This document shows, piece after piece, positions 1 to 64,000 of a DNA stretch of 64,000 bases. The DNA comes from Paenacidovorax monticola (GTDB lineage: Bacteria; Pseudomonadota; Gammaproteobacteria; Burkholderiales; Burkholderiaceae_C): assembly GCF_014489595.1 (NCBI RefSeq), contig NZ_CP060790.1, positions 3,224,001 through 3,288,000 of the forward strand, given 5' to 3'. Numbering within the stretch: position 1 is the stretch's first letter; every line of letters starts with the position of its first letter. The notes under the pieces were generated by a model. That model had not been told where the DNA came from. It saw only the letters and a program-made list of their open reading frames with translations, and ran no database searches. A program made the translations under genes and the position numbers.

Positions 1-1227
1 AGCCACGCCCCTCGCCACGGCACTGCAGCGCGGCGTTGATGCCCGCGAACAGGCCCTGGGCGGCCGCCTCTTCGTAGCCCGTCGTGCCGTTGATCTGGCC
101 CGCGAAGAACAGGCCCTGGATCTGGCGCGTCTCGAAGCTGCTCTTGAGCGAGCGCGGGTCGAAGTAGTCATACTCGATGGCATAACCCGGGCGCAGGATG
201 TGGGCGTTCTCCAGTCCCGGCATGCTGCGCACCAGGTCGTACTGGATGTCGAAGGGCAGGCTGGTGCTGATGCCGTTGGGGTAGTACTCGTGCGTGGTCA
301 GCCCCTCGGGCTCCAGGAAGATCTGGTGGCTGTCCTTGTCGGCAAAGCGGTTGATCTTGTCCTCCACGCTGGGGCAGTAGCGCGGGCCCACGCCCTCGAT
401 CTTGCCGGTGAACATGGGGCTGCGGTCAAAGCCGCTGCGGATGATCTCGTGCGTGCGCTCGTTGGTATGGGTGATCCAGCACGGCACCTGGCGGGGGTGC
501 ATGGCCGCGCTGCCCATGAAGCTGAACACGGGCAGCACCCCCTCGTTCACGCCGCCGGGCATGCCGTCGCCGGGCTGCTCCTCGCACTTCGAGAAATCGA
601 TGCTGCGCCCGTCGATGCGCGGCGGCGTGCCGGTCTTGAGGCGGCCCTGCGGCAGCTGCAGCTCCTTGAGGCGGGCGCTGAGCGACACGGCGGGCGGGTC
701 CCCTGCCCGGCCGGCCGCATAGTTGTTCAGCCCCACATGAATCTTGCCGTCCAGGAAGGTACCCGCAGTGAGCACCACCGTGCGCGAGCGAAAGCGGATG
801 CCCACCTGCGTGACGGCACCCACCACGCGGTCGCCCTCCACCATCAGGTCGTCCACGGCCTGCTGGAACAGCCAGAGGTTGGGCTGGTTCTCCAGCATGC
901 GGCGGATGGCGGCCTTGTACAGGATGCGGTCGGCCTGCGCCCGCGTGGCACGCACGGCCGGCCCTTGGAACTGTTGAGGATGCGGAACTGGATACCGCCC
1001 TCGTCCGTGGCCAGGGCCATGGCGCCGCCCAGCGCGTCCACTTCCTTGACCAAGTGGCCCTTGCCGATGCCACCGATGCTGGGGTTGCAGCTCATCTGCC
1101 CCAGGGTCTCGATGTTGTGCGTGAGCAGCAGCGTTCTTTGCCCCAAGCGCGCGGCGGCCAGGGCGGCCTCGGTGCCGGCATGGCCTCCGCCGACGACGAT
1201 CACATCAAATTCCTGGGGGTACAACAT
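1..1227 (-). CDS. mnmG: MnmG (GidA) tRNA uridine-5-carboxymethylaminomethyl modification enzyme, 5' part, with a frameshift
   Basis: FAD-dependent subunit of the MnmE-MnmG complex that modifies the wobble uridine of several tRNAs. The N-terminus shows the dinucleotide-binding motif VVGGGHAG at about residues 10-17 and the family block [15 protein letters not shown]. The 3' end lies beyond the window. After ILNSSKG (near 958-964) the frame shifts by one base: the strand reads AAGGGCCGGCC where an extra C would give the family's [14 protein letters not shown]. In the restored frame the rest of the window matches MnmG (for example [18 protein letters not shown], and [17 protein letters not shown] at the edge). 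A sequence error is more likely than a broken gene. The start at 1227 gives the usual MnmG N-terminus ([11 protein letters not shown]). Confidence 0.93.
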
Positions 1228-1368
1228 GGGACTGCTCCGGGGCCTTTCACGGCCCTATCTTCAACCTCGCCGGCCCGAAGGGCATCGGCCACGCCCGCGG
1301 GCGCTGCCAAGGGCCCGCGGGGAAACCCGTAATTTTCCCATCTTTGCGCATTCCATGGGAGCCGCCCT

Positions 1369-1384
1369 TGTTTCACGTGAAACC
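1369..1384. other. parS centromere-like site (ParB binding)
   Basis: The 16-mer TGTTTCACGTGAAACC matches the widely conserved ParB site TGTTTCACGTGAAACA at 15 of 16 positions, including the complete central palindrome GTTTCACGTGAAAC. It sits in the intergenic gap between mnmG (leftward) and the FMN reductase gene (rightward). In many bacteria mnmG is followed by rsmG and parA-parB close to the origin, so the position fits. Inference: this part of the chromosome belongs to the segregation centromere. Confidence 0.85.
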
Positions 1385-1425
1385 GTGCAGGAATCCTGCC
1401 CCCGCTCTGTGCTCCAATCGCGGCC

Positions 1426-2004
1426 ATGAAACTTCTCGTCTTCGCGGGCAGCACCCGCCAGCAATCGTTCAACCGGCGCCTCGCGCGCGTGGCCGCCGGC
1501 CTGGGCCGCGAGGCCGGTGCCGAGGTCACGCTGATGGAGCTGGCCGATTTCGACATCCCGCTGTACAACGCCGACCTCGAGGCCCGGGGCACGCCCGCCG
1601 ACGTGCTGCGCCTCAAGGAGACCATGGACGCCCACCCGGCCTGGATCATCGCCTCGCCCGAGTACAACGGCAGCTACACCGCCCTGCTCAAGAACACCAT
1701 CGACTGGGCCTCCAGCCCCGTGGCCGGCCACCCCGTATGGAGCAATGGCGACCGTCCGCTGGCCGGCAAGGTCGTGGGCATGCTCAGCGCCTCCAACGGC
1801 CGCCTGGGCGGCCTGCGCTCGCAAAGCCACCTCGCGCCGCTGCTCGTCAACGCGCACTGCTGGCTGGCCCCCAAGGCCTATGCGGTCAGCGGCGCGGCCA
1901 GCGCCTTCGACGACCAGGGCGCCCTGGTGCATGCGCACGACGCAGCCGGCGTGCGCGCGGTGGTGGAGCAGGTGCTCTGGGCCGCCGGGCGCCTGCAGGG
2001 CTGA
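1426..2004 (+). CDS. NADPH-dependent FMN reductase family protein
   Basis: Flavodoxin-like reductase of 192 residues, the usual size for the NADPH-dependent FMN/quinone/chromate reductase family. The phosphate-binding loop [14 protein letters not shown] (residues 8-21) and the family block [18 protein letters not shown] (about residues 77-94) are both present, followed by [13 protein letters not shown]. It probably reduces flavin, quinone or other electrophiles in the cytoplasm at the expense of NADPH; the true substrate cannot be told. The ATG at 1426 lies about 40 bp after the parS site. The downstream YkgJ-type gene follows after 20 bp, so the two may be co-transcribed. Confidence 0.85.
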
Positions 2005-2024
2005 CGCGGCGGCACCCTGGCCCC

Positions 2025-2279
2025 ATGGACTGCCGCCCCGGCTGCGGAGCCTGCTGCACGGCGCCGTCGATCTCCTCGCCCATTCCCGGCATGCCCCAGG
2101 GCAAGCCGGCGGGCGTGCCCTGCATGCAGCTCGATGCCCAGATGCGCTGCCGCATCTTCGGCCAACCCGAGCGCCCCGCCGTCTGCGCGGGGCTGCGCCC
2201 CTCACCGGACATGTGCGGCACCTCGCGCGCGCAGGCCGAGCAGACCCTGCAGCGGCTCGAAGCGCTGACGCGGCCCTGA
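2025..2279 (+). CDS. YkgJ-type cysteine cluster protein
   Basis: Small protein of 84 residues with eight cysteines (C3, C7, C10, C11, C33, C42, C54, C64). The opening [11 protein letters not shown] and the block [13 protein letters not shown] are typical of the YkgJ / zinc-or-iron-chelating cysteine cluster family. The function of the family is not established; metal or Fe-S binding is inferred from the cysteine pattern. The start at 2025 gives the standard short N-terminus; a longer reading frame upstream overlaps the preceding gene and is not needed. Confidence 0.8.
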
Positions 2280-2376
2280 GCAGCCGGGGCCCGCGCACCA
2301 GGGCGCGGGTGTCGTGTGCCCGACAGCGCCGCGCGCCGCGCCGGCCTACAGTGGCGGCTCCACCAGGAGACGCCCC

Positions 2377-3153
2377 ATGCCCGACACCCTCCCCTCCCTG
2401 CAAGGCCAGGTCAGCGACGAAGAATGGCGGCTGCGCTGCGACCTCGCGGCCTGCTACCGGCTCGTGGCGCTCTACAGCTGGAGCGACCTCGTCTTCACCC
2501 ATATCAGCGCCAAGCTGCCGGAATCGGTCTCGGGGCCCGGAGCCCACCATTTCCTCATCAATCCCTACGGGCTGATGTTCGAGGAGATCACCGCCTCCAG
2601 CCTCGTGAAGGTGGATATGCAGTGCAACAAGCTCACCGACTCACCGTTCCCCGTGAACCCCGCGGGCTTCGTGATCCACAGCGCCGTGCACGAGGCGCGG
2701 CCCGAAGCGGGCTGCGTGCTGCACACCCACACGCGCGCAGGCGTGGCCGTGAGCGCGCAGCAATGCGGCGTGCTGCCCATCAGCCAGCAGAGCACCTTCG
2801 TGCTCGCCTCGCTGGCCTACCATGGCTACGAGGGCGTGGCCTTCCGCGACGAGGAGAAGCCCCGCCTGCAGGCCGACCTGGGCCAGGCCAACTTCCTCAT
2901 GCTGCGCAACCACGGTCTGCTCACCGTGGGGGCCACCATCGCCGACGCTTTCCTCGCCATGTACACCTTCGAGGCCAGCTGCAAGATCCAGATCGACGCG
3001 CAGGCCGGCGGTGCCCTCACACCGGTGGACCCGCGCATCGTCAGCGGCGTGGCCCAGGCCATGAAGGTGCAGACCGGCGGCCTGGGCGGCGCCTTCGTGT
3101 GGCCCGCCCTGCTGCGCAAGGCCGGACGCGAGTCGCCGGGCTACGACCGCTGA
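2377..3153 (+). CDS. class II aldolase/adducin family protein
   Basis: Protein of 258 residues with the class II aldolase/adducin N-terminal fold that covers nearly the whole length. The metal-binding motif HTHTRAG is near residues 115-121, a further histidine lies in LMLRNHGLLTVG, and the N-terminal block WSDLVFTHISAKLP fits the family. Members act as aldolases, epimerases or decarboxylases on phosphorylated or free hydroxy acids; the substrate is unknown here. The start at 2377 is preceded by an AGGAGA ribosome site (2365-2370). Monocistronic by spacing, with GC-rich inverted repeats in the gap before it. Confidence 0.85.
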   Translation: MPDTLPSLQGQVSDEEWRLRCDLAACYRLVALYSWSDLVFTHISAKLPESVSGPGAHHFLINPYGLMFEEITASSLVKVDMQCNKLTDSPFPVNPAGFVIHSAVHEARPEAGCVLHTHTRAGVAVSAQQCGVLPISQQSTFVLASLAYHGYEGVAFRDEEKPRLQADLGQANFLMLRNHGLLTVGATIADAFLAMYTFEASCKIQIDAQAGGALTPVDPRIVSGVAQAMKVQTGGLGGAFVWPALLRKAGRESPGYDR

Positions 3154-3231
3154 CCCCGGTCGGCCCCCGGCCTGCAGGAAAAACGCAGAACGCATAGCAT
3201 CGGGGTTTTCGTCCACCTCGGAAACTCTCCC

Positions 3232-3843
3232 ATGAAGCTGTACTACTCTCCCGGCGCCTGCTCGCTGTCTCCCCACATCGCCCTGCACGAAGCCGGCCTG
3301 GCCTACACCCCCGTGCTCGCCAGCACCAAGAGCCACAAGCTGCAGGACGGCACGGACTACTACGGCATCAACCCGCTGGGCTACGTACCGCTGCTCGAAC
3401 TGGACGACGGCACGCGCCTGCGCGAAGGCCCGGCCATCGTGCAGTACATCGCCGATCAGGTGCCGCAAAAGCAGCTCGCGCCGCAGCACGGCACGCTGCA
3501 GCGCTACCGCCTGCAGGAATGGCTCACCTTCATCGGCACCGAGCTGCACAAGGGCTTCAGCCCGCTGTTCAACCCGGCCACGCCCGAGGAATACAAGGGC
3601 ATCGCCCGCAACAAGCTGAACGAGCGCCTGACCTGGGTGAACGAGCAGCTCGCCAACAAGCAGTACCTGATGGGCGACCAGTTCACCGTGGCCGATGGCT
3701 ACCTGTTCACCGTGACGAACTGGAGCCCCGTGGTCGGCGTGGACCTCGCGCCCTACGCCCACCTCAACGCCTACCGCGAACGCGTGGCGGCCCGCCCCGC
3801 CGTGCAGGCCGCCATGCAGGCCGAGGGCCTGCTCAAGAAGTAG
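3232..3843 (+). CDS. gstA: glutathione S-transferase, beta class
   Basis: Cytosolic GST of 203 residues. The N-terminal thioredoxin-like domain starts MKLYYSPGACSLSPHIALHE, with Cys10 at the position of the catalytic cysteine of beta-class enzymes; the cis-proline is in YVPLLELDDG and the C-terminal helical domain carries YLMGDQFTVADGYLF, the N-capping box region. It probably conjugates or reduces electrophiles with glutathione. No neighbour points to one pathway, although the next gene encodes an Old Yellow Enzyme that also handles electrophiles. Confidence 0.9.
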   Translation: MKLYYSPGACSLSPHIALHEAGLAYTPVLASTKSHKLQDGTDYYGINPLGYVPLLELDDGTRLREGPAIVQYIADQVPQKQLAPQHGTLQRYRLQEWLTFIGTELHKGFSPLFNPATPEEYKGIARNKLNERLTWVNEQLANKQYLMGDQFTVADGYLFTVTNWSPVVGVDLAPYAHLNAYRERVAARPAVQAAMQAEGLLKK

Positions 3844-3992
3844 GCAGCCCCGCCCTGCCCCGCTGCGCCGCGGGCAGGGCGCATAGCACAGAACCCGCGC
3901 CCTTGTTGACGTGGGTGCACTGCAGCAAATCCGCATTGGCGTTACCTTGGAGGCTTCCGTGGCCCGCGCCACATTCCCCAAGGACGCCCCGC

Positions 3993-5104
3993 ATGCCTTC
4001 CCTTTTCGATCCCATCCAGGTCGGTGACCTGCACCTGACCAACCGCGTCGCCATGGCCCCGCTCACGCGCAACCGCTCGCCCCAGGCGGTGCCCGGCGAA
4101 CTCACAGCCACCTATTACGCCCAGCGCGCAAGCGCGGGCCTGCTGATCAGCGAGGCCACGGCCATCAGCCACCAGGGCCAGGGCTACGCCGACGTGCCGG
4201 GCCTGTACGGCACCGAGCAGCTCGATGGCTGGAAGCAGGCCACCGACGCCGTGCACCGCGCGGGCGGCAAGATCGTGGCCCAGCTCTGGCACGTGGGCCG
4301 CATCTCGCACACCGATCTGCAGCCCGACGGCGGCGCCCCCGTCGCACCCTCGGCCGTGCAGGCCAAAAGCAAGACTTTCCTCGTGGACCATGCCACCGGC
4401 ACGGGCCGCTTCGTGCCCACCTCGGCCCCACGCGCGCTGGGCGCAGAAGAGCTGCCCGGCATCGTGCACACCTATGCCGCGGCCGCGCGCAACGCGGTGG
4501 AGACGGCCGGCTTCGACGGCGTGGAGATCCACGCGGCCAACGGCTACCTGATCGACCAGTTCCTCAAGACCGGCGCCAACCAGCGCACGGACAGCTACGG
4601 CGGCAGCATCGAGAACCGTGCCCGCCTGCTGCTCGAAGTCACGCGCGCCGTGGTCGACGCCGTGGGCGCGGGCCGCGTGGGCATCCGCCTCTCGCCCGTC
4701 ACGCCCGCCAACGACATCGTGGACGCCGACCCGCAGCCGCTGTTCGAGTACGTGGTGCGCCAGCTCGCGCCGCTGGGCCTGGCCTTCGTCCATGTGATCG
4801 AGGGCGCCACGGGCGGCCCGCGCGAGCTGCCGGAGCGGCCCTTCGACTACGCCGCCTTCAAGGCCGCCTACCGCGATGCGGGGGCCGTGGCGCCTGGATC
4901 GTGAACAACGGCTACGACCGCGCGCTCGCCACCGAAGTGGTCGCCGACGGCCGTGCCGACATGGTCGCCTTCGGCAAGGCCTTCATCTCCAACCCCGACC
5001 TCGTGGCGCGCCTGCGCGACGACGCGCCGCTCAACCCGTGGGACCAGAGCACCTTCTACGGCGGCGGCGCCCAGGGCTACACGGACTACCCGGCGCTGGC
5101 CTGA
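3993..5104 (+). CDS. Old Yellow Enzyme-type NADH:flavin oxidoreductase, with a frameshift
   Basis: FMN-dependent alkene reductase of the NemA/xenobiotic reductase group, about 370 residues after correction. Visible landmarks are the N-terminal LFDPIQVGDLHLTNRVAMAP, the His/Asn pair in EIHAANGYLIDQFL, and QRTDSYGGSIENRARLLLE. Near 4881-4885 the reading frame breaks at a run of five G; a sixth G gives GGRGAWIVNNGYDR, which is the normal continuation, and the protein then ends ...QGYTDYPALA. The break is therefore probably a base-calling error. It likely reduces activated C=C bonds or nitro esters in the cytoplasm. Convergent with the histidine kinase gene. Confidence 0.9.
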
Positions 5105-5124
5105 AAAAATGGCCTGACAGGCTG

Positions 5125-5171
5125 CCAGCGCTTGCAGAAAGGGCGTCAAAAGCTATCTAAATGATAGCAAA
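5125..5171 (-). repeat. 47-bp dispersed repeat, copy 1 (overlaps the 3' end of the kinase gene)
   Basis: Conserved blocks TTTGCTATCA, AGCT, TGACG and CAAGCGCTGG with fixed spacing. The same layout occurs at 20134-20180 and, in part, at 60451-60491. This copy provides the last codons (DFAII) and the stop of the sensor kinase. Confidence 0.65.
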
Positions 5172-6608
5172 ATCACCCCCCTGGGGCAGCACCAGCCGGG
5201 CACACAGGCCCTGCCCCCCGGGGCCCGGCACCAGCTCCAGGCGCGCGCCCAGCAGCTCGGCGTAGCGCGCCACGATGCCCAGGCCCAGGCCGGCGCCCTG
5301 GCCCAGGCGCTCGCCTTCGCGGCCCTGCACCCAGCGCTGGCGCAACTGCTGGCGCTGCGGCGCCGAGATGCCGGGGCCGTTGTCCAGCACCGAGAGCACC
5401 ACGCACTCGTCCGCGCCCCGGCCCTCGCGCGCGAGCGCCACCGTCACGCGCGGCGCCTCGCCCGCCGCAGGGCGGCCGTAGCGCAGCGCGTTGTCGATGA
5501 GGTTGCTCAGCACGCCCTCGATCAGCAGCGGCTGGCCCAGCACCACCACGGGCTGTTCCAGGCCGAGCGCGCCCAGGTCCACGCCGGCCGCATCGGCGCG
5601 CGGCAGAAAGCGCAGCACCGTCTCGTGCACGAGCTGGTCGAGCGGCACCTCCTGGCGCGGCATGGCGCCGCGCGCCTCGTCGGCCAGCGCCAGCGCCAGC
5701 AGCTGGTCCACGAGGTGGCTCGCACGCGCCTCGCTCTGCACGATGCCGCCGAGCTGCTCGCGCCACACGGCCGGGTCTTTCTGCGCCAGACCGTAGCTCG
5801 CCAGTGCCCGGATGCCGGCCAGCGGCGTGCGCAGCTCATGCGCCACGTTGCCCGCGAACTCGTGCTGCGCCTGCACGCCCTGGGCCACGCGCGCCAGCAG
5901 GTCATTCACGGCGCCGCCCAGGCGCTGCAGGTCGCGCGTGGAGGCTTCGACCGGCATGGGCGCCAGGTCGCGCGCGTCGCGCTGGTCCAGCGCGCGCTGG
6001 AACGCGGCCAGCGGCTGCAGCTCCTGCTGGATCGCGCGGCGCAGCCACAGGGCCAGCACCAGCAGCAGCAGCACCTGCGAAGCCAGCGAATACAGCAGCG
6101 CGCTGCGCAGGATGATGCTGCGGCTGTGCACCGTCTGCGCGGTGACGACCTCGAACGGCCCGGGCATGGACAGCCGCAGCCGCACGGCCCGCAGGGCGCG
6201 CCCATGGAACTGGATGTCCGAAAAGCGGTACACCTCCTCGCCGCGCGGCGGCGGCACGGGCAGGCTGGCGTTGCCGGCCAGCAGCGAGCCGTCCTCGCGC
6301 AGCACGGCAAAGTACACGGTCTCCACCTGGTCGAACAGCACGGCCTTGACCTCGCGCGAACTCAGCGAGAACTCCAGCCCCTCCCGGCCGTCGCGCACGT
6401 TGGACGCGATGGCATAGGCGTCGTCGAGCAGCGAACGGTCGAACGCGCGCTGCGTGAAGGTGTTGGCCATGAGCGCCGAGGCCACCGTGCCCACCAGCCA
6501 GATCAGGGACAGCGGCAGCAGCACATGGCGCAGCAGCCGCGTGCGCAGCGACGGCGGCGCGGCCAGGGGTTCGGCGGGGCGCGGAGCCTGGCTTGGGAGG
6601 CCGCTCAT
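5157..6608 (-). CDS. sensor histidine kinase (TctE/QseC-like)
   Basis: Inner-membrane two-component sensor of 483 residues. TM1 is near residues 27-49 (LLPLSLIWLVGTVASALMA), followed by a periplasmic sensor domain, TM2 near 170-190, a HAMP-like linker, the H-box AHELRTPLAGI (His about 257), the N-box NLIDNALRYG, and G-boxes DNGPGI and GAGLGLGIV. It overlaps the response regulator gene by 4 bases (6605-6608), so the pair is translationally coupled. It is divergent from czcCBA, which is its likely regulon; the signal is not known, metal ion being an inference from context. The last residues come from a dispersed repeat. Confidence 0.92.
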   Translation of the reverse strand: MSGLPSQAPRPAEPLAAPPSLRTRLLRHVLLPLSLIWLVGTVASALMANTFTQRAFDRSLLDDAYAIASNVRDGREGLEFSLSSREVKAVLFDQVETVYFAVLREDGSLLAGNASLPVPPPRGEEVYRFSDIQFHGRALRAVRLRLSMPGPFEVVTAQTVHSRSIILRSALLYSLASQVLLLLVLALWLRRAIQQELQPLAAFQRALDQRDARDLAPMPVEASTRDLQRLGGAVNDLLARVAQGVQAQHEFAGNVAHELRTPLAGIRALASYGLAQKDPAVWREQLGGIVQSEARASHLVDQLLALALADEARGAMPRQEVPLDQLVHETVLRFLPRADAAGVDLGALGLEQPVVVLGQPLLIEGVLSNLIDNALRYGRPAAGEAPRVTVALAREGRGADECVVLSVLDNGPGISAPQRQQLRQRWVQGREGERLGQGAGLGLGIVARYAELLGARLELVPGPGGQGLCARLVLPQGGDFAII

Positions 6609-7315
6609 GGCTGGGGCTCGGCGGGCGCGGGCTGCGCCTCCAGCATGTAGCCCAGGCCGCGCAGCGTGCGGATGCCCGCGCCGCTGTCGGCCAGCTTCTT
6701 GCGCAGGCGCGAGATGAAGGCCTCGAGCGCGTTGTCGCCCAGGCTGTCATCGAAGTCCGAGAGCTTTTCCGACAGGGTGCGCTTGCTCACCACGCGGCCC
6801 GGCGGCGTCATCAGCTCCCACAGCACCTCGAACTCGCGCGCGGGCAGCTCCAGGGGCGCGCCGTGCAGCGTGAAGCGGCGCGCACGCCGGTCCAGCACCA
6901 GCGCGCCGGCCGTGGTGCGGTCGTCCGTGCCCTGGGTGCGGCGCACCAGGGCGCGCAGCCGGGCCTCAACCTCGGCCAGGTCGAAGGGCTTGCCCAGGTA
7001 GTCGTCGGCGCCCGCATCCAGGCCCGCGATGCGCTCCTGCGTGCGGTCGCGCGCCGTGAGCACCAGCACCGGCGTGCGGTCGCCGCGCGCGCGCGCCGCA
7101 CGCAGCACCGTGAGGCCGCTGCCGAGCGGGCTGCCCTCGGCGGCCTCCTGCGGCAGGTTCAGGTCCAGCAGCACCGCATCGAACGGCTGCACGCACCAGA
7201 AATGGAGGGCCTCGGCCACGCTGGCGGCCACGTCCACGCGGTGGCCCGCGTCGGCCAGGCTGCGCTGCATCACGCCGCGCAGCACCGCATCGTCTTCAAC
7301 GACCAGGATTCGCAT
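6605..7315 (-). CDS. OmpR/PhoB-family response regulator
   Basis: Response regulator of 236 residues: receiver domain (acidic pair EDD at 7-9, phospho-acceptor Asp about 51 in VLLDLNLP, conserved Lys in YLGKPFDLAEV) and a C-terminal winged-helix DNA-binding domain ending KKLADSGAGIRTLRGLGYML. The receiver carries an unusual insertion (QEAAEGSPLGS) after the phosphorylation site, where most homologues have a short loop such as PRMDG. The gene is first in the operon with the kinase and is divergent from czcC, separated by 84 bp that contain a tandem 11-bp repeat, a plausible binding site. Confidence 0.92.
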   Translation of the reverse strand: MRILVVEDDAVLRGVMQRSLADAGHRVDVAASVAEALHFWCVQPFDAVLLDLNLPQEAAEGSPLGSGLTVLRAARARGDRTPVLVLTARDRTQERIAGLDAGADDYLGKPFDLAEVEARLRALVRRTQGTDDRTTAGALVLDRRARRFTLHGAPLELPAREFEVLWELMTPPGRVVSKRTLSEKLSDFDDSLGDNALEAFISRLRKKLADSGAGIRTLRGLGYMLEAQPAPAEPQP

Positions 7316-7359
7316 GGGGTGGGAAGGGGTGGCAGGTACGCATTTTTACGGAGCGCCCA

Positions 7360-7381
7360 GGTCAGGCAGCGGTCAGGCACC
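7360..7381. promoter_or_regulatory. tandem 11-bp direct repeat, candidate response-regulator operator
   Basis: GGTCAGGCAGC at 7360-7370 is followed at once by GGTCAGGCACC at 7371-7381. Head-to-tail half-sites about 11 bp apart are the usual target of OmpR/PhoB-type dimers. It lies between the regulator start (7315) and the czcC start (7400). Confidence 0.5.
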
Positions 7382-7399
7382 GCCGACGATAAACGCCGC

Positions 7400-8686
7400 A
7401 TGAGCATACGACAGTTGTTTCTTCTTTCGGCCCTGGCCTGCGCCCTGCCCGGCTGGGCGCAGACCGCGCCGGTGCCTGCGTCCCCGGCGGCCACATCCCT
7501 GACCCTGGTGCAGGCGCTCACCGCCGCGCAGGGCAACAGCGACGTGGCCCAGGCCCGCCACGCACTCGCCGCCGCGCGCGCCGACGTGCTGGGCGCCGAC
7601 CACGCGCCCGCGCCCGTGCTGAGCACCAAGGCCGCCTCGATCGACCTGCAGCACGGCATCGGCCCCGGCAACGTCGTCACGCGCAAGCGCATCGACAAGT
7701 CCATCGGCATCGACTGGACCTGGGAGCGCGGCAACAAGCGCGCGCTGCGCACGCTGGCGGCCCAGCGCAACGCCGAGGCCGCCCAGGCCGACGTGGAGGA
7801 CGTGCAGACCCAGCAGCTGCAGGCCACCCTGGGCGCCTACTACGACCTGCTGGCCGCACAGGAGCGCCTGCGCGAGACGCAGGAGATCGAGCGCGGCATG
7901 GCCGAACTCGACCGCCTGGCCGCGCGCCGCGTGAAGGCGGGCGACCTGGCCCAGCAGGACGCCGCGCGCACGCGCATCGAGGCCGAGCGCGCGCGCACCG
8001 AGACCCAATCCGCCGCCCTCGCGCGCGAACAGGCCGCGCTGGCGCTGGCCCAGCTCATCGCGCAGGGTCCCGGCGTGGAAGCCTCGGCCACCGACTGGCC
8101 CGCGCGCATCGAGCCCCCGGCCGAAGGCGGCGACCTCATGGCCTGGGCCGAGGCGCGCGCCGACGTGCGCGCGGCGCTCGCGCGCGTGCAGGCCGCGCAG
8201 GCCGCGCTCGACAACGCCCAGGCGCTGCGCAAGGCCGACGTCACGGTGGGGGCCTCGTACGACCACTTTCCCGGCACCTCCAACCGGCTGCTGGAGCTGC
8301 GCGCGCAGTTCCCGCTGCAATGGGGCTACCGCTTCGAGGGCGAGATCGGCCGCGCCCAGGCCGAACTGTCGCAGGCCCAGGAGGCGCTCGACAAGACGCG
8401 CCGCCTGGCCTTGCTGGACCTGCAGTCCCTGCAGCAGACCGCCGCCAGCGCCGCCCTGCGCGCCGCCAGCTTCGAGAGCGGCATCCTCCCGCGCGCGCGC
8501 CAGGTGGCGCAGAGCGCCGAACTGGCCTACACCAAGGGCGCAACCTCGCTGACCGACCTGCTCGATGCGCGCCGCACGCTGCGCGCCACCGCGCTCGAAG
8601 CGCTTTCCGCACGCCTGGACTACGCCAAGGCGCAAGGCAACTGGCTGCTGCGCACCCAGCCCCGCACGCTGCTGCCCACGCCCTGA
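7400..8686 (+). CDS. czcC: TolC-family outer membrane efflux protein (CzcC-like)
   Basis: Outer-membrane channel of a tripartite metal exporter, 428 residues. It has a signal peptide (cleavage likely after LPGWAQ) and long alanine/arginine/glutamate-rich helical stretches with heptad character typical of the TolC barrel-tunnel, in two repeats. The start at 7400 (MSIRQLFLLSALACALPGWA) was chosen because it begins the signal peptide; the long upstream extension in the same frame runs across the divergent regulator gene. It forms an operon with the adaptor (55 bp downstream) and the RND pump. Confidence 0.88.
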   Translation: MSIRQLFLLSALACALPGWAQTAPVPASPAATSLTLVQALTAAQGNSDVAQARHALAAARADVLGADHAPAPVLSTKAASIDLQHGIGPGNVVTRKRIDKSIGIDWTWERGNKRALRTLAAQRNAEAAQADVEDVQTQQLQATLGAYYDLLAAQERLRETQEIERGMAELDRLAARRVKAGDLAQQDAARTRIEAERARTETQSAALAREQAALALAQLIAQGPGVEASATDWPARIEPPAEGGDLMAWAEARADVRAALARVQAAQAALDNAQALRKADVTVGASYDHFPGTSNRLLELRAQFPLQWGYRFEGEIGRAQAELSQAQEALDKTRRLALLDLQSLQQTAASAALRAASFESGILPRARQVAQSAELAYTKGATSLTDLLDARRTLRATALEALSARLDYAKAQGNWLLRTQPRTLLPTP

Positions 8687-8741
8687 ACGCCTGTTCCCAG
8701 CCGGCCCCAGGCCTCCCCTTTCTCTCCACCCAAAGCTCACC

Positions 8742-9965
8742 ATGGTGCATCCCACCTTCCCGCGCACACGCCCCGCCCTCGGCGGCCTGCTGGCCCTCAC
8801 CCTCTGCGCCACGGCCCTGCTGCAAGGCTGTGGCAAGGCCCCGCCCGTCCCCGCCACGCCCGAGCCGGCGCCCCCCATCCTGCAGTCGGGCCAGTTGCGC
8901 TTCCCGCCCGGCCATCCCCAGCTCGCCCTGCTCGGCGTGGCCGAGGTGCGCCCGGCCAAGGAACTGATCGTGGACCTGCCCGCGCGGCTGGTCTGGAACG
9001 AGGAGCGCACCCAGCGCGTGTACCCGCCCTTCGCGGGCCGCGTGGCGGCCATCCGCGCCGACCTGGGCCAGAGCGTGAAGGCCGGCGCCCCGCTGGCGCT
9101 GCTGGCGTCGCCCGACTTCGGCCAGGCCCAGGCCGACACCGCCAAGGCCCACGCCGACCAGGTGCTCGCCCAGCAGGCGCTCGCGCGCCAGCGTGAACTG
9201 TTCGAGGCCGGCATCGTGGCCCGCAAGGACCTGGAGCAGACCGAGGCCGATGCCGCCCGCGCCCGCGCCGAGGTGGCCCGCGCCGCCGCGCGCACCAGCC
9301 TCTACGGTGGCGGCGCCGCCGTGAACCAGCAGCTCGCGATCACCGCCGGCATGGGCGGCGTGGTGGTCGAGCGCAACCTCAACCCCGGCCAGGAAGTGCG
9401 CCCCGACCAGTCGGGCCCCGGCACGCCTGCGCTGTTCGTGGTGACCGACCCCACCTCGCTGTGGGTGCAGATCGACGCGCGCGAGAGCGACCTCGCCTCG
9501 CTGCGCCCCGGCGACAGCTTCGCCCTCCAGGTCCCCGCCTACCCTGGCGAGAGCTTCACGGGCCGCGTGACGGCCACGGCGGACACGATCGACCCGAACA
9601 CGCGCACCATCAAGGTCCGCGGCCTCGTGTCCAACACCGACCGGCGCCTCAAGGCCGAGATGCTCGCCACGGCGCGCGTGAGCGAGAGCCGCAATGCCGG
9701 CTTCGTCGTCCCCGCCGCCGCGCTCACGCTCAACGGCACCACGCACATGGTCTACGTCCAGCGCGAGCCCGGAGCCTTCGAGCCGCGCACCGTGGTCGTG
9801 GGCCACGAGGGAACCAAGAACGTGGAGGTCGTGCAGGGGCTCGCCGCCGGTGAGCAGGTCGTGACGCAGAACGTGCTGCTGCTGGCACGGCAGTTCCGCC
9901 TGGCGCAGGAGGCCAGCGCCACCGCATCCGAAGCCAAGGCGCAGCCCGCCAAGGAAGCGCCATGA
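8742..9965 (+). CDS. czcB: RND efflux periplasmic adaptor, lipoprotein (CzcB-like)
   Basis: Membrane fusion protein of 407 residues linking the RND pump to the outer-membrane channel. The start at 8742 gives a lipoprotein signal with lipobox LLQGC (Cys about 29), so it is probably lipid-anchored to the inner membrane. Then follow the barrel-sandwich halves (RVYPPFAGRVAAIRADLGQ and AGMGGVVVERNLNPGQEVR) around a coiled-coil hairpin rich in Ala/Arg/Glu, and a beta-barrel domain (DPNTRTIKVRGLVSN). It overlaps czcA by 4 bases (ATGA, 9962-9965). Confidence 0.9.
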   Translation: MVHPTFPRTRPALGGLLALTLCATALLQGCGKAPPVPATPEPAPPILQSGQLRFPPGHPQLALLGVAEVRPAKELIVDLPARLVWNEERTQRVYPPFAGRVAAIRADLGQSVKAGAPLALLASPDFGQAQADTAKAHADQVLAQQALARQRELFEAGIVARKDLEQTEADAARARAEVARAAARTSLYGGGAAVNQQLAITAGMGGVVVERNLNPGQEVRPDQSGPGTPALFVVTDPTSLWVQIDARESDLASLRPGDSFALQVPAYPGESFTGRVTATADTIDPNTRTIKVRGLVSNTDRRLKAEMLATARVSESRNAGFVVPAAALTLNGTTHMVYVQREPGAFEPRTVVVGHEGTKNVEVVQGLAAGEQVVTQNVLLLARQFRLAQEASATASEAKAQPAKEAP

Positions 9966-12900
9966 AGCGGTTGATCCAATACGCGCTGCACCAGCCGCTG
10001 TTCGTCGTGCTGGGCACGCTGCTGTTCGCCATGGCGGGGGTCATCGCGTTCAAGAACCTCTCGGTGGAGGCCTTTCCGGACGTGACGGACACGCAGGTGA
10101 CCATCATCGCGCTCTACCCCGGCCGCGCCGCCGAAGAGGTGGAGAAGCAGGTCACACTGCCCATCGAGGTGGCGCTCTCGGGCCTGCCCAACGCCATCCG
10201 CGTGTTCTCGCACACGCAGTTCGGCCTGTCGTTCACCGTGGTCACCTACGACGACAACGCCAGCGTCCATGTCGTGCGCCAGCAGGTGGGCGAGCGCCTG
10301 CGCAGCGTGGACCTGCCGCCCGGGGTGGAGGCCGAGATCGCCCCCAACGCCACGCCCGTGGGCGAGATCATGCGCTACCGCCTCAAGGGCGACGGCTACT
10401 CCACCACCGACCTGCGCACCACCGAGGACTGGGTCGTCGAGCGCGCGCTGCGCCAGGTGCCCGGCGTGGCCGACGTGGTGGCCATGGGGGGCTCCATCAA
10501 GCAGTACGAGGTCCAGCCCGATCTGGACAAGCTGCGGGCCTACAAGCTCACCTTCCAGAACCTGCTCGACGCGCTCGGGCGCGGCAACGCCAACGCGGGC
10601 GGCAGCTATGTAGCGCAAGGTACGCAGCAGTACGCCATCCGCGGCATCGGCCTGCTGCAGTCGAGCGAGGACATCGGACGCATCGTGGTCGCGGCGCACG
10701 GTGGCACGCCCGTGCTGATCCGCGATGTGGCGCAGGTCAAGGTCGGCTCAGTGCCGCGCCTGGGCACCGTGGGCCAGGACGACGACGACGACGTGGTCAC
10801 GGGCATCGTGGTCATGCGCAAGGGCGAGAACCCGAGCGTCGTGCTCAAGGACGTGAAGGCCAAGATCGCGGACCTGAACGCGCGCAGCCTGCTGCCCGGC
10901 ATGCAGATCGTGCCGTTCTACGACCGCACCTGGCTCATGGAGAAAACGCTGACCACGGTGTTCCGCAACCTCGTGGAAGGTGCGCTGCTGGTCTCGCTGG
11001 TGCTCTACATCTTCCTGTCCAACCTGCGCGCCAGCCTGGCCGTGGTGGTGGTGATCCCGCTGTCGCTGCTGGCCACCTTCATGGGCCTCAAGTTCATGGG
11101 CGTGCCGGCCAACCTGCTGTCGCTGGGCGCCATGGACTTCGGCATCATCGTGGACGGTGCGGTGATCGTGGTCGAGAACATCATGCACCGCCTGGCCGAG
11201 CGCGGCGAGGAGATGGACGACCGTGACCGGCGCGAGACCATCATCGAGGCCGCGAACGAGGTGGGACGCCCCACGCTGTTCTCGATGCTCATCATCATCG
11301 CGGCGCACATCCCCATCTTCGCGCTGCAGCGCCACGAGGGCCGCATCTTCCAGCCCATGGCGCTGTCGGTGACCACGGCGCTCGTCGGCTCGCTAATCTT
11401 CTCGCTCACGCTGGTGCCGCTGCTGGCCTACTGGATGCTGCGCAGGAAGCTGCCGCACGGCGACAACCGCGTGGTCGTCTCGGCCAAGCGCCTGTACGCG
11501 CCGGTGCTCAACTGGGCGCTTGCGCGCCGCCGCACGGTGGTGGTGATCTCGCTCGCCATGTTCGCCGTGGCGCTGGCCGCCGCATCGCGCCTGGGCTCGG
11601 AATTCCTGCCCGAGCTCGACGAGGGCACGATCTGGGTGAACGTGCGCCTGCCCGCCAGCGTGTCCAACGACGAGGCCGCCCGCATGCTGCGCCAGGTGCG
11701 CCAGGCCCTGCGCACCGTGCCCGAGGTGCGCACCACCATCTCCAAGGCCGGCCAGCCCGAGGACGGCACCGACCCCAAGACCATCAGCATGGCCGAGGTG
11801 TTCGTGGACGTGAAGCCCGCCGACCAGTGGCGCCCCGGCCTCACGCACGAGCAGCTCATCGACGAGATGGACCGCGCGGTGTCCGCGATCCCCGGCCTGG
11901 AGCCCGCGTTCTCGCAGCCCATCCGCGACAACGTGCTCGAGTCGATCTCGCAGATCGACGGCCAGATCGTCATCAAGGTCTCGGGCGACGACCTGGCGGA
12001 ACTCAAGCGCGTCACGCAAGGCATCGAGCGCGAGATCAAGCAGGTGCCCGGCGTCTTCCGCGCCGAGATCGACCGGCTGGGCGATCTGCCCCAGCTCGTG
12101 ATCGACATCGACCGCGACCGCGCCGCGCGCTACGGGCTCAACGTGGGCGACGTCCAGGACGTGATCGAGGCAGCCCTGGCCGGCAAGGCCACCACCAACC
12201 TGTGGGAAGGCGAGCGCAAGTTCGCCGTGGCGGTGCGCCTGCCCGAGGACCGTCGCGCCATTGCACGCCTGCCGGGCACGCCCATCGCCACGCCGGACGG
12301 CGGCTACACCACGCTGGGCGCCGTGGCCCAGATCCGCGAGACCACGGGCGCCATGAACATCGCCCGCGAGAACGGCAGCCGCACCATGGCCATCGGCATC
12401 TTCATCAAGGACCGCGACATGGGCTCGGTGGTGAAGGACATGCAGCAGCGGGTGCAGGCCCGCGTGCAGCTTCCACAGGGCTACCGCGTGACCTGGTCGG
12501 GCGAGTTCGAGAACCAGGAGCGCGCGATGAAGCGCCTGTCGGTGGTGGTGCCCATCTCGCTGCTGCTGATCTTCGTGCTGCTGTTCGACGCCTTCAAGTC
12601 GTTCAAGACCGCCTCGCTGATCCTCATCAACGTGCCCCTGGCGCTCATCGGCGGCTTCATCGCGCTGTGGGTGTTCGGCATCCCGCTGTCGGTGTCGGCG
12701 GCCATCGGCTTCATCGCGCTGTCGGGCCAGGCCGTGCTCAACGGCGTGGTGATGCTCTCGGTCTACCAGCAGCTGCAGGCCGGCGGCATGGGCGTGGTCG
12801 AGGCCGTGCGCCAGGGCTCCATGCAGCGCCTGCGCACCGTGCTCATGACGGCGCTGCTGGCCATGCTGGGCCTGCTGCCCATGGCCCTGTCGCACGAGAT

Positions 12901-13057
12901 CGGCGCCGAGACGCAGCGGCCCCTGGCCGTGGTCGTGATCGGCGGACTGGTCACGGCCACGCTGCTCACGCTCGTGGTGCTGCCCGCGCTCTACGTGGCC
13001 TGGTTCGCGCCGCGCAAGGAAGAGCCCTCCACCGCCGAACCCGGCGCCGTCGCATGA
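9962..13057 (+). CDS. czcA: CzcA-type heavy-metal RND efflux pump
   Basis: Inner-membrane proton-driven pump of 1031 residues, full length for heavy-metal efflux RND proteins. The fourth transmembrane helix carries DFGIIVDGAVIVVEN (about residues 392-406), the Asp/Asp/Glu signature of the Co/Zn/Cd/Ni subgroup rather than the Cu/Ag subgroup. Further landmarks are GSEFLPELDEGTIWV in the porter domain and YRVTWSGEFENQERAMKRL before the second membrane half. It exports divalent cations from the periplasm or cytoplasm through CzcB and CzcC. The stop overlaps the start of the next gene (ATGA, 13054-13057), tying it to an unexpected lipid-type cassette. Confidence 0.93.
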   Translation: MKRLIQYALHQPLFVVLGTLLFAMAGVIAFKNLSVEAFPDVTDTQVTIIALYPGRAAEEVEKQVTLPIEVALSGLPNAIRVFSHTQFGLSFTVVTYDDNASVHVVRQQVGERLRSVDLPPGVEAEIAPNATPVGEIMRYRLKGDGYSTTDLRTTEDWVVERALRQVPGVADVVAMGGSIKQYEVQPDLDKLRAYKLTFQNLLDALGRGNANAGGSYVAQGTQQYAIRGIGLLQSSEDIGRIVVAAHGGTPVLIRDVAQVKVGSVPRLGTVGQDDDDDVVTGIVVMRKGENPSVVLKDVKAKIADLNARSLLPGMQIVPFYDRTWLMEKTLTTVFRNLVEGALLVSLVLYIFLSNLRASLAVVVVIPLSLLATFMGLKFMGVPANLLSLGAMDFGIIVDGAVIVVENIMHRLAERGEEMDDRDRRETIIEAANEVGRPTLFSMLIIIAAHIPIFALQRHEGRIFQPMALSVTTALVGSLIFSLTLVPLLAYWMLRRKLPHGDNRVVVSAKRLYAPVLNWALARRRTVVVISLAMFAVALAAASRLGSEFLPELDEGTIWVNVRLPASVSNDEAARMLRQVRQALRTVPEVRTTISKAGQPEDGTDPKTISMAEVFVDVKPADQWRPGLTHEQLIDEMDRAVSAIPGLEPAFSQPIRDNVLESISQIDGQIVIKVSGDDLAELKRVTQGIEREIKQVPGVFRAEIDRLGDLPQLVIDIDRDRAARYGLNVGDVQDVIEAALAGKATTNLWEGERKFAVAVRLPEDRRAIARLPGTPIATPDGGYTTLGAVAQIRETTGAMNIARENGSRTMAIGIFIKDRDMGSVVKDMQQRVQARVQLPQGYRVTWSGEFENQERAMKRLSVVVPISLLLIFVLLFDAFKSFKTASLILINVPLALIGGFIALWVFGIPLSVSAAIGFIALSGQAVLNGVVMLSVYQQLQAGGMGVVEAVRQGSMQRLRTVLMTALLAMLGLLPMALSHEIGAETQRPLAVVVIGGLVTATLLTLVVLPALYVAWFAPRKEEPSTAEPGAVA

Positions 13058-13863
13058 CACGCGATACCGCCGTGGTGCTGCTGCACGGCCTGTGCAGCAC
13101 GCCCGACGAGCTGCTGCCCGTGCACCAGGCGCTGCGCTCGGCGGGCTGCACCGTGGTGGCGCCGCGCATTCCGGGCTATTCGTTCGACCCGGATGCCCCC
13201 GTGCAGCGCACGCGCCCCTGGCGCGAGTGGATTGCCGCCATCGATGCCGAGGTCGAGGCCCTGCGCCGCGCGCATGCGCGCGTGGCGCTCGTGGGCATCT
13301 CGGCCGGAGCCTCGCTCGCGCTGGGCGCCGCCATCCGCTGCGGTGCGCGGGTGGACGCCATGGTGCTCATGTCCACCACCCTGCGCTTCGACGGCTGGGC
13401 CATTCCGCGCACCCAGTGGCTGCTGCCGCTGGCGCTATATACGCCGCTGGGCCGCTGGTGGAGCTACCGCGAGCGCCCGCCCTACGGCGTGAAGAACGAA
13501 CGCGTGCGCGCCTGGATCGAGCGCGAGCTGCAGCAGCGCCGCATCTCGCGCGCGGGCGCGGCCGTGCTGGGCATCGGCCACCTGCGCGAGCACGACCGGC
13601 TGATCCGCCACGTGCGCAACCACCTCGCCCAGGTGGCCTGCCAACGCGTACTGGCCATCCACGCGCGCGAGGACGAGGTGGCGAGCCCCGCCAACCTCGC
13701 GCTGCTCGCGCGCGGCCTGGGCAGCGAGCGCCTGCGCACCCTGATCGTGGACAACAGCTACCACATGGTCTCCATCGACAACGACCGCCTGCGCGTCGCA
13801 CGCGAAACCGTGGCCTTCCTGGCCTCTTCCCATTCCACCGTCCCGGAAAGGACCTGCGCATGA
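13054..13863 (+). CDS. alpha/beta hydrolase (carboxylesterase/lipase-like)
   Basis: Protein of 269 residues with an alpha/beta hydrolase fold: oxyanion-hole region VVLLHGLCST at residues 6-15, nucleophile elbow GISAGAS (Ser in G-x-S-x-G), acid in AIHAREDEVASP and histidine in DNSYHMVSIDND. This resembles monoglyceride lipase/carboxylesterase Est30-type enzymes. It overlaps czcA upstream and the acyl carrier protein gene downstream by 4 bases each. Its substrate is unknown; next to an ACP and a ketosynthase it could act as a thioesterase or acyl-transfer enzyme, which is inference. Confidence 0.85.
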   Translation: MTRDTAVVLLHGLCSTPDELLPVHQALRSAGCTVVAPRIPGYSFDPDAPVQRTRPWREWIAAIDAEVEALRRAHARVALVGISAGASLALGAAIRCGARVDAMVLMSTTLRFDGWAIPRTQWLLPLALYTPLGRWWSYRERPPYGVKNERVRAWIERELQQRRISRAGAAVLGIGHLREHDRLIRHVRNHLAQVACQRVLAIHAREDEVASPANLALLARGLGSERLRTLIVDNSYHMVSIDNDRLRVARETVAFLASSHSTVPERTCA

Positions 13864-14138
13864 ACCCCGACATCTACGCCACCCTCACCGGGCTGCTGGA
13901 GCAGAAGTTCCACCTCGACCCCGCCCGGCTGCGCCCCGACGTCACGCTCGAGGAGCTGGGCCTGGACTCGCTCTCGCTGATGGACTTCATCTTCAACGCC
14001 GAGGACGCCTACCGCCTGCGCATCCCCGAGGAGCTGCTGGACCCGCGCCAGAGCGGCATCACGCTGCAGCACATCTGCGAAGTGATCGAAGGCCAGTTGG
14101 CCGCCCAGCCCGCACCCGCCCACGGAGCGGCCGCGTGA
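13860..14138 (+). CDS. acyl carrier protein
   Basis: Acyl carrier protein of 92 residues. The phosphopantetheine attachment site is the Ser in LGLDSLSLMDFIF, near residue 38, within a normal four-helix carrier fold. It is not the housekeeping fatty-acid ACP, judging from its sequence (longer acidic-poor C-terminus with an Ala/Pro tail) and its place outside a fab cluster. It overlaps the hydrolase and the ketosynthase genes by 4 bases at each end, so all three are made together. Confidence 0.85.
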   Translation: MNPDIYATLTGLLEQKFHLDPARLRPDVTLEELGLDSLSLMDFIFNAEDAYRLRIPEELLDPRQSGITLQHICEVIEGQLAAQPAPAHGAAA

Positions 14139-15364
14139 GCACCGCGGTGCGCGTGGCGGGCTACGGCTTCGTCACCCCCCTGGGCCACGACACCGAGCGC
14201 TTCGACGCCCAGCTCTTCGGCGGCCACTCGGCCGTGCGCGCCCAGCCGGTGGCGCTGCCGGGCCTGCCGCCCACGCAGCTGGCCGCGGCCGCGTGCGACT
14301 TCGACGACGCTGCGCAGCGCGCGCCCTCGCGCCTGCCCATGGACCGGGGCACGGCCATGGCGCTCGCGGCGGCCGAATCCGCCGTCCAGGCGGCCACCGA
14401 GGCCGCTCCGTTCGACCCCGACCCCGAGCGCCTGGGTGTCTTCTGGGGCAGTGGCATGGGCGGTGCGGGCACCTTCGAGGCCACCTGCCGGGCCCTGTAC
14501 GCCGACCAGCGGCGCATGCGGCCCACCACGGTCCCCACCACCATGCCCAACGCCGCCGTGGCCGAGCTGGCCCTGCGCTTCGGCGCGCGCGGCGCGGCGC
14601 TCACCTATGCCTGCGCCTGCGCCTCGTCGGCCGTGGCCATTGGCGAGGCCCTGCGCGCGCTGCGCGCGGGCTGGATCGACACGGCCATCGTGGGCGGGCA
14701 CGAGGCCATGCTGGCGCCCGGCGTCATGGCCAGCTGGGACGCCATGCGCGTGCTGGCCCCGGTGCGCACCGAGGCCGATGCGCACCGCGCCTGCCGGCCG
14801 TTCGCGGCCGACCGCGCGGGCTTCGCGCTCGGCGAGGGCGCGGCGGCACTGGTGCTCGAAACCGAGGCCCACGCGCGGGCGCGCGGGGCACGCTCGCCGC
14901 TGTTCCTGGCTGGCTATGCCACCAACTGCGACGGCATGCACATCACCAACCCGCACGCGCCTGGCCAGGCGCGGGCCCTGCGCGCCGCGCTGCGCGACGC
15001 GGGCCTCGCACCCTCCGACATCGGCTACATCAATGCCCACGGCACGGCCACGGTCGCGGGCGACCTGGCCGAGGCGCAGTCGGTGGCGGATGTCTTTGGC
15101 GATGGCGTTCCCGTCAGCTCCACCAAGGCCATCCACGGGCACTTGCTGGGCGGGGGCGGCGCGGTGGAACTGGTGGCCACGCTGCGTGCGCTGGCGCGGC
15201 GGTGCCTGCCGCCCACAGCCCACCTCGATGCGGCGGACCCGGCCTTCGCGCTGGACCTGGTGCGGGGCGGCGCGCGCGAGGCGCCGGGCCTGCGCTACGC
15301 GCTGTCGAATTCGTTCGCCTTCGGCGGCACCAACGCCGTGCTGGTCGCGGGCCGCGACGGCTGA
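14135..15364 (+). CDS. beta-ketoacyl-ACP synthase (FabF/KAS-II-like)
   Basis: Ketosynthase of 409 residues with the full catalytic set: Cys162 in YACACASSAVAIG, His in INAHGTATVAGD and His in STKAIHGHLLGGGG; the C-terminal FAFGGTNAVLV block is also normal. It should condense an acyl thioester with malonyl-ACP, presumably on the carrier protein encoded just upstream. The GTG start at 14135 overlaps the ACP stop. Being at the end of a metal-efflux operon is unusual; the product is unknown. It is convergent with the chemoreceptor gene. Confidence 0.88.
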   Translation: MSTAVRVAGYGFVTPLGHDTERFDAQLFGGHSAVRAQPVALPGLPPTQLAAAACDFDDAAQRAPSRLPMDRGTAMALAAAESAVQAATEAAPFDPDPERLGVFWGSGMGGAGTFEATCRALYADQRRMRPTTVPTTMPNAAVAELALRFGARGAALTYACACASSAVAIGEALRALRAGWIDTAIVGGHEAMLAPGVMASWDAMRVLAPVRTEADAHRACRPFAADRAGFALGEGAAALVLETEAHARARGARSPLFLAGYATNCDGMHITNPHAPGQARALRAALRDAGLAPSDIGYINAHGTATVAGDLAEAQSVADVFGDGVPVSSTKAIHGHLLGGGGAVELVATLRALARRCLPPTAHLDAADPAFALDLVRGGAREAPGLRYALSNSFAFGGTNAVLVAGRDG

Positions 15365-15385
15365 AACGGCACCACGGCGGGGCCG

Positions 15386-17031
15386 TCAGGCCGTCAGGCG
15401 CGGCGCCGCAGACTGGGCGGCCAGTGCGCGCGCGGGGGCTTCCGTGCGGGCAGCCGCCAGCACCACGGTGTCCTTGATGCGGAACTGGCTCACCACCTGC
15501 GACAGGCGCGCCGCCTGCTCGCGCAGCGATTCGGCGGCGGCGGCCGACTGCTCCACGAGCGCGGCGTTCTGCTGCGTCATGCGGTCGATCTCGCCCACGG
15601 ACTGGTTCACCTGGCCGATGCCCGACGACTGCTCGGTCGCGGCCGCCGTGATCTCGCCGATGATGTCGCCGACGCGCTGCACGCTGGCCACGATCTCCTT
15701 CATCGCACCGCCCGCGTCCTCCACATGGCGCACGCCGCCGTCCACGGCTGCCACGCTGTTGCCGATCAGGCCCTTGATCTCGCTGGCTGCCGCCGCGCTG
15801 CGCTGCGCCAGGCTGCGCACCTCGCCCGCCACCACGGCAAAGCCCCGGCCCTGCTCGCCCGCGCGCGCCGCTTCCACTGCTGCGTTCAGTGCCAGGATGT
15901 TGGTCTGGAAGGCGATGGAATCGATCAGGCCGATGATGTCGCTGATCTTGCGGCTCGACGCCGAGATCTCGTGCATGCTGCCCACGGCCTGCTGCACCAC
16001 GCTGCCGCCACGCGTGGCCTCGCCCGAGGCCGAGGCCGCGAGCTGGTTGGCCATCTGCGACGACGAGGCGGTCTGCTGCACCGTGGCCGTGAGCTGCGCG
16101 AGCGAGGCCACGGCCTCCTGCGCATGGCTGGCGGTCTGTTCGGTGCGCGAGGACAGGTCCTGGTTGCCCGTGGCGATCTCCTGGCTGGCCGTGGCGATGT
16201 TGCCGCTCGCGTCGCGCACCTGGGCCACCAGGGCGCCCAGGCCCTGCTGCATGTCGGCCAGCGCGCGCTGCAGGTCGGCCACCTCGTCGCGGCCCTGGGC
16301 CTCGATGCGCTGCGACAGGTCGCCCCCGCGATCGCCTGGGCGACCTGGCGGGCACGCTCCAGCGGACGGCAGATCGACTGCATGTTCAGCAGCGTGAGCG
16401 GCACCACCACCACCACGGTGATCACCACCGCAAGCACGAACAGCCACTGGGTCTGGCTCGACACGTCGCGCTGCTGCTGCACGGTCTGCTCCACGTCCTT
16501 GCGCAGGCTGGCGTCGAGTTGGCCCATGAGCTTGTCTGCCTCGGCGAACTCGGCCACGGCCTTGCCGCTCATGCGGTTGGCGATGGTGGCCGTGTCGTAG
16601 CCGCCGGCTTCCAGCTGGCGCGCCACATGGGCGAACTGGTCGCGGTAGCTGTCCAGGCGCTTCACGATGTCGCGCACGATGGCGTTGTCGGCGTCCTCGT
16701 TCCCTTCGAGGAAGCGCCCCGCCACCTTCTTGGCCTGCTCCAGGCTCGCCAGCCACTGGCCGTTGGCCTGCTTCACGGCCTCGGGCTTCTCGTACTGGAT
16801 GATCATGTCCTTCTCATGCTGGCGGATGGCGCCCATCGCGCCGCGCAGGTCGGCCAGGTAGCCGGTCTTGGCGAAGGAATGCGCCATGAAGTCCTCGCTC
16901 ATGCCATGGATGCGGAACATGCCCAGCATGCCCGCGCTGCCCAGCAGGCCCAGCAGGCCCAGAACGACGGCGATCGCCCCCAGCATCCGCAGGCGGATGG
17001 TGAACTGCCGCATGAGCGCAAAAACATTCAT
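15386..17031 (-). CDS. methyl-accepting chemotaxis protein, with a frameshift
   Basis: Membrane chemoreceptor of about 548 residues after correction. TM1 is near residues 13-38, then a helical ligand-binding domain of the four-helix-bundle type, TM2 near 192-215, a HAMP segment and the long cytoplasmic coiled coil whose tip has the conserved [21 protein letters not shown] run of five C at 16323-16327 breaks the frame in the HAMP region: with one more base the sequence reads [22 protein letters not shown], the expected continuation. A base-calling error is likely. The ligand cannot be told. Transcribed alone, leftward. Confidence 0.92.
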
Positions 17032-17144
17032 GATTCGTCTTTCCTCGGTGACGGTCTATCCAGGGCCCCGGGAAGGGCCGGCGTCCAAGATGCAACAAAA
17101 CGTTGCAGTTTGCCAGACATGCCGCCCGTGTGGGTACGTATTTG

Positions 17145-19373
17145 TCACATACGCCACCGTTTGAGCAGCAACGCGTTCGTCATCACGCTGACAGAACTCA
17201 GTGCCATGGCCGCACCCGCCACCACGGGGCTCAGGAAACCCAGCGCCGCCAGCGGGATGCCCGCCACGTTATACGCGAAGGCCCAGAACAGGTTCTGGCG
17301 GATCTTGGCCACGGTGCGGTGCGAGATGTCGAGCGCGGCGGGCACGAGCATGGGGTCGCCGCGCATGAGCGTCACGCCGGCCGCGTGCATTGCCACGTCG
17401 GTGCCGTTGCCCATGGCCAGGCCCACGTCGGCGGCGGCCAGCGCGGGCGCGTCGTTCACGCCGTCGCCCGCCATCGCCACGACGTGGCCCTCGTCCCTGA
17501 GGGCCACCACGGCGGCCGCCTTGTCACCCGGCAGCACCTCGGCCATGACCTCGCCCGCATCGGGGTCGAGCCCCAGGCGCCGCGCCATCGCATGGGCCGC
17601 GCCCCGGTTGTCGCCCGAGATCATCACGGTGCGCACGCCCCGCGCGCGCAGCGCGGCCAGGGCTTCGCGCGCACCGGGCTTGGGTTCGTCGCCGAAGGCC
17701 AGCAGCGCGCGCGCCGCCAGCCCCTCGGTGGTGCGCTCGGCCAGGGCCGACACCGTGGCGCCCTGCGCCTGCAGCGCGGCCGCGCGCTCCGCCAGCGGGC
17801 CGAGGGCCACGCCCAGCTCCTCCATCCAGCGCAGGCTGCCGATGAGGTAGCTGCGCGCGGCAACCTCGCCCTCGGTGCCGCGCCCCGGCACGGCACGCAC
17901 CCCGTCGGGCGCGGCCACGGCCAGCCCGCGCGCCTGCGCGGCGGCCACCACGGCTCGCGCCAGCGGGTGCTCGCTGCCGCTTTGCACGCTGGCCACGGCC
18001 GCGAGCAGGGCCGCCTCGTCCTGGCCCGCCGCCGCCTCGAAGGCCGTCAGCTGCGGGCGGCCCACGGTGAGCGTGCCGGTCTTGTCGAAGGCCACGGCGT
18101 CCACCTTGTGCGCCAGCTCCAGCGCCTGCGCGTCCTTGATGAGGATGCCGTGCCGGGCCGCCACGCCCGTGCCGGCCATGATGGCCGCCGGCGTGGCCAG
18201 GCCCAGCGCGCAGGGACACGCGATCACGAGCACCGCCACGGCATGGATCAGCGCCGCCTCGAAGCCCGCGCCCGCCCACAGCCAGGCCAGCAGCGTGGCC
18301 AGCGCGATCACCAGCACCACGGGCACGAACACGGCCGAGACCTGGTCCACGAGGCGCTGGATGGGCGCCTTGGCGGCCTGCGCGTCCTCCACGAGGCGGA
18401 TGATGCGCGAGAGCACCGTCTCGGCGCCCACGGCCGAGACCTGCACCACGACGCGCCCGTCGCCATTGATCGATCCGCCCGTGAGGGCCGCGCCCGGCTC
18501 GCGCGGCACGGGCAGGGGCTCGCCCGTGAGCATGGATTCGTCCACCTGCGTGTGGCCCTCCAGCACCGTGCCGTCCACGGGGATGCGCTCGCCGGGGCGC
18601 ACCACGATGCGGTCGCCGGCCATCACCTCGGCGATGGGCACGTCCACCTCGCCGTCGCGGCCCAGCAGGTGCGCCACCTCGGGCCGCAGCGCGTGCAGCG
18701 CGCGGATGGCGGCCGTGGTCTGGCGCTTGGCGCGCGCCTCCAGCCACTTGCCCAGCAGCACCAGGGTGACGACCACGGCCGAGGCCTCGAAGTACAGGTG
18801 CGGGGTGTGGCCCGGGTGGGTCGTGAGCCACAGCCACACCGACAGGCCCCAGCCCGCCGAGGTGCCGATGGCCACGAGCAGGTCCATGTTGCCCGACAGC
18901 GCCCGTGCGGCATGCCAGCCCGCCTTGTAGAAGCGCGCGCCCAGGACGAACTGCACGGGCGTGGCGAGCACGAACTGCACCCAGGCCGGCAGCATCCAGT
19001 GCTGGCCGAACAGATCGCCCACCATGGGCAGCACGAGCGGTGCCGACAGCAGCAGCCCGATGGCCACGGGCGCGAAACCTGCCCAGGGCGAGAGGTCTTC
19101 TTCTTCGGCCCGCGCCTGCGCCACGCGCGGCTCGTAGCCCGCGTTGCGCACGGCACGGCGCAGCAACGCATCCATGGAGGCGCCCTCGGCGCCGGGCGGC
19201 GGCGTGAAGGCGATGCGCGCCGACTCGGTGGCCAGGTTCACGGTGGCTTCCTGCACGCCCGGCACCTTGCGCAGCGCCCGCTCCACACGGCCCACGCAGC
19301 TCGCGCAGGTCATGCCGTCAATGCCCAGATCCAGGGTGTCCAGGGCTTCGGGGGTAAGGGTGGTGGTGTTCAT
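17145..19373 (-). CDS. copA: Cu(+)-exporting P-type ATPase CopA
   Basis: Copper-exporting P1B-type ATPase of 742 residues in the inner membrane. Features in order: one N-terminal metal-binding domain with GMTCASC (about residues 20-26), membrane helices, the actuator motif TGEPLPV, the transmembrane metal site CPC in [12 protein letters not shown] (about 387-389), the phosphorylation site DKTGT (about 431), SEHPLA, the ATP hinge [11 protein letters not shown] and the C-terminal helices with YN and MALSSVSV, the signature of Cu(+) pumps. It is divergent from copZ-cueR, with a MerR-type promoter directly upstream. Confidence 0.96.
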
Positions 19374-19380
19374 GGACGCA

Positions 19381-19411
19381 ACCGTAATCCTTCACATCAT
19401 GGCAAAGTCAA
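19381..19411 (-). promoter_or_regulatory. copA promoter with CueR-type 19-bp spacer
   Basis: On the minus strand: -35 TTGACT, 19-bp spacer, -10 TACGGT. The overlong spacer holds an imperfect dyad (CTTTGCCATGATGTGAAGG), as expected of MerR-family activation sites. It ends 8 bases before the copA start codon. Confidence 0.7.
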
Positions 19412-19459
19412 GCCTTGAGATACCTCAACCTCGCCGTCATTTTCTTTGCGGAGGAACGC

Positions 19460-19490
19460 TTGACTCTGTCATGGTGTCAATGTTCATGAT
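19460..19490 (+). promoter_or_regulatory. copZ-cueR promoter with MerR-type 19-bp spacer
   Basis: -35 TTGACT at 19460-19465 and -10 CATGAT at 19485-19490 are separated by 19 bp. An inverted repeat TTGAC/GTCAA with an 11-bp centre (19460-19480) overlaps the -35 and spacer. Inferred CueR target, giving copper induction of its own operon. Confidence 0.6.
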
Positions 19491-19523
19491 TCCGCCATCC
19501 ACCACTTTTCACGGAGCCATTCC

Positions 19524-19721
19524 ATGCAACATACCCTCCAAGTCCAAGGCATGACCTGCGGCCACTGCGAGCGCAGCGTCACCCAGGCCGTGCAGCGCGT
19601 CGACCCTGACGCCACCGTGCGCATCGACCGCGCCCAAGGCCAGGTCGTGGTGGAAAGCGACGAGCCGCGCACGGCCCTGGCCGCCGCCATCGCCGAGGAA
19701 GGCTACACGGTCGCCCCATGA
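19524..19721 (+). CDS. copZ: copper chaperone CopZ (heavy-metal-associated domain)
   Basis: Single HMA domain of 65 residues with the Cu(+) site MTCGHC at residues 10-15. It should carry Cu(+) in the cytoplasm to CopA and to CueR. It overlaps the regulator gene by 4 bases (ATGA, 19718-19721), so chaperone and sensor are co-translated, and it is divergent from copA. Confidence 0.92.
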   Translation: MQHTLQVQGMTCGHCERSVTQAVQRVDPDATVRIDRAQGQVVVESDEPRTALAAAIAEEGYTVAP

Positions 19722-20170
19722 ACGGCAAAGCCCAGGCGTGGCCCGTGCCCATCGGCACCGCCGCGCAGCGCGCGGGGGTGTCGGCGCGCATGGTACGGCA
19801 CTACGAATCGCTGGGGCTGCTGCCGCCCGTGGCGCGCACCGACAGCGGCTACCGCCAGTACACCGAGGCCGACGTGCACGCGCTGCGCTTCATCCGGCGC
19901 GGGCGCGACCTCGGCTTCTCGATGGACGAGATCGCCACGCTGCTGGGCCTGTGGCAGGACAAGGGCCGCGCGAGCAGCCAGGTCAAGCGCATCGCCCAGG
20001 CCCACATCGACGACCTGAGCCAGCGCATCGCCGCCATGCAGGCCATGCAGCGCACGCTGCAGTCGCTGGTGGGCTGCTGCCAGGGCGACGAGCGGCCAGA
20101 CTGCCCCATCCTGGATGATCTAGCCGGGGCTCCTTTGCTATCAAAAAAGAAGCTGCTTACGACGAATTAA
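19718..20170 (+). CDS. cueR: CueR, Cu(I)-responsive MerR-family regulator
   Basis: MerR-type activator of 150 residues: N-terminal winged helix (TAAQRAGVSARMVRHYESLGLL), dimerisation helix, and the C-terminal copper loop CCQGDERPDCPIL, with the two ligand cysteines spaced as in CueR/HmrR. It should bind the overlong spacers in front of copA and copZ. The last residues (APLLSKKKLLTTN) are encoded by a dispersed 47-bp repeat that also supplies the stop codon, so the tail is not family sequence. Confidence 0.93.
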   Translation: MNGKAQAWPVPIGTAAQRAGVSARMVRHYESLGLLPPVARTDSGYRQYTEADVHALRFIRRGRDLGFSMDEIATLLGLWQDKGRASSQVKRIAQAHIDDLSQRIAAMQAMQRTLQSLVGCCQGDERPDCPILDDLAGAPLLSKKKLLTTN

Positions 20171-20180
20171 CAAGCGCTGG
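20134..20180 (+). repeat. 47-bp dispersed repeat, copy 2 (overlaps the 3' end of cueR)
   Basis: TTTGCTATCA at 20134-20143 and CAAGCGCTGG at 20171-20180, the same 47-nt length and block order as the copy at 5125-5171, with different filler sequence. It encodes the tail of CueR. Confidence 0.65.
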
Positions 20181-20213
20181 GGGCTGAAAACCCGAAACCT
20201 TGCGCTCGCCCCC

Positions 20214-21467
20214 TTAACGGGGCCGCAGGGTATAGAGGCCCACATCAATTCGCCCAGCACGGAACCCTGCCTCACAGTAGCAAAGGTAGTACTCCCACAG
20301 GCGGCGAAAGCGCTCATCGAACCCTTGCGCAGCAATGGTGGGCCAGGCGGCCAGGAAGCGCTGGCGCCAGTCCACCAGCGTGCGGGCGTAGCTGTCGCCA
20401 AAACTCAAATGCGTCTCCAGCGCCAGGCCCGCGCGGTCTGCATGCTCGCGCATGGCACGCACGGAAGGCAGCATGCCGCCGGGGAAGATGTGGCGCTGAA
20501 TGAAGTCCGCACCGCTGCGGTAACGGTCGAAGTAATCGTCGTGGATGGTGATGGCCTGCAGCACCGCGTGACCGCCGGGCGCCAGGCGTTCGCGCAGGGT
20601 GTTGAAGTACACGGGCCAGTAGGCCTCCCCCACCGCTTCGATCATTTCAATGGACACGATGCGGTCGAACCGGCCCGTGACATCGCGGTAGTCCTGCAGG
20701 CGCAAGTCCACGCGCGATTGCAGGCCCCGGCGGACCACCCGCTCCTGTGCGTGGGCCAGTTGCTCGCGCGAGAGGGTCAGGCCCGTGACCTGCGCGCCAT
20801 GGCGGCCCGCCAGGGACGCGGCCACCTCGCCCCAGCCGCACCCAATCTCCAGCACCTGGGCACCCGGCGCGGCATTCACCAGGTCCAGGATGCGTTGCAG
20901 GCGGATGGCCTGGGCCCGCTCCAGGCTTTCCTGGCCGGTTGCATACAGTGCGCTCGAGTAGAGCATGGTGGCGTCCAGCCATTGCGCATAGAAATCGTTG
21001 CCCAGGTCGTAGTGGAAGGCGATGTTCTGGCGGCTGCCCTTGCGGGAGTTGGCGCGCAGCCGGTGAAACAGCCGCGTCCACCAGGCGGCGGGGCCCTTGC
21101 CTTCCAGCGCACGGCCCCAATGGGCTTCGTTCTGGATACCGAACAGCAACACGGCCGTGAGGTCGGGGGTGGACCACTCGCCGTCGCGGTAGGACTCCGC
21201 CAGGCCCAGGTCGCCCTGCACCATCAGCCGCAGCAGCGGGCGCCAGCCATGCAGGCGCAGGCTGGCGTGGGCGCCGGGGTACTCACCCCGCGCCTCCAGA
21301 CGCTGGCCCCCAGGAAGCTCCAGTACCAGGCTGCCCCATTGCACGCGTCCCAGCAGATGGCCCAGCAGGCCGCGCACAGCGCGCGGTATGCCGTGCAGCG
21401 CAGGCACGGTGCGCGCCAATGGTGGGGCGCCCAAGGCGGCGGATTCGGCAGTGTCGAAAGGGCTCAT
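20214..21467 (-). CDS. SAM-dependent cyclopropane-fatty-acyl-phospholipid synthase family methyltransferase (first copy)
   Basis: CFA-synthase-like enzyme of 417 residues, close to the length of classical Cfa proteins. The SAM-binding motif is VLEIGCGWGEVAASLA, preceded by the family block IAFHYDLGNDFYAQWLDATMLYSSA and followed by SIEMIEAVGEAYW and FIQRHIFPGGMLPS. It methylates unsaturated acyl chains of membrane phospholipids. It is the last gene of a leftward operon with the FAD protein and the DUF1365 protein (4-base overlap at 21464-21467). This arrangement is known from sigma-ChrR (singlet oxygen) regulons. Confidence 0.92.
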   Translation of the reverse strand: MSPFDTAESAALGAPPLARTVPALHGIPRAVRGLLGHLLGRVQWGSLVLELPGGQRLEARGEYPGAHASLRLHGWRPLLRLMVQGDLGLAESYRDGEWSTPDLTAVLLFGIQNEAHWGRALEGKGPAAWWTRLFHRLRANSRKGSRQNIAFHYDLGNDFYAQWLDATMLYSSALYATGQESLERAQAIRLQRILDLVNAAPGAQVLEIGCGWGEVAASLAGRHGAQVTGLTLSREQLAHAQERVVRRGLQSRVDLRLQDYRDVTGRFDRIVSIEMIEAVGEAYWPVYFNTLRERLAPGGHAVLQAITIHDDYFDRYRSGADFIQRHIFPGGMLPSVRAMREHADRAGLALETHLSFGDSYARTLVDWRQRFLAAWPTIAAQGFDERFRRLWEYYLCYCEAGFRAGRIDVGLYTLRPR

Positions 21468-22272
21468 GGCTTGGCTCGGCGAGGAATGACGGAAACGGTT
21501 TCCGTGGGGGCTGCAGGGCGGTGCTTCAGGTGGAGGCCCACGCCCCGCAACAACAGCTTGAGCGCCTCCCAGTGGATGGCACCCACGACCTTGAGGGTGA
21601 GCAAGGGGTGGCTGACAAACGCGCGCAGCAGGGCGCCATCCGTGAGGGGGCGGCGCACGGCGTCCAACTGGGCGACCAGCTGGGCGCCTTCGGTATCGTG
21701 GGCATCCACACCCACCCCCAGGCGGCTGCCCGCTGCCGCATCGCCGTACTGCGGTGGCTTGATGCGGAAGCGGTAGTGCATCTGCATATCCAGAAACGGC
21801 GAGACAAACATGCGCTTATCGCAGCGCTGCATGAAAAGCCCTTGCCTGGGGGCCGCGGGGTCCACGGGAATGAGGTAGCTGTGGCGCTCGCCAAAGGTGT
21901 TGCTGACCTCATAGAGCATGGCCTGCAGCGGGCCCTGCGGGTGGTGGCAGAAATACACCGACAGCGGATTGAAGGCATAGCCCAGGATGCGCGGCATGGT
22001 CAGCAGCCGAATGCCGCCCCTGGCTGCAGCCCTGCTGCCGCAAGCTGGCCGTCCACATAGGCGCGCAGCCCTTCAGCGCAGCCATCGCCGTAATCCGAGG
22101 GGTACAGGCTGAACAGGTTGAAGCGCTCTAGGGAAAACCAGCGCAGGCGGGCATGCAATGCCGGCAACTCGTCCACGTCCAGCAGCAGGCTGAACACGCG
22201 GTACTGCAGGCGGTGCTTCAGCGGGCGCAGCCGCTGGTGCATGACATGGCCGACATACAGCGCGGAGTACAT
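21464..22272 (-). CDS. DUF1365 family protein, with a frameshift
   Basis: About 269 residues after correction, the normal DUF1365 length. The N-terminal part (MYSALYVGHVMHQRLRPLKH) and the C-terminal part (MPRILGYAFNPLSVYFCHH) are conserved family blocks but lie in different frames. A run of four C at 22017-22020 is the break: one extra base gives PGGGIRLLTMPRILGY, joining them. Probably a sequencing error. DUF1365 proteins nearly always sit beside an FAD oxidoreductase and a CFA-like methyltransferase, as here, and are thought to take part in fatty-acyl modification; the reaction is not known to me. Confidence 0.88.
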
Positions 22273-22274
22273 GC

Positions 22275-23678
22275 TCAGGCCACCTGCACCGCTGAACCCG
22301 CAGCACCCGCCGCCGCTGCCGTTCCACCGTGCGCATGAGCGTGGATGCGGGCGGATTCGTTGGGCACATTCCAGGGGCGGCGCACGCCACCCAGGGCCTC
22401 CGCCACCGCCAGGCCTGCCTGCAGGCCGTCCTCATGGAAGCCGGAGCCAAAGTACGCGCCGCAGAACCAGGTGTTGCGCCCCCCCTGGAGCGACCACAGG
22501 TGCTTTTGCGCCACGATGGCCGCCGCATCGAACAAGGGGTGCTCGTACACCTCGGTGCGTATCAGGTGCTCCGCGCGCGGCGCAACCAGGGGGTTGAGTG
22601 TGAGGAACAGGGGGTTGCTCGGGTCGATACCCTGCAAGCGATTCATCCAGTAGCTCACGCACAAGGCGCCAGGCCGCTGCCGGTCCGCCAGGTAGTTCCA
22701 GCTGGCCCACACGCAAGGGCGCCGTGGCATCAGGGCCGGGTCGCTGTGCAGCACGGCGTGGTTGCGGCTGTAGCGGAAGGCGCCCAGCAGCTCGGATTCC
22801 CGCGCACTCGCATCCGGCAGCAGGCGCAGTGCCTGATCCGCATGGGTGGCCAGCACCACCTGGTCGAACCGTTGCGCGAGCCATCCATGGCGGGTGCGCA
22901 AGGCCACGCCCTCAGAATCCCGCCGCACTTCCAGAATGCCGCAGTCCAGCCGAACTGCGTCGCTGCCAAGGGCACCGAGAATCTTCTGCACATACTGCCG
23001 GCTGCCCCCCGCCACGGTGCGCCACACAGGACGGCCCGTGAGCTGCAGCAGATGGTGGTTTTCACAAAAGCGCACGAAGGCTTCTGTCGGGTACGCGCCG
23101 ATCTGGGCCGCAGAGGTGGACCAGATAGCCGCGGCCATGGGGTAGAGGTGATCCTCACGAAACGCTTGGCCGTACCCCTTGGCATTCAGGTAGTCCTCCA
23201 GCGGCATGAGGCCCATGTGCTGCGCATCCCGTGGCGCTTCGCGGTAGAAGCGCACCAAGTCTTTCAGCATGCCCCAGAAGCGTGGCCGCAGCAGGTTGCC
23301 GCGCTGCGCAAACAGGCCATTCAGGTCGGTGCCCGCATATTCCAGGGCGCCTTGGTCCAGGCTCACGGCAAACGACATGTCGGACGCCTGGGTTTCCACC
23401 CCCAGGTGGGCGAACAGGGCCGTCAGATTGGGGTACGCCGGCTCGTTGTAGACGATGAAGCCCGTATCCACTGGCACGGGCCGGTCCACGCCCGGCGCAT
23501 CGACCGTGTTGCTGTGCCCGCCCGCGCGGCCATCGGCCTCGAACAGGACCACCTGGTGCCGCTGGGAGAGCAGCCACGCGCAAGACAGGCCGGAGATGCC
23601 ACTGCCCACCACCGCGATGCGCAGGGGCACGCCGGTGGAAGCAGAAGCCGACTGGGGCGGCGTTGCAGTGGATGTCAT
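22275..23678 (-). CDS. FAD-dependent oxidoreductase (amine-oxidase fold, acyl desaturase-like)
   Basis: Flavoprotein of 467 residues. The N-terminal ADP-binding fold is IAVVGSGISGLSCAWLLS (about residues 20-37) with the Glu of FEADGRAGGHSNTV. Further family blocks are WSTSAAQIGAYPTEAFVRF and FCGAYFGSGFHEDGLQAG near the C-terminus. It is first in an operon with DUF1365 and a CFA-like methyltransferase. Relatives in ChrR-controlled operons of Rhodobacter have been linked to desaturation and furan-fatty-acid formation from methylated acyl chains; applying this here is inference. A candidate ECF promoter lies at 23706-23733. Confidence 0.88.
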   Translation of the reverse strand: MTSTATPPQSASASTGVPLRIAVVGSGISGLSCAWLLSQRHQVVLFEADGRAGGHSNTVDAPGVDRPVPVDTGFIVYNEPAYPNLTALFAHLGVETQASDMSFAVSLDQGALEYAGTDLNGLFAQRGNLLRPRFWGMLKDLVRFYREAPRDAQHMGLMPLEDYLNAKGYGQAFREDHLYPMAAAIWSTSAAQIGAYPTEAFVRFCENHHLLQLTGRPVWRTVAGGSRQYVQKILGALGSDAVRLDCGILEVRRDSEGVALRTRHGWLAQRFDQVVLATHADQALRLLPDASARESELLGAFRYSRNHAVLHSDPALMPRRPCVWASWNYLADRQRPGALCVSYWMNRLQGIDPSNPLFLTLNPLVAPRAEHLIRTEVYEHPLFDAAAIVAQKHLWSLQGGRNTWFCGAYFGSGFHEDGLQAGLAVAEALGGVRRPWNVPNESARIHAHAHGGTAAAAGAAGSAVQVA

Positions 23679-23705
23679 GCGGGCTCCTGGGTGGGTGTGC
23701 CCTTT

Positions 23706-23733
23706 TCTACGTCACGCACCCCGTTTTGGATTG
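23706..23733 (-). promoter_or_regulatory. candidate ECF-sigma promoter for the FAD-DUF1365-CFA operon
   Basis: On the minus strand: CAATCC, 16 bp, CGTAGA. It matches the layout of two other promoters of this locus (TGATCT-16-CGTACA and TGATCC-16-CGTAAG). It ends 27 bases before the start codon of the FAD gene. Confidence 0.55.
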
Positions 23734-23762
23734 GTGGTCCACAAGGTTTTTGTTACCCTCCC

Positions 23763-23790
23763 TGATCTAAGGGCCGCGCCGCTGCGTACA
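23763..23790 (+). promoter_or_regulatory. candidate autoregulatory ECF promoter of the sigma gene
   Basis: TGATCT at 23763-23768, 16 bp, CGTACA at 23785-23790. The -10 element ends just before the first ATG at 23792, which argues that translation starts further in, at 23837 or 23882. Confidence 0.55.
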
Positions 23791-23791
23791 G

Positions 23792-24468
23792 ATGCGCATG
23801 AGCGGCCTGCCATCCGTCCCCCTGTGGTCCCCTGCCATGCAGCACCTGCAACAGCAGCGCCGGCCTGTGCCCCTGTCGATCGTGAACCCTGCCTCCTCCC
23901 GCAACGACCTGCCCGCGCCCGAGCTGTTGGCCGAGCTGGTCACCGCCGTGGCGCAGCAGGGCGACCGCCAGGCGTTTGCCGTGCTGTTCAAGCACTTCGC
24001 CCCCCGCATCAAGAGTTACCTGCTGCGTGCTGGCGCCACGGACGACCAGGCCGAGGAGCTGACCCAGGAGACCATGGTGACCCTGTGGCGCAAGGCATCG
24101 TTGTTCGATGCCCGCCATGCCGGCGTCTCCACCTGGATCTTCGCCATCGCCCGCAACCTGCGCGTAGACAGCCTGCGCCGCCAGGGCGGGCTGCGCACCC
24201 AACTCGACGACATCGAGACACTGGAGGCCATGCCCGATGGGGCTCCAGCCCCCGAGGAACAACTGCACACCGCCCGCATGGAACAAGGTGTGCGTGACGC
24301 ACTGGCGCACCTGCCCCCGAGCAGGCCCAGGTGCTGCGCCTGTCGTACTACGAGGACCAGCCCCACGCGCAGATTGCCCAGCAACTGGGCATTCCGCTCG
24401 GCACGGTGAAGTCCCGGGTCCGGCTGGCCGTGGCCCATCTGCGCCGGCTGCTGGAGAAACAGCCATGA
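23792..24468 (+). CDS. ECF sigma factor (RpoE/ChrR-partner type), with a frameshift
   Basis: Alternative sigma factor, up to about 225 residues after correction. Region 2 is visible in VLFKHFAPRIKSYLLRAG and AEELTQETMVTLWRKA, with WIFAIARNLRVDSLRR following. A run of five C at 24314-24318 breaks the frame; one more C gives LPPEQAQVLRLSYYEDQPH and the region-4 helix-turn-helix (IAQQLGIPLGTVKSRVR), ending at 24468. Probably a base-calling error. The gene overlaps chrR by 4 bases. The true start is uncertain: 23792, 23837 (ATG) or 23882 (GTG), because the candidate promoter lies against the first ATG. Confidence 0.9.
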
Positions 24469-25133
24469 ACGCGCCCGTTCAACACCCCGGCGACGACCTG
24501 CTGCTGGCCCACGCGGCCGGGCAGCTGGCAGCCGGCCCCGCCATCCTGGTTGCGACCCACCTGGAGGGCTGCGCCCATTGCCGCGAGCGCATGCGCACCC
24601 TGCAGGCCACCGGTGGCGCCCTGCTTGAATCCCTGCCAGAGGCGTCACTGCCGCCCGATGCGCTGGCACGCACCATGGCCTCCATCGATGCGCTGCACCG
24701 ACCGGGCCGCGAATGGCCCGCCCCCGTGCAGCCCACCGCTCATCCGGCACTGCCCGATGGCATGTCCTGGCCCAAGGCCTTGCGAGGCTGCCAAGCCTCA
24801 CGCTGGCACTGGATGGGCCCGGGCATGCGCTGGAGCCGGGTCACCGTGCCCTACGACCCAGCCGCCAACGTGTTCCTGCTGCGCATTGCCGCAGGCAAGT
24901 TCTTGCCGCAGCACACCCACAGCGAGCGCGAGCTGACGCAGGTGCTGTATGGCCGCTTCCACGATGGCCGTGCCATGTTCGGCCCCGGGGACTTTGACGA
25001 CACGGACCCCACCATCCGCCACCAGCCCGTGGTGCAGGCCGAAGGGGAATGCATCTGCATCGCATCGGTCGAAGGCCGTGTGGTGTTCGACGGCTTCATT
25101 GCCCGCACCCTGGGCACGTTGGTGGGCATGTGA
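24465..25133 (+). CDS. chrR: ChrR-type zinc anti-sigma factor
   Basis: Anti-sigma factor of 222 residues with both metal sites of ChrR. The N-terminal zinc anti-sigma domain has H7 and H32-x3-C36-x2-C39 (THLEGCAHC). The C-terminal cupin has H150, H152 and E156 (QHTHSERE) and H186. As I recall them, the Rhodobacter ChrR ligands are His6/His31/Cys35/Cys38 and His141/His143/Glu147/His177, which fits with a constant offset in each domain. It should hold the upstream sigma factor inactive until singlet oxygen or organic peroxide triggers its loss. It ends at a bidirectional hairpin terminator. Confidence 0.93.
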   Translation: MNAPVQHPGDDLLLAHAAGQLAAGPAILVATHLEGCAHCRERMRTLQATGGALLESLPEASLPPDALARTMASIDALHRPGREWPAPVQPTAHPALPDGMSWPKALRGCQASRWHWMGPGMRWSRVTVPYDPAANVFLLRIAAGKFLPQHTHSERELTQVLYGRFHDGRAMFGPGDFDDTDPTIRHQPVVQAEGECICIASVEGRVVFDGFIARTLGTLVGM

Positions 25134-25135
25134 AA

Positions 25136-25161
25136 AAGGCCTGCGGCACGCCGCAGGCCTT
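25136..25161. terminator. intrinsic terminator between chrR and the convergent DUF2177 operon
   Basis: Perfect 11-bp stem AAGGCCTGCGG/CCGCAGGCCTT with a 4-nt loop. Five A at 25133-25137 become the U-run for the leftward transcript, so it is canonical for the DUF2177 operon and a weaker stop for chrR. Confidence 0.8.
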
Positions 25162-25202
25162 GCTATTGCCCGGCTGCCGGGGCGATTGCAGACACCGCGC
25201 AC

Positions 25203-25658
25203 TCAGCGCGCAGCGTGGCGAGCACTCCGGCGCAGCACCCACCAGGCCGACACGGCGCTGGACACGCCCGTGGCCACCGTGCCCCAGCACAGGTCGGCCA
25301 GCGTCACCGCCCAAGGCCAGCCCGACAAGGTGGCCTGGTTGGTGAGGTCGTACGTCGCATAGGCCAGCAAGCCCAGGAACGCGCCGGACCGGGCCGCCAC
25401 GGCCACACGGCCCGCCACCACGGCCGGCGCAATCGCAAAGTGCACCATGCCCGCCACGTACAACAGGTAGAACAGCACCGTCGGCACCAGCTCAAACCCC
25501 GGTGCCAGCAGATGACCCAAGGCGGGCCGGTAGAGACGGTCCGCAGCCCAGGTCAGCCAGAACGCATCGAGCGTCAAAAACACGATGGCAACGGACGGAT
25601 ACGCCCATGCCCAGATGCGGGTGCGCGAAGGCGGGACCGGTGTTGTTCGTAGACTCAT
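25203..25658 (-). CDS. DUF2177 family inner-membrane protein
   Basis: Membrane protein of 151 residues with four predicted helices. The family blocks are FLTLDAFWLTWAADRLYRPALG and AYATYDLTNQATLSGWPW (each quoted in part), ending in a basic tail. DUF2177 proteins have no assigned function. It is the last gene of the leftward operon CFA2-DUF1295-DUF6134-DUF2177, three bases after the DUF6134 stop, and is probably under the same ECF sigma factor. Confidence 0.85.
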   Translation of the reverse strand: MSLRTTPVPPSRTRIWAWAYPSVAIVFLTLDAFWLTWAADRLYRPALGHLLAPGFELVPTVLFYLLYVAGMVHFAIAPAVVAGRVAVAARSGAFLGLLAYATYDLTNQATLSGWPWAVTLADLCWGTVATGVSSAVSAWWVLRRSARHAAR

Positions 25659-25661
25659 GGT

Positions 25662-26384
25662 TCAGCGTGCTGCGTTGACGGAGGAATTCACCGCGGGCAG
25701 GCGGTAACTGAGCTGCCGGCCTCCACGCACTTGGGCGTCCAGGCCGATCCATTCTCCGCCGTGTGCCGCGTACCAGACATCGATGGTCTGGTCTTGCGTG
25801 CGAATACGCCAGCGCTCGGCAGGCACGGTGGCACCGCGCGCATCCAGGCTGCCATCGGCCAGGCGCTCGATCTGCACGGGCTCCAGCTTGCCGGTCTGCA
25901 CGTTGATCAGCTGCGTCTGGCGCCGCAACGCCGGGCTCCAGTAGGCAAAGCCCATGGTGCAGCCCGGCACATCACGCACCGCATCGCCCGGGGTGGCCGT
26001 CACCCGCAACCCTCTGGCGCCCTCCGCCAGCGCCTGCGCCCGCACGGTCTGGGGCTTGCCGTCGTCATTGGTGCGGGACTCCATCTCGGTCAGGCAGTCT
26101 CCCCGCCAGCGCTCGTTGGCGGTGTGCTGGTAGCGGTACACCACCAGGCCCAGCATCCGCACCGTGAAGGAAGCATCGCTTTGCACCTGGCGCTGCTCAC
26201 CGGCTTCGGTCACCACGAAGCGGTGCTCCCCGATGGGGCGGCCATCAAGCTGGGCCTCGAACCGCCATTCGCGCACCTGGGCCGAAGCCGCCACGGGCAG
26301 GGCCAGGCACGCCAACGCAGCCGCGGCGCACCACCGGTTTGCGGATCTCTCCATCCATCGCTGCATTGCTTTCTCCGCATCCAC
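25662..26384 (-). CDS. DUF6134 family secreted protein
   Basis: Predicted periplasmic protein of 240 residues or slightly less. The N-terminus holds a signal peptide (CAAAALACLALPVAASAQ), followed by VREWRFEAQLDGRPIGEHRF and a mostly beta-strand body, which resembles DUF6134. The function is unknown. Starts at 26384 or at the internal Met codons (MQRW, MERS) are all possible; the signal peptide is kept in each case. It lies in the ECF-type operon between the DUF1295 and DUF2177 genes. Confidence 0.75.
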   Translation of the reverse strand: MDAEKAMQRWMERSANRWCAAAALACLALPVAASAQVREWRFEAQLDGRPIGEHRFVVTEAGEQRQVQSDASFTVRMLGLVVYRYQHTANERWRGDCLTEMESRTNDDGKPQTVRAQALAEGARGLRVTATPGDAVRDVPGCTMGFAYWSPALRRQTQLINVQTGKLEPVQIERLADGSLDARGATVPAERWRIRTQDQTIDVWYAAHGGEWIGLDAQVRGGRQLSYRLPAVNSSVNAAR

Positions 26385-26393
26385 AGGAACAGA

Positions 26394-27193
26394 TCAGGCC
26401 GAGCGCCGGGGCGGCCAGGGCACGAACGCGCTGGTGCGCGCCGCATAGTCGCGGTAGGCGGGGCGACGCTGCGCCATGCCCTGCTCCAGCAACACCACGC
26501 CCGACACCTTGAGCAGCAGCCAGGTCATGAGCACGGGCGAGAGCACGGTCCACCAGGCCGCAGCCCCCGCCGCCCCCAGGGCCATCAGCCAGAAGCCCCA
26601 CCACAGGCAGGCTTCGCCAAAATAGTTGGGGTGGCGCGACCAGGCCCACAGGCCGCGGTCCATCACCGCACCCGGCGCACGCGCACCGCGCAGGAAGCGC
26701 GCCAACTGCGCATCCGCCACGGCAGAGAACAACGCACCGAACGTGGCCAGGGCAGCCCCCAGGGCCGCCACCGCGCCACCGCGCTGGCCCGCCGCAAAAA
26801 ACACCAGTAATGGGGCCGAGACCAGCCAGGCAATCACCGCCTGCAGCCCAAACACCACGTATACGCTTTGCCAGGCAAATGTCGGCCCCCGCGCCTCCCG
26901 CATGGCCCGGTAACGGCTGTCCTCGCCGTGGCCCCAGTTGCGCCAGGTGAGGTAGAGCGACAGGCGCAGCGCCCACGCCACCAGCACGGCCAGCAACGCC
27001 CCCGCCAGGGGGCTGCCGCGCCATGGGAAATGCGCGGCATAGGCCAGGCCCGGCCCGGCGATCAGCCAAGGCCAGACGCGGTCCGCCAGGCTGGCATCGC
27101 GCCGCAGCACGCTCACCCCCCAGGTGGGCAGCGCAATGGCCACGGCCACCGCCAACCCGGCCAGTGCGGGGGGAGCAGTTCCGTAGATGGCAT
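26394..27193 (-). CDS. DUF1295 (steroid 5-alpha-reductase-like) membrane protein, with a probable frameshift at the 5' end
   Basis: Polytopic membrane protein of the DUF1295 family with the C-terminal signature WSRHPNYFGEACLWWGFWL and LLEQGMAQRRPAYRDYAARTSAF (quoted in part). The uninterrupted frame starts only at a TTG (27155), inside the first helix. A run of six G at 27168-27173 sits just upstream; one more base joins an ATG at 27193 (MPSTELLPPALAGLAVAVA) to the rest, giving a normal N-terminus 25 bp after the upstream stop. I therefore place the start at 27193. The family includes reductases/methyltransferase-fold proteins; its role here, probably on lipids, is inferred from the operon. 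Confidence 0.82.
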
Positions 27194-27217
27194 GGGGCCC
27201 GTCACCGCCTCAGCCCT

Positions 27218-28270
27218 TCAGCGCTTGGCGAACAGGTAGTGGCTGACCCACCATTGCTGCCCCTGGTCATAGGCAAACAGCTCTTCCACCGACATGAAGA
27301 ACAAACGCCAGCGTGTCCACCACACCTGGGCGTTGTCGGCGCCATAGGTCCGCTCGAACAACGGCCGCAGCGTGCTGCGCGCCTGGTCCATGTTGTCCAG
27401 CCAGGCCCGGGCCGTGCGCGCATAGTGGCGGCCATCCCAGCGCCAGCGTTCCAGCAGCCGCAGGTCGTCCTGGCAATGCAGGGCCAGATCGTCGCTGGGC
27501 ATCATGCCGCCCGAGAAAAAGTAGCGGCTCATCCAGTCGCTGGCATCCCGCTCCACGAACGCATAGGGTGCGCCCCGGTGGGTGAACACATGCATGAAGA
27601 AGCGGCCTTCCGGCGCGAGCCAGCGTGCCACGTTGGCAAAGGCACGGGGCCAGTTGCGCAGGTGCTCGAACATCTCCACCGACACCACGCGGTCAAAGCG
27701 CTGGTCGGTGTCGAAATGGTTGATGTCGCTGGTGATGACCTGCACGTTGGTGATGCCCCGGCGCACCGCCTCGGCCTGGATGTAAGCGCGCTGGGAGTGG
27801 GAGTTGGACAGCGCCGTGATCTGCGCCTGCGGGTAGCGCTGCGCCATCCACAGGGTGAGCGATCCCCAGCCGCAGCCCAGCTCCAGGATGCGGTGGCCGT
27901 CCGCCAGGCCCGCTCGCTCGCAGGTAGCCTCCAGTGCGGCTGCCTCTGCCTCCGCCAGATTGCGGGTGCCCTCCGGCCACCAGCAGGCGCTGTACTTCCG
28001 GTGGGGGCCCAGTACCTGGGCAAAGAATTCCGGCGGCAGCTCGTAGTGCTGGGCATTGGCCAGCTCGGGCAGCAAGGCCAGCGGCGCCACACGCAGCTCC
28101 TTCGCAAAGGAGCGCGTGAGGTCGGCAACCGCTTCGGCATCGTGGCCGCGCAGTTCGGTTAAACGGTCGCGCAGCAGGCGCCGGATACCCAGGCGAATCC
28201 CGGGATCGGGCACCCGGCCCTGTTCAACCCAGCGGATGGCGGCAGCAGTGGTAGCGGTGGCAAGCGACAT
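27218..28270 (-). CDS. CFA-synthase family methyltransferase (second, divergent copy)
   Basis: SAM-dependent methyltransferase of 350 residues with motif ILELGCGWGSLTLWMA, then SVEMFEHLRNW and YFFSGGMMPSDD. It is only distantly like the first copy (20214-21467) and lacks the HYDLGNDF block in that form, having NAQHYELPPEFFAQVLGPH instead. The start at 28270 (MSLATATTAAAIRWVEQGR) is preferred to a longer upstream extension because the ECF promoter lies at 28316-28343. First gene of the operon with DUF1295, DUF6134 and DUF2177. Confidence 0.85.
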   Translation of the reverse strand: MSLATATTAAAIRWVEQGRVPDPGIRLGIRRLLRDRLTELRGHDAEAVADLTRSFAKELRVAPLALLPELANAQHYELPPEFFAQVLGPHRKYSACWWPEGTRNLAEAEAAALEATCERAGLADGHRILELGCGWGSLTLWMAQRYPQAQITALSNSHSQRAYIQAEAVRRGITNVQVITSDINHFDTDQRFDRVVSVEMFEHLRNWPRAFANVARWLAPEGRFFMHVFTHRGAPYAFVERDASDWMSRYFFSGGMMPSDDLALHCQDDLRLLERWRWDGRHYARTARAWLDNMDQARSTLRPLFERTYGADNAQVWWTRWRLFFMSVEELFAYDQGQQWWVSHYLFAKR

Positions 28271-28314
28271 GGCAGATGGACTCCGCGCCAGCCCGACCGG
28301 GCAGCGCATGCCCC

Positions 28315-28343
28315 TCTTACGCGCGCAGCGGCCGCCTGGATCA
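28315..28343 (-). promoter_or_regulatory. ECF promoter of the CFA2 operon (TGATCC-N16-CGTAAGA)
   Basis: On the minus strand: TGATCC (28338-28343), 16 bp, CGTAAGA (28315-28321). The order TGATCC-N18-TAAGA is the promoter form I recall for the Rhodobacter sigma-ChrR regulon. It lies 45 bases before the start at 28270. Confidence 0.7.
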
Positions 28344-28363
28344 GTCGCCCGGCTTGCCGCCAA

Positions 28364-29089
28364 TCAGGCGGGTGCCGCTTTCGGGGGCCGAGCACGCCCG
28401 CGCGCAGGCGCGGTGGCGGGCGCCACCGCTGCATCCGGGCGCCGCAGCACGCCCTCGCACAGCGTACGGATGCACTGCTGTGCAATGTCCTCCGGCGAAT
28501 AGGCGCCGCCTGGCTGGTACCAGCGGCCAATCCAGCTCAGCGCCCCCGCGATCACGAAGGCCGTCATCTTCGGGTCGCAGGGCGCGACCGATCCCTCCTC
28601 CACGCCCGCGGCCACCAAGCGGCGGAACTCCTGGTCGATGGCCGACTTCAGGCGTCGCAGCTCGCGGCGGCTCTCGGGCGGCACCTGCTCGTCGCCCACG
28701 CGGATCAGGCACATGCCGAAGTCCATGGTCACGATGCGCGCATAGACCTCCATGCAGGCGCGCAGCTGGTCCATGGCCTTGCCGCCCGCGCGGCGCGAGG
28801 CCTCGATGCCTTCCAGCGTCATGGTGAGGCCCTTGCTGACGCACTGCAGCAGGATCTCGTCCTTGTTCTTCACGTAGTAGTACAGCGTGGGCTTGCTCAC
28901 GTTGAGCCGCGCGGCGATGTCGTCCAGCGAGGTCGCGTGGAACCCCCGCTCGTTGAACATCTGCGCCGCCGCCTGCAGCACGGCGTTGCGCTTGGCCTCG
29001 CGCTGCTGCTCGCGGTCGGTCGTGGTGGCCCAGGGCGAGGCCACGGGGGCGGACGGGGTCTTCTTTGCGGCGGTCTTCTTGGCGGTCAT
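28364..29089 (-). CDS. TetR-family transcriptional regulator
   Basis: Regulator of 241 residues. A lysine/alanine-rich N-terminal arm (MTAKKTAAKK) precedes the TetR helix-turn-helix (ATSLDDIAARLNVSKPTLYYYV), and the rest is an all-helical ligand domain. The start at 29089 gives the usual N-terminal arm and excludes an upstream extension over the promoter. It is divergent from the Liv-type transporter operon, separated by 127 bp with two dyads, and so is its likely repressor; by the downstream enzymes the effector may be an acyl-CoA. Confidence 0.9.
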   Translation of the reverse strand: MTAKKTAAKKTPSAPVASPWATTTDREQQREAKRNAVLQAAAQMFNERGFHATSLDDIAARLNVSKPTLYYYVKNKDEILLQCVSKGLTMTLEGIEASRRAGGKAMDQLRACMEVYARIVTMDFGMCLIRVGDEQVPPESRRELRRLKSAIDQEFRRLVAAGVEEGSVAPCDPKMTAFVIAGALSWIGRWYQPGGAYSPEDIAQQCIRTLCEGVLRRPDAAVAPATAPARGRARPPKAAPA

Positions 29090-29145
29090 GGCGCTATTAC
29101 ACCGGGAAAGTACCGATGCCCTGTCAGGGGGTCGAATCCAGAATC

Positions 29146-29178
29146 TACTCGTGAGTAAACAGTCTACGTAAAAGTAGA
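29146..29178. promoter_or_regulatory. two dyads, candidate TetR operators
   Basis: Dyad 1: TACTCGTGAGTA (arms TACTC/GAGTA, 29146-29157). Dyad 2: TCTAC and GTAGA arms around 6 bp (29163-29178). They lie side by side in the only gap between the divergent tetR and transporter genes. Confidence 0.6.
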
Positions 29179-29216
29179 TTTCTTTTCGGTTCGCACAAAC
29201 CCGCATAAGAAGGCCG

Positions 29217-30086
29217 ATGGAGACAACACCAACCGGCGCCGGCCCCCAGGCCGCCGCGCCCTTGCTGCAAGTGGATGGCGTCACGCTCGCGTTCGGCGGC
29301 GTGCGCGCGCTGTCGGGCGTGGGCTTCGGCGTGCAGCCCGGCTCCATCACGGCCGTGATCGGGCCCAACGGCGCGGGCAAGACGTCGCTGTTCAACACCA
29401 TCTCGGGCTTCTACCGGCCCACGGGTGGCAGCATCCGCTTCGAAGGCAATGACATCACTCGCGTTCCCGCGCCGCAGCGCGCACGCATGGGCCTGGGGCG
29501 CAGCTTCCAGAACATCGCGCTGTTCCGCGGCATGACGGTGCTCGACAACATCAAGCTCGGCCGCCACGCGCACCTCCAGACCAATGTGTTCGACGCCCTC
29601 TTCTACCTGGGCCGCGCGCGCCGCGAAGAGGCCGAGCTGCGCCGCGACATCGAGGAACGCATCATCGACTTCCTCGAGATCGACCACATCCGCCACGCGC
29701 CCGTGTCGGCCCTCTCGTACGGCCTGCAAAAGCGCGTGGAAATGGCGCGCGCCCTGGCCATGCAGCCCAGGATCCTCATGCTCGACGAGCCCGTGGCCGG
29801 CATGAACCGCGAGGAGACCGAGGACATGGCGCGCTTCATCCTCGACGTGCGCGCCGAGTGGGGCGTGACGGTGCTCATGGTCGAGCACGACATGGGCATG
29901 GTCATGGACCTGTCGGACCATGTGGTGGTGCTCAACTTCGGCCAGGTCATCGCGCAGGGCACGCCCGCCTTGGTGCAGGCCGACCCCGAGGTCAACCGCG
30001 CCTACCTGGGATCGGGCGACGTGGGCGAGCTGCGCCGCAAGCTGCAGGCCGCCGCCAGGGGCAACACCGCCGTGGGAGCCGCATGA
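29217..30086 (+). CDS. livG: branched-chain-type ABC transporter ATP-binding protein (LivG)
   Basis: ATPase subunit of 289 residues: Walker A GPNGAGKTS, Q-loop region, signature SYGLQKRVEMARALA (a variant of LSGGQ usual in LivG), Walker B ILMLDEP and the LivG-specific GMNREETEDM. It powers a high-affinity importer of the HAAT family. It is first in the operon livG-livH-livM-livK-livF, followed by an acyl-CoA ligase, so the cargo is more likely a carboxylic or aromatic acid than an amino acid. It overlaps livH by 4 bases. Confidence 0.93.
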   Translation: METTPTGAGPQAAAPLLQVDGVTLAFGGVRALSGVGFGVQPGSITAVIGPNGAGKTSLFNTISGFYRPTGGSIRFEGNDITRVPAPQRARMGLGRSFQNIALFRGMTVLDNIKLGRHAHLQTNVFDALFYLGRARREEAELRRDIEERIIDFLEIDHIRHAPVSALSYGLQKRVEMARALAMQPRILMLDEPVAGMNREETEDMARFILDVRAEWGVTVLMVEHDMGMVMDLSDHVVVLNFGQVIAQGTPALVQADPEVNRAYLGSGDVGELRRKLQAAARGNTAVGAA

Positions 30087-30964
30087 TGGACTGGGCCTAT
30101 CTGTTCGAGATCAGCCTCACCGGCATCGCCAGCGGCGGCCTGTACGCGCTCGCCGCGCTGGCCTTCGTGATGGTCTACAAGGCCACGCGCGTGGTGAACA
30201 TCGCCATCGGCGAAATGCTCATGGCCGGCGGCTACCTGTTCTTCACGTTCGCCGCCATGTGGGCCATGCCGCTGTGGCTGGCCATTCCCGCCGCCATCCT
30301 CGCCTGCGGCCTGCTCGGCGCCGTGATCGAGCGCACGATGATTCGCCCGCTGCTCGGCGAGCCGCCGATCTCGGTCTTCATGGTCACCGTGGGCCTGGGC
30401 TCGGTGCTCGTGGGCCTGGTGGAGATGATCTGGACGGCCGACCAGCGCCGCCTGCCCGAGTTCATGCCGACCGAGCCGATCATGGTCGGCGAGGCCTTCC
30501 TCGCGCCCAAGGTGTTCTGGGGTGCCGTGGTCGCCACCGTGTTCATCGCGGCCGTGCTGCTGGTGTTCCGCTTCTGGCGCGGCGGCGTGGCCCTGCGCGC
30601 CACGGCCAGCGACCAGGCCGCCGCCTATTCCGTGGGCATCAACGTGCCGCGCGTGTTCTCGCTCGCCTGGGTGGTGTCGAGCATGCTCGCGGCGCTGTCG
30701 GGAATCATCGTGGGCTCGATCGGCGGCATCTCGTCGAGCATGGGCGTGTTCGGCCTGTCGGTGCTGGTGGTGGTCATCGTGGGCGGACTCGACAGCGTGC
30801 TCGGTGCGCTGCTGGGCGGACTCATCATCGGCCTCGTCGAAGCGCTGGCCGGCGCCTACCTCGGGGGCGAATACAAGCTGCTCGCCACCTTCGTCGTGCT
30901 GGTCATCATCCTGATGGCGCGGCCCTACGGCCTGTTCGGCACGCACGAAATCGAACGTCTTTAA
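30083..30964 (+). CDS. livH: branched-chain-type ABC transporter permease (LivH)
   Basis: Inner-membrane permease of 293 residues with about eight helices. The family blocks are GLYALAALAFVMVYKATRVVN near the N-terminus (quoted in part), the permease motif RATASDQAAAYSVGINV, and IVGGLDSVLGALLGGL near the end. The start at 30083 overlaps the livG stop; a second ATG at 30086 would also work. It pairs with LivM to form the channel. Confidence 0.92.
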   Translation: MMDWAYLFEISLTGIASGGLYALAALAFVMVYKATRVVNIAIGEMLMAGGYLFFTFAAMWAMPLWLAIPAAILACGLLGAVIERTMIRPLLGEPPISVFMVTVGLGSVLVGLVEMIWTADQRRLPEFMPTEPIMVGEAFLAPKVFWGAVVATVFIAAVLLVFRFWRGGVALRATASDQAAAYSVGINVPRVFSLAWVVSSMLAALSGIIVGSIGGISSSMGVFGLSVLVVVIVGGLDSVLGALLGGLIIGLVEALAGAYLGGEYKLLATFVVLVIILMARPYGLFGTHEIERL

Positions 30965-30975
30965 GGGCCCAACCC

Positions 30976-32013
30976 ATGCGCATCGGAACCCTCAAGGAAA
31001 GCTACACCGCCGACGCGGCGCTGTTCGACTCGCACACGCAGAAGGTCTGGCTCGCCATCGCGGCCACGCTGCTCGCGCTCTTCCCCTTCATGGCCAGCGA
31101 CTACTGGCTCTACATGGCCTGCCTCGTGGCCATCAACGTGGCCAGCGCCACGGGCCTCAACATCCTCACGGGCTACACGGGCCTCGTAAGCCTGGGCCAG
31201 GCGGCCTTCATGGGCCTGGGGGCCTACACCGTGGCCATCCTGCAAACGCGCTGGGGAACGCCGTTCGCGCTGAACCTGCTCGCGGGCGGCCTGGTGGCCA
31301 TGGTGGGCGGCATCGTCGTGGGCATCCCCTCGCTGCGCGTGAAGGGGCTGTACCTGGCCATCGCCACCATCGCGGCCTCGTTCATCGCGCACTTCCTGTT
31401 CGCCAACCTCAAGATCACGGGCGGCACGGCGGGCCTGTCCCTGCAGCCCGCGCGCCTGTTCGGTGTGGATCTGGACACCTCGTTCCGCCTGTACTGGCTC
31501 ATCGTGCCCGTGATGGTGCTGATGCTGCTGGGCGCGGCCAACTTGTTCCGCACGCGCATCGGCCGCGCCTTCATCGCCATCCGCGACCGCGACATCTCGG
31601 CCGAGGTGCTGGGCATTCCGCTGCTGCGCTACAAGCTGCTGTCGTTCGGCCTGTCCTCGTTCTACGCGGGCGTGGCGGGCGGGCTCTGGGCCTATTTCTT
31701 CCGCGTGGTCACGCCCGAGAGCTTTCCGCTGTCCATGTCCATCTTCTTCCTGGCCGCCATCATCGTGGGCGGCATGGGTTCGATCCTGGGCGGCATCCTC
31801 GGCGCGGTGTTCATGACCATGGTGCCCGAGCTGCTCAAGCTCGTCGTCGATCTGCTGCCCGGCGGGACCGCGCTCACCGTCTTCCTCTCGCCCGTGCGCC
31901 TCGTGATCTTCGGCGCGCTGATCATCGGTTTTCTGGTGTTCGAGCCGCTGGGGCTCGCAGAAATGTGGCGGCGCATCCGCCGCTTCTTCCACCTGTGGCC
32001 CTTCCGCAATTGA
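30976..32013 (+). CDS. livM: branched-chain-type ABC transporter permease (LivM)
   Basis: Inner-membrane permease of 345 residues. Family blocks are LNILTGYTGLVSLGQAAFMG, the coupling-loop region AFIAIRDRDISAEVLGI and GGMGSILGGILGA. It starts 11 bp after livH and is followed 52 bp later by the binding protein gene. It forms the LivHM heteromer. Confidence 0.92.
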   Translation: MRIGTLKESYTADAALFDSHTQKVWLAIAATLLALFPFMASDYWLYMACLVAINVASATGLNILTGYTGLVSLGQAAFMGLGAYTVAILQTRWGTPFALNLLAGGLVAMVGGIVVGIPSLRVKGLYLAIATIAASFIAHFLFANLKITGGTAGLSLQPARLFGVDLDTSFRLYWLIVPVMVLMLLGAANLFRTRIGRAFIAIRDRDISAEVLGIPLLRYKLLSFGLSSFYAGVAGGLWAYFFRVVTPESFPLSMSIFFLAAIIVGGMGSILGGILGAVFMTMVPELLKLVVDLLPGGTALTVFLSPVRLVIFGALIIGFLVFEPLGLAEMWRRIRRFFHLWPFRN

Positions 32014-32065
32014 GTCCCTGCAGGCCACCGCTTTCCGCCCACCACAACGACCCAAGGAGACAGAC

Positions 32066-33253
32066 ATGGAACAGCAACGCATTTCCGCCCAGCGCCGCAG
32101 CCTGATGCTGGGCGCCGCCGCCGCGGGCGCCGCAGCGCTCACGCACCCGCTGTCGGTGCTCGCGCAGGGCAGCGAGGAGATCGTCATCGGCGGCTCCATC
32201 CCCATGACCGGCGTGTTCGCCTTCGCGGGCGTGGGCATCAATGCGGGCATCCAGGACTACGTGAAGATCGTCAACGACGCGGGCGGCATCAAGGGCCGCA
32301 AGGTCAAGTACGTGCCCGAAGACACGGGCTACAAGGTCGACGTGTCGGTCGCCACGTTCAAGAAGATCACGAGCCAGAACAAGGTCAGCCTCTACTACGG
32401 CGACTCCACCGGCTTTTCCAAGACCATCAATCCCGAGCTCGACCGCAACGGCAACATCCTGATGGCCGGCGCCTCGTTCGCCTCCGAGCTCAACGACCCC
32501 AAGAAGTACCCGAACCAGTTCCTCGTGGGCCCCGACTACACGGAGATGTTCGGCATCCTGCTCAAGCACATCGCCAAGGAGAAGCCAGGCGCCAAGGTGG
32601 CCTTCGTCTATTCCGATTCGGAGTTCGGCCGCGACCCCATCGAGGCCAGCGAGGCCGAGGCCAAGAAGCTGGGCCTGTCGGTGCCGATCAAGATCATGAC
32701 GCCCGCGGGCAGCGTGGACGTGTCCACCGAGGTCATCAAGCTGCGCCGCGCAGCGCCCGACTACACCATCTTCCACGGCTACATCCTCGCGCCCATCCCC
32801 GAGTTCATCAACCAGGGCAAGCAGCAGGGCATGAAGTCGAAGTGGATGGGCACCTTCTGGACCATGGACAGCTCCACCGTCATGAAGATGGGCGAGGCGG
32901 GCGACGGCTTCATGGGCGTGATGCCCTTCCGCTACTACTACGACACCGAGAAGGCGCCCATGCTGGAGAAGATCCGCGCCCTGCGCCCCGAGTACCAGAG
33001 TACGGCCTACATCCAGGGCTTCCTGGCCGCGATGCTGTTCCTCGAATCGGCCAAGCGCTGCCTGGACGCGGGCAAGCCGCTCACGGGCGCCAACCTCAAG
33101 GCGGGCCTCAACAGCCTCAAGGACTTCGACACGGGCGGCCTGATCGGCGTGCCGATCACCATCAGCGGCAACTCCATCCCCGTGGGCCGCGTCTACCGCG
33201 CCGATATGAAGGCGCAAAAGATGGTGGCAGCCTCCGACTGGATCAAGCTGTGA
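32066..33253 (+). CDS. livK: ABC transporter substrate-binding protein (LivK-like)
   Basis: Periplasmic type-I binding protein of 395 residues. The N-terminus QRRSLMLGAAAAGAAALTH has a twin-arginine-like motif before a hydrophobic stretch and an Ala-rich cleavage site (LSVLAQ), so export may be by Tat. The mature domain begins IVIGGSIPMTGVFAFAG, typical of Leu/Ile/Val-binding-protein homologues. Substrate not predictable; the context suggests an organic acid. A good ribosome site (AAGGAGA) precedes the start. The next gene is separated by a palindromic repeat. Confidence 0.9.
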   Translation: MEQQRISAQRRSLMLGAAAAGAAALTHPLSVLAQGSEEIVIGGSIPMTGVFAFAGVGINAGIQDYVKIVNDAGGIKGRKVKYVPEDTGYKVDVSVATFKKITSQNKVSLYYGDSTGFSKTINPELDRNGNILMAGASFASELNDPKKYPNQFLVGPDYTEMFGILLKHIAKEKPGAKVAFVYSDSEFGRDPIEASEAEAKKLGLSVPIKIMTPAGSVDVSTEVIKLRRAAPDYTIFHGYILAPIPEFINQGKQQGMKSKWMGTFWTMDSSTVMKMGEAGDGFMGVMPFRYYYDTEKAPMLEKIRALRPEYQSTAYIQGFLAAMLFLESAKRCLDAGKPLTGANLKAGLNSLKDFDTGGLIGVPITISGNSIPVGRVYRADMKAQKMVAASDWIKL

Positions 33254-33254
33254 G

Positions 33255-33378
33255 CATCCCCCTGAGCGGCTGCGCCGCTTCCCCCTTCTCTCGTCCCGCT
33301 GTGCGGGGCGGGAAGGGGGACGATGCCATCGCTGCGGGACGGCCCTTGCCCGGCGTCTACTGACTCAGGCCGCGCCAG
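33255..33378 (+). repeat. palindromic intergenic repeat, copy 1 of 4
   Basis: Begins two bases after the livK stop with CATCCCCCTGAGCGGCTGCG, then a stem CTTCCCCC/GGGAAGGGGGA around a TCTCTCG loop region, then GCGGGACGGCCCTTGCCCGG. The same three blocks occur in this order at 34248, 57879 (weaker) and 59236. Confidence 0.75.
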
Positions 33379-33420
33379 TACATGAAGCCGTGCACTTCGC
33401 ACGCACTATTGCATGACACC

Positions 33421-34242
<822 letters not shown>

Positions 34243-34247
34243 GCCAC

Positions 34248-34375
34248 CATCCCCCTGAGGCACTTGGTGCCCTCTCCCTTCTCTCGCCTCGCCTCGCTGC
34301 GCGATGCGGGAAGGGGGACGCAGCCAGTGCGGCGGGACGGCCCTTGCACGGCTGCCCTGGCCTGTGCCACGCCAG
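34248..34375 (+). repeat. palindromic intergenic repeat, copy 2 of 4
   Basis: Begins six bases after the livF stop: CATCCCCCTGAGGCACTTGG, stem CTCCCTTCTCTCG.../GGGAAGGGGGA, then GCGGGACGGCCCTTGCACGG. Same strand and same position relative to the upstream stop codon as copy 1. Confidence 0.75.
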
Positions 34376-34418
34376 TATCCAAGGCCGTTGGTGGCGCAAA
34401 GCGCATCGGACCATTGAC

Positions 34419-36233
34419 ATGATGAACCTCCCCGACCTCACCCTGCCCCAGATGCTGCGCGAGCGCGCGCGCAGCGATGCGCAGCGCGTCGCCATCCGGC
34501 AAAAGGACTTCGGCATCTGGAAGCCTTTCACCTGGGCGCAGTACTACGACCGCGCCAGCCATTTCGGCCAGGGCCTCGCGGCGCTGGGCCTCTCGGCCGG
34601 CGGGCACATGGGCGTGATCGCCGAGAACCGCATCGAATGGGTGCTGGCGCAGATGGGCGCAGGCCTGATCGGCGCCATCACCGTGGGGGTGTACTCCACC
34701 AGCCCCACGTCCGAGGTGGCCTATGTGCTGGCCCATGCCGACATCGAGGTCGTGGTCTGCGAAGACCAGGAGCAGACCGACAAGGTGCTCGAAGCACGGG
34801 ACCAGCTACCCCACCTCAGGAAGATCATCGTCATGGAGACCAAGGGCCTGCGCAGCTTCGCGCCCGAGGTGCGCCAGTTCATCACCACCTTCGACGAGGT
34901 CGAGAAACTCGGCGCGCAATCGGGCAGCCGCGCACCGATCGACGCGGCCCTGGAGCGCCAGCGGCCGGACGACATCGGCCTCATGATCTACACCTCGGGC
35001 TCCACGGGCAAGCCCAAGGGCGCGATGATCTCCTGGCGCAACATGCGCGGCGTGGCGCCCGGCATCATCGAGCGGCTGCGCCTCGATGCCGGCACCACCC
35101 ACCTGTCGTATCTGCCGCTGTGCCATGTGGCCGAGCAGATGCTCACGACCTTCTGCCCCATCTACCTGGGCTCGCAGGTCAACTTCGGCGAATCGATCCG
35201 CACCGTGCAGGAGGACCTGCGCGAGGTCGCGCCCAGCATGTTCCTGGGCGTGCCGCGCATCTGGGAAAAGCTGCACTCGGCCATCACCATCAAGATGCAG
35301 GAAACGGGCGGGCTGCGCCGCGCGCTCTATGCGCGCGCCATGGCCGCCTGCGCCCCGCTGGCCGAGAAGCCGCGTGCGCAATGGAGCCTGGGCGAGCGCC
35401 TGCGCCACGCCCTCGCCTACTGGACCGTGCTGCGCGCGCTGCAGAACTTCATCGGCCTGCGCGAGGCCCGGGTCGCGCTCACGGGCGCTGCGCCCATTCC
35501 ACCCGACGTGGTGCGCTTCTTCCGCACGCTGGGCGTGCCCCTGGTCGAGGTCTACGGCCTGACCGAATCCACCGGCATGGTGACCGGCCACCGCCTGGAC
35601 AAGGTGATCGTGGGCACCGTGGGCCCGGTCACCGAGGGCGTGCAATACCGCATCGCCAAAACCGAGGGAGACATGGGCGAGCTGCAGATCCGCGGCGACA
35701 TGGTGTTCGCGGGCTACTACAAGAACCCCGAGGCCACGGCGCAGAGCATCCAGGACGGCTGGCTGCACACGGGCGACGTGGTGCGCGAGGAGCAGGGCCA
35801 GATCAAGATCGTGGACCGGCTCAAGGACATCATGATCACGGCCGGCGGCAAGAACCTCACGCCCTCCGAGATCGAGAACACGATGAAGGGCAGCCCCTAC
35901 ATCAAGGAATGCATCATCGTGGCCGAGGGCCGCAAGTTCGTGGGCGCGCTGGTCATGATCGACTACGAGACCGTGGGCAAGTGGGCCGAGGCTCGGCGCA
36001 TTCCGTTCACGCACTTCCGCTCGCTGGCCGAGACGCCGCAAGTGCGCGAACTCATCGACGCCGAGATCGGCCAGGGCAATGCACGCCTGGCGCAGGTGGC
36101 GCAGATCCGCCGCTTCCACCTGCTCACCAAGGAGCTGGACCACGACGACGGCGAGGTCACCGCCACCATGAAGGTGCGCCGCTCCAGCATCTACAAGACC
36201 TACGCGGCCGAGATCGAGGCCCTGTACCACTGA
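34419..36233 (+). CDS. AMP-dependent acyl-CoA synthetase/ligase (long-chain type)
   Basis: Adenylate-forming ligase of 604 residues. The P-loop is IYTSGSTGKPKGAMIS, the second core motif VYGLTESTGMV, and the hinge region VDRLKDIMITAGGKNLTPSE; the long C-terminal part puts it with FadD15-type long-chain or bulky acyl-CoA synthetases. It makes acyl-CoA from acid, ATP and CoA. The start at 34419 (MMNLPDLTLPQMLRERA) was chosen after excluding the repeat; 34422 is equally possible. It is co-directional with the transporter genes and the hydratase and thiolase genes downstream, so it should activate the imported acid. Confidence 0.9.
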   Translation: MMNLPDLTLPQMLRERARSDAQRVAIRQKDFGIWKPFTWAQYYDRASHFGQGLAALGLSAGGHMGVIAENRIEWVLAQMGAGLIGAITVGVYSTSPTSEVAYVLAHADIEVVVCEDQEQTDKVLEARDQLPHLRKIIVMETKGLRSFAPEVRQFITTFDEVEKLGAQSGSRAPIDAALERQRPDDIGLMIYTSGSTGKPKGAMISWRNMRGVAPGIIERLRLDAGTTHLSYLPLCHVAEQMLTTFCPIYLGSQVNFGESIRTVQEDLREVAPSMFLGVPRIWEKLHSAITIKMQETGGLRRALYARAMAACAPLAEKPRAQWSLGERLRHALAYWTVLRALQNFIGLREARVALTGAAPIPPDVVRFFRTLGVPLVEVYGLTESTGMVTGHRLDKVIVGTVGPVTEGVQYRIAKTEGDMGELQIRGDMVFAGYYKNPEATAQSIQDGWLHTGDVVREEQGQIKIVDRLKDIMITAGGKNLTPSEIENTMKGSPYIKECIIVAEGRKFVGALVMIDYETVGKWAEARRIPFTHFRSLAETPQVRELIDAEIGQGNARLAQVAQIRRFHLLTKELDHDDGEVTATMKVRRSSIYKTYAAEIEALYH

Positions 36234-36300
36234 ATTGAACCGATTCACGCTGCAGCGCATATCCTATTTGCGCTTGCAGCTATGTATTCAGGAGCACACC

Positions 36301-37089
36301 ATGAACACCACCGCCGAGCGGCCGCTGCTGATCGAACGCCAGGACGGCATTGCCACGCTGACCTTCCACCGCCCTGCGGCCCTCAACGCCGTCGACGTGC
36401 CCATGGCTCGGGCCCTGCGCGACGCGCTGCGCGAACTGTCCGAGGATCGCTCGCTGCGCTGCGTCGTGCTCTGCGGCGCGGGCAGGGGCTTCATGGCCGG
36501 CGGTGACCTGGCCACGCTCGCGGCCAACCCCGTGCAGGGCGCAGCCGACCTGCTCGCGCCGCTCAACGAAGCCGTGGAGCGGCTCGCGCAGCTGGATGCG
36601 CCCGTGATCGCCAAGGTGCATGGCGTGGCTGCGGGCGCGGGCCTGTCGCTGATGCTGCAGGCCGACTTCATCTACGCGGCCGAAGGCACGCGCTTCAACC
36701 TCGCCTACATCAACCTCGGCACCTGCTGCGACGTGGGCGCCTCCTGGGCCCTGCCGCGCCGCGTGGGCCTGGGACCCGCACTCGAAATCGCCATGCTGGG
36801 CGACACGCTCACGAGCGCGGACGCCGAGCGCCTGGGCCTCGTCAACCGCGTGCTGCCCGCCGCCGAGCTGGACGCGGCCGTGGACCAATTCGCGCTGCGC
36901 CTGGCCGACGGCCCTACGGTGGCGCTGGGCCACATGCGCCGCCTCATGCGCGCGGGCCTGGAGCGCAGCCTGCCCGAGCAACTGGCCGCCGAGGCCCGGG
37001 CCTTCGGCGAATGCGCGCGCACGCAGGACCTGCCGCGCGGCATCGCGGCCTTCTACGCCAAGCAGACGCCGCAGTTCGAGGGCCGCTGA
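36301..37089 (+). CDS. enoyl-CoA hydratase/isomerase family protein
   Basis: Crotonase-fold protein of 262 residues. The oxyanion-hole blocks are GRGFMAGGDLATLA and VAAGAGLSLMLQADFIYAAE. The usual catalytic glutamate positions are partly altered (INLGTCCDVGASWALPRRVG), which fits the isomerase-like branch as much as true hydratases. The start at 36301 (MNTTAERPLLIE) has AGGAG at 36290-36294. It acts on 2-enoyl-CoA esters in the same catabolic cluster as the ligase and thiolase. Confidence 0.87.
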   Translation: MNTTAERPLLIERQDGIATLTFHRPAALNAVDVPMARALRDALRELSEDRSLRCVVLCGAGRGFMAGGDLATLAANPVQGAADLLAPLNEAVERLAQLDAPVIAKVHGVAAGAGLSLMLQADFIYAAEGTRFNLAYINLGTCCDVGASWALPRRVGLGPALEIAMLGDTLTSADAERLGLVNRVLPAAELDAAVDQFALRLADGPTVALGHMRRLMRAGLERSLPEQLAAEARAFGECARTQDLPRGIAAFYAKQTPQFEGR

Positions 37090-37168
37090 CGCCCAGGTGG
37101 CTGCGCAGGCTCACCCCGCCGCCCACAATCCGCCGCATTTCTTTCCTCGCTTTCAGGAGTTCCCTACC

Positions 37169-38356
37169 ATGACGCACCGCGACGTCTTCGTTGTCAGTAC
37201 CGCCCGCACCGCCATCGGCAGCTTTGGCGGCACGCTCAAGGACACGCCCAACACCCAGCTCGCCACCACGGCCGTGAAGGCCGCCATCCAGCGCAGCAGC
37301 CTTGCGCCCGACGCCGTGGGCCATGTGGTCATGGGCAACGTGATCCCCACCGACACCAAGGACGCGTACCTGAGCCGCGTGGCCGCCATCGACGCGGGCT
37401 GCCCCATCGAGACGCCGGCGTTCAACGTCAACCGCCTGTGCGGCTCGGGCCTGCAGGCCATCATCTCGGCCGCGCAGGCCATCGGCTATGGCGACTGCGA
37501 CGTGGCCATCGGCGGCGGCAGCGAAAGCATGAGCCGCGGCCCCTACTTCGACCAGGCCGCGCGCTACGGCGCGCGCATGGGCGACGCCAAGAGCATCGAC
37601 TACATGCTGGGCATCCTGCACGACCCCTGGCAGAAGATGCACATGGGCATCACGGCCGAGAACGTGGCCGAGCGCTACCAGATCAGCCGCGAGATGCAGG
37701 ACCAGCTCGCCGCGCAAAGCCAGCAGCGCGCGGCGGCCGCCATCGCGGCCGGCTACTTCAAGGAGCAGATCGTCCCTGTCGAGATCGCCACGCGCAAGGG
37801 CACGGTGCTGTTCGACACCGACGAGCATGTGCGCGGCACCACCACCGTGGAGGTGCTGGCTGGTATGAAGCCCGCGTTCAGGAAGGAAGGCGGCAGCGTC
37901 ACCGCGGGCAACGCCTCGGGCATCAACGACGGCGCTTCCGCCGTGGTGCTGGTGGCGGGCGACCGCCTGCAGGCCCTGGGCACCAGGCCGCTCGCGCGCC
38001 TCGTGGGCTACGCGCACGCGGGCGTCGATCCGGCCTACATGGGCATCGGCCCCGTGCCCGCCACACAGAAGGTGATGCAGCGCACGGGCCTCAAGATTGC
38101 CGACATGGATGTCATCGAGGCCAACGAGGCCTTCGCGGCCCAGGCCTGCGCCGTGATCCAGGAGCTGGGCCTGGATCCCGCCCGCGTCAACCCCAACGGC
38201 TCGGGCATCTCGCTGGGCCACCCCGTGGGCGCCACGGGCGCGATCATCACCACCAAGGCCATTGCCGAACTGCACCGCACAGGCGGGCGCTACGCGCTCG
38301 TGACCATGTGCATCGGCGGCGGCCAGGGCATCGCGGCGATTTTCGAGCGAGCCTGA
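37169..38356 (+). CDS. acetyl-CoA C-acyltransferase (thiolase)
   Basis: Thiolase of 395 residues, standard length. The nucleophilic Cys is in NVNRLCGSGLQAI (about residue 90), the general-base His in SLGHPVGATGA and the second Cys in VTMCIGGGQGIAA. It cleaves 3-ketoacyl-CoA to acetyl-CoA, the last beta-oxidation step, or works in reverse. The start at 37169 has a ribosome site CAGGAG. It ends the catabolic cluster that began at 29217. Confidence 0.92.
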   Translation: MTHRDVFVVSTARTAIGSFGGTLKDTPNTQLATTAVKAAIQRSSLAPDAVGHVVMGNVIPTDTKDAYLSRVAAIDAGCPIETPAFNVNRLCGSGLQAIISAAQAIGYGDCDVAIGGGSESMSRGPYFDQAARYGARMGDAKSIDYMLGILHDPWQKMHMGITAENVAERYQISREMQDQLAAQSQQRAAAAIAAGYFKEQIVPVEIATRKGTVLFDTDEHVRGTTTVEVLAGMKPAFRKEGGSVTAGNASGINDGASAVVLVAGDRLQALGTRPLARLVGYAHAGVDPAYMGIGPVPATQKVMQRTGLKIADMDVIEANEAFAAQACAVIQELGLDPARVNPNGSGISLGHPVGATGAIITTKAIAELHRTGGRYALVTMCIGGGQGIAAIFERA

Positions 38357-38496
38357 TCCTGGCAAAAAGGCACTTGAACAAATCACCCGCTCATCCAGAA
38401 TCTCAACGCCGCCTGTCCGTCGGGTGATCATTGATTGACCAGAGCATCGGCAACCTGTTCAGCCGCGTGGATATCATGCGTTCAATTTGAAATCTC

Positions 38497-38526
38497 CTGG
38501 GTGCCTACACGGCACCCAGTTTTTTT
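38497..38526 (+). terminator. intrinsic terminator just upstream of a start codon
   Basis: Perfect 8-bp stem CTGGGTGC/GCACCCAG with a 7-nt loop and seven T. It ends only nine bases before the ATG at 38536, so any transcript of that gene initiated upstream must read through it. Confidence 0.85.
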
Positions 38527-38535
38527 GAGATACCC

Positions 38536-40385
38536 ATGAATAAATTCTTCCGTGCAGCGGCTCTGCTGCTTTGCGCCCTCTCATTGGCGAGCCATGCTGC
38601 CAGCGACAAGCCGGTCTCCACCGTCATCGTTCTGCCAACCGATCTGAGCCAGAACCCCCGGATTGGAAGCCAGCTTCAAAACCGTGGCATCAATCACGCC
38701 ACGGTATACGTCAATTGGGCCGATGCCGAGCCCAAGGAAGGCGAGATCGACTTCTCGGCCTATGACCGGCAATTTGACCCACTCGTCAAGGACGGCCTGT
38801 CCCTCATCATCGTGCTGGACATGGGGGGACGCGTATATTTCGACAACGCCGGCAAGCTGCACCCTCACCTCACGACGGTTCCTGCATGGATGCGTGCAAA
38901 ACATCCTGAAGGCTTCATGAAGAACTTCTCCGGCGAGCCAACGGCTCAGCCCGACTTCATGAACACGAGCATTCGCAAACACTCTTCCCGGTTCCTTTCA
39001 CGCGCTGTCGAATACTTTTCGCAGCGCTATCCCCAGAAGGTCCTGGGCTATGCGATCGCCATCCAGGAAGAACATGAAATCAAATACGGCCAGAACGGCT
39101 ACCAGTGGCGCGACCATGGTGAAGCGGCCACCCGTGCTTTTCTCCAACAGACGGGCTCTCCTCTTCCCGTGATCAACTACAACAACTCCATCGCGACCGG
39201 ACTGCCAAAGCATGAGCCCTTGCTGCATGCGCACAAGAAATTCCGGGAAGACCGCCTGAAGGATGCCATCTGCTTCTATGCGGGCACCATCCGCGAGAAG
39301 GGCGGCACCGCCATGGGCTATTTTGCGGAAACGTTCACTTCGCACGATGCCATCTATGCCACGGGTGTCGTGGAGAACCTGGCCGAGTGCATCGACATTG
39401 CAGTCATCGACTACAACTTCTATGACGGCTACCGCCTGGTTCCTGATGCGGATGTACTACCCATGCTTGCGAGCTACATGGCATCCGTGGGCTACAAGAA
39501 GGTCATGGTCGGAGCGTACGCCGAGCGCTGGGAACTTCACAAGAAAACTGCGGAAATCATTCCCGTCATCAACCGCTCGATTTCCAAGGCGTTGATGCAG
39601 CCCCATGTCATAGGCTACGAAATCGGAGGCATACAGCGCCAAGAGGCCCCGGGCCAGCCCAGCACCGTGGACGTGGACAGACTGAAATCCATTGCCGTCA
39701 CGCAGGAAAAACAGCCCCTCCCCGGAGAAGGTAGATCTTCCCGCCTCCGCATCGGCATTTTGGGCTCGAGCAGTAATTTCTACACATGGCATGGGGATCG
39801 CAGTGGCGGAACTAATCCTCACAGGGATGCGCTGCTGCAGGCCTACAAAATTCTGAGCAGTCGCCCGGAACTTGACGTGCATGTGATCGGCGAGAAGAAT
39901 CTGCAAAAAGATGACGCCTTGCTTCAACAGCTGGATGCGGTTCTGATCCCCATCAGGCAGCTCTGCCTCAAACCCTCAAGTCCAGCCTTGCAGCCTATTG
40001 GAAAAACGGCGGTGCACTGATTCAGGACATGCGGCTGGGTGAGTTCGATGAAAATGGAAAACCCACTTTTGACTGGATGCACGAGGTGTTCGGCATTGCC
40101 AGCATTGATTGGCGACGCGGAAATATTTTCCTGCTTGAAGACGGAAAAATACTGCGCCTCAAGCCATCCCGGCGCTACACGGGATATGCATCGATGACCC
40201 CGCGCCCAGGTTACAAGATACTGGGAAAAGAGCTGCTCAACAAGCAGCGAGGCATCATGGTACGTGGAGAGAGAACCCTCGTTTTCGGGCTGACTCCCCA
40301 GCTTGTTGAAGACACGACCCGCGATGAATGGCACAAGCTCTTTGTGCAGGAAATCATCAACACCATTCCCTCCAGGGCACGGTGA
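38536..40385 (+). CDS. secreted glycoside-hydrolase-like protein (GH42/beta-galactosidase-type fold), with a frameshift
   Basis: About 616 residues after correction. A signal peptide (MNKFFRAAALLLCALSLASH, cut near SHA-A) is followed by a TIM-barrel-like domain with NHATVYVNWADAEPKEGEID and HPEGFMKNFSGEP, then a flavodoxin-like domain (RLRIGILGSSSNF) similar to the trimerisation domain of GH42 enzymes. A run of four C at 39948-39951 breaks the frame; a fifth C gives VLIPHQAALPQTLKSSLAAY and the downstream part (QDMRLGEFDENGKPTFDWMH). The substrate is unknown. Its base composition is lower in G+C than the neighbouring genes, suggesting transfer. A terminator stands directly before it. Confidence 0.7.
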
Positions 40386-40439
40386 ACACTTTATCGGCAT
40401 ATCGATTGCCCGTGATAGGGCATCGAGAATGCCGAAGAA

Positions 40440-40664
40440 CTACTGCCGGCGCAACGGCCACAGGCAGGCCAGCGCCAAGGCATTGAGTACTTCGCGCACA
40501 TCGTGTTGGCGTTGCGCTGCCTTCTCATCGTTCAGAGCCAAGCACGGCGCCATGAAGCTCCACTCCTCTTCCGATCCGTAAGATCTGTCGGGTACTGCTT
40601 GCGCCTTGCCAGCTTTGCCATGCGGCGAATCTACCGCAGGCGCTATCAGGTTCATAACACGCTC
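40440..40664 (-). pseudogene. remnant of an IS5-type transposase and its terminal repeat
   Basis: On the minus strand an ORF fragment (start 40655) reads YGSEEEWSFMAPCLALND and QHDVREVLNAL, which matches the N-terminal domain of IS5-family transposases, then ends after LWPLRRQ instead of entering the catalytic domain. Just upstream, GAGCGTGTTATGAAC (40650-40664) looks like the outer inverted repeat of such an element. No second end or target duplication was found, so this is a decayed fragment. It abuts the stop codon of the acyltransferase gene. Confidence 0.65.
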
Positions 40665-41698
40665 TATGTGCTGCTTTCGGGTTCCAAGGCCTTCGGAAGT
40701 TTTTCGGTTCTCTTCCTGGCCATGTTCATGAATGGTTGCTCGACCAATTTGTAGCTGATATAAGAAACAACAACAGTCGCAAAGAACGCCAGGAACGTCC
40801 GATGGTATTTATTCTGAGCCACATATGATGACAGAACAATCATTGGATAATGAATCAAATAGAATGAATAGGAAATATCCGAAAGCAACTTCACTGATTT
40901 CGGATTTTTATACTCCGTATCCTTGAGAATCAAGAAGAGCACAGAAATCCCCAGACCAGTAATAAAGATAGGCGTTGAAAATACTGGCTCCCAGGATTTA
41001 TAGAGGACAATAGTGGATATAAATATAGACAATAACGCAGCTTTATCGTACTTTGGCTGTTTGACAGCAATCCACGCGCCAAACAGGAAAAACGGCATCT
41101 GAGCTATTGCATTATTGTGTATGAAAAAATACACATATATGGCCTCCAGTCTATTCACCAATGGATGCCATCTTGTGCCACCATACACCCAGACACAGGC
41201 AATGAACACAAACAAGGCAGTGATCTTGGATGGGCTTTTGACAAATCTGCCGGCAATGAGAAAAGCGACGACATACCACACCATCTCGATAGTCAGTGTC
41301 CAGCTGACACTCAAGGCGTTGTATTTCAAATAAGCTTCAGGAAAAAAGTGCTGCAAAAAAAACAGATGAATCAAGAAGCTTTCCAGATCAAATGAATCAA
41401 TTTTCAAATCACCAAAAACAATGGAAAATACAAAAAACCAGAGCAGGTAGGCAGGATAGATTCTGAGCGCCCGGTGCCTTATATAGTCAGCCGCAGAATA
41501 TCGAATTGCGCTTTGGATGATCAGATATCCACTGATGACAAAGAATATCTGTACACCAATCCATCCCCCAGAAATTCCAAAATAGGGAACAGTGAGAACC
41601 TTCAACGAATGAAGGTGGTTCATGAAAACCAGAATCACTGCCACCGCTCTCAAAGTTTCAATCGAATGATTCTTTGATGCATGGACATTGCTATTCAT
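40664..41698 (-). CDS. acyltransferase-3 family membrane protein (OafA/YrhL-like)
   Basis: Polytopic membrane acyltransferase of 344 residues with about ten helices. The N-terminal family signature is IETLRAVAVILVFMNHLHSL (conserved Arg and His), followed by GGWIGVQIFFVISGYLI. Such enzymes O-acylate extracytoplasmic glycans such as O-antigen or exopolysaccharide. The gene is strongly A+T-rich and uses codons unlike the rest of the window (AAA, ATA, TTT common), so it was probably acquired. Its 3' end meets an IS5-type remnant. The acceptor glycan is unknown. Confidence 0.9.
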   Translation of the reverse strand: MNSNVHASKNHSIETLRAVAVILVFMNHLHSLKVLTVPYFGISGGWIGVQIFFVISGYLIIQSAIRYSAADYIRHRALRIYPAYLLWFFVFSIVFGDLKIDSFDLESFLIHLFFLQHFFPEAYLKYNALSVSWTLTIEMVWYVVAFLIAGRFVKSPSKITALFVFIACVWVYGGTRWHPLVNRLEAIYVYFFIHNNAIAQMPFFLFGAWIAVKQPKYDKAALLSIFISTIVLYKSWEPVFSTPIFITGLGISVLFLILKDTEYKNPKSVKLLSDISYSFYLIHYPMIVLSSYVAQNKYHRTFLAFFATVVVSYISYKLVEQPFMNMARKRTEKLPKALEPESST

Positions 41699-41920
41699 AC
41701 ATTATTCACATCAAAAAATCACGATTATTAAATAAAAATGACTTCATGTACCATGACAGCGCCTGAATAAACACACACAATTGGTTACATAATGTAAATA
41801 TCTTGCAAAATTCCGTCCGGAGCCGTTCGCCAGCGAGGGCATTTCTGCCCCCACCCGCTCGGCAGCTATTTACAACGGCACAAGGGTCCGTAGCAAGTCC
41901 TGTCCGTTCACGCCGGAAAC
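41699..41920. other. A+T-rich intergenic region at the right edge of the low-G+C island
   Basis: No gene is seen. Its right-hand part (about 41800 onward) returns to the high G+C of the surrounding chromosome; the left part is rich in runs of A and T and probably holds the acyltransferase promoter. Confidence 0.5.
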
Positions 41921-42718
41921 TCACCGCACGCGCACGCCCTGCTCCAACGCCAGCCGCGAGCGCGCCACGCCGAAAACCTGCTCGATGGCCAGGTCGGCCA
42001 CCTCTTTTGCCGTCTTCACATGGGCGGGATTGCGCTGCTCCACGCCCAGCCTGTACATCGTGAGGACATAGGCCCCGGTGATCCCGGCGGTCTCGAACAG
42101 TTCCTGGCGTTGCCGGTGGGACATCTGGACGAAGGCCGGCGTCTGCGCCAGTGCGTCGTTGAAATCGCCCAGGATCAGCTCCTGCTGTGCCTCGCTGAGT
42201 TCGGCGCCCCCATGGTGCACGTAGTGGGCCGTGGTGACCAGAAAGGTGAGCGCGCCGGCCACATTGCTGCCGAGCCGGGCCAGTTCGCCGCTGTCCTTGA
42301 GCAGCTGCAGGTACGCATCGAGGACGGCCTCGTAGGTCTTGCGCAATTCCGCCTGCTGGGCGGGTGCGCCCGATGCCGCCATGCGCGCGGGCATCACCGA
42401 TCCCCCGGTCCGCTCGAAATCCGTGGCGGCCAGCGGTGCCCGCGGCCTGGCCCCGGGCATCTGCGCGCCCGCAGGGCCGGTGCGTGGCAGCCGCCCCAGC
42501 ATCATGGTGTTGACGCTGCGGTACAAGCCCAGCGGCGACTGGTTGTTCCACAGGAACGGGCTCGACCCCGCGGCCGTCCAGCTCTGGGCCCGGGCGGCCG
42601 CCGGCAAGCCCAGCGCCACGGCCCCGGCCGCCCACGCCAGGCCCAGCAGCCGGCGCCGTTCGTTATTACAGGCCGTCTGGCCCACCCCAACGCGTGGGGT
42701 CCATTCGATGGTCTTCAT
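41921..42718 (-). CDS. predicted secreted protein of unknown function (DUF6683-like)
   Basis: Protein of 265 residues. The start at 42718 (MKTIEWTPRVGVGQTACNNE) leads to a signal sequence (LLGLAWAAGAVALGLPAAARAQ). The mature part holds a helical block (AELRKTYEAVLDAYLQLLKD and LSEAQQELILGDFNDALAQ) with Arg/Asp/Phe-rich helices, resembling the DUF6683 family. I do not know its role. Transcribed alone. Confidence 0.65.
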   Translation of the reverse strand: MKTIEWTPRVGVGQTACNNERRRLLGLAWAAGAVALGLPAAARAQSWTAAGSSPFLWNNQSPLGLYRSVNTMMLGRLPRTGPAGAQMPGARPRAPLAATDFERTGGSVMPARMAASGAPAQQAELRKTYEAVLDAYLQLLKDSGELARLGSNVAGALTFLVTTAHYVHHGGAELSEAQQELILGDFNDALAQTPAFVQMSHRQRQELFETAGITGAYVLTMYRLGVEQRNPAHVKTAKEVADLAIEQVFGVARSRLALEQGVRVR

Positions 42719-42877
42719 GCGCCCTCCCGGCCGGTTGCGCTGCCGGGAACCCTTTCCCGTGCAAGCCTGGGAGCGCATGCTAGCCGGCGTCCGGCCACCC
42801 ACGGCCACGCCGAGGCCGGGGAACGTGAACATCCGCACGCTTTCCCGGGCCGGATGGCCTGGTCCGAGCGAACGGCG

Positions 42878-43129
42878 TTACTTGTAGAACGCTTCCACCG
42901 CCCCCTTGAGCGTGAGCAGCAAGGGCCGGCCCTTGCGGTCCAGGGTCTTGCCCGCGGGCACCTTGATCCAGCCTTCGCTCACGCAGTATTCCTCGACGTC
43001 GAAGCGCTCCTTGCCGTTGAAGCGGATTCCCACGTCATGCTCGAACACGGCCGCCACATGGTGCGGGCTGCGCGGGTCGATGCTCAGGTGATCGGGCAAG
43101 GCGGGGCGGCTGGTGGACGAATCGGTCAC
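42878..43129 (-). CDS. DUF3297 family protein
   Basis: Small cytoplasmic protein of 83 residues. The conserved family pattern LPDHLSIDPRSPHHVAAVFE and DVGIRFNGKERFDVEEYCVS is clear. The start is a GTG at 43129 (VTDSSTSRPALPD, read as Met); longer upstream frames run into the DnaA-box module. Function unknown. It is divergent from the GNAT gene with the module at 43201-43430 between them. Confidence 0.85.
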   Translation of the reverse strand: MTDSSTSRPALPDHLSIDPRSPHHVAAVFEHDVGIRFNGKERFDVEEYCVSEGWIKVPAGKTLDRKGRPLLLTLKGAVEAFYK

Positions 43130-43200
43130 GGTCAATCTCTTTCCGCCGGGGGCGGCACACAAAAGCCGGCATTGTCGCCCACCGGGCACTGTTGCCGCCA

Positions 43201-43430
43201 CAGGCCCTGTGGATAACTCTGGGCATGCGGCTGGAACAACCGCAGGGTTGTGCACAGGATGGGCGCCGCCTGCGATGTTGTCCCCAATCGGCGGCACCGC
43301 CGCACCCGCGGGCGTACACAGGGTTGGATCGATCGTAAGTCATTGTCGCTCCATGAAAAAACACAGTTGTCCACTGCAGTGCGACAGCTTCTATTACTAC
43401 GACTATGTATAAATATTAAAAACAAGGAAA
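43201..43430 (+). other. origin-like DnaA-box/DnaA-trio module, copy A
   Basis: Intergenic (DUF3297 to GNAT). Contains TGTGGATAA at 43208-43216 (perfect DnaA box on the minus strand), TTGTGCACA at 43248-43256 and TTGTCCACT at 43367-43375 (one and two mismatches to TTATCCACA), then 15 nt, CTATTACTACGACTAT at 43391-43406 and an A+T-rich stretch. Order and spacing equal those of copies B and C within one base. The two best-conserved boxes lie 182-183 and 142-143 bases upstream of the triplet run in all copies. Confidence 0.7.
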
Positions 43431-43433
43431 TTC

Positions 43434-43985
43434 ATGGAGCGCTCTTTTTCCCCTGAGACCGGCCCCGGAAGAACGGCCAGGACCCCGTCCGTGCGCGCCG
43501 AGCGGGATGGCGACGCCGAGGCCATCTTTCGCCTGACCGAGGCCGCCTTCCTGAACGCGCAGCACACCAGCCATACCGAGCAGTTCATCGTCGATGCGCT
43601 GCGCCGCCATGGGCAGCTGGCCGTTTCCCTGGTGGCGGTGGATGGCGGCCGCATCGTGGGCCATGTGGCCATTTCGCCTGTCACCCTCACCGGCGGCATG
43701 GCAGGGTGGCATGGGCTTGGGCCGATCTCCGTGCAACCGGAATACCAGGGCCGGGGCATCGGGTCCTTGCTGGCCAGGACCGCGCTGGACCAATTGCGAG
43801 GCCTGGGCGCCAAGGGCTGCGTGGTGTTGGGCGATCCCGCCTACTACGGGCGCTTCGGCTTTGTCCACAGCCCCGGCCTGGTGCTGCCAGGGGTGCCGCA
43901 GGAGTATTTCCAGGCCCTGCCGTTCAGCGGTGATGCCCCCCTGGGCGACGTGCGCTACCACGCGGCGTTCGACGCCGCTGCGTAA
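43434..43985 (+). CDS. GNAT family N-acetyltransferase (YhbS-like)
   Basis: Acetyltransferase of 183 residues. The acetyl-CoA-binding motif is VQPEYQGRGIGSLLARTAL, preceded by HVAISPVTLTGG and followed by VLGDPAYYGRFGF, the pattern of the YhbS group, whose substrate is not firmly known. The ATG at 43434 lies just after the A+T-rich end of origin-like module A, with an AAGGAAA ribosome site inside it, so transcription must start in or near the module. Its stop is four bases from the convergent spmAB gene. Confidence 0.88.
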   Translation: MERSFSPETGPGRTARTPSVRAERDGDAEAIFRLTEAAFLNAQHTSHTEQFIVDALRRHGQLAVSLVAVDGGRIVGHVAISPVTLTGGMAGWHGLGPISVQPEYQGRGIGSLLARTALDQLRGLGAKGCVVLGDPAYYGRFGFVHSPGLVLPGVPQEYFQALPFSGDAPLGDVRYHAAFDAAA

Positions 43986-43989
43986 GGCC

Positions 43990-45243
43990 TTAGCGCAGCA
44001 TCGCGTAGCCCACGCCGATCGCCGCCACGAGCCCTACCGCGTCGGCGAACAGCGCACAGGCCAGCGCGTGGCGTGTGTGCTTCACGCCCACACTGCCGAA
44101 GTACACGGCCAGCACGTAGAACGTGGTCTCGGTGGAGCCCTGGACGATCGCGGCCAGGCGGCCCGCGAACGAATCGACGCCATGGGTCTGCAGCACGTCG
44201 ATCATGAGACCGCGCGCGCCCGCGCCCGAGAGCACCTTCATGAGGCCCACGGGCAGCGCGGGCAGAAAAGCGGTGTCGAGCCCTGCCCAGGCCACGAGCG
44301 CTCCAATGGCGCCCAGCACCGCGTCCATGCAGCCCGCCGCGCGGAATACGCCGATGGCCACGAGGATGGCGATGAGGTAGGGCACGATCTGCACGGCCAC
44401 GCCGAAACCTTCCCTGGCACCGTCGATGAAGGCGTCGTACACGTTCACGCGCCGCCAGCTGCCCGCCAGCAAGAAGAGCAGCACCACGCCGAGGATGACG
44501 GCCGCGCCCGTGGTGCCCGCGATGCGCGCGGCCTGCTCGGCCGGCAGACGCTCCAGGGCCGTGACCGCCGCCGCCAGCAGGCCGCCCACGGCCAGCAACG
44601 GCACGAGAAAACGCGCGCGCCACAGCGGCAGGCGCTGGCACACCGCCACGGCCAGCACGCCCGCGAGCAGCGAGGCGAAGGTCACGAGCAGTGTGGGCAG
44701 GAAGATGTCGGCCGCATTGAAGCTGGCCCCCAGGCCCTGCTTGAGCGCCACGCTCTGGCGGATCGCGATCACCGAGGTGGGGATCAGCGTGAGCCCCGCC
44801 GTGTTCATGACCACGAACATGATCTGCGCATTGCTGGCCAGGTCAGGCCGGGTGGTGTTGAGCGCCTGCAGTTCGCGCATGGCCGTGAGGCCCAGCGGCG
44901 TGGCCGCGTTGTCCAGGCCCAGCAGGTTGGCCGAGATGTTCATGGTCATGGCGCCCTGCGCGGGGTGGCCCTGGGGTACGCCCGGAAACAGGCGGCGCAG
45001 CACGGGCCCGGCGACTCGGGCCAGCAGCTCCACCATGCCTGCGCGCTCGCCCACGCGCATCAGGCCCAGCCACAGCGCCATCACGCCGGCAAGGCCCAGC
45101 GAGATCTCGAAGCCCGTGCGCGCGCCGTCGAACATGGAAGCCAGCAGGGCCTGGAAGATGTTCGCCTCGCCCAGCGCCCAGCGCACCACCGCCGTGGCGC
45201 AGGCCGCCACGAAGAACCCCACCCACACCCAGTTCAATGCCAT
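43990..45243 (-). CDS. SpmA-SpmB fusion, nucleoside-recognition (Gate) domain membrane protein
   Basis: Polytopic membrane protein of 417 residues combining the two spore-maturation proteins SpmA and SpmB of Bacillus in one chain: SpmA part with NISANLLGLDNAATPLGL and ALNTTRPDLASNAQIMFVV; SpmB part with FGVAVQIVPYLIAILVAIG and IVQGSTETTFYVLAVYFGS. The fused form is common in non-sporulating proteobacteria. It has been proposed to be a transporter; the substrate is unknown. Confidence 0.9.
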   Translation of the reverse strand: MALNWVWVGFFVAACATAVVRWALGEANIFQALLASMFDGARTGFEISLGLAGVMALWLGLMRVGERAGMVELLARVAGPVLRRLFPGVPQGHPAQGAMTMNISANLLGLDNAATPLGLTAMRELQALNTTRPDLASNAQIMFVVMNTAGLTLIPTSVIAIRQSVALKQGLGASFNAADIFLPTLLVTFASLLAGVLAVAVCQRLPLWRARFLVPLLAVGGLLAAAVTALERLPAEQAARIAGTTGAAVILGVVLLFLLAGSWRRVNVYDAFIDGAREGFGVAVQIVPYLIAILVAIGVFRAAGCMDAVLGAIGALVAWAGLDTAFLPALPVGLMKVLSGAGARGLMIDVLQTHGVDSFAGRLAAIVQGSTETTFYVLAVYFGSVGVKHTRHALACALFADAVGLVAAIGVGYAMLR

Positions 45244-45298
45244 GGCCTGCGATGGTAGCGGCTGGCGGAAGCTGGACGGCGCGGGTCAATGCACAGGA

Positions 45299-46315
45299 TC
45301 AGAACGGCGCGGAGCCGGGGTCGGTGTCCACAGGCGCCTCGGCCGGGCCCGTGATGGTGCCGCCGCGCGAGGATGACCGGGCGGCCGCGGGCGTGGCCGA
45401 AGCCGTGGGTGCCGCGCCGCCGATCTCGGTGCGCCCTTCCCCGCCCAGGGCCTCGATCAGATCGGGGATCAGCTTGGACAGCTCGCCGGTGGCGATGGCC
45501 ACGTCGGTATCGAAGCCCTGGTCGTCGGGCGCCTGGCCCTCGAACACCGAATCAAGAAACGCGATCTTCTTGATCTGCAGCCCCTCGCTGAGCACGAACG
45601 ACACCCGGTCGTCCCAGGTCAGCGCCAGCTTGGTGGGCAGCTTGCCGGCCTCGATGTGGGCGCGCACCTCGTCGATGTCGAGCGGGTGGCGCGCATAGCG
45701 CACCACGGCCTTGGATTCGTCGGCGCTCTTGAGTTCGCACTCGCGGTCCACCGTGAAGCCCACGGGCGGCTCCTGCTCCTTGAGCCAGTGCGACATGGCG
45801 GCCTGTGGAGAAGTCTGGGTGTCGAGCAGCGCCACCGCGAAGCCGGGCAGCAGTTCCACCAGCAGGCTCACCACTTCGTCGGCCCGCGACTGGCTGCCCG
45901 TGTCGAGCACCAGCCAATGGGCCTCGGGGTCGATCCAGACCCACATCGAGCCCTGCTTGGTGAAGGCCATGGGCAGCAGGTCGAGCTTGGCTTCTTCCTT
46001 GAGCTCCTTGCTTTCCTTCTTGCCGGGCTTGCGGCCAGTCTCGGCCTCGATGCGCGCGGCCTTTTCCTTCACCTTGCGCGCCAGCACCGAGCCCGGCAGC
46101 ATCTTGGACTCGACCATGAAGCGCAGTATCCACTGCCCGCCCACCGATTCGGCCAGCAGCCCATGCTGCTCGCCACGCGGCGGGACCCAGCCCAGCGACT
46201 TCTCCTGCGTGGCGCCGCATTCGGCGAACGGCGACTTGGCCAGCGCCTCTTCCAACTGCTCCAGCGAACCCTGCCATTGCGGTGCAATGCGGTACACGAT
46301 CATGTTCTTGAACAC
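45299..46315 (-). CDS. rdgC: recombination-associated protein RdgC
   Basis: DNA-binding ring protein of 338 residues that modulates RecA-dependent recombination and exonuclease activity. Family blocks are FKNMIVYRIAP, ECGATQEKSLGWVPPRGE, LDLLPMAFTKQGSMWVWIDP and DDRVSFVLSEGLQIKKIAFL. The GTG start at 46315 is chosen because RdgC proteins begin (M)FKN; an ATG four codons later would cut the conserved N-terminus. The C-terminal tail rich in Ala/Ser/Pro is a usual variable end. It lies between the origin-like modules A and B. Confidence 0.94.
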   Translation of the reverse strand: MFKNMIVYRIAPQWQGSLEQLEEALAKSPFAECGATQEKSLGWVPPRGEQHGLLAESVGGQWILRFMVESKMLPGSVLARKVKEKAARIEAETGRKPGKKESKELKEEAKLDLLPMAFTKQGSMWVWIDPEAHWLVLDTGSQSRADEVVSLLVELLPGFAVALLDTQTSPQAAMSHWLKEQEPPVGFTVDRECELKSADESKAVVRYARHPLDIDEVRAHIEAGKLPTKLALTWDDRVSFVLSEGLQIKKIAFLDSVFEGQAPDDQGFDTDVAIATGELSKLIPDLIEALGGEGRTEIGGAAPTASATPAAARSSSRGGTITGPAEAPVDTDPGSAPF

Positions 46316-46634
46316 GCGAAACCTTTGTGTTGTGTGGTGTGATGGAAAAACCAGGGTCGCCATTGTCGGCGCAGGCCCGGGACCGCTCGGAACGGCAGCG
46401 TCCCCTTTCGAGGATCAATGCACCTGAATTGATAGCTGCACGTGCCTGTGGGCACTGCGCATGCGGGGGTTTTTCACCAGATCCCACCAGCGTGCGGCCC
46501 GCGAGCTTCTTGTCACAACTTTACACAGCCTCACGAATGGCTCACTGCGGCGTTACAACAGCGGCGCACACTGGCTTCCAACCGCCGGCACGGTCGTTCC
46601 GGCGGGCACCTCACCGCAACGAAAGGAACCCACC
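46316..46634. other. divergent intergenic region between rdgC and the Spy-like gene
   Basis: 319 bases without a gene. Near 46509-46530 are two similar stretches (TTGTCACAACT, TTTACACAGCC) that could be half-sites of a response regulator for the Spy-like gene. Around 46431-46475, ATTGATAGCTGC followed by a GC-rich hairpin resembles a decayed copy of the 47-bp repeat family. Neither is certain. Confidence 0.4.
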
Positions 46635-47195
46635 ATGGCTCTCTTCCCGCACCGCCTGACGTCCACCGCCGCCGCCACGGCGCTGCTCGCTGCCCTGGCC
46701 CTGCCAGCCCTGGCCCAGCCCGCAGCCGCGCCCGCTCCCGCGGCATCGGCCACTTCCGAGGCGCGCCACGGCCGCATGCACGAGATGCGCAAGGACCGGA
46801 TGGCCAAGCACGCGGCCGAACTCAAGGCCAAGCTGCAGCTCACCCCCGCACAGGAAGGCGCCTGGACCACCTTCACCGAGGCCATGAAGCCGCAGCAGGG
46901 CAACGCCCGCCTGGATTTCCAGGACCTGCGCAGCCTCTCCACGCCCGAACGCATCGACCGCATGCGCGCCATGCGTGCCCAGCGTGCGGCCGAGGCCGAC
47001 CGCCGGGGCGAGGCCACCAAGGCCTTCTATGCCCAGTTGTCCCCCGCGCAGCAAAAGACCTTCGACGAGCAGTCGATGCACATGATGGGCCGCATGCACC
47101 GCATGGAGCACCGCCACGAAGGCGGCCACCACGGCATGGGCATGCAGGGCCGCCCGCCCATGGGCAAGGGAGCCCCGGCCCCGGCACAGCAATAA
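46635..47195 (+). CDS. Spy/CpxP-like LTXXQ-motif periplasmic protein
   Basis: Periplasmic protein of 186 residues with a signal peptide (TAAATALLAALALPALAQ). The helical mature part has two LTXXQ-type motifs, LQLTPAQEGAW and AQLSPAQQKTF, which define the Spy/CpxP family of envelope-stress chaperones and metal-responsive proteins. The C-terminus is rich in His and Met (MHMMGRMHRMEHRHEGGHH), suggesting metal binding. The start at 46635 has a GAAAGGA ribosome site. No linked two-component system is nearby. Confidence 0.85.
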   Translation: MALFPHRLTSTAAATALLAALALPALAQPAAAPAPAASATSEARHGRMHEMRKDRMAKHAAELKAKLQLTPAQEGAWTTFTEAMKPQQGNARLDFQDLRSLSTPERIDRMRAMRAQRAAEADRRGEATKAFYAQLSPAQQKTFDEQSMHMMGRMHRMEHRHEGGHHGMGMQGRPPMGKGAPAPAQQ

Positions 47196-47280
47196 GGGCG
47201 GCGCACGGGCCACGGCCCGTGCAATCCTCGCGCGGCAGGGCTACACTGGGTTTACAACCTGTGTGTCGAGGCCGCGCACC

Positions 47281-47847
47281 ATGTGGAAATACCAACAACC
47301 TCGCCTCCGCGTGTCCCTGGCAATGCTGCTGGCGGCCCTTGCGGCTCCAGCCGGCGCCCAATCGCTGGACACCGACTCCCCCTCGCTCTACTTTCAGGCT
47401 GCCCGAGCGCGCCATGGCAACGACGCCTGGACCCTGGGCCTGACCCTGCCCTGGCGTAGCTGGAGCCGCCCGCTGTGGGGTGGCGAGCTGCGCGGCCACT
47501 GGGACCTGTGGGCCAGCCAGTGGGCCGCCGACGGGCCGGCAGGCCGGACCCACACCACCGTGGTGGGCCTGTCGCCCACGCTGCGCCTGCGTCCCGACCA
47601 GGGCCGTTCGGCCTGGTTCATGGAGGGCGGCATCGGCGCCAGCTACATGGACCGCCTCTACACGGCGGGCGACAAGGCATTCAGCACGCGCTTCAACTTC
47701 GCCTCGCACATCGGCGTGGGCGTGAACTGGGGCGCGCGGCGCCAGCACGAACTGGTGCTGCGGCTGCAGCATGTCTCCAACGCCGACATCAAGAAGCCCA
47801 ACCCCGGCGAAGACTTCGTACAGCTGCGCTACGCCCTGCATTTCTAG
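47281..47847 (+). CDS. pagL: PagL-like lipid A 3-O-deacylase
   Basis: Outer-membrane beta-barrel hydrolase of 188 residues, the usual size. The signal peptide is AMLLAALAAPAGAQ. Near the C-terminus the catalytic pattern LQHVSNADIKKPNPGEDFVQ contains the His-x-Ser pair and a downstream Glu as in PagL, and the last residue is Phe, the outer-membrane insertion signal. It removes the 3-linked acyl chain of lipid A. The ATG at 47281 is used; the upstream ATG at 47263 would only lengthen the n-region. Confidence 0.88.
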   Translation: MWKYQQPRLRVSLAMLLAALAAPAGAQSLDTDSPSLYFQAARARHGNDAWTLGLTLPWRSWSRPLWGGELRGHWDLWASQWAADGPAGRTHTTVVGLSPTLRLRPDQGRSAWFMEGGIGASYMDRLYTAGDKAFSTRFNFASHIGVGVNWGARRQHELVLRLQHVSNADIKKPNPGEDFVQLRYALHF

Positions 47848-47867
47848 GGCCAGGGCGGCCCCCAGGC

Positions 47868-48105
47868 GCCCATTTGTGGATAACCCTGGGGGCATTGCTG
47901 GCACAAGATGGGGTTTATCCACAGCGCCGCACGATCGGCGCAAGTTGTTCCTGTCCGGCGCCACGGTTGCACCCTGCCCTGGCCACAGCGTTGGAGGGCT
48001 CCCAAGCCCTTGTCACCATTGAGAAAAGCGGGCTTACCCACAGAAAATGGCGGGCTCTACTACTACCACTATGTATTTATAAACTCATCAAGGAATAACA
48101 AACCC
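47868..48105 (+). other. origin-like DnaA-box/DnaA-trio module, copy B
   Basis: Two perfect DnaA boxes: TGTGGATAA (47875-47883, minus strand) and TTATCCACA (47915-47923); then TTACCCACA (48034-48042, one mismatch), 14 nt, CTACTACTACCACTAT (48057-48072) and an A+T-rich stretch (48071-48105). Read on the other strand, the triplet run is ATAGTGGTAGTAGTAG, the repeated TAG pattern of DnaA-trios. Every landmark recurs exactly 372 bases downstream in copy C. Confidence 0.75.
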
Positions 48106-48239
48106 CGAAGCCACCGCCCTGGACACACCTCCTCGCCAGACTCTGGCCCCAGGGGAATCGGTGCGCCGGAACGAATCCGGAGCGCCTGTGTTCCGCTCTC
48201 CCAAAGAGCGCCCCTTCGGGGCGAAGGTGTCCCAGCGCA

Positions 48240-48470
48240 GGCATTGCGAGAACAACCCTGGGGACATTTCCGGCACAACCGGGCGGATATCCACAGAAAA
48301 CCGCAACGCATGCGTTTTGTCCCCGTTCGCAGAACAGCGGAGCCGGGGCATGGCCCACAGGGTTGGGCAAGGTCCAAGTCCCTGATCCTGTAGGGAAAAA
48401 ATGAGTTATCCACAGAAATTTACCGCCTCTACTACTACCACTATTCCTTTATAAAAAATACAAGAGGAAA
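48240..48470 (+). other. origin-like DnaA-box/DnaA-trio module, copy C
   Basis: ATATCCACA (48287-48295, one mismatch) and a perfect TTATCCACA (48406-48414), 14 nt, CTACTACTACCACTAT (48429-48444), then an A+T-rich stretch (48445-48465). AACCCTGGGGACATT and GGCACAACC align with copy B, and TTGTCCCC and CACAGGGTTGG with copy A. The gap 48106-48239 between B and C holds only a GC hairpin (CGCCCC/GGGGCG, 48209-48223). Confidence 0.75.
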
Positions 48471-48548
48471 GACAGGGACAACCGCGCCGTGCGTGCAGGG
48501 AGGGCGGGCACGGCATGCGCCCCGTCGCCACGGCCTTCGCAAAAGGGG

Positions 48549-48579
48549 TTGACTTCGAGTGCGCTCGAACTTCTAGGAT
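48549..48579 (+). promoter_or_regulatory. MerR-type promoter with 19-bp spacer and perfect dyad
   Basis: -35 TTGACT (48549-48554), 19-bp spacer, -10 TAGGAT (48574-48579). The dyad TTCGAG/CTCGAA with a 4-bp centre (48554-48569) lies in the spacer. Only six bases separate the -10 element from the ATG at 48586, so the transcript is probably leaderless. Confidence 0.75.
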
Positions 48580-48585
48580 CGCCGC

Positions 48586-49011
48586 ATGGAATCTCCTCTG
48601 GGCATTGACGACGTGGCACGGCGCACGGGCCTGACGGTCCACACGCTGCGGTATTACGAGCGCATCGGGCTGATCGCGCCAGTCGCGCGGGCGGCCGGCG
48701 GGCAGCGGCGCTACGCGGCGTCGGACATCGCCTGGATCGAATTCCTGCTGCGGCTGCGAACGACGAACATGCCCATCGGCAAGATGCAGGCATTCGCGCG
48801 GCTACGTGGCGCGGGGGATGCGACGGTGGCACAGCGCCGCCGGATGCTGGAGGCCCATCTGGCGGATGTTCTGGCGGAGATCGAGGCCATGCGCCGGTCC
48901 GCCGAGGCGCTGCAGGCCAAGATCGGGCACTACCGAGGCATGGAGCAGTCCCTGGCGCCGGATTCAACCCCTGACGGAGGACCCCTGGATGACCCAGAAC
49001 GACCGGTATGA
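48586..49011 (+). CDS. MerR-family regulator (NmlR/AdhR-like)
   Basis: Regulator of 141 residues: winged helix DDVARRTGLTVHTLRYYERI, a second conserved block AASDIAWIEFLLRLRTTNMP, and a helical dimerisation segment. It has no cysteine-based metal loop at the C-terminus, so it fits the metal-independent NmlR/AdhR type that responds to electrophiles or carbonyl stress. It overlaps the carboxymuconolactone-decarboxylase-like gene by 23 bases and should autoregulate this pair through the dyad at 48554-48569. Confidence 0.9.
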   Translation: MESPLGIDDVARRTGLTVHTLRYYERIGLIAPVARAAGGQRRYAASDIAWIEFLLRLRTTNMPIGKMQAFARLRGAGDATVAQRRRMLEAHLADVLAEIEAMRRSAEALQAKIGHYRGMEQSLAPDSTPDGGPLDDPERPV

Positions 49012-49365
49012 GCGCGGACTTGCCAAACTGCGGGAGGTGGATGGCGAGGCCGGCGAGCGCGTGCTGCAGAGCCTGGACGGCATCGCTCCCGATTTCGCTC
49101 GCTACCTGATCGAATTTCCCTTCGGTGACATCCATTCCCGGCCGGGCCTGGACCTGCGCAGCCGCGAAATCGCCGTGGTGGCGGCCCTCACGGCCCTGGG
49201 CAACGCGGCACCCCAGCTCCAGGTCCACATCCGGGGGCCCTCAACGTGGGGGTGAGCCGCACGGAGATCGTCGAGACCATCATGCAGATGGCGGTCTATG
49301 CGGGGTTTCCGGCGGCGCTCAACGGCCTGGCGGCGGCCAGGGAGGTTTTCGCGCGGGACGCCTGA
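48989..49365 (+). CDS. carboxymuconolactone decarboxylase family protein, with a frameshift
   Basis: CMD/AhpD-fold protein of about 125 residues after correction. It begins [20 protein letters not shown] and has the family block [21 protein letters not shown] run of five G at 49233-49237 breaks the frame; a sixth G gives [20 protein letters not shown] and then [20 protein letters not shown] up to a stop at 49363-49365. A base-calling error is likely. The pairing of a MerR regulator with a CMD protein is common and points to a small electrophile- or peroxide-related pair; the reaction is unknown. Confidence 0.88.
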
Positions 49366-49392
49366 AGCGGGTGGTGCCCCTGGAGCAGGTTC

Positions 49393-52300
49393 TCAGATGC
49401 GGTCGCGCAGGAACTGCTCCAGCGCGTCCGTGGGCAGCGGGCGGCTGAACAGGTAGCCCTGGTAGAAGCGGCAGCCCGCGCGGGCCAGCAGGTCGCGCTG
49501 CTCGACCGATTCCACGCCCTCGGCGATCACTTCGAGGCCCAGGCTGCGCGACAGGCCGATGATGGTGTCCACGATGGCCGCGTCGTTCGGGTCCGTCAGC
49601 AGGTCCTGCACGAAGCTCTGGTCGATCTTGAGCTGGTCCAGCGGCATGCGCTTGAGGTAGGCCAGCGACGAGTAGCCCGTGCCAAAGTCGTCGAGCGCGA
49701 AGCCCACGCCGTGGGCGCGCAGCGCCTCCATGGTGGCGATGGTGGTCTCCATGTCCTCCACCAGCAGGCTTTCGGTCAACTCCAGCTTGAGCCGGCCCGC
49801 CGGGGCGCCCGTGACGGCCAGCACGCGCGCCACATCGTCCACGAAGTCGGCGTGGCGGAACTGGCGCGAACTCACGTTCACCGCCATCGTCAGGTGGGCC
49901 AGGTCGGGGTCGCCCCGCCACTGGGCGAGCAGCTTGCAGGCCGTGTTGAGCACCCAGCGGCCCAGGGGCAGGATCAGGCCGGTCTCCTCGGCCAGCGGCA
50001 CGAAGTCCGCCGGCGAGACCATGCCGCGCTCGGGATGCTCCCAGCGCACCAGCGCCTCCACGCCGACGGCGCGGCCCGCATGGTTCACCTGGGGCTGGTA
50101 GTGCAGGAGGAATTCGTCCTGCGCCAGGGCCGCGCGCAGGTCGGCCTCCAGGCCGGCGCGCGCCGTGACCACGGCCTGCATGTCGGGGTCGAAGAAGCGC
50201 AGCGTGCTGCGCCCGGCCGTCTTGGCCTGGTACATGGCCAGGTCGGCCTGCTTGAGCAGTTCGCCCACGCTGGCGCCGTCGCCGTGGAACGGCGCGATGC
50301 CGATGCTGGGCGTGCTGCGGTACTGGTAGCTCGCCAGCGTGTAGGGGGCCGAGAGCAGCGACAGGATCTTCTCGCCCACCGTGCGCGCGTGGATGGCCAC
50401 CTCGTGGGGCTGGGCGCTGAGCTGCTCGATCATCACCACGAACTCGTCGCCGCCCAGGCGCGCCACGGTGTCGATGGCGCGCACGCAGGTGTTCAGGCGC
50501 TGTGCCACCTGCTGCAGCAGCAGGTCGCCCTTGTCGTGGCCCAGCGTGTCGTTGAGGGTCTTGAAGTTGTCCAGGTCGATGAACAGCAGCGCGCCGCCCT
50601 GGTGGTGGCGCTGGGCGTTGGCCAGCGCATGGTGCATGCGGTCCATGAGCAGCATGCGGTTGGGCAGTCCGGTGAGCGCGTCGTAGAAGGCCAGGCGCTG
50701 GATCTCGCGCTCGGTGGCCTTGCGCTGGCTGATGTCGGTGTTGATCGCCAGGATCGAGGGAGGCTGGCCGTCCTCGCCCGGGATGAGGGTCCAGCGGCCC
50801 TCCACGTCGAGGGGGCGCCCGTCGCGGTGTCGCTGCGTGATCTCGCCCGTCCACTCGCCCTGCTCCTGCGCCAGCTGGGTGGCGCGCAGGAAAGCCGCCG
50901 GGTCGTCGTAGAGCAGCGAGACGATGGACTGGCCCAGCACCTGCAGCCGCGTCCAGCCGTAGAGGCGCTCGGCGCCCTGGTTCCAGAAGAGGATGCGGTG
51001 CTCCAGGTCGCGCACGATGATGGCGTCCTGCGCCTTGTCGAGCAGCGACGCCTGGTGGCGGATGCGCTGCTCGGCAAGCTGCCGGTGGATCTCGGCCGAG
51101 GCGCGCGCCGCGAAGATCTGCAGCGTGGAGGTGACGAAATCCGGGCTGGCCAGCGGCTGGCGGAACAGCACGAAGATCAGGCCCAGGGGCTCGCCGTCCG
51201 CATCGCACAGCTGCTGGCCCACATAGCCCTGGGCGCCCAGCCGGCGCAGCACGGGCGCATCCGGGTGGAGACGGGCCACGTCCTGGGCCACCACGTGCTG
51301 CCGCTGCTCGAGCAGGTGCAGGCTGGGCGTGCCGGCCAGCGTGTACTCGGTGTTGGCCAGCAGGGTGCCGTCCACGCTCAGCGCAAGGGTCACGGCGCGC
51401 GCGGGCTGCCCGGTCGGTGTCGGCAGCAGCCGCGCCACGCAGCCCGCCTGCGCACCCAGCGCCTCGGCCATGTTGTGCACCAGCTGCTCGAAGAATTCCG
51501 TGCCCGTGCTGGCCGACACGGCCGCCGCCACCTTGAGCACCGAGGCCTGCAGGCGCTGCTGCTCGCGGCGCGCGCGCAGGCTCACGATGCCGAAGGCCAG
51601 GTCGGTGGACAGCTCCTGCAGCAGCGCGATCTCCTCGGGGCTGATGGCGAGCACCTCGGGCGCGTACAGGTACAGCAGCCCGAAGCTGCGCTCGCCGTCG
51701 CGCAGCGGCAGCACGATCACGCCGTGAAAGCCGTGCTCCAGCATGCGCTCGGTCCAGTCCTGGAAGGCGGGTTCCCTGCGGATGTCCTGCACGATCACGG
51801 GCTGGCCGCTGCGGATGGCCTGGCCGGCCGGTCCCTGGCCGCCGGGCTGGTCCTCGGCCCAGCTCAGGCGCAGCGCCTCCAGGTAGCGATTGTTGTAGCC
51901 GGCGTGCGCCACGGGCTCGATGCTCCGTTGTTCGTCGTCGCGCGCCAGGCCCACCCAGCCCATGCGGTAGCCGCCGATGTCCACGGCGATCTGGCAGATG
52001 GCCTGCAGCATGGCGGGCTCGGAGGTGCCGCGCACCAGGGCCTCGTTGCAGGCGCTCAGCAGGCGCTGGGCCCGGCCCAGGCGCGCGAGTTCGCGCTCGG
52101 CGCTGCGGCGCTGCGTCACGTCGGTGGCCAGCACCTGGCGCGCGGCCACGCCGTTGAAGTTGGCCGCGCCGGCCGACAGCTCCACGTCCATCACGGAGCC
52201 GTCCTTGCGCCGGTGGCGGCGGGTGATGCCGCCGCGCAGCTGTGCGGCGTCGATCGAGGCCATTTCGGCCGCGAGCCGCTCGCGGTCCTCGGGCAGCCAC

Positions 52301-52977
52301 AGTTCGTCCATGCCCATGCGCAGCAGCTCGGCCTCGGTATAGCCGTAGTGCTCCACCATGGCGCGGTTCACGGCCAGCAGGCGCAGCGTGTGGCGCTCGT
52401 ACACCCACATGGGCTGGGGGTGGTCGTCGAACAGCTGGCGGTACTGGCGCTCGGAGGTGCGCAGGGTCTCGCTCTGCGCGAGCAGCTGCGCGTGCATGGC
52501 GTCGCGCTCGTGCACCAGTTGCGTCAGCTGTCGCTGCTGGCGGCGCAGCGCCAGCTGCACCTGGGCCTGCTGGGCCAGGATGCGCAGGCCCTCGATCTGG
52601 GCAGGATCGGGCAGACGCGGCACCCGGTCCAGCACGGCGAGCGTGCCCAGGGCCTGGCCCTCGGGCGCGAACAGCGGAACGCAGGCGCAGAAACGGACGT
52701 GGGGTGCGCCCCGCACCAGGGGGTGGTGCGCCAGCAGGGGGTGGCTGCGCGCGTCCTGCACCACCAGGGGGGCCTCGCCGCCGTCCTGCGCCAGCGCACA
52801 CAGTGCGGCGGCCTGCGGCGCCTGGGCGGGCGTGAGGCCCACCGAGGCGGTGAAGCCCTGGCGCGGCGTGGCGGCGAGCGCGACCACGGCCATGGGCGTG
52901 GCGCAGATGCGCGCGGCCAGCAGTGCCAGCTGGTCGAAGGCGGCTTCGTCCTGGGAGGGCGCCGCGGACATGCTCAC
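49393..52977 (-). CDS. multidomain sensor diguanylate cyclase/phosphodiesterase (GAF-PAS-GAF-GAF-PAS-GGDEF-EAL)
   Basis: Soluble cyclic-di-GMP signalling protein of 1194 residues without membrane segments. Domains in order (approximate residues): GAF 12-150, coiled coil 140-175, PAS 177-300, GAF 305-460, a further GAF-like region 470-640, PAS 645-765, GGDEF 765-925 (active-site motif LGGDEF near 843) and EAL 945-1190 (VEALVRW near 973, DDFGTGYSSLAYLK, and ELTESLLVED). Both catalytic motifs are intact, so it could make or break c-di-GMP depending on input. No partner gene is adjacent. Confidence 0.93.
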   Translation of the reverse strand: MSMSAAPSQDEAAFDQLALLAARICATPMAVVALAATPRQGFTASVGLTPAQAPQAAALCALAQDGGEAPLVVQDARSHPLLAHHPLVRGAPHVRFCACVPLFAPEGQALGTLAVLDRVPRLPDPAQIEGLRILAQQAQVQLALRRQQRQLTQLVHERDAMHAQLLAQSETLRTSERQYRQLFDDHPQPMWVYERHTLRLLAVNRAMVEHYGYTEAELLRMGMDELWLPEDRERLAAEMASIDAAQLRGGITRRHRRKDGSVMDVELSAGAANFNGVAARQVLATDVTQRRSAERELARLGRAQRLLSACNEALVRGTSEPAMLQAICQIAVDIGGYRMGWVGLARDDEQRSIEPVAHAGYNNRYLEALRLSWAEDQPGGQGPAGQAIRSGQPVIVQDIRREPAFQDWTERMLEHGFHGVIVLPLRDGERSFGLLYLYAPEVLAISPEEIALLQELSTDLAFGIVSLRARREQQRLQASVLKVAAAVSASTGTEFFEQLVHNMAEALGAQAGCVARLLPTPTGQPARAVTLALSVDGTLLANTEYTLAGTPSLHLLEQRQHVVAQDVARLHPDAPVLRRLGAQGYVGQQLCDADGEPLGLIFVLFRQPLASPDFVTSTLQIFAARASAEIHRQLAEQRIRHQASLLDKAQDAIIVRDLEHRILFWNQGAERLYGWTRLQVLGQSIVSLLYDDPAAFLRATQLAQEQGEWTGEITQRHRDGRPLDVEGRWTLIPGEDGQPPSILAINTDISQRKATEREIQRLAFYDALTGLPNRMLLMDRMHHALANAQRHHQGGALLFIDLDNFKTLNDTLGHDKGDLLLQQVAQRLNTCVRAIDTVARLGGDEFVVMIEQLSAQPHEVAIHARTVGEKILSLLSAPYTLASYQYRSTPSIGIAPFHGDGASVGELLKQADLAMYQAKTAGRSTLRFFDPDMQAVVTARAGLEADLRAALAQDEFLLHYQPQVNHAGRAVGVEALVRWEHPERGMVSPADFVPLAEETGLILPLGRWVLNTACKLLAQWRGDPDLAHLTMAVNVSSRQFRHADFVDDVARVLAVTGAPAGRLKLELTESLLVEDMETTIATMEALRAHGVGFALDDFGTGYSSLAYLKRMPLDQLKIDQSFVQDLLTDPNDAAIVDTIIGLSRSLGLEVIAEGVESVEQRDLLARAGCRFYQGYLFSRPLPTDALEQFLRDRI

Positions 52978-53134
52978 CCGCCTACCCGGCTGGGCAGCGG
53001 TGCGCGGGAACAGCGGGCGAAGCGGTGCTGCGGCATGGAAGTGGGAGTCTGGCCGGGAAGGCTCTCTTTTTACTACACATTTGATAGCTTATGGCACATG
53101 GCAGGCAAGCGCCGCAAGCCATTATTTCCGGAAA

Positions 53135-53908
53135 TCATGAAGCTGGGCCTCCAGGGGAACCCGGGGGAAGCTGGTCCTGCAATAGCCGTGCCATCTCCTT
53201 CTTGCGCGCGGGAGGCAGGCGCGGCGTGATGGCGCCGAAGCTGATGGCCGCGAGCGTGGATGCCGAGGCCGCGAACGTGCGCCCCACGCCCGAGACGCCC
53301 GCGGTGATGGTGTCCTCGATGTCGGCATGGCCCGCCGCGCGCGTGCGCTTGATGGCGCGCAGCATGCGCTCGCGCGTGAAGCCGGCCTGCGCGTACTCGG
53401 CCGCATGGCGCTCCAGGATGCGCTCGATCTCGGCGTCGGCCAGCGCGGCCATCAGCGCGAGCCCGCCAGCGCCCACGCCGAGCAGGCGGCGCCCGCCGAT
53501 CTCGGTGGTGAACACCTTCACGGGAAAGTGCCCTTCCTCGCGGTGCAGGCACACGCAGTAGTCGCCCTGGCGGATCACGAGGAACACCGTATCGCCCGAC
53601 ATGCGCGCGAGCTTCTGCATGAGCGGCCGGCACGAATCCACGAGCGGCACGCGGCGCATGGACGCGAAGCCCAGCTGCATCGCATCGATGCCCAGTCGGT
53701 AGGCCTTGCCTTCGGGGTCGCGTTCGGCGAACTGCTCCTCCACCAGGCACGACAGCAGGCGGTGCGCCGTCGAGCGCTCCAGGCCCGAGGTCGCGATCAC
53801 CTCGGTGAGCCGGATGCCCTCCTCCTGGTGCCGGGCCAGCAGGCGCAGCAGCTGCAGCGCGCGGCGCAGGCTTTGCGCACCTCCCGTGGTGTTGGATGAG
53901 TCGTCCAT
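53135..53908 (-). CDS. IclR-family transcriptional regulator
   Basis: Regulator of 257 residues with an N-terminal winged helix (IRLTEVIATSGLERSTAHRL) and the IclR effector domain (HREEGHFPVKVFTTEIGGRR and GVGAGGLALMAAL). The start at 53908 (MDDSSNTTGGAQSLRRAL) is preferred; the upstream extension crosses the divergent promoter. It is divergent from the hydratase-led operon, which it probably controls with an acyl-type effector. Confidence 0.9.
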   Translation of the reverse strand: MDDSSNTTGGAQSLRRALQLLRLLARHQEEGIRLTEVIATSGLERSTAHRLLSCLVEEQFAERDPEGKAYRLGIDAMQLGFASMRRVPLVDSCRPLMQKLARMSGDTVFLVIRQGDYCVCLHREEGHFPVKVFTTEIGGRRLLGVGAGGLALMAALADAEIERILERHAAEYAQAGFTRERMLRAIKRTRAAGHADIEDTITAGVSGVGRTFAASASTLAAISFGAITPRLPPARKKEMARLLQDQLPPGSPGGPAS

Positions 53909-53934
53909 ATTGTGGGAAAAAACAAAGTTTGTGT

Positions 53935-53964
53935 TTGTGATGCAGGAAACCTGGAGTCTAGACT
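53935..53964 (+). promoter_or_regulatory. candidate promoter of the hydratase operon with a 10-bp palindrome
   Basis: TTGTGA (53935-53940), 18 bp, TAGACT (53959-53964). The -10 element lies inside the perfect palindrome AGTCTAGACT (53955-53964), a plausible regulator target between iclR and the operon. Confidence 0.45.
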
Positions 53965-53999
53965 GCCTTCCACCTTGCACAGACACCCCGGAGACCACC

Positions 54000-54791
54000 A
54001 TGGCGTATGACACGCTCGCGATCGAAGACCATGGCGCCGTGCGCCGCATCCTGCTGGCGCGCCCCGCCCAGCGCAACGCCCAGAGCCAGCAGATGCTCGA
54101 CGAGCTGGTCGACGCCTTCGGCGCGGCCGGGCGCGACGAGGCCGTGCGCGTGGTGGTGCTGGGCGGCCAGGGCGAGCATTTCTCGGCCGGCCACGACCTC
54201 AAGCAGGCCCAGGCCGAGCGCGCGAACTTCACGGTGGAGCAACGCTGGGCTTACGAGGAGCTGCGCTACTTCGACCACTCGCTGCGCATCTGGGACTTTC
54301 CCAAGCCCACCATCGCCCAGGTGCAGGGTGCCTGCGTGGCGGGCGGCTTCATGATCGCCAACATGTGCGACCTCGTGGTCGCGGGCGAATCGGCCTTCTT
54401 CTCCGACCCCGTGGGCCACACGCTGGGCGCGGCCGCCACCGAGGTGCTGATCCACCCCTGGGTCATGGGCGCGCGCAAGGCCAAGGAACTGCTGTTCACC
54501 GGCGGCAAGCTCAGCGCCCATGAGGCCCACGCCATCGGCATGGTCAACCGCGTGGTGCCCGACGCCGCATTGGGCGAGGCCGCGCTGGCCCTGGCCCAGC
54601 AGATCGCCAAGGCGCCGCCGTTCGGCCTGCGCCTCATCAAGCGCTCCATCAACCGCACGCTTGACGCCCAGGGCCTGCGCACCGCGCTGGCCGCGCACTT
54701 CGACACGCACCAGCTCTCGCACCTGAGCGAGGGCTTCCTCACGGCACGCGACCGGGGCCTGGCCTCGGCCATCCAGAAGAAGGCCGACTGA
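54000..54791 (+). CDS. enoyl-CoA hydratase
   Basis: Crotonase-fold enzyme of 263 residues with oxyanion-hole blocks GEHFSAGHDLKQAQ and VQGACVAGGFMIANMCDLVV, and FSDPVGHTLGAAATE in the active-site region. The C-terminal part has HLSEGFLTARDRGL. The start at 54000 (MAYDTLAIEDHGAVRRI) lies 91 bp from iclR. The stop overlaps the next start by one base (TGATG), so it is co-translated with the CoA ligase. Confidence 0.9.
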   Translation: MAYDTLAIEDHGAVRRILLARPAQRNAQSQQMLDELVDAFGAAGRDEAVRVVVLGGQGEHFSAGHDLKQAQAERANFTVEQRWAYEELRYFDHSLRIWDFPKPTIAQVQGACVAGGFMIANMCDLVVAGESAFFSDPVGHTLGAAATEVLIHPWVMGARKAKELLFTGGKLSAHEAHAIGMVNRVVPDAALGEAALALAQQIAKAPPFGLRLIKRSINRTLDAQGLRTALAAHFDTHQLSHLSEGFLTARDRGLASAIQKKAD

Positions 54792-56878
54792 TGAGCACGC
54801 ACCGCCTTGAACCGCTGCTGAACCCGGCCTCCATCGCCGTGATCGGCGCCAGCAACAACCCCGCGCGCATCGGCGGCATGCCGCTCGCCCACCTCACGAA
54901 GTTCGGCTACCAGGGCGCGGTCTACCCCGTCAACCCCAAGTACGAAGAGGTGTTCGGCCTGCGCTGCTGGCCCGACCTCGAATCGCTGCCCGCCGCGCCC
55001 GACCTCGTGGTGCTGGCCATCGCGGCGGCGGACGTGACGCCGATGCTGCGCCGCTGCCACGCCCGGGGCGTGCGCGCCGTCATCGTCTACGCGGCGGGTT
55101 TCGCCGAGGCGGGCGCTGAGGGCGCCGCGCTGCAGGCCGAGCTGGAAGCCTTCGTCGCCACCACGGGCATGGTGGTGGCGGGCCCCAACGCCATGGGCTT
55201 CGCCAACCTCAACACCCAGGCGCACACCAACTTCGCCTCGGTGTTCAACACCGCGCCCATGCAGGCCGGGCCGGGCCGCGTGAGCCTGCTCACGCAGAGC
55301 GGCAATGTCTGCGCGGCCGTGTACGCGATCGCGCGGCGCCTGGGCGTGGATTTCAGCCACTTCATCAACACGGGCAACGAGGCCTGCGTGGACTTCGCGC
55401 AGTACCTCGAATACCTCGCGCAGGACGACGCGACCGAGGTCGGCATCGGCTACATCGAAGAGCTGCGCGACGGAGCGCGCTTCACCGAAGCGGCGGCCGA
55501 GTTCTCGCGGCGCGGCAAGCTGCTCATCCTCTACAAGGCGGGTGAGACCGACAAGGGCTCCGAGGCCGTGCGCTCGCACACCTCGGCGCTCGCGGGCGAT
55601 CAGGCGGTCTACCAGGCCGCGTTCCGCCAGCTCAACGTGATCCAGAGCCACGACTTCACGCAGATGGCGCAGCTCGCCCACCTCGCGGGCTACCGCCAGC
55701 GCAGCGCGGGGCGGCGCGTGGCCATCATCACCATCTCGGGCGCGCTCGGTGCCATCCTGGCCGACAAGTTCATAGTCGCGGGCCTTGACGTGCCCACGCT
55801 GCCGCAGGCGCTGCAGGACCAGCTGCGCGCGGGCATTCCCGACTACGGCATGGTCTCCAACCCCGTGGACGTGACGGGCAACGTGGTCAACGACCCGGGC
55901 TTCGTGCGCACGGCCCTGGAGGCGCTGGCCCAGTCCGACGCGGTGGACACGGTGGTGATCTACGCCCCCGGCTACATGCTCGACCGCATGGCCGACGACC
56001 TGTGTGCCGTCTCGGCGCGCTTCCCCAAGCTGTTCGTGGCCATCGATACGGGCGCGGCCAAGACCCGCGAGCAGCTGCGCGCGGGCGGCGTGCCCGTTTT
56101 CGAGGACATCGGCGTGGCCGTCTCGGCGCTCTCGCCCTTCCTGCTGTGGCAGGAGCGGCGCAAGCACAACCGCTGGCTGGAGGTGCGCCAGCAGGGCGCG
56201 CCGGCCCGCTCCGCCCTGCCCGCCCCGCTGGACGAATACAGCACCAAGCGGTGGCTGGCGCAGTTCGGCGTGTCCGCGCCGGACGAGCGCGTGGCCACAT
56301 CGGCCGACGAAGCCGCCGCCGCCGCCGAGGCCATCGGCTACCCCGTGGTGCTCAAGGTGCTGTCGCCCGACATCGCGCACAAGACCGAGGCCGGCGGCGT
56401 GCGCCTGCGCCTGCAGGATGCGGCCCAGGTGCGCCAGGCCTTTGGCGAAGTGCTGGCCAGCGCGCGCGGCTACGCGCCCGAGGCGCGCATCGACGGCGCC
56501 CTGGTTGGCGCCATGGAATCGGGCGTGGCCGAGCTCATCGTGGGCGCCACGCGCGACCCGGTGTTCGGCATGACGCTCACCGTAGGCCTGGGCGGCGTGC
56601 TGACCGAGCTGTACAAGGACGTGAGCCACCGCGTGCTGCCCGTGGACGAGGCCATGGCGCGCGAGATGCTCGGCGAGCTCAAGGCCTTCCCGTTGCTCGC
56701 GGGCTACCGGGGCCGGCCGCTGGCCGACGTGGACGCGGCCTGCGCGGCCATCGCGGGCTTCTCGCGCGCGGTGCTCGCGCTGCGGGAACAGGCCGGCGAG
56801 GTCGAGGTCAATCCCCTGCTCGTCAGGGAAGCGGGCCAGGGCGTGCGCATGCTCGATGCGCTCGTGATCGCTGCGTGA
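54791..56878 (+). CDS. acyl-CoA synthetase (NDP-forming, acetate-CoA ligase family)
   Basis: Fused alpha-beta ADP-forming acyl-CoA synthetase of 695 residues. The N-terminal CoA-binding domain has SIAVIGASNNPARIGG and the swivel domain has LLTQSGNVCAAVYAIA; the phosphorylated His is probably that in RSHTSALAGD. The C-terminal ATP-grasp domain begins near residue 470 (TKRWLAQFGVSAPDE) with VVLKVLSPDIAHKTEAGGV and ends VEVNPLLVREAGQG. It activates a carboxylic acid at low energy cost, in an operon with a hydratase, a Bug-type receptor and two acyl-CoA dehydrogenases. Confidence 0.92.
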   Translation: MSTHRLEPLLNPASIAVIGASNNPARIGGMPLAHLTKFGYQGAVYPVNPKYEEVFGLRCWPDLESLPAAPDLVVLAIAAADVTPMLRRCHARGVRAVIVYAAGFAEAGAEGAALQAELEAFVATTGMVVAGPNAMGFANLNTQAHTNFASVFNTAPMQAGPGRVSLLTQSGNVCAAVYAIARRLGVDFSHFINTGNEACVDFAQYLEYLAQDDATEVGIGYIEELRDGARFTEAAAEFSRRGKLLILYKAGETDKGSEAVRSHTSALAGDQAVYQAAFRQLNVIQSHDFTQMAQLAHLAGYRQRSAGRRVAIITISGALGAILADKFIVAGLDVPTLPQALQDQLRAGIPDYGMVSNPVDVTGNVVNDPGFVRTALEALAQSDAVDTVVIYAPGYMLDRMADDLCAVSARFPKLFVAIDTGAAKTREQLRAGGVPVFEDIGVAVSALSPFLLWQERRKHNRWLEVRQQGAPARSALPAPLDEYSTKRWLAQFGVSAPDERVATSADEAAAAAEAIGYPVVLKVLSPDIAHKTEAGGVRLRLQDAAQVRQAFGEVLASARGYAPEARIDGALVGAMESGVAELIVGATRDPVFGMTLTVGLGGVLTELYKDVSHRVLPVDEAMAREMLGELKAFPLLAGYRGRPLADVDAACAAIAGFSRAVLALREQAGEVEVNPLLVREAGQGVRMLDALVIAA

Positions 56879-56915
56879 ACTTTCACACCACCATAACCAC
56901 CAGGAGACATTACCG

Positions 56916-57878
56916 ATGATCAAGCAACTGATGGCGGGCATCGCCCTCGCTGCCGCAAGCCTTTGCGCCACGGCCCAGACCGCCTACCCGGGCAAGCCCG
57001 TCACCATCGTCGTTCCGTTCTCGCCGGGCGGCGCCGCCGACATCATGTCGCGCCTGCTGGCCGAGCGCCTCAACAAGCGCCTGGGCCAGCCCGTGATCGT
57101 GGAGAACAAGCCCGGCGCGGGCACGATGATCGCGTCCGAATACGTGGCCAAGGCCGCGCCCGACGGCTACACGCTGCTGCTCGCGGCCTCGTCGCTGGGC
57201 ATCGCGCCCAGCCTCTACAGCAAGGTCAACTACGACCCGGTGAAGGACTTCACGCCCGTTTCGCAGGTAGCTTCGGTGGTGCATGTGCTCGTGGTGCATC
57301 CCAGCATCCCGGCGAAGAACGTGGGCGAGCTGGTCACCTGGCTCAAGGCCAATCCCACCAAGGCCAACTACGGCTCGGTGGGTGCGGGCACGTCCACGCA
57401 CCTGGAGGCCGAGCTGTTCAACAGCGTGGCCGGCGTGAAGATGCAGCACATTCCCTACAAGGGCAGTGCGCCCGCCCTCACCGACATGGTCGGCGGCCAG
57501 CTGCAGGTGATGTTCGATGCCTACGCCTCCTCGGGCCCGTTCATCAAGGACGGCAAGGTGCGCCTGCTGGCCGTGACCACGGCCCAGCGCTCGCAGAGCC
57601 TGCCCGACACGCCCACCGTGGCCGAGTCGGGCCTGCCCGGCTACGAGGCCATGCCCTGGCTGGGCCTGGTGGCGCCCGCCAAGACGCCCGCGCCGGTGGT
57701 CAACAAGCTCTATGCCGAGCTGCACGAGGTGCTCAAGGAACCCGAGGTGCAGGACAAGTTCCGCAGCCTGGGCCTGGACATCATCGGCAGCAAGCCCGAG
57801 GAGTTCGGCGCCTTCCTGCGCCGCGACATCGTGAAATGGGCCAAGGTCGTCAAGGACTCCGGGGCGCGGGCTGACTGA
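56916..57878 (+). CDS. Bug/TctC-family periplasmic substrate-binding protein
   Basis: Tripartite tricarboxylate transporter receptor of 320 residues. A signal peptide (MIKQLMAGIALAAASLCATA) precedes the Bug signature YPGKPVTIVVPFSPGGAADI; further on are VENKPGAGTMIASEYVAKA and IPYKGSAPALTDMVGGQLQV. It binds a carboxylate in the periplasm. No tctAB membrane genes are nearby, which is usual for the expanded Bug family in this group. It is followed by a copy of the palindromic repeat. Confidence 0.93.
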   Translation: MIKQLMAGIALAAASLCATAQTAYPGKPVTIVVPFSPGGAADIMSRLLAERLNKRLGQPVIVENKPGAGTMIASEYVAKAAPDGYTLLLAASSLGIAPSLYSKVNYDPVKDFTPVSQVASVVHVLVVHPSIPAKNVGELVTWLKANPTKANYGSVGAGTSTHLEAELFNSVAGVKMQHIPYKGSAPALTDMVGGQLQVMFDAYASSGPFIKDGKVRLLAVTTAQRSQSLPDTPTVAESGLPGYEAMPWLGLVAPAKTPAPVVNKLYAELHEVLKEPEVQDKFRSLGLDIIGSKPEEFGAFLRRDIVKWAKVVKDSGARAD

Positions 57879-57988
57879 CACCCCCTGAGGCGCTGCGCGC
57901 CTTCCCCCTCTCTCGCTGCGCGGGAGGGGCACGACGCCGGTGGCCGGGCCAAGCCCGTTCCACGGCGTCCCTCGCTGGGCCGCGCCCA
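57879..57988 (+). repeat. palindromic intergenic repeat, copy 3 of 4 (divergent)
   Basis: Starts directly after the stop codon with ACACCCCCTGAGGCGCTGCG, stem CTTCCCCCTCTCTCG.../GCGGGAGGGGC. The third block differs (GGGCCAAGCCCGTTCCACGG) from that of the other copies. Same strand and position relative to the stop. Confidence 0.65.
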
Positions 57989-58021
57989 GCTTTGACAACC
58001 CATCACAAAGAGACGATCGAC

Positions 58022-59230
58022 ATGCAAGTGGGCTACTCGGCGGAAGACGAAGCCTTCCGCCTCACGCTGCGCGAATGGTTCGAGGCGCAGTACCCGCGGT
58101 TCCGGTCTGGCTGGACCACGGCGCACGCGGGCCGCGCGCCCGACCCCAACGACCTGGCCTGGCGCCGCGCCTGGGAAGACCATGTGTGCCAGTCGGGCTG
58201 GTCCGGCCTGGGCTGGCCCGCGCAGTACGGCGGCAAGGCCTGGCCGCTCACGCGCCAGGCCATCTTCCACGAGGAGCAGGCCCGCATCGGCGCGCCGCTG
58301 GGCGTGAACATCATCGGCCACGGCATCCTCGCGCCCACGCTGATCCATTTCGCGAGCGAGGCGCAGAAGGCGCGCTACCTGCCGGGCATCCTCGGCAACC
58401 GCGAGATCTGGTGCCAGGGCTATTCCGAGCCCGGCGCGGGCTCGGACCTCGCGGCCCTGTCCACGCGCGCCGAGCGGCGTGGCGACCACTACGTGCTCAA
58501 CGGCCACAAGATCTGGACCTCGTTCGCGCACATCGCCGACTACTGCTTCGTGCTCGCGCGCACCGACCCCGCCGCGCAGCGCCACAAGGGCATCAGCTTC
58601 CTGCTCGTGGACATGAAGAGCCCGGGCGTGCGCGTGGAGCCCATCCGCCAGATCACGGGCGAGTCGGACTTCAACGAAGTGTTCTTCGAGGACGTGCAGG
58701 TGCCGCTCGACGCCCTGGTGGGCGAGGAGCACGGTGGCTGGCGCCTGGCCATGGCGGCCGCAAGCTTCGAGCGCGGCACCTATTTCATTCCGCGCCAGGT
58801 GCGCTTCGCGCAGGAGGTCGAGGCGCTCAAGCGGCTTGCGGCCCTCACGACGGACACCCCGCGCGATGGCGGTACCGCGCTGCAGGATCCGCACCTGCGC
58901 CGCGACATCGCACGCCTGGCGATAGACAGCCACGTGCTCCGGCTCAAGGGCTACCGCGCGCTCACCCATGCGCTGCGTGGCGGCCCGCCCGGGCCCGAGG
59001 GCTCGTCGACCAAGCTGCACTGGAGCGAGTCGCACCAGCAGCTGCTGGCCACGGCCATGGAGGTGCTGGGCGAGCGTGTGCTAGCGGGCCCCGAGCCCGA
59101 TGGCGCCGACCCGCAGGCCGCAGCCTGGGTGCGCGACTTTTTGTGGACGCGCGCCGAAACCATCCTCGCAGGCACCTCCGAAGTGCAGCGCAACATCCTG
59201 GCCGAGCAGATGCTGGGCCTGCCGAAGTAA
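58022..59230 (+). CDS. acyl-CoA dehydrogenase (first of a pair)
   Basis: FAD-dependent dehydrogenase of 402 residues. The FAD/substrate block CQGYSEPGAGSDLAALSTRA, then KIWTSFAHIADYCFVLART, and the C-terminal ETILAGTSEVQRNILAEQML are standard. The start at 58022 (MQVGYSAEDEAFRLTLREW) has an AAAGAGA ribosome site. Together with the following gene it forms the side-by-side acyl-CoA dehydrogenase pair often seen in steroid or branched-acid catabolism, where the two proteins act as a heteromer; that is inference here. Confidence 0.9.
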   Translation: MQVGYSAEDEAFRLTLREWFEAQYPRFRSGWTTAHAGRAPDPNDLAWRRAWEDHVCQSGWSGLGWPAQYGGKAWPLTRQAIFHEEQARIGAPLGVNIIGHGILAPTLIHFASEAQKARYLPGILGNREIWCQGYSEPGAGSDLAALSTRAERRGDHYVLNGHKIWTSFAHIADYCFVLARTDPAAQRHKGISFLLVDMKSPGVRVEPIRQITGESDFNEVFFEDVQVPLDALVGEEHGGWRLAMAAASFERGTYFIPRQVRFAQEVEALKRLAALTTDTPRDGGTALQDPHLRRDIARLAIDSHVLRLKGYRALTHALRGGPPGPEGSSTKLHWSESHQQLLATAMEVLGERVLAGPEPDGADPQAAAWVRDFLWTRAETILAGTSEVQRNILAEQMLGLPK

Positions 59231-59235
59231 GAACC

Positions 59236-59356
59236 ACCCCCTGAGTCGCTTCGCGCCTTCCCCCCTCTCTCGCACCGCTGCGCGCTGCGGGAAGGGGGAC
59301 ACCGCCAGCGCGGCGGGGCGGCCCTTGCGCGGCGGTTGCTGGCATGGTGCCGTGCG
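59236..59356 (+). repeat. palindromic intergenic repeat, copy 4 of 4
   Basis: Starts six bases after the dehydrogenase stop: ACCCCCTGAGTCGCTTCGCG, stem CCTTCCCCCC.../GCGGGAAGGGGGA, then GCGGCGGGGCGGCCCTTGCG. It lies between the two dehydrogenase genes. Confidence 0.75.
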
Positions 59357-59393
59357 CATTTTTGGGTCATTGAATCGAACGAAAGCTCGTCAT

Positions 59394-60428
59394 ATGGATT
59401 TCGCACTGAACGAAGAGCAGCAGATGCTGCAGGCGTCGGCCCGCCGCTTCTTCGCCGACCACCACCCGCTGGCGCGTGCGCGCCGCGCCTTGCCCTGGAG
59501 CGATGCGGACCAGCGGCGCCTGTGGGCCGACATGGCCGGCATGGGCTGGCTGGCCCTGCTCGTGCCCGAGGCGCACGGCGGCCTGGGCCTCGGCATGGCC
59601 GAGGCCTGCCTGGTGGCCGAGGAGGCGGGCCGCCAGCTGGTGAACCTGCCGCTGGCCGCCAGCGCCGTGCTGCTGCCGCAGTGGCTCGCGGCCTGCGGCG
59701 AGGACGCCCCCGAGGCACTGCGCGGCTGGGTACAGGCCGCGATGGCAGGCGAGCGCGCCTTCCACAGCATGGCCGAGGGCGACGCGTGGACCGACCACGC
59801 GGGCCAGGCATCGGACTGCATCGTGGTGCAGGGCTGGCACGACGGCAGCGTGCCGTTGCGCGCAGCTCTGCGGCCCGCCGGAGACGGCGCGGTGCCGGGC
59901 GCCCTCGACCCCACGCTGCTGCAGGCGCCCGCCACGGCGCTGGCCCAGCCGCTGGACTGGATCACGCTCCCACTCGCGCCCGAGGCCCGTGCCCGCGTGC
60001 GCGCCGCGCACCGCCTCGCGCTCGCGGCCGAGCTCGTGGGCGTGGCGCAGGCCGCGCTGGACCTGGCCTGCGCCTATGCGCGCGAACGCGTGCAATTCGG
60101 CAAGCCCATCGGCAGCTACCAGGCCCTCAAGCACCAGCTCGCCAACGCCTGGATGGGGGTGGACAACGCGCGCCTGGCCCTGCTCTACGCGGCCGCCGCG
60201 ATCGATGGCGGCCTGCCGGATTGGCGCTTCGCCTGCGCGGCGGCCGAATACACGGCCATCGAGGGCGCGCAGCACAGCACGCGCACGGCCATCCAGGTGC
60301 ATGGCGGCATGGGCTTCACGTGGGAGCACGATGCCCACCTCTACCTCAAGCGCGCCCAGCACCTGGCCGTGCGCCTGGGCGGCGCCTCGCGCGCGCTCGA
60401 CCGCGTGGAAGCGCTGGCCCTGGCCTGA
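59394..60428 (+). CDS. acyl-CoA dehydrogenase (second of a pair)
   Basis: Dehydrogenase-family protein of 344 residues, shorter than its partner and with a weaker middle domain. The N-terminal part is MDFALNEEQQMLQASARRFF, then GLGLGMAEACLVAEEAGRQL, with FGKPIGSYQALKHQLANAWM and IQVHGGMGFTWEHDAHLYLK at the C-terminus. The lost middle-domain motifs (no clear S/T-GSD block) suggest it may be the non-catalytic or partial-site subunit of a heteromer with the gene upstream. Confidence 0.87.
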   Translation: MDFALNEEQQMLQASARRFFADHHPLARARRALPWSDADQRRLWADMAGMGWLALLVPEAHGGLGLGMAEACLVAEEAGRQLVNLPLAASAVLLPQWLAACGEDAPEALRGWVQAAMAGERAFHSMAEGDAWTDHAGQASDCIVVQGWHDGSVPLRAALRPAGDGAVPGALDPTLLQAPATALAQPLDWITLPLAPEARARVRAAHRLALAAELVGVAQAALDLACAYARERVQFGKPIGSYQALKHQLANAWMGVDNARLALLYAAAAIDGGLPDWRFACAAAEYTAIEGAQHSTRTAIQVHGGMGFTWEHDAHLYLKRAQHLAVRLGGASRALDRVEALALA

Positions 60429-60450
60429 CATTGGGTTGATTCCGGGCCCG

Positions 60451-60491
60451 GCGCTTGTCCATGGGGCGTCAGAAGCTCCCATTTTCATAGC
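60451..60491 (-). repeat. dispersed repeat, copy 3 (partial)
   Basis: GCGCTTG, 9 nt, CGTCA, 1 nt, AAGCT, 9 nt, ATAGC: exactly the block order and spacing of the copy at 5125-5171 read on the plus strand. It begins 22 bases after the dehydrogenase stop codon. Confidence 0.6.
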
Positions 60492-60561
60492 GCGTCGCGC
60501 AGGCGACGCGCTGTCGCCTACCCAACCTTCGCGCAGCGCGAGGCTCGCTAGCCTTGCGTCC

Positions 60562-60984
60562 ATGCTGATATCCGAACTCGCACAGCGCACGGGCGTCTCG
60601 GTGCATGCGCTGCGCCACTACGAGCGCATGGGCTTGCTGCGGCCCCGGCGCCTGGCCAACGGCTACCGCGACTACGCGCCCCAGGCGCGGCGCGAGGTGG
60701 TGTTCATCGCCATGTCGCGCGCGCTGGGCTTTGGCCTGCCGCGCATTGCCGAATACCTGCGCGCCTGGCGCGCGGGCCGCATCGGGCCCGCGGAGCTGGT
60801 CGACGCCATGCACGAGCGTGCGCGCGAGATCGATGCCCAGATCGCCGCGCTGCAGGCCCAGCGCACCCAAGCCCTCGCGCATGCGGACTGGCTGCGCGCG
60901 CGCCAGTCCGAGCAGGACCGCGCACGCCATGGCGCGCCGCCCCGCGCGTCCTGGCCCCGGGTGCGGCGTGCGTCCGCACCCTAG
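60562..60984 (+). CDS. MerR-family transcriptional regulator
   Basis: Regulator of 140 residues with the winged helix ISELAQRTGVSVHALRHYER and the second block RREVVFIAMSRALGFGLPRI, then a basic coiled coil (MHERAREIDAQIAALQAQRT). No metal-binding cysteine pattern. The start at 60562 is the only good one. An imperfect dyad CCTTCGCGC-AG-CGCGAGG lies at 60526-60543. The stop codon TAG (60982-60984) is the second to fourth base of the inverted repeat of the next element, so the C-terminal end may have been changed by that insertion. Confidence 0.88.
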   Translation: MLISELAQRTGVSVHALRHYERMGLLRPRRLANGYRDYAPQARREVVFIAMSRALGFGLPRIAEYLRAWRAGRIGPAELVDAMHERAREIDAQIAALQAQRTQALAHADWLRARQSEQDRARHGAPPRASWPRVRRASAP

Positions 60985-61250
60985 GGCCTGTTCACATAAC
61001 GCACGGGGATCGCGTTGAGCAGCCTTGGGTGGAATGCAAGGCGCGGGCTCGCCGCAAGGCAGGCGCCTTGCAAGAGACTGCAACGCCGCAGGCCGCCCAA
61101 GGCTGCTCAACCCGAAGGGCAAGCAGGGCGGGGCCGCCACTGCATCGTTGCGCTCCTGGTGCGGGTATCTACCCGCACTGCGTCGCGCGCCTCGCATTGC
61201 CAGCCCCGCCCTGCTTGCGCGACCCCGAGGGTTATGTGAACAGGCCCTAG
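60981..61250. mobile_element. 270-bp MITE-like element with 20-bp perfect terminal inverted repeats
   Basis: Ends CTAGGGCCTGTTCACATAAC (60981-61000) and its exact complement (61231-61250). Inside are nested inverted repeats: GTTGAGCAGCCTTGGG (61014-61029) with 61096-61111; AAGCAGGGCGGGGC (61121-61134) with 61203-61216; and a perfect hairpin GTGCGGGTA/TACCCGCAC (61159-61178). It has no coding capacity. No target-site duplication is evident. Mobility by a related transposase is inference. Confidence 0.7.
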
Positions 61251-61280
61251 CGCTTCACCACCTTTCCAAGGAGCCTTGCC

Positions 61281-61730
61281 ATGACCGCTACCGATCTGCC
61301 CATCGCCCTGCAGCATCTACAGTCCACCGTGCTCGCCATGCCCATGGCGCGCACGCTGGGCCTGCGCTTCGTGCGCGCCGCGCCGGGCGCGGTGGAGCTG
61401 GAGATGCCCATCCAGGACGCGTTCTGTTTCCGGCCCGGCCAGCTGCAGGCCACGGCCCTGTTCGCGCTGGGCGATTTCGCGGCCGTGTCGGCCGCGGGCA
61501 GCCTGCTGCCGCCGGGCTGGGCCAATGCCACGGTGGACGGCAGCGTGAAGCTGTTCGCGCCCGCACGCGGCTGCCATGTGCGGGCGCGTGGCCGCGTGGT
61601 CGATGCGGGGCGCCTGCTCAGCATCTGCGCGGCCGATCTGTACGCCGTGGCCGAGGACGGCAGCGAGACGCCTTGTGCCACCTGGCTGGGCACGGCGCGC
61701 AACCTCGAGGTCCGCTCTGCCCTGGCCTGA
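61281..61730 (+). CDS. PaaI-type hotdog-fold thioesterase
   Basis: Hotdog-fold protein of 149 residues similar to PaaI/YiiD C-terminal thioesterases. Visible blocks are FRPGQLQATALFALGDFAAV and GSVKLFAPARGCHVRARGRV. It probably hydrolyses acyl-CoA or aryl-CoA esters in the cytoplasm. The start at 61281 has an AAGGAG ribosome site after the MITE-like element, so the gene's promoter may lie inside or before that insertion. Confidence 0.82.
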   Translation: MTATDLPIALQHLQSTVLAMPMARTLGLRFVRAAPGAVELEMPIQDAFCFRPGQLQATALFALGDFAAVSAAGSLLPPGWANATVDGSVKLFAPARGCHVRARGRVVDAGRLLSICAADLYAVAEDGSETPCATWLGTARNLEVRSALA

Positions 61731-61739
61731 GCCGCCAGC

Positions 61740-62849
61740 TCAGCCCCGCGCCAGGGCGCGGCGCGCGCGCACGGCGGCGGCCAGATCCTGCAGCACGGGC
61801 ACGGTCTGCGCCATGCTGATGCAGGCGTCCGTCACCGAAACGCCGGGCTTCAGGGCCTGGCCGGCCACGATGTCCTGGCGGCCTTCTTCCAGGTGGCTTT
61901 CGATCATCAGGCCCGTGATGCGTGCGTCGCCCGCCGCGATCTGCTGGGCCACCTCGTGCGCCACCACGATCTGGCGTGCATGCTGCTTGCTGCTGTTGGC
62001 GTGCGACACGTCGATCATCACCTGCTCGCGCAACCCGGCGGCCTGGAGCATGGCGCAGGCCGCATCCACATCGGCCTTCTGGTAGTTGGGCTGCTTGCCG
62101 CCGCGCAGGATCACATGGCAGTCGTCGTTGCCGCGCGTCTCGAAGATGGCCGACTGGCCCATCTTGGTCATGCCCATGAAGGCGTGCGGTGCGCTGGCCG
62201 CGAGGATGGCGTCGCTCGCCACCTTCACGCCGCCGTCCGTGCCGTTCTTGAAACCCACGGGGCAGGATAGGCCGCTCGCGAGCTGGCGGTGGCTCTGGCT
62301 CTCGGTGGTGCGGGCACCGATCGCGCCCCAGCTCACGAGGTCGCTGATGAACTGCGGCGAGAGCAGGTCCAGGAACTCCGTGCCCACGGGCAGGCCCAGG
62401 GCCAGCACGTCGAGCAGCAGCGCGCGCGCCATCTCCAGCCCCTCGTTGATGGCGAAGCTGCCGTCCAGGTGCGGGTCGTTGATGTAGCCCTTCCAGCCCA
62501 CGGTGGTGCGCGGCTTCTCGAAGTACACGCGCATCACGACGAGCAGGTCGGCGGCCAGCGCGTCGGCCTCGCGTTTTAGCTGGCGCGCGTAGTCCATGGC
62601 CTGGTCATGGTCGTGGATGGAGCAGGGCCCCACGACCACGACGAGCCGGTCGTCCTGCCCGTGCAGCACGCGCGAGATCGCGGCGCGGCTGGCCTCGACG
62701 AGCTGCTGCGCGGCTTCGGGCGTGGGCAGCCATTCCTGCAGGATGGCCGGCGTAATGAGCGGGCGCACGGCCTTGATGCGCAGGTCGTCGATGCGCGTGG
62801 TGTCGTGCGTAGACAGTGGGGTGGCAGGGCGGTGGGCGTGGGTCGTCAT
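61740..62849 (-). CDS. aroG: 3-deoxy-7-phosphoheptulonate (DAHP) synthase, class I
   Basis: First enzyme of the shikimate pathway: erythrose 4-phosphate plus phosphoenolpyruvate to DAHP. The protein has 369 residues, the usual size. Blocks include VVVGPCSIHDHDQAMDYARQ, MRVYFEKPRTTVGWKGYIND, SGLSCPVGFKNGTDGGVKVA and MIDVSHANSSKQHARQ, carrying the metal and substrate residues of AroFGH enzymes. Which aromatic amino acid inhibits it cannot be told. Transcribed alone, convergent with the thioesterase gene. Confidence 0.94.
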   Translation of the reverse strand: MTTHAHRPATPLSTHDTTRIDDLRIKAVRPLITPAILQEWLPTPEAAQQLVEASRAAISRVLHGQDDRLVVVVGPCSIHDHDQAMDYARQLKREADALAADLLVVMRVYFEKPRTTVGWKGYINDPHLDGSFAINEGLEMARALLLDVLALGLPVGTEFLDLLSPQFISDLVSWGAIGARTTESQSHRQLASGLSCPVGFKNGTDGGVKVASDAILAASAPHAFMGMTKMGQSAIFETRGNDDCHVILRGGKQPNYQKADVDAACAMLQAAGLREQVMIDVSHANSSKQHARQIVVAHEVAQQIAAGDARITGLMIESHLEEGRQDIVAGQALKPGVSVTDACISMAQTVPVLQDLAAAVRARRALARG

Positions 62850-62874
62850 AAGCCCGCCATTGTCTATGCTCTCC

Positions 62875-63807
62875 CTACGCGCGGTGCAGCAGCGCCAGGA
62901 ACTCCTGGGCCGGGCGGCTCAACGGCCGGTCGGTGCGCACGATGCTGCCATAGGCCTCCAGCACGCGCCGCAGGCGGTAGGGCAGAACCTGCAGCAGGCC
63001 GTGCTCGGCGTTCTGGCGCGCCATGGTTTCGGGGATCACGCCGATCATGGTGGAGCGCCGCACGAGGTTGATGGTGGTGAGGATGGAGCCCGTCTCGACC
63101 AGCCCGCGGGGCAGGGGCTGCTGGTGGTCGCGGAACTCGTGCTCGATCACGTCGCGCATGGGGCTGCCGGGTGGCTGCAGCACCCAGGGGTGGGCCAGCA
63201 GCGCCTCGAAAGTGACCTTCCGCTGGCGTGCCAGCGGGTGCTCGTTGCCGGCGATGATGGCCAGCCCTTCGCCGTCGAGGGCACGGAAGGTGCAAGGCCC
63301 GCCGGGCTCGCCCGCCAGGCGCCCGATCACCACCTCCAGCAGTCCTTCGCGCAACTGGCCCAGCAGCAGGTCGCTGGTGTCCACGGCCACCTCGATGGAC
63401 AGCAGCGGAAACCGCTCCTTCAGGCCCAGCAGCGCGTCGGTCAGGCGGCCTGGCGAGGCCGCCATGATGCTGCCGATCGCCAGGCGCCCGGCGCTGCCCA
63501 GGCGCAGCTCGCCCAGTTCTCGGTTGAGCGCTTCCATGCTGCCGCGGATGGCGCGGAAGTAGTCCGTCACCCGCGCGCCCGCGGGGTTGAGCCGCAGGCC
63601 GCGGCCCACGCGGTCGAACAGCGGCACGCCCAGCGCGTTCTCCAGCTCGTGGAGCATCTTGGTGGCGGCGGGCTGCGTCAGCCCCAGTTGCGCGGCCGCG
63701 CCGCGCAGCGTGTGCCGCTCCTCGATGGACAGGATCAGCGCGAGCTGCCGCATGCGCAGCCGGTTGAGCAGCTGCGGCGTGTTTTCCAACCGGTTGATGG
63801 ACCCCAT
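62875..63807 (-). CDS. LysR-family transcriptional regulator
   Basis: Regulator of 310 residues: N-terminal helix-turn-helix LRGAAAQLGLTQPAATKMLH with the following LENALGVPLFDRVGRGLRL, and a periplasmic-binding-like effector domain (RLAIGSIMAASPGRLTDALL). It resembles GbpR/PcaQ-type regulators. It is divergent from the Bug-type receptor gene at 63918, which it probably controls. 110 bp lie between the two starts, with an A+T-rich stretch (TATCAAGAATTTTCAG) near 63833. Confidence 0.9.
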   Translation of the reverse strand: MGSINRLENTPQLLNRLRMRQLALILSIEERHTLRGAAAQLGLTQPAATKMLHELENALGVPLFDRVGRGLRLNPAGARVTDYFRAIRGSMEALNRELGELRLGSAGRLAIGSIMAASPGRLTDALLGLKERFPLLSIEVAVDTSDLLLGQLREGLLEVVIGRLAGEPGGPCTFRALDGEGLAIIAGNEHPLARQRKVTFEALLAHPWVLQPPGSPMRDVIEHEFRDHQQPLPRGLVETGSILTTINLVRRSTMIGVIPETMARQNAEHGLLQVLPYRLRRVLEAYGSIVRTDRPLSRPAQEFLALLHRA

Positions 63808-63917
63808 AGTCGATTCCTCTGGGTTATCGGTATATCAAGAATTTTCAGTTTACGGCAATCAATCCGCTGCCTACGATTTGCGCATTGCATTCCCAAAAGA
63901 ACCGACAGGAGACACGC

Positions 63918-64000
63918 ATGCAGAAACGAACCCTGGCCGCGCTCATCGGCCTGGCGGCCTTGGCCGCGCTGCAACCGCTGGGTGCATGGGCCCAGGCCGG
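63918..64000 (+). CDS. secreted protein, probably Bug/TctC-family receptor (5' end only)
   Basis: Only 27 codons are in the window: a signal peptide (TLAALIGLAALAALQPLGAW) ending near AQAG. A LysR gene divergent from a gene with such an N-terminus is the usual setting for a tripartite tricarboxylate receptor. The identity is inferred from context. Ribosome site CAGGAGA precedes the ATG. Confidence 0.55.
   Translation, partial: MQKRTLAALIGLAALAALQPLGAWAQA

Follow-up and report, generated by a model that had tools for sequence, protein, structure and literature searches.

A candidate chromosomal origin displaced from dnaA and present as three modules in Paenacidovorax monticola

We identified three collinear modules (A, B and C) in the chromosome of Paenacidovorax monticola, each comprising DnaA boxes, a DnaA-trio run and an A+T-rich stretch, which on the strength of their sequence are very probably the chromosomal origin of replication (oriC). 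The cluster appears to be the block that relatives carry between dnaA and dnaN, here placed 52-57 kb from dnaA and found in three copies. The observations behind this reading are homology to the dnaA-dnaN block, the absence of that block at the organism's own dnaA, a conserved geometry and, in most of the genomes tested, a step in strand asymmetry at the module. By analogy with known origins, DnaA would bind, the DNA would melt and replication would initiate at the modules. The window referred to below is the whole 64,000-nucleotide stretch of contig NZ_CP060790.1 that was analysed.

Layout of the modules

The boxes, trio run and A+T-rich stretch follow one another in the order that the original prediction had described, with box offsets that differ by a single base between A and the other two modules (Table 1). 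The four perfect matches to TTATCCACA that it listed (43208 and 47875 on the minus strand, 47915 and 48406 on the plus strand) are all present, and the third box does precede the trio, with 14 bp between them in B and C and 15 bp in A. With 4 mismatches to the consensus, the far box of C is no more than a vestige. The 30 bases after each trio run are 73-80% A+T, as compared with 31% in the window, in keeping with the A+T-rich stretch also claimed. Boxes with at most one mismatch number three in B, two in C and one in A, and B and C together hold five, where an oriC is expected to have at least three (PMC4403523).

Under the rule used to search for a basal unwinding system (BUS) in PMC8287927, an origin has a box with at most 2 mismatches, a spacer of at most 16 bp and at least three trio (NAN) units, and such an arrangement is predicted in 1755 of 2070 origins (85%). 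The near box here has 2 mismatches in A, 1 in B and none in C, and the middle A is present in all of the first three units in every trio run on the lower strand; with the spacers given above, each module has a predicted unwinding element. The original reading of these features as DnaA boxes, DnaA-trio and A+T-rich stretch probably holds, agreeing both with this rule and with homology to the dnaA-dnaN blocks of relatives.

Module A lies between a DUF3297 gene, whose longest open reading frame overlaps the first part of the module with its 5' end, and GNAT and Gate genes. Module B is flanked by a PagL gene and module C, and module C by module B and a MerR gene. The spacer between A and B holds five genes (GNAT, Gate, rdgC, LTXXQ and pagL), among which rdgC is a conserved neighbour of the modules, outside the predicted origin itself. 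None of the genes beside the modules (DUF3297, GNAT, Gate, rdgC, LTXXQ, pagL, MerR and GGDEF/EAL) is replication-related.

Table 1. Features of the three modules and of rdgC, in window coordinates; offsets are from the trio run, and R2 E-values refer to 671 kb of the own genome.
Feature	Position	Strand	Details
Module A	43204..43430	+	R1 E 2.0e-40 (own genome); R2 76.6 bits, E 5.3e-22
A, far DnaA box	43208..43216	-	0 mismatches; -183
A, middle DnaA box TTGTGCACA	43248..43256	+	2 mismatches; -143
A, trio-proximal DnaA box TTGTCCACT	43367..43375	+	2 mismatches; -24
A, DnaA-trio run	43391..43406	-	3'-GAT-5' units on lower strand
A, A+T-rich stretch	43407..43436		80% A+T
rdgC gene between A and B	45299..46363	-	Pfam RdgC E 2.2e-111; synteny in relatives
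Module B	47871..48096	+	R1 E 2.8e-43; R2 88.5 bits, E 1.2e-25
B, far DnaA box	47875..47883	-	0 mismatches; -182
B, middle DnaA box	47915..47923	+	0 mismatches; -142
B, trio-proximal DnaA box TTACCCACA	48034..48042	+	1 mismatch; -23
B, DnaA-trio run	48057..48072	-	lower strand
B, A+T-rich stretch	48073..48102		77% A+T
Module C	48242..48465	+	R1 E 1.3e-41; R2 103.6 bits, E 2.7e-30
C, degenerate far box	48247..48255	-	4 mismatches; -182
C, middle DnaA box ATATCCACA	48287..48295	+	1 mismatch; -142
C, trio-proximal DnaA box	48406..48414	+	0 mismatches; -23
C, DnaA-trio run	48429..48444	-	lower strand
C, A+T-rich stretch	48445..48474		73% A+T

Simulating the window 300 times (block-wise, order 2) gave a mean of 0.03 exact boxes and at most 1, against the 4 observed, and never a box-plus-trio unit, against the 3 observed. 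Across the contig, the trio pattern at up to 1 mismatch matched 3 times and its reversed-pattern control not at all. At up to 2 mismatches the pattern matched the three modules and one other site, with 2 mismatches, and the control gave 22 matches, so this looser pattern is not rare by itself. Trio-pattern matches in 7 of the 12 matching genomes (G028, G006, G026, G031, G047, G059 and G046) lack a near box at up to 1 mismatch and look like chance occurrences. The count of further copies proposed in the original prediction was made with a full-block profile (R1), which found A, B and C as the only strong matches in the 4.68-Mb contig, along with two marginal matches, one at E 0.001 that overlaps A on the opposite strand and one at E 0.003.

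Homology to the dnaA-dnaN block and distribution in the family

A second profile (R2) was built from 18 blocks of 17 relatives, exclusively from between dnaA and dnaN. Although R1, the profile that located these blocks, itself contains A, B and C, the position of the blocks between dnaA and dnaN does not depend on it. Searched against 671 kb of the own genome, dnaA region included, R2 detected all three modules (Table 1) and, up to E 10, nothing beyond them. At the organism's own dnaA, the gap to dnaN is 130 bp, and the rpmH-dnaA gap, read by eye, contains two boxes and no trio run.

Among 299 sampled genomes of the family, the block is present in 285 (E<=1e-3), with no match at this threshold in the other 14. 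In a near-complete subset of 58 genomes of at most three contigs picked from these, 56 carry it at E<=1e-5 and two do not. It stands beside dnaA in 15 of the 56, at 1-112 bp from the dnaA 3' end and always on the dnaA strand, and away from dnaA in 40, at distances of 16-459 kb; one further genome has it 3.5 kb from dnaA. The distant block is the sole copy found in 17 of the 40 and is accompanied by one or two others in the remaining 23, and genome G275 has the block at both places. Diaphorobacter nitroreducens is an example of an environmental species with two modules. The order of boxes and triplets, whose loss in relatives would have counted against the original prediction, is kept across genera with no loss seen. 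Over 127 modules whose loci lack any DnaA or DnaN match, the trio and the two boxes closer to it average 1.70-1.78 bits per column, as compared with 0.85 overall. Over 150 genomes of the order, 28 (the own genome included) match R2 at E<=1e-4, many of them weakly and all counted irrespective of place.

In a tree of the modules, C falls into a supported group (SH-aLRT 95) with modules that are the second members of tandem pairs in three further genomes, so the B/C pair predates those genomes. Module A of the window does not join the A-site modules from other genera; closest to it are B-site or unlabelled rows, at low support (65 and 36). The proposal that A, B and C all occupy old orthologous positions was rejected, as the tree supports it for C only. 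We infer a history in which a copy was placed elsewhere, the dnaA-dnaN copy was subsequently lost, and local duplication followed.

Strand asymmetry at the modules and at dnaA

Within the window, GC skew turns at B/C, from -0.099 (46-48 kb) to +0.016 (48-50 kb), and the sampled skew of the contig changes from negative to positive between about 3.26 and 3.32 Mb. The right side of this change is blurred, the asymmetry staying close to zero between about 3.274 and 3.35 Mb, and the GC-skew minimum of a 291-kb stretch falls at 3,306,699, between the modules and dnaA. Since raw GC skew was unable to separate the modules from dnaA in the own genome, a k-mer asymmetry score was trained on 19 stretches of this genome alone, none of them between 3.062 and 3.51 Mb. 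The score called 74 of 76 five-kb pieces correctly with their own stretch left out, and was then applied to relatives with distant modules. Its minimum in the own genome is the bin at 3,339,001, past dnaA. A polarised, KOPS-like octamer was too sparse to decide between modules and dnaA.

In all eight genomes tested from the 40 with a distant block, the step was larger at the module than at dnaA, with means of +0.80 versus -0.15 for the k-mer score and +0.050 versus -0.021 for GC skew (Wilcoxon p=0.0039 for each). Steps of at least 0.7 were found at six of the eight modules, whereas of the 79 other steps from one stretch to the next only 4 were as large; the module step was clearest in G076 (459 kb from dnaA) and G267 (179 kb); G025 lacks a module step (+0.01) and G090 has one of just +0.15. 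The profiles of G235, G090 and G025 are noisy throughout. Of two control genomes in which the block adjoins dnaA, G298 has the step and G114 lacks it. A position at the switch of strand asymmetry, by which an oriC is recognised (PMC4403523), is thus indicated for the modules by the larger steps in all eight genomes, with the right edge blurred in the own genome.

Working of the modules and comparison with known origins

Following the BUS model, DnaA would bind the boxes of a module and be led across the spacer of 14-15 bp to the trio units (3'-GAT-5') of the lower strand. There it would form a filament, by which the trio and the A+T-rich stretch would be melted, and the replicative helicase would be loaded at the melted site. 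We can only guess that the modules might cooperate as one multi-part origin. It is doubtful that this is a natural multi-origin chromosome, in which oriC moved away from dnaA and turned into a cluster of two or three complete origins that can each melt and fire and have persisted as separate copies in many genera. Somewhat easier to entertain, though still less likely than not, is a single working module (perhaps B or C) beside ageing duplicates, whose part would be limited to titrating DnaA or supplying extra boxes. The sole-copy displaced origins of relatives are consistent with such an arrangement, as are the weaker score of A (76.6 bits, two boxes with 2 mismatches), its separation from other A-site modules in the tree, and the lost far box of C; the age of the B/C pair argues against it, as do the A-site modules that several genera have next to DUF3297 and Gate genes and the trio and near box kept in A, B and C, whereas relics should decay.

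DnaA boxes at rpmH-dnaA, and a blurred asymmetry edge that includes dnaA, could suggest a real origin at dnaA, with the modules serving to titrate or reactivate DnaA or as promoter elements under its control, but this is improbable given complete predicted unwinding elements in the modules, the absence of the block at dnaA, and a larger step at dnaA in none of the eight genomes. The accessory origin, titration site or repeat copied from the true oriC offered in the original prediction are likewise poorer fits, because the genome has no such block at its dnaA. Copies that multiply and change place might also come from a mobile or phage-derived repeat imitating an origin, which we find hardly credible in view of the ordinary chromosomal flanking genes, kept in relatives, the homology to the dnaA-dnaN gap, and 50,697 phage records without a match to window positions 47840-48500, the stretch of B and C.

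A displaced oriC in three modules, the reading that we favour, resembles several known systems in part. Sites of the datA/DARS type, which control DnaA, are box clusters without an unwinding element, and differ in this from the modules, each of which has a predicted one. In E. coli and Caulobacter, the origin lies away from dnaA. The hemE site is named as the origin place of the latter (Gao 2015, PMC4403523), and the same source gives putative double origins such as those of Ralstonia pickettii 12D, with copies at dnaA and hemE, 291 kb apart; these are two candidates per chromosome, but without a repeated ordered module. The BUS origins of PMC8287927 follow the same rule for box, spacer and trio, whereas here three complete units occur with no replication gene adjoining. 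The bipartite oriC of Helicobacter pylori and Bacillus subtilis (PMC8235120, PMC4285127) likewise consists of box clusters with genes between them, but there the unwinding element is in one sub-region (PMC4285127) and the spacer is usually dnaA, while here A, B and C each carry a predicted element and dnaA is far outside the A-B spacer. In Cupriavidus metallidurans CH34, also of the Burkholderiales, the skew transition of chromosome 1 was placed in 2010 about 90 kb from dnaA-dnaN-gyrB, adjoining 213 nt with 3 perfect DnaA boxes; the passage on this origin, away from dnaA as here, does not mention a trio, homology to the dnaA-dnaN block or a repeated module (PMC2864759). The Acidovorax citrulli M6 paper used Ori-Finder, and its passage is silent on the place of the origin relative to dnaA. 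No paper on displaced or multi-copy oriC across Comamonadaceae was among the matches listed, from a coverage mostly outside subscription journals; a displaced origin has already been described for C. metallidurans, and we found no report of a family-wide or multi-module form.

Genomes are often numbered from dnaA. If our reading is right, many Comamonadaceae chromosomes have their origin somewhere else, and the family would offer a natural series for origin movement, with the block at dnaA-dnaN, at both places, or away from dnaA in one to three copies. More generally, whether a bacterium can use more than one origin per chromosome would become a question testable in ordinary strains, with this chromosome as a natural case.

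Three origin-like modules in the window

The original prediction of three collinear modules, each joining DnaA boxes, a DnaA-trio run and an A+T-rich stretch (table), proved to be real and to exceed chance by far in simulation: four exact DnaA boxes were observed against at most one per simulation, and three box-plus-trio units against none, in 300 simulations. The trio units are of the 3'-GAT-5' type on the lower strand, are separated from the near box by a spacer of 15 bp in A and 14 bp in B and C, and are followed by a stretch of 73-80% A+T. The trio-proximal boxes carry two mismatches in A, one in B and none in C. All three modules conform to the published search rule for the basal unwinding system (BUS; a DnaA box, a short spacer and DnaA-trios), as worded in section 13 of PMC8287927.

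Coordinates of the modules, dnaA and neighboring features
Feature	Window position	Contig position	Strand
Module A	43204-43430		
Module B	47871-48096		
Module C	48242-48465		
dnaA		3,324,886-3,326,304	minus
rdgC	45299-46363		
Low-G+C stretch	~39000-42600		
ORF	40664-41698		

The host contig is single and 4,679,990 bases long, the window covering its positions 3,224,001-3,288,000. A profile of the full block (R1), drawn from an alignment of nine modules out of five genomes that was nearly gap-free across 231 columns, found no strong module copy in the whole contig beyond A, B and C. The trio pattern gave three matches in the contig at ≤1 mismatch, versus none for a backward control; at ≤2 mismatches there was one extra match beyond the modules, the backward control giving 22. 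Over 127 modules, information reached 1.70 bits in the trio, 1.76 in the near box, 1.78 in the -142 box and 1.29 in the -182 box, with a mean column of 0.85.

Next to module A lies a stretch of low G+C (down to 0.475), a possible island, with an ORF that, on inspection by eye, looks like a membrane acyltransferase. A whole-contig search with a parS motif (≤2 mismatches) gave only three parS-like sites, clustered at genome 3225369 (window 1369-1384) and, just outside the window, 3222655 and 3223775. They lie ~42-50 kb left of the modules, which sit between them and dnaA.

Homology to the dnaA-dnaN block

At E<=1e-3, R1 had a match in 285 of the 299 genomes sampled from the family. In a near-complete subset of these (58 genomes with at most three contigs), dnaA was present in all 58 and a module match in 56 (E<=1e-5). 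The module lay 1-112 bp off the dnaA 3' end, on the same strand as dnaA, in 15 of the 56, and 16-459 kb from dnaA in 40 (median 81 kb); in one it was 3.5 kb away. DnaA and DnaN flanked the block, one per side, in 17 of 18 dnaA-linked loci (tblastn), the exception (G257) having the block at a contig end and dnaA at the opposite end. A second profile (R2), built from these 18 blocks and nothing else, recovered A, B and C, with no other match in the 671 kb of this genome searched, as well as all 33 named loci tested (62 matches; 33 out of 53 loci), and had no match in two unrelated loci of the same genome (L004 and L006). That a profile of dnaA-dnaN blocks alone matches A, B, C and the named loci shows that displaced modules and dnaA-dnaN blocks form one family. 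One genome, G275, has both forms, beside dnaA and 28.7 kb off; its copies on contig C1, at 2357451 and 2386120, are oppositely oriented.

In this genome, dnaA is 52.4-57.5 kb from the modules. The gap upstream of it holds two DnaA boxes, with no trio run seen there by eye, no more than 130 bp separate dnaA from dnaN, and neither R1 nor R2 matched the dnaA region.

The strict box-spacer-trio pattern occurred in 53 stretches from a collection of 84,980 species genomes, titled Acidovorax, Paracidovorax, Paenacidovorax, Comamonas, Delftia, Diaphorobacter, Variovorax, Hydrogenophaga, Pseudorhodoferax, Melaminivora and Alicycliphilus, or as Comamonadaceae, Burkholderiales or Proteobacteria bins, with two outlying titles only. 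One, Pantoea sp. 18069 (L171), is probably misnamed; its RdgC neighbor shares 72% identity with the RdgC encoded in the window, and its module and neighbors are of Comamonadaceae type. The other, an Abyssibacter sp. bin (L215) of a gammaproteobacterial genus, holds a 33-bit block (4333-4561) flanked by DnaA and DnaN matches, hinting that the block predates the family. No module match at E<=1e-3 was found in G028, G165, G305, G174 and G248, of genera g29 and g68, and other members of these genera (G242, G067, G310) gave a weak match; their origins may have diverged.

Copy number, sites and strand asymmetry

Two or three copies were present in 23 of 40 displaced origins versus 2 of 15 at dnaA, G275 being among the latter. 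Copies were co-oriented in 21 of the 23 displaced multi-copy genomes, with G172 and G309 as exceptions; in genus g63, these two and G247 carry oppositely oriented modules 46, 20 and 10 kb apart, respectively. Across many named genomes, modules adjoin DUF3297 and Gate genes (the A site) or lie between LTXXQ/pagL and GGDEF-EAL genes near rdgC (the B/C site). The rdgC gene is between A and B in the window and is a module neighbor in many Comamonadaceae.

A quick tree comprised 140 modules, the 127 plus 13 of the 18 dnaA-linked ones, with 19 rows labelled 'other' by their neighbors. The window's C fell in a group of four (SH-aLRT 95) with second tandem-pair copies of G197, G104 and Paracidovorax wautersii, so the B/C pair is old; B had first copies as its closest modules, a placement that lacked support. 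A-site modules were clustered overall (3 label changes versus 15.3 when shuffled), and the window's A fell outside that cluster with low support (65 and 36). For the age of A, the shared place is the sole support.

A k-mer strand score was trained on far-off parts of this genome and then used on a test set of 8 of the 40 distant-module genomes (this one and seven picked for large distance, with large-distance G091 and G260 outside the set). The step at the module exceeded that at dnaA in all eight, by both k-mer score and GC skew. In G076, 16 of 16 sampled stretches from 1.106 to 1.784 Mb were negative, a range that includes dnaA (1.33 Mb), the stretch from 1.787 Mb, at its module, scored +0.84, and the score was ~0 farther right; G267 had a similar pattern. 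The module step was small or absent in G025 and G090, and one of two dnaA-linked controls failed. Here, GC skew moved from -0.099 to +0.016 across 46-50 kb, which puts the left edge at B/C, but the profile is flat farther right, GC skew reaching its minimum at 3.307 Mb and the k-mer score at 3.339 Mb.

Proposed displacement of the origin

On chromosome 1 of C. metallidurans CH34, a skew transition ~90 kb from dnaA adjoins 213 nt with three perfect boxes, according to PMC2864759, so a displaced origin per se is already known. In divided origins, as described in a review (PMC4285127), the unwinding element is in one of two parts, so several complete predicted units per origin region are a departure. 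Among the matches listed, the literature gave no report of family-wide homology to the dnaA-dnaN block or of repeated complete modules.

Because of published work on the BUS, we infer that the modules would bind DnaA, open and start replication. The simplest account of the displaced modules is that oriC would have been copied from the dnaA-dnaN gap to another place, the copy at dnaA then lost and the displaced one multiplied locally; G275 looks like an in-between step of this displacement.
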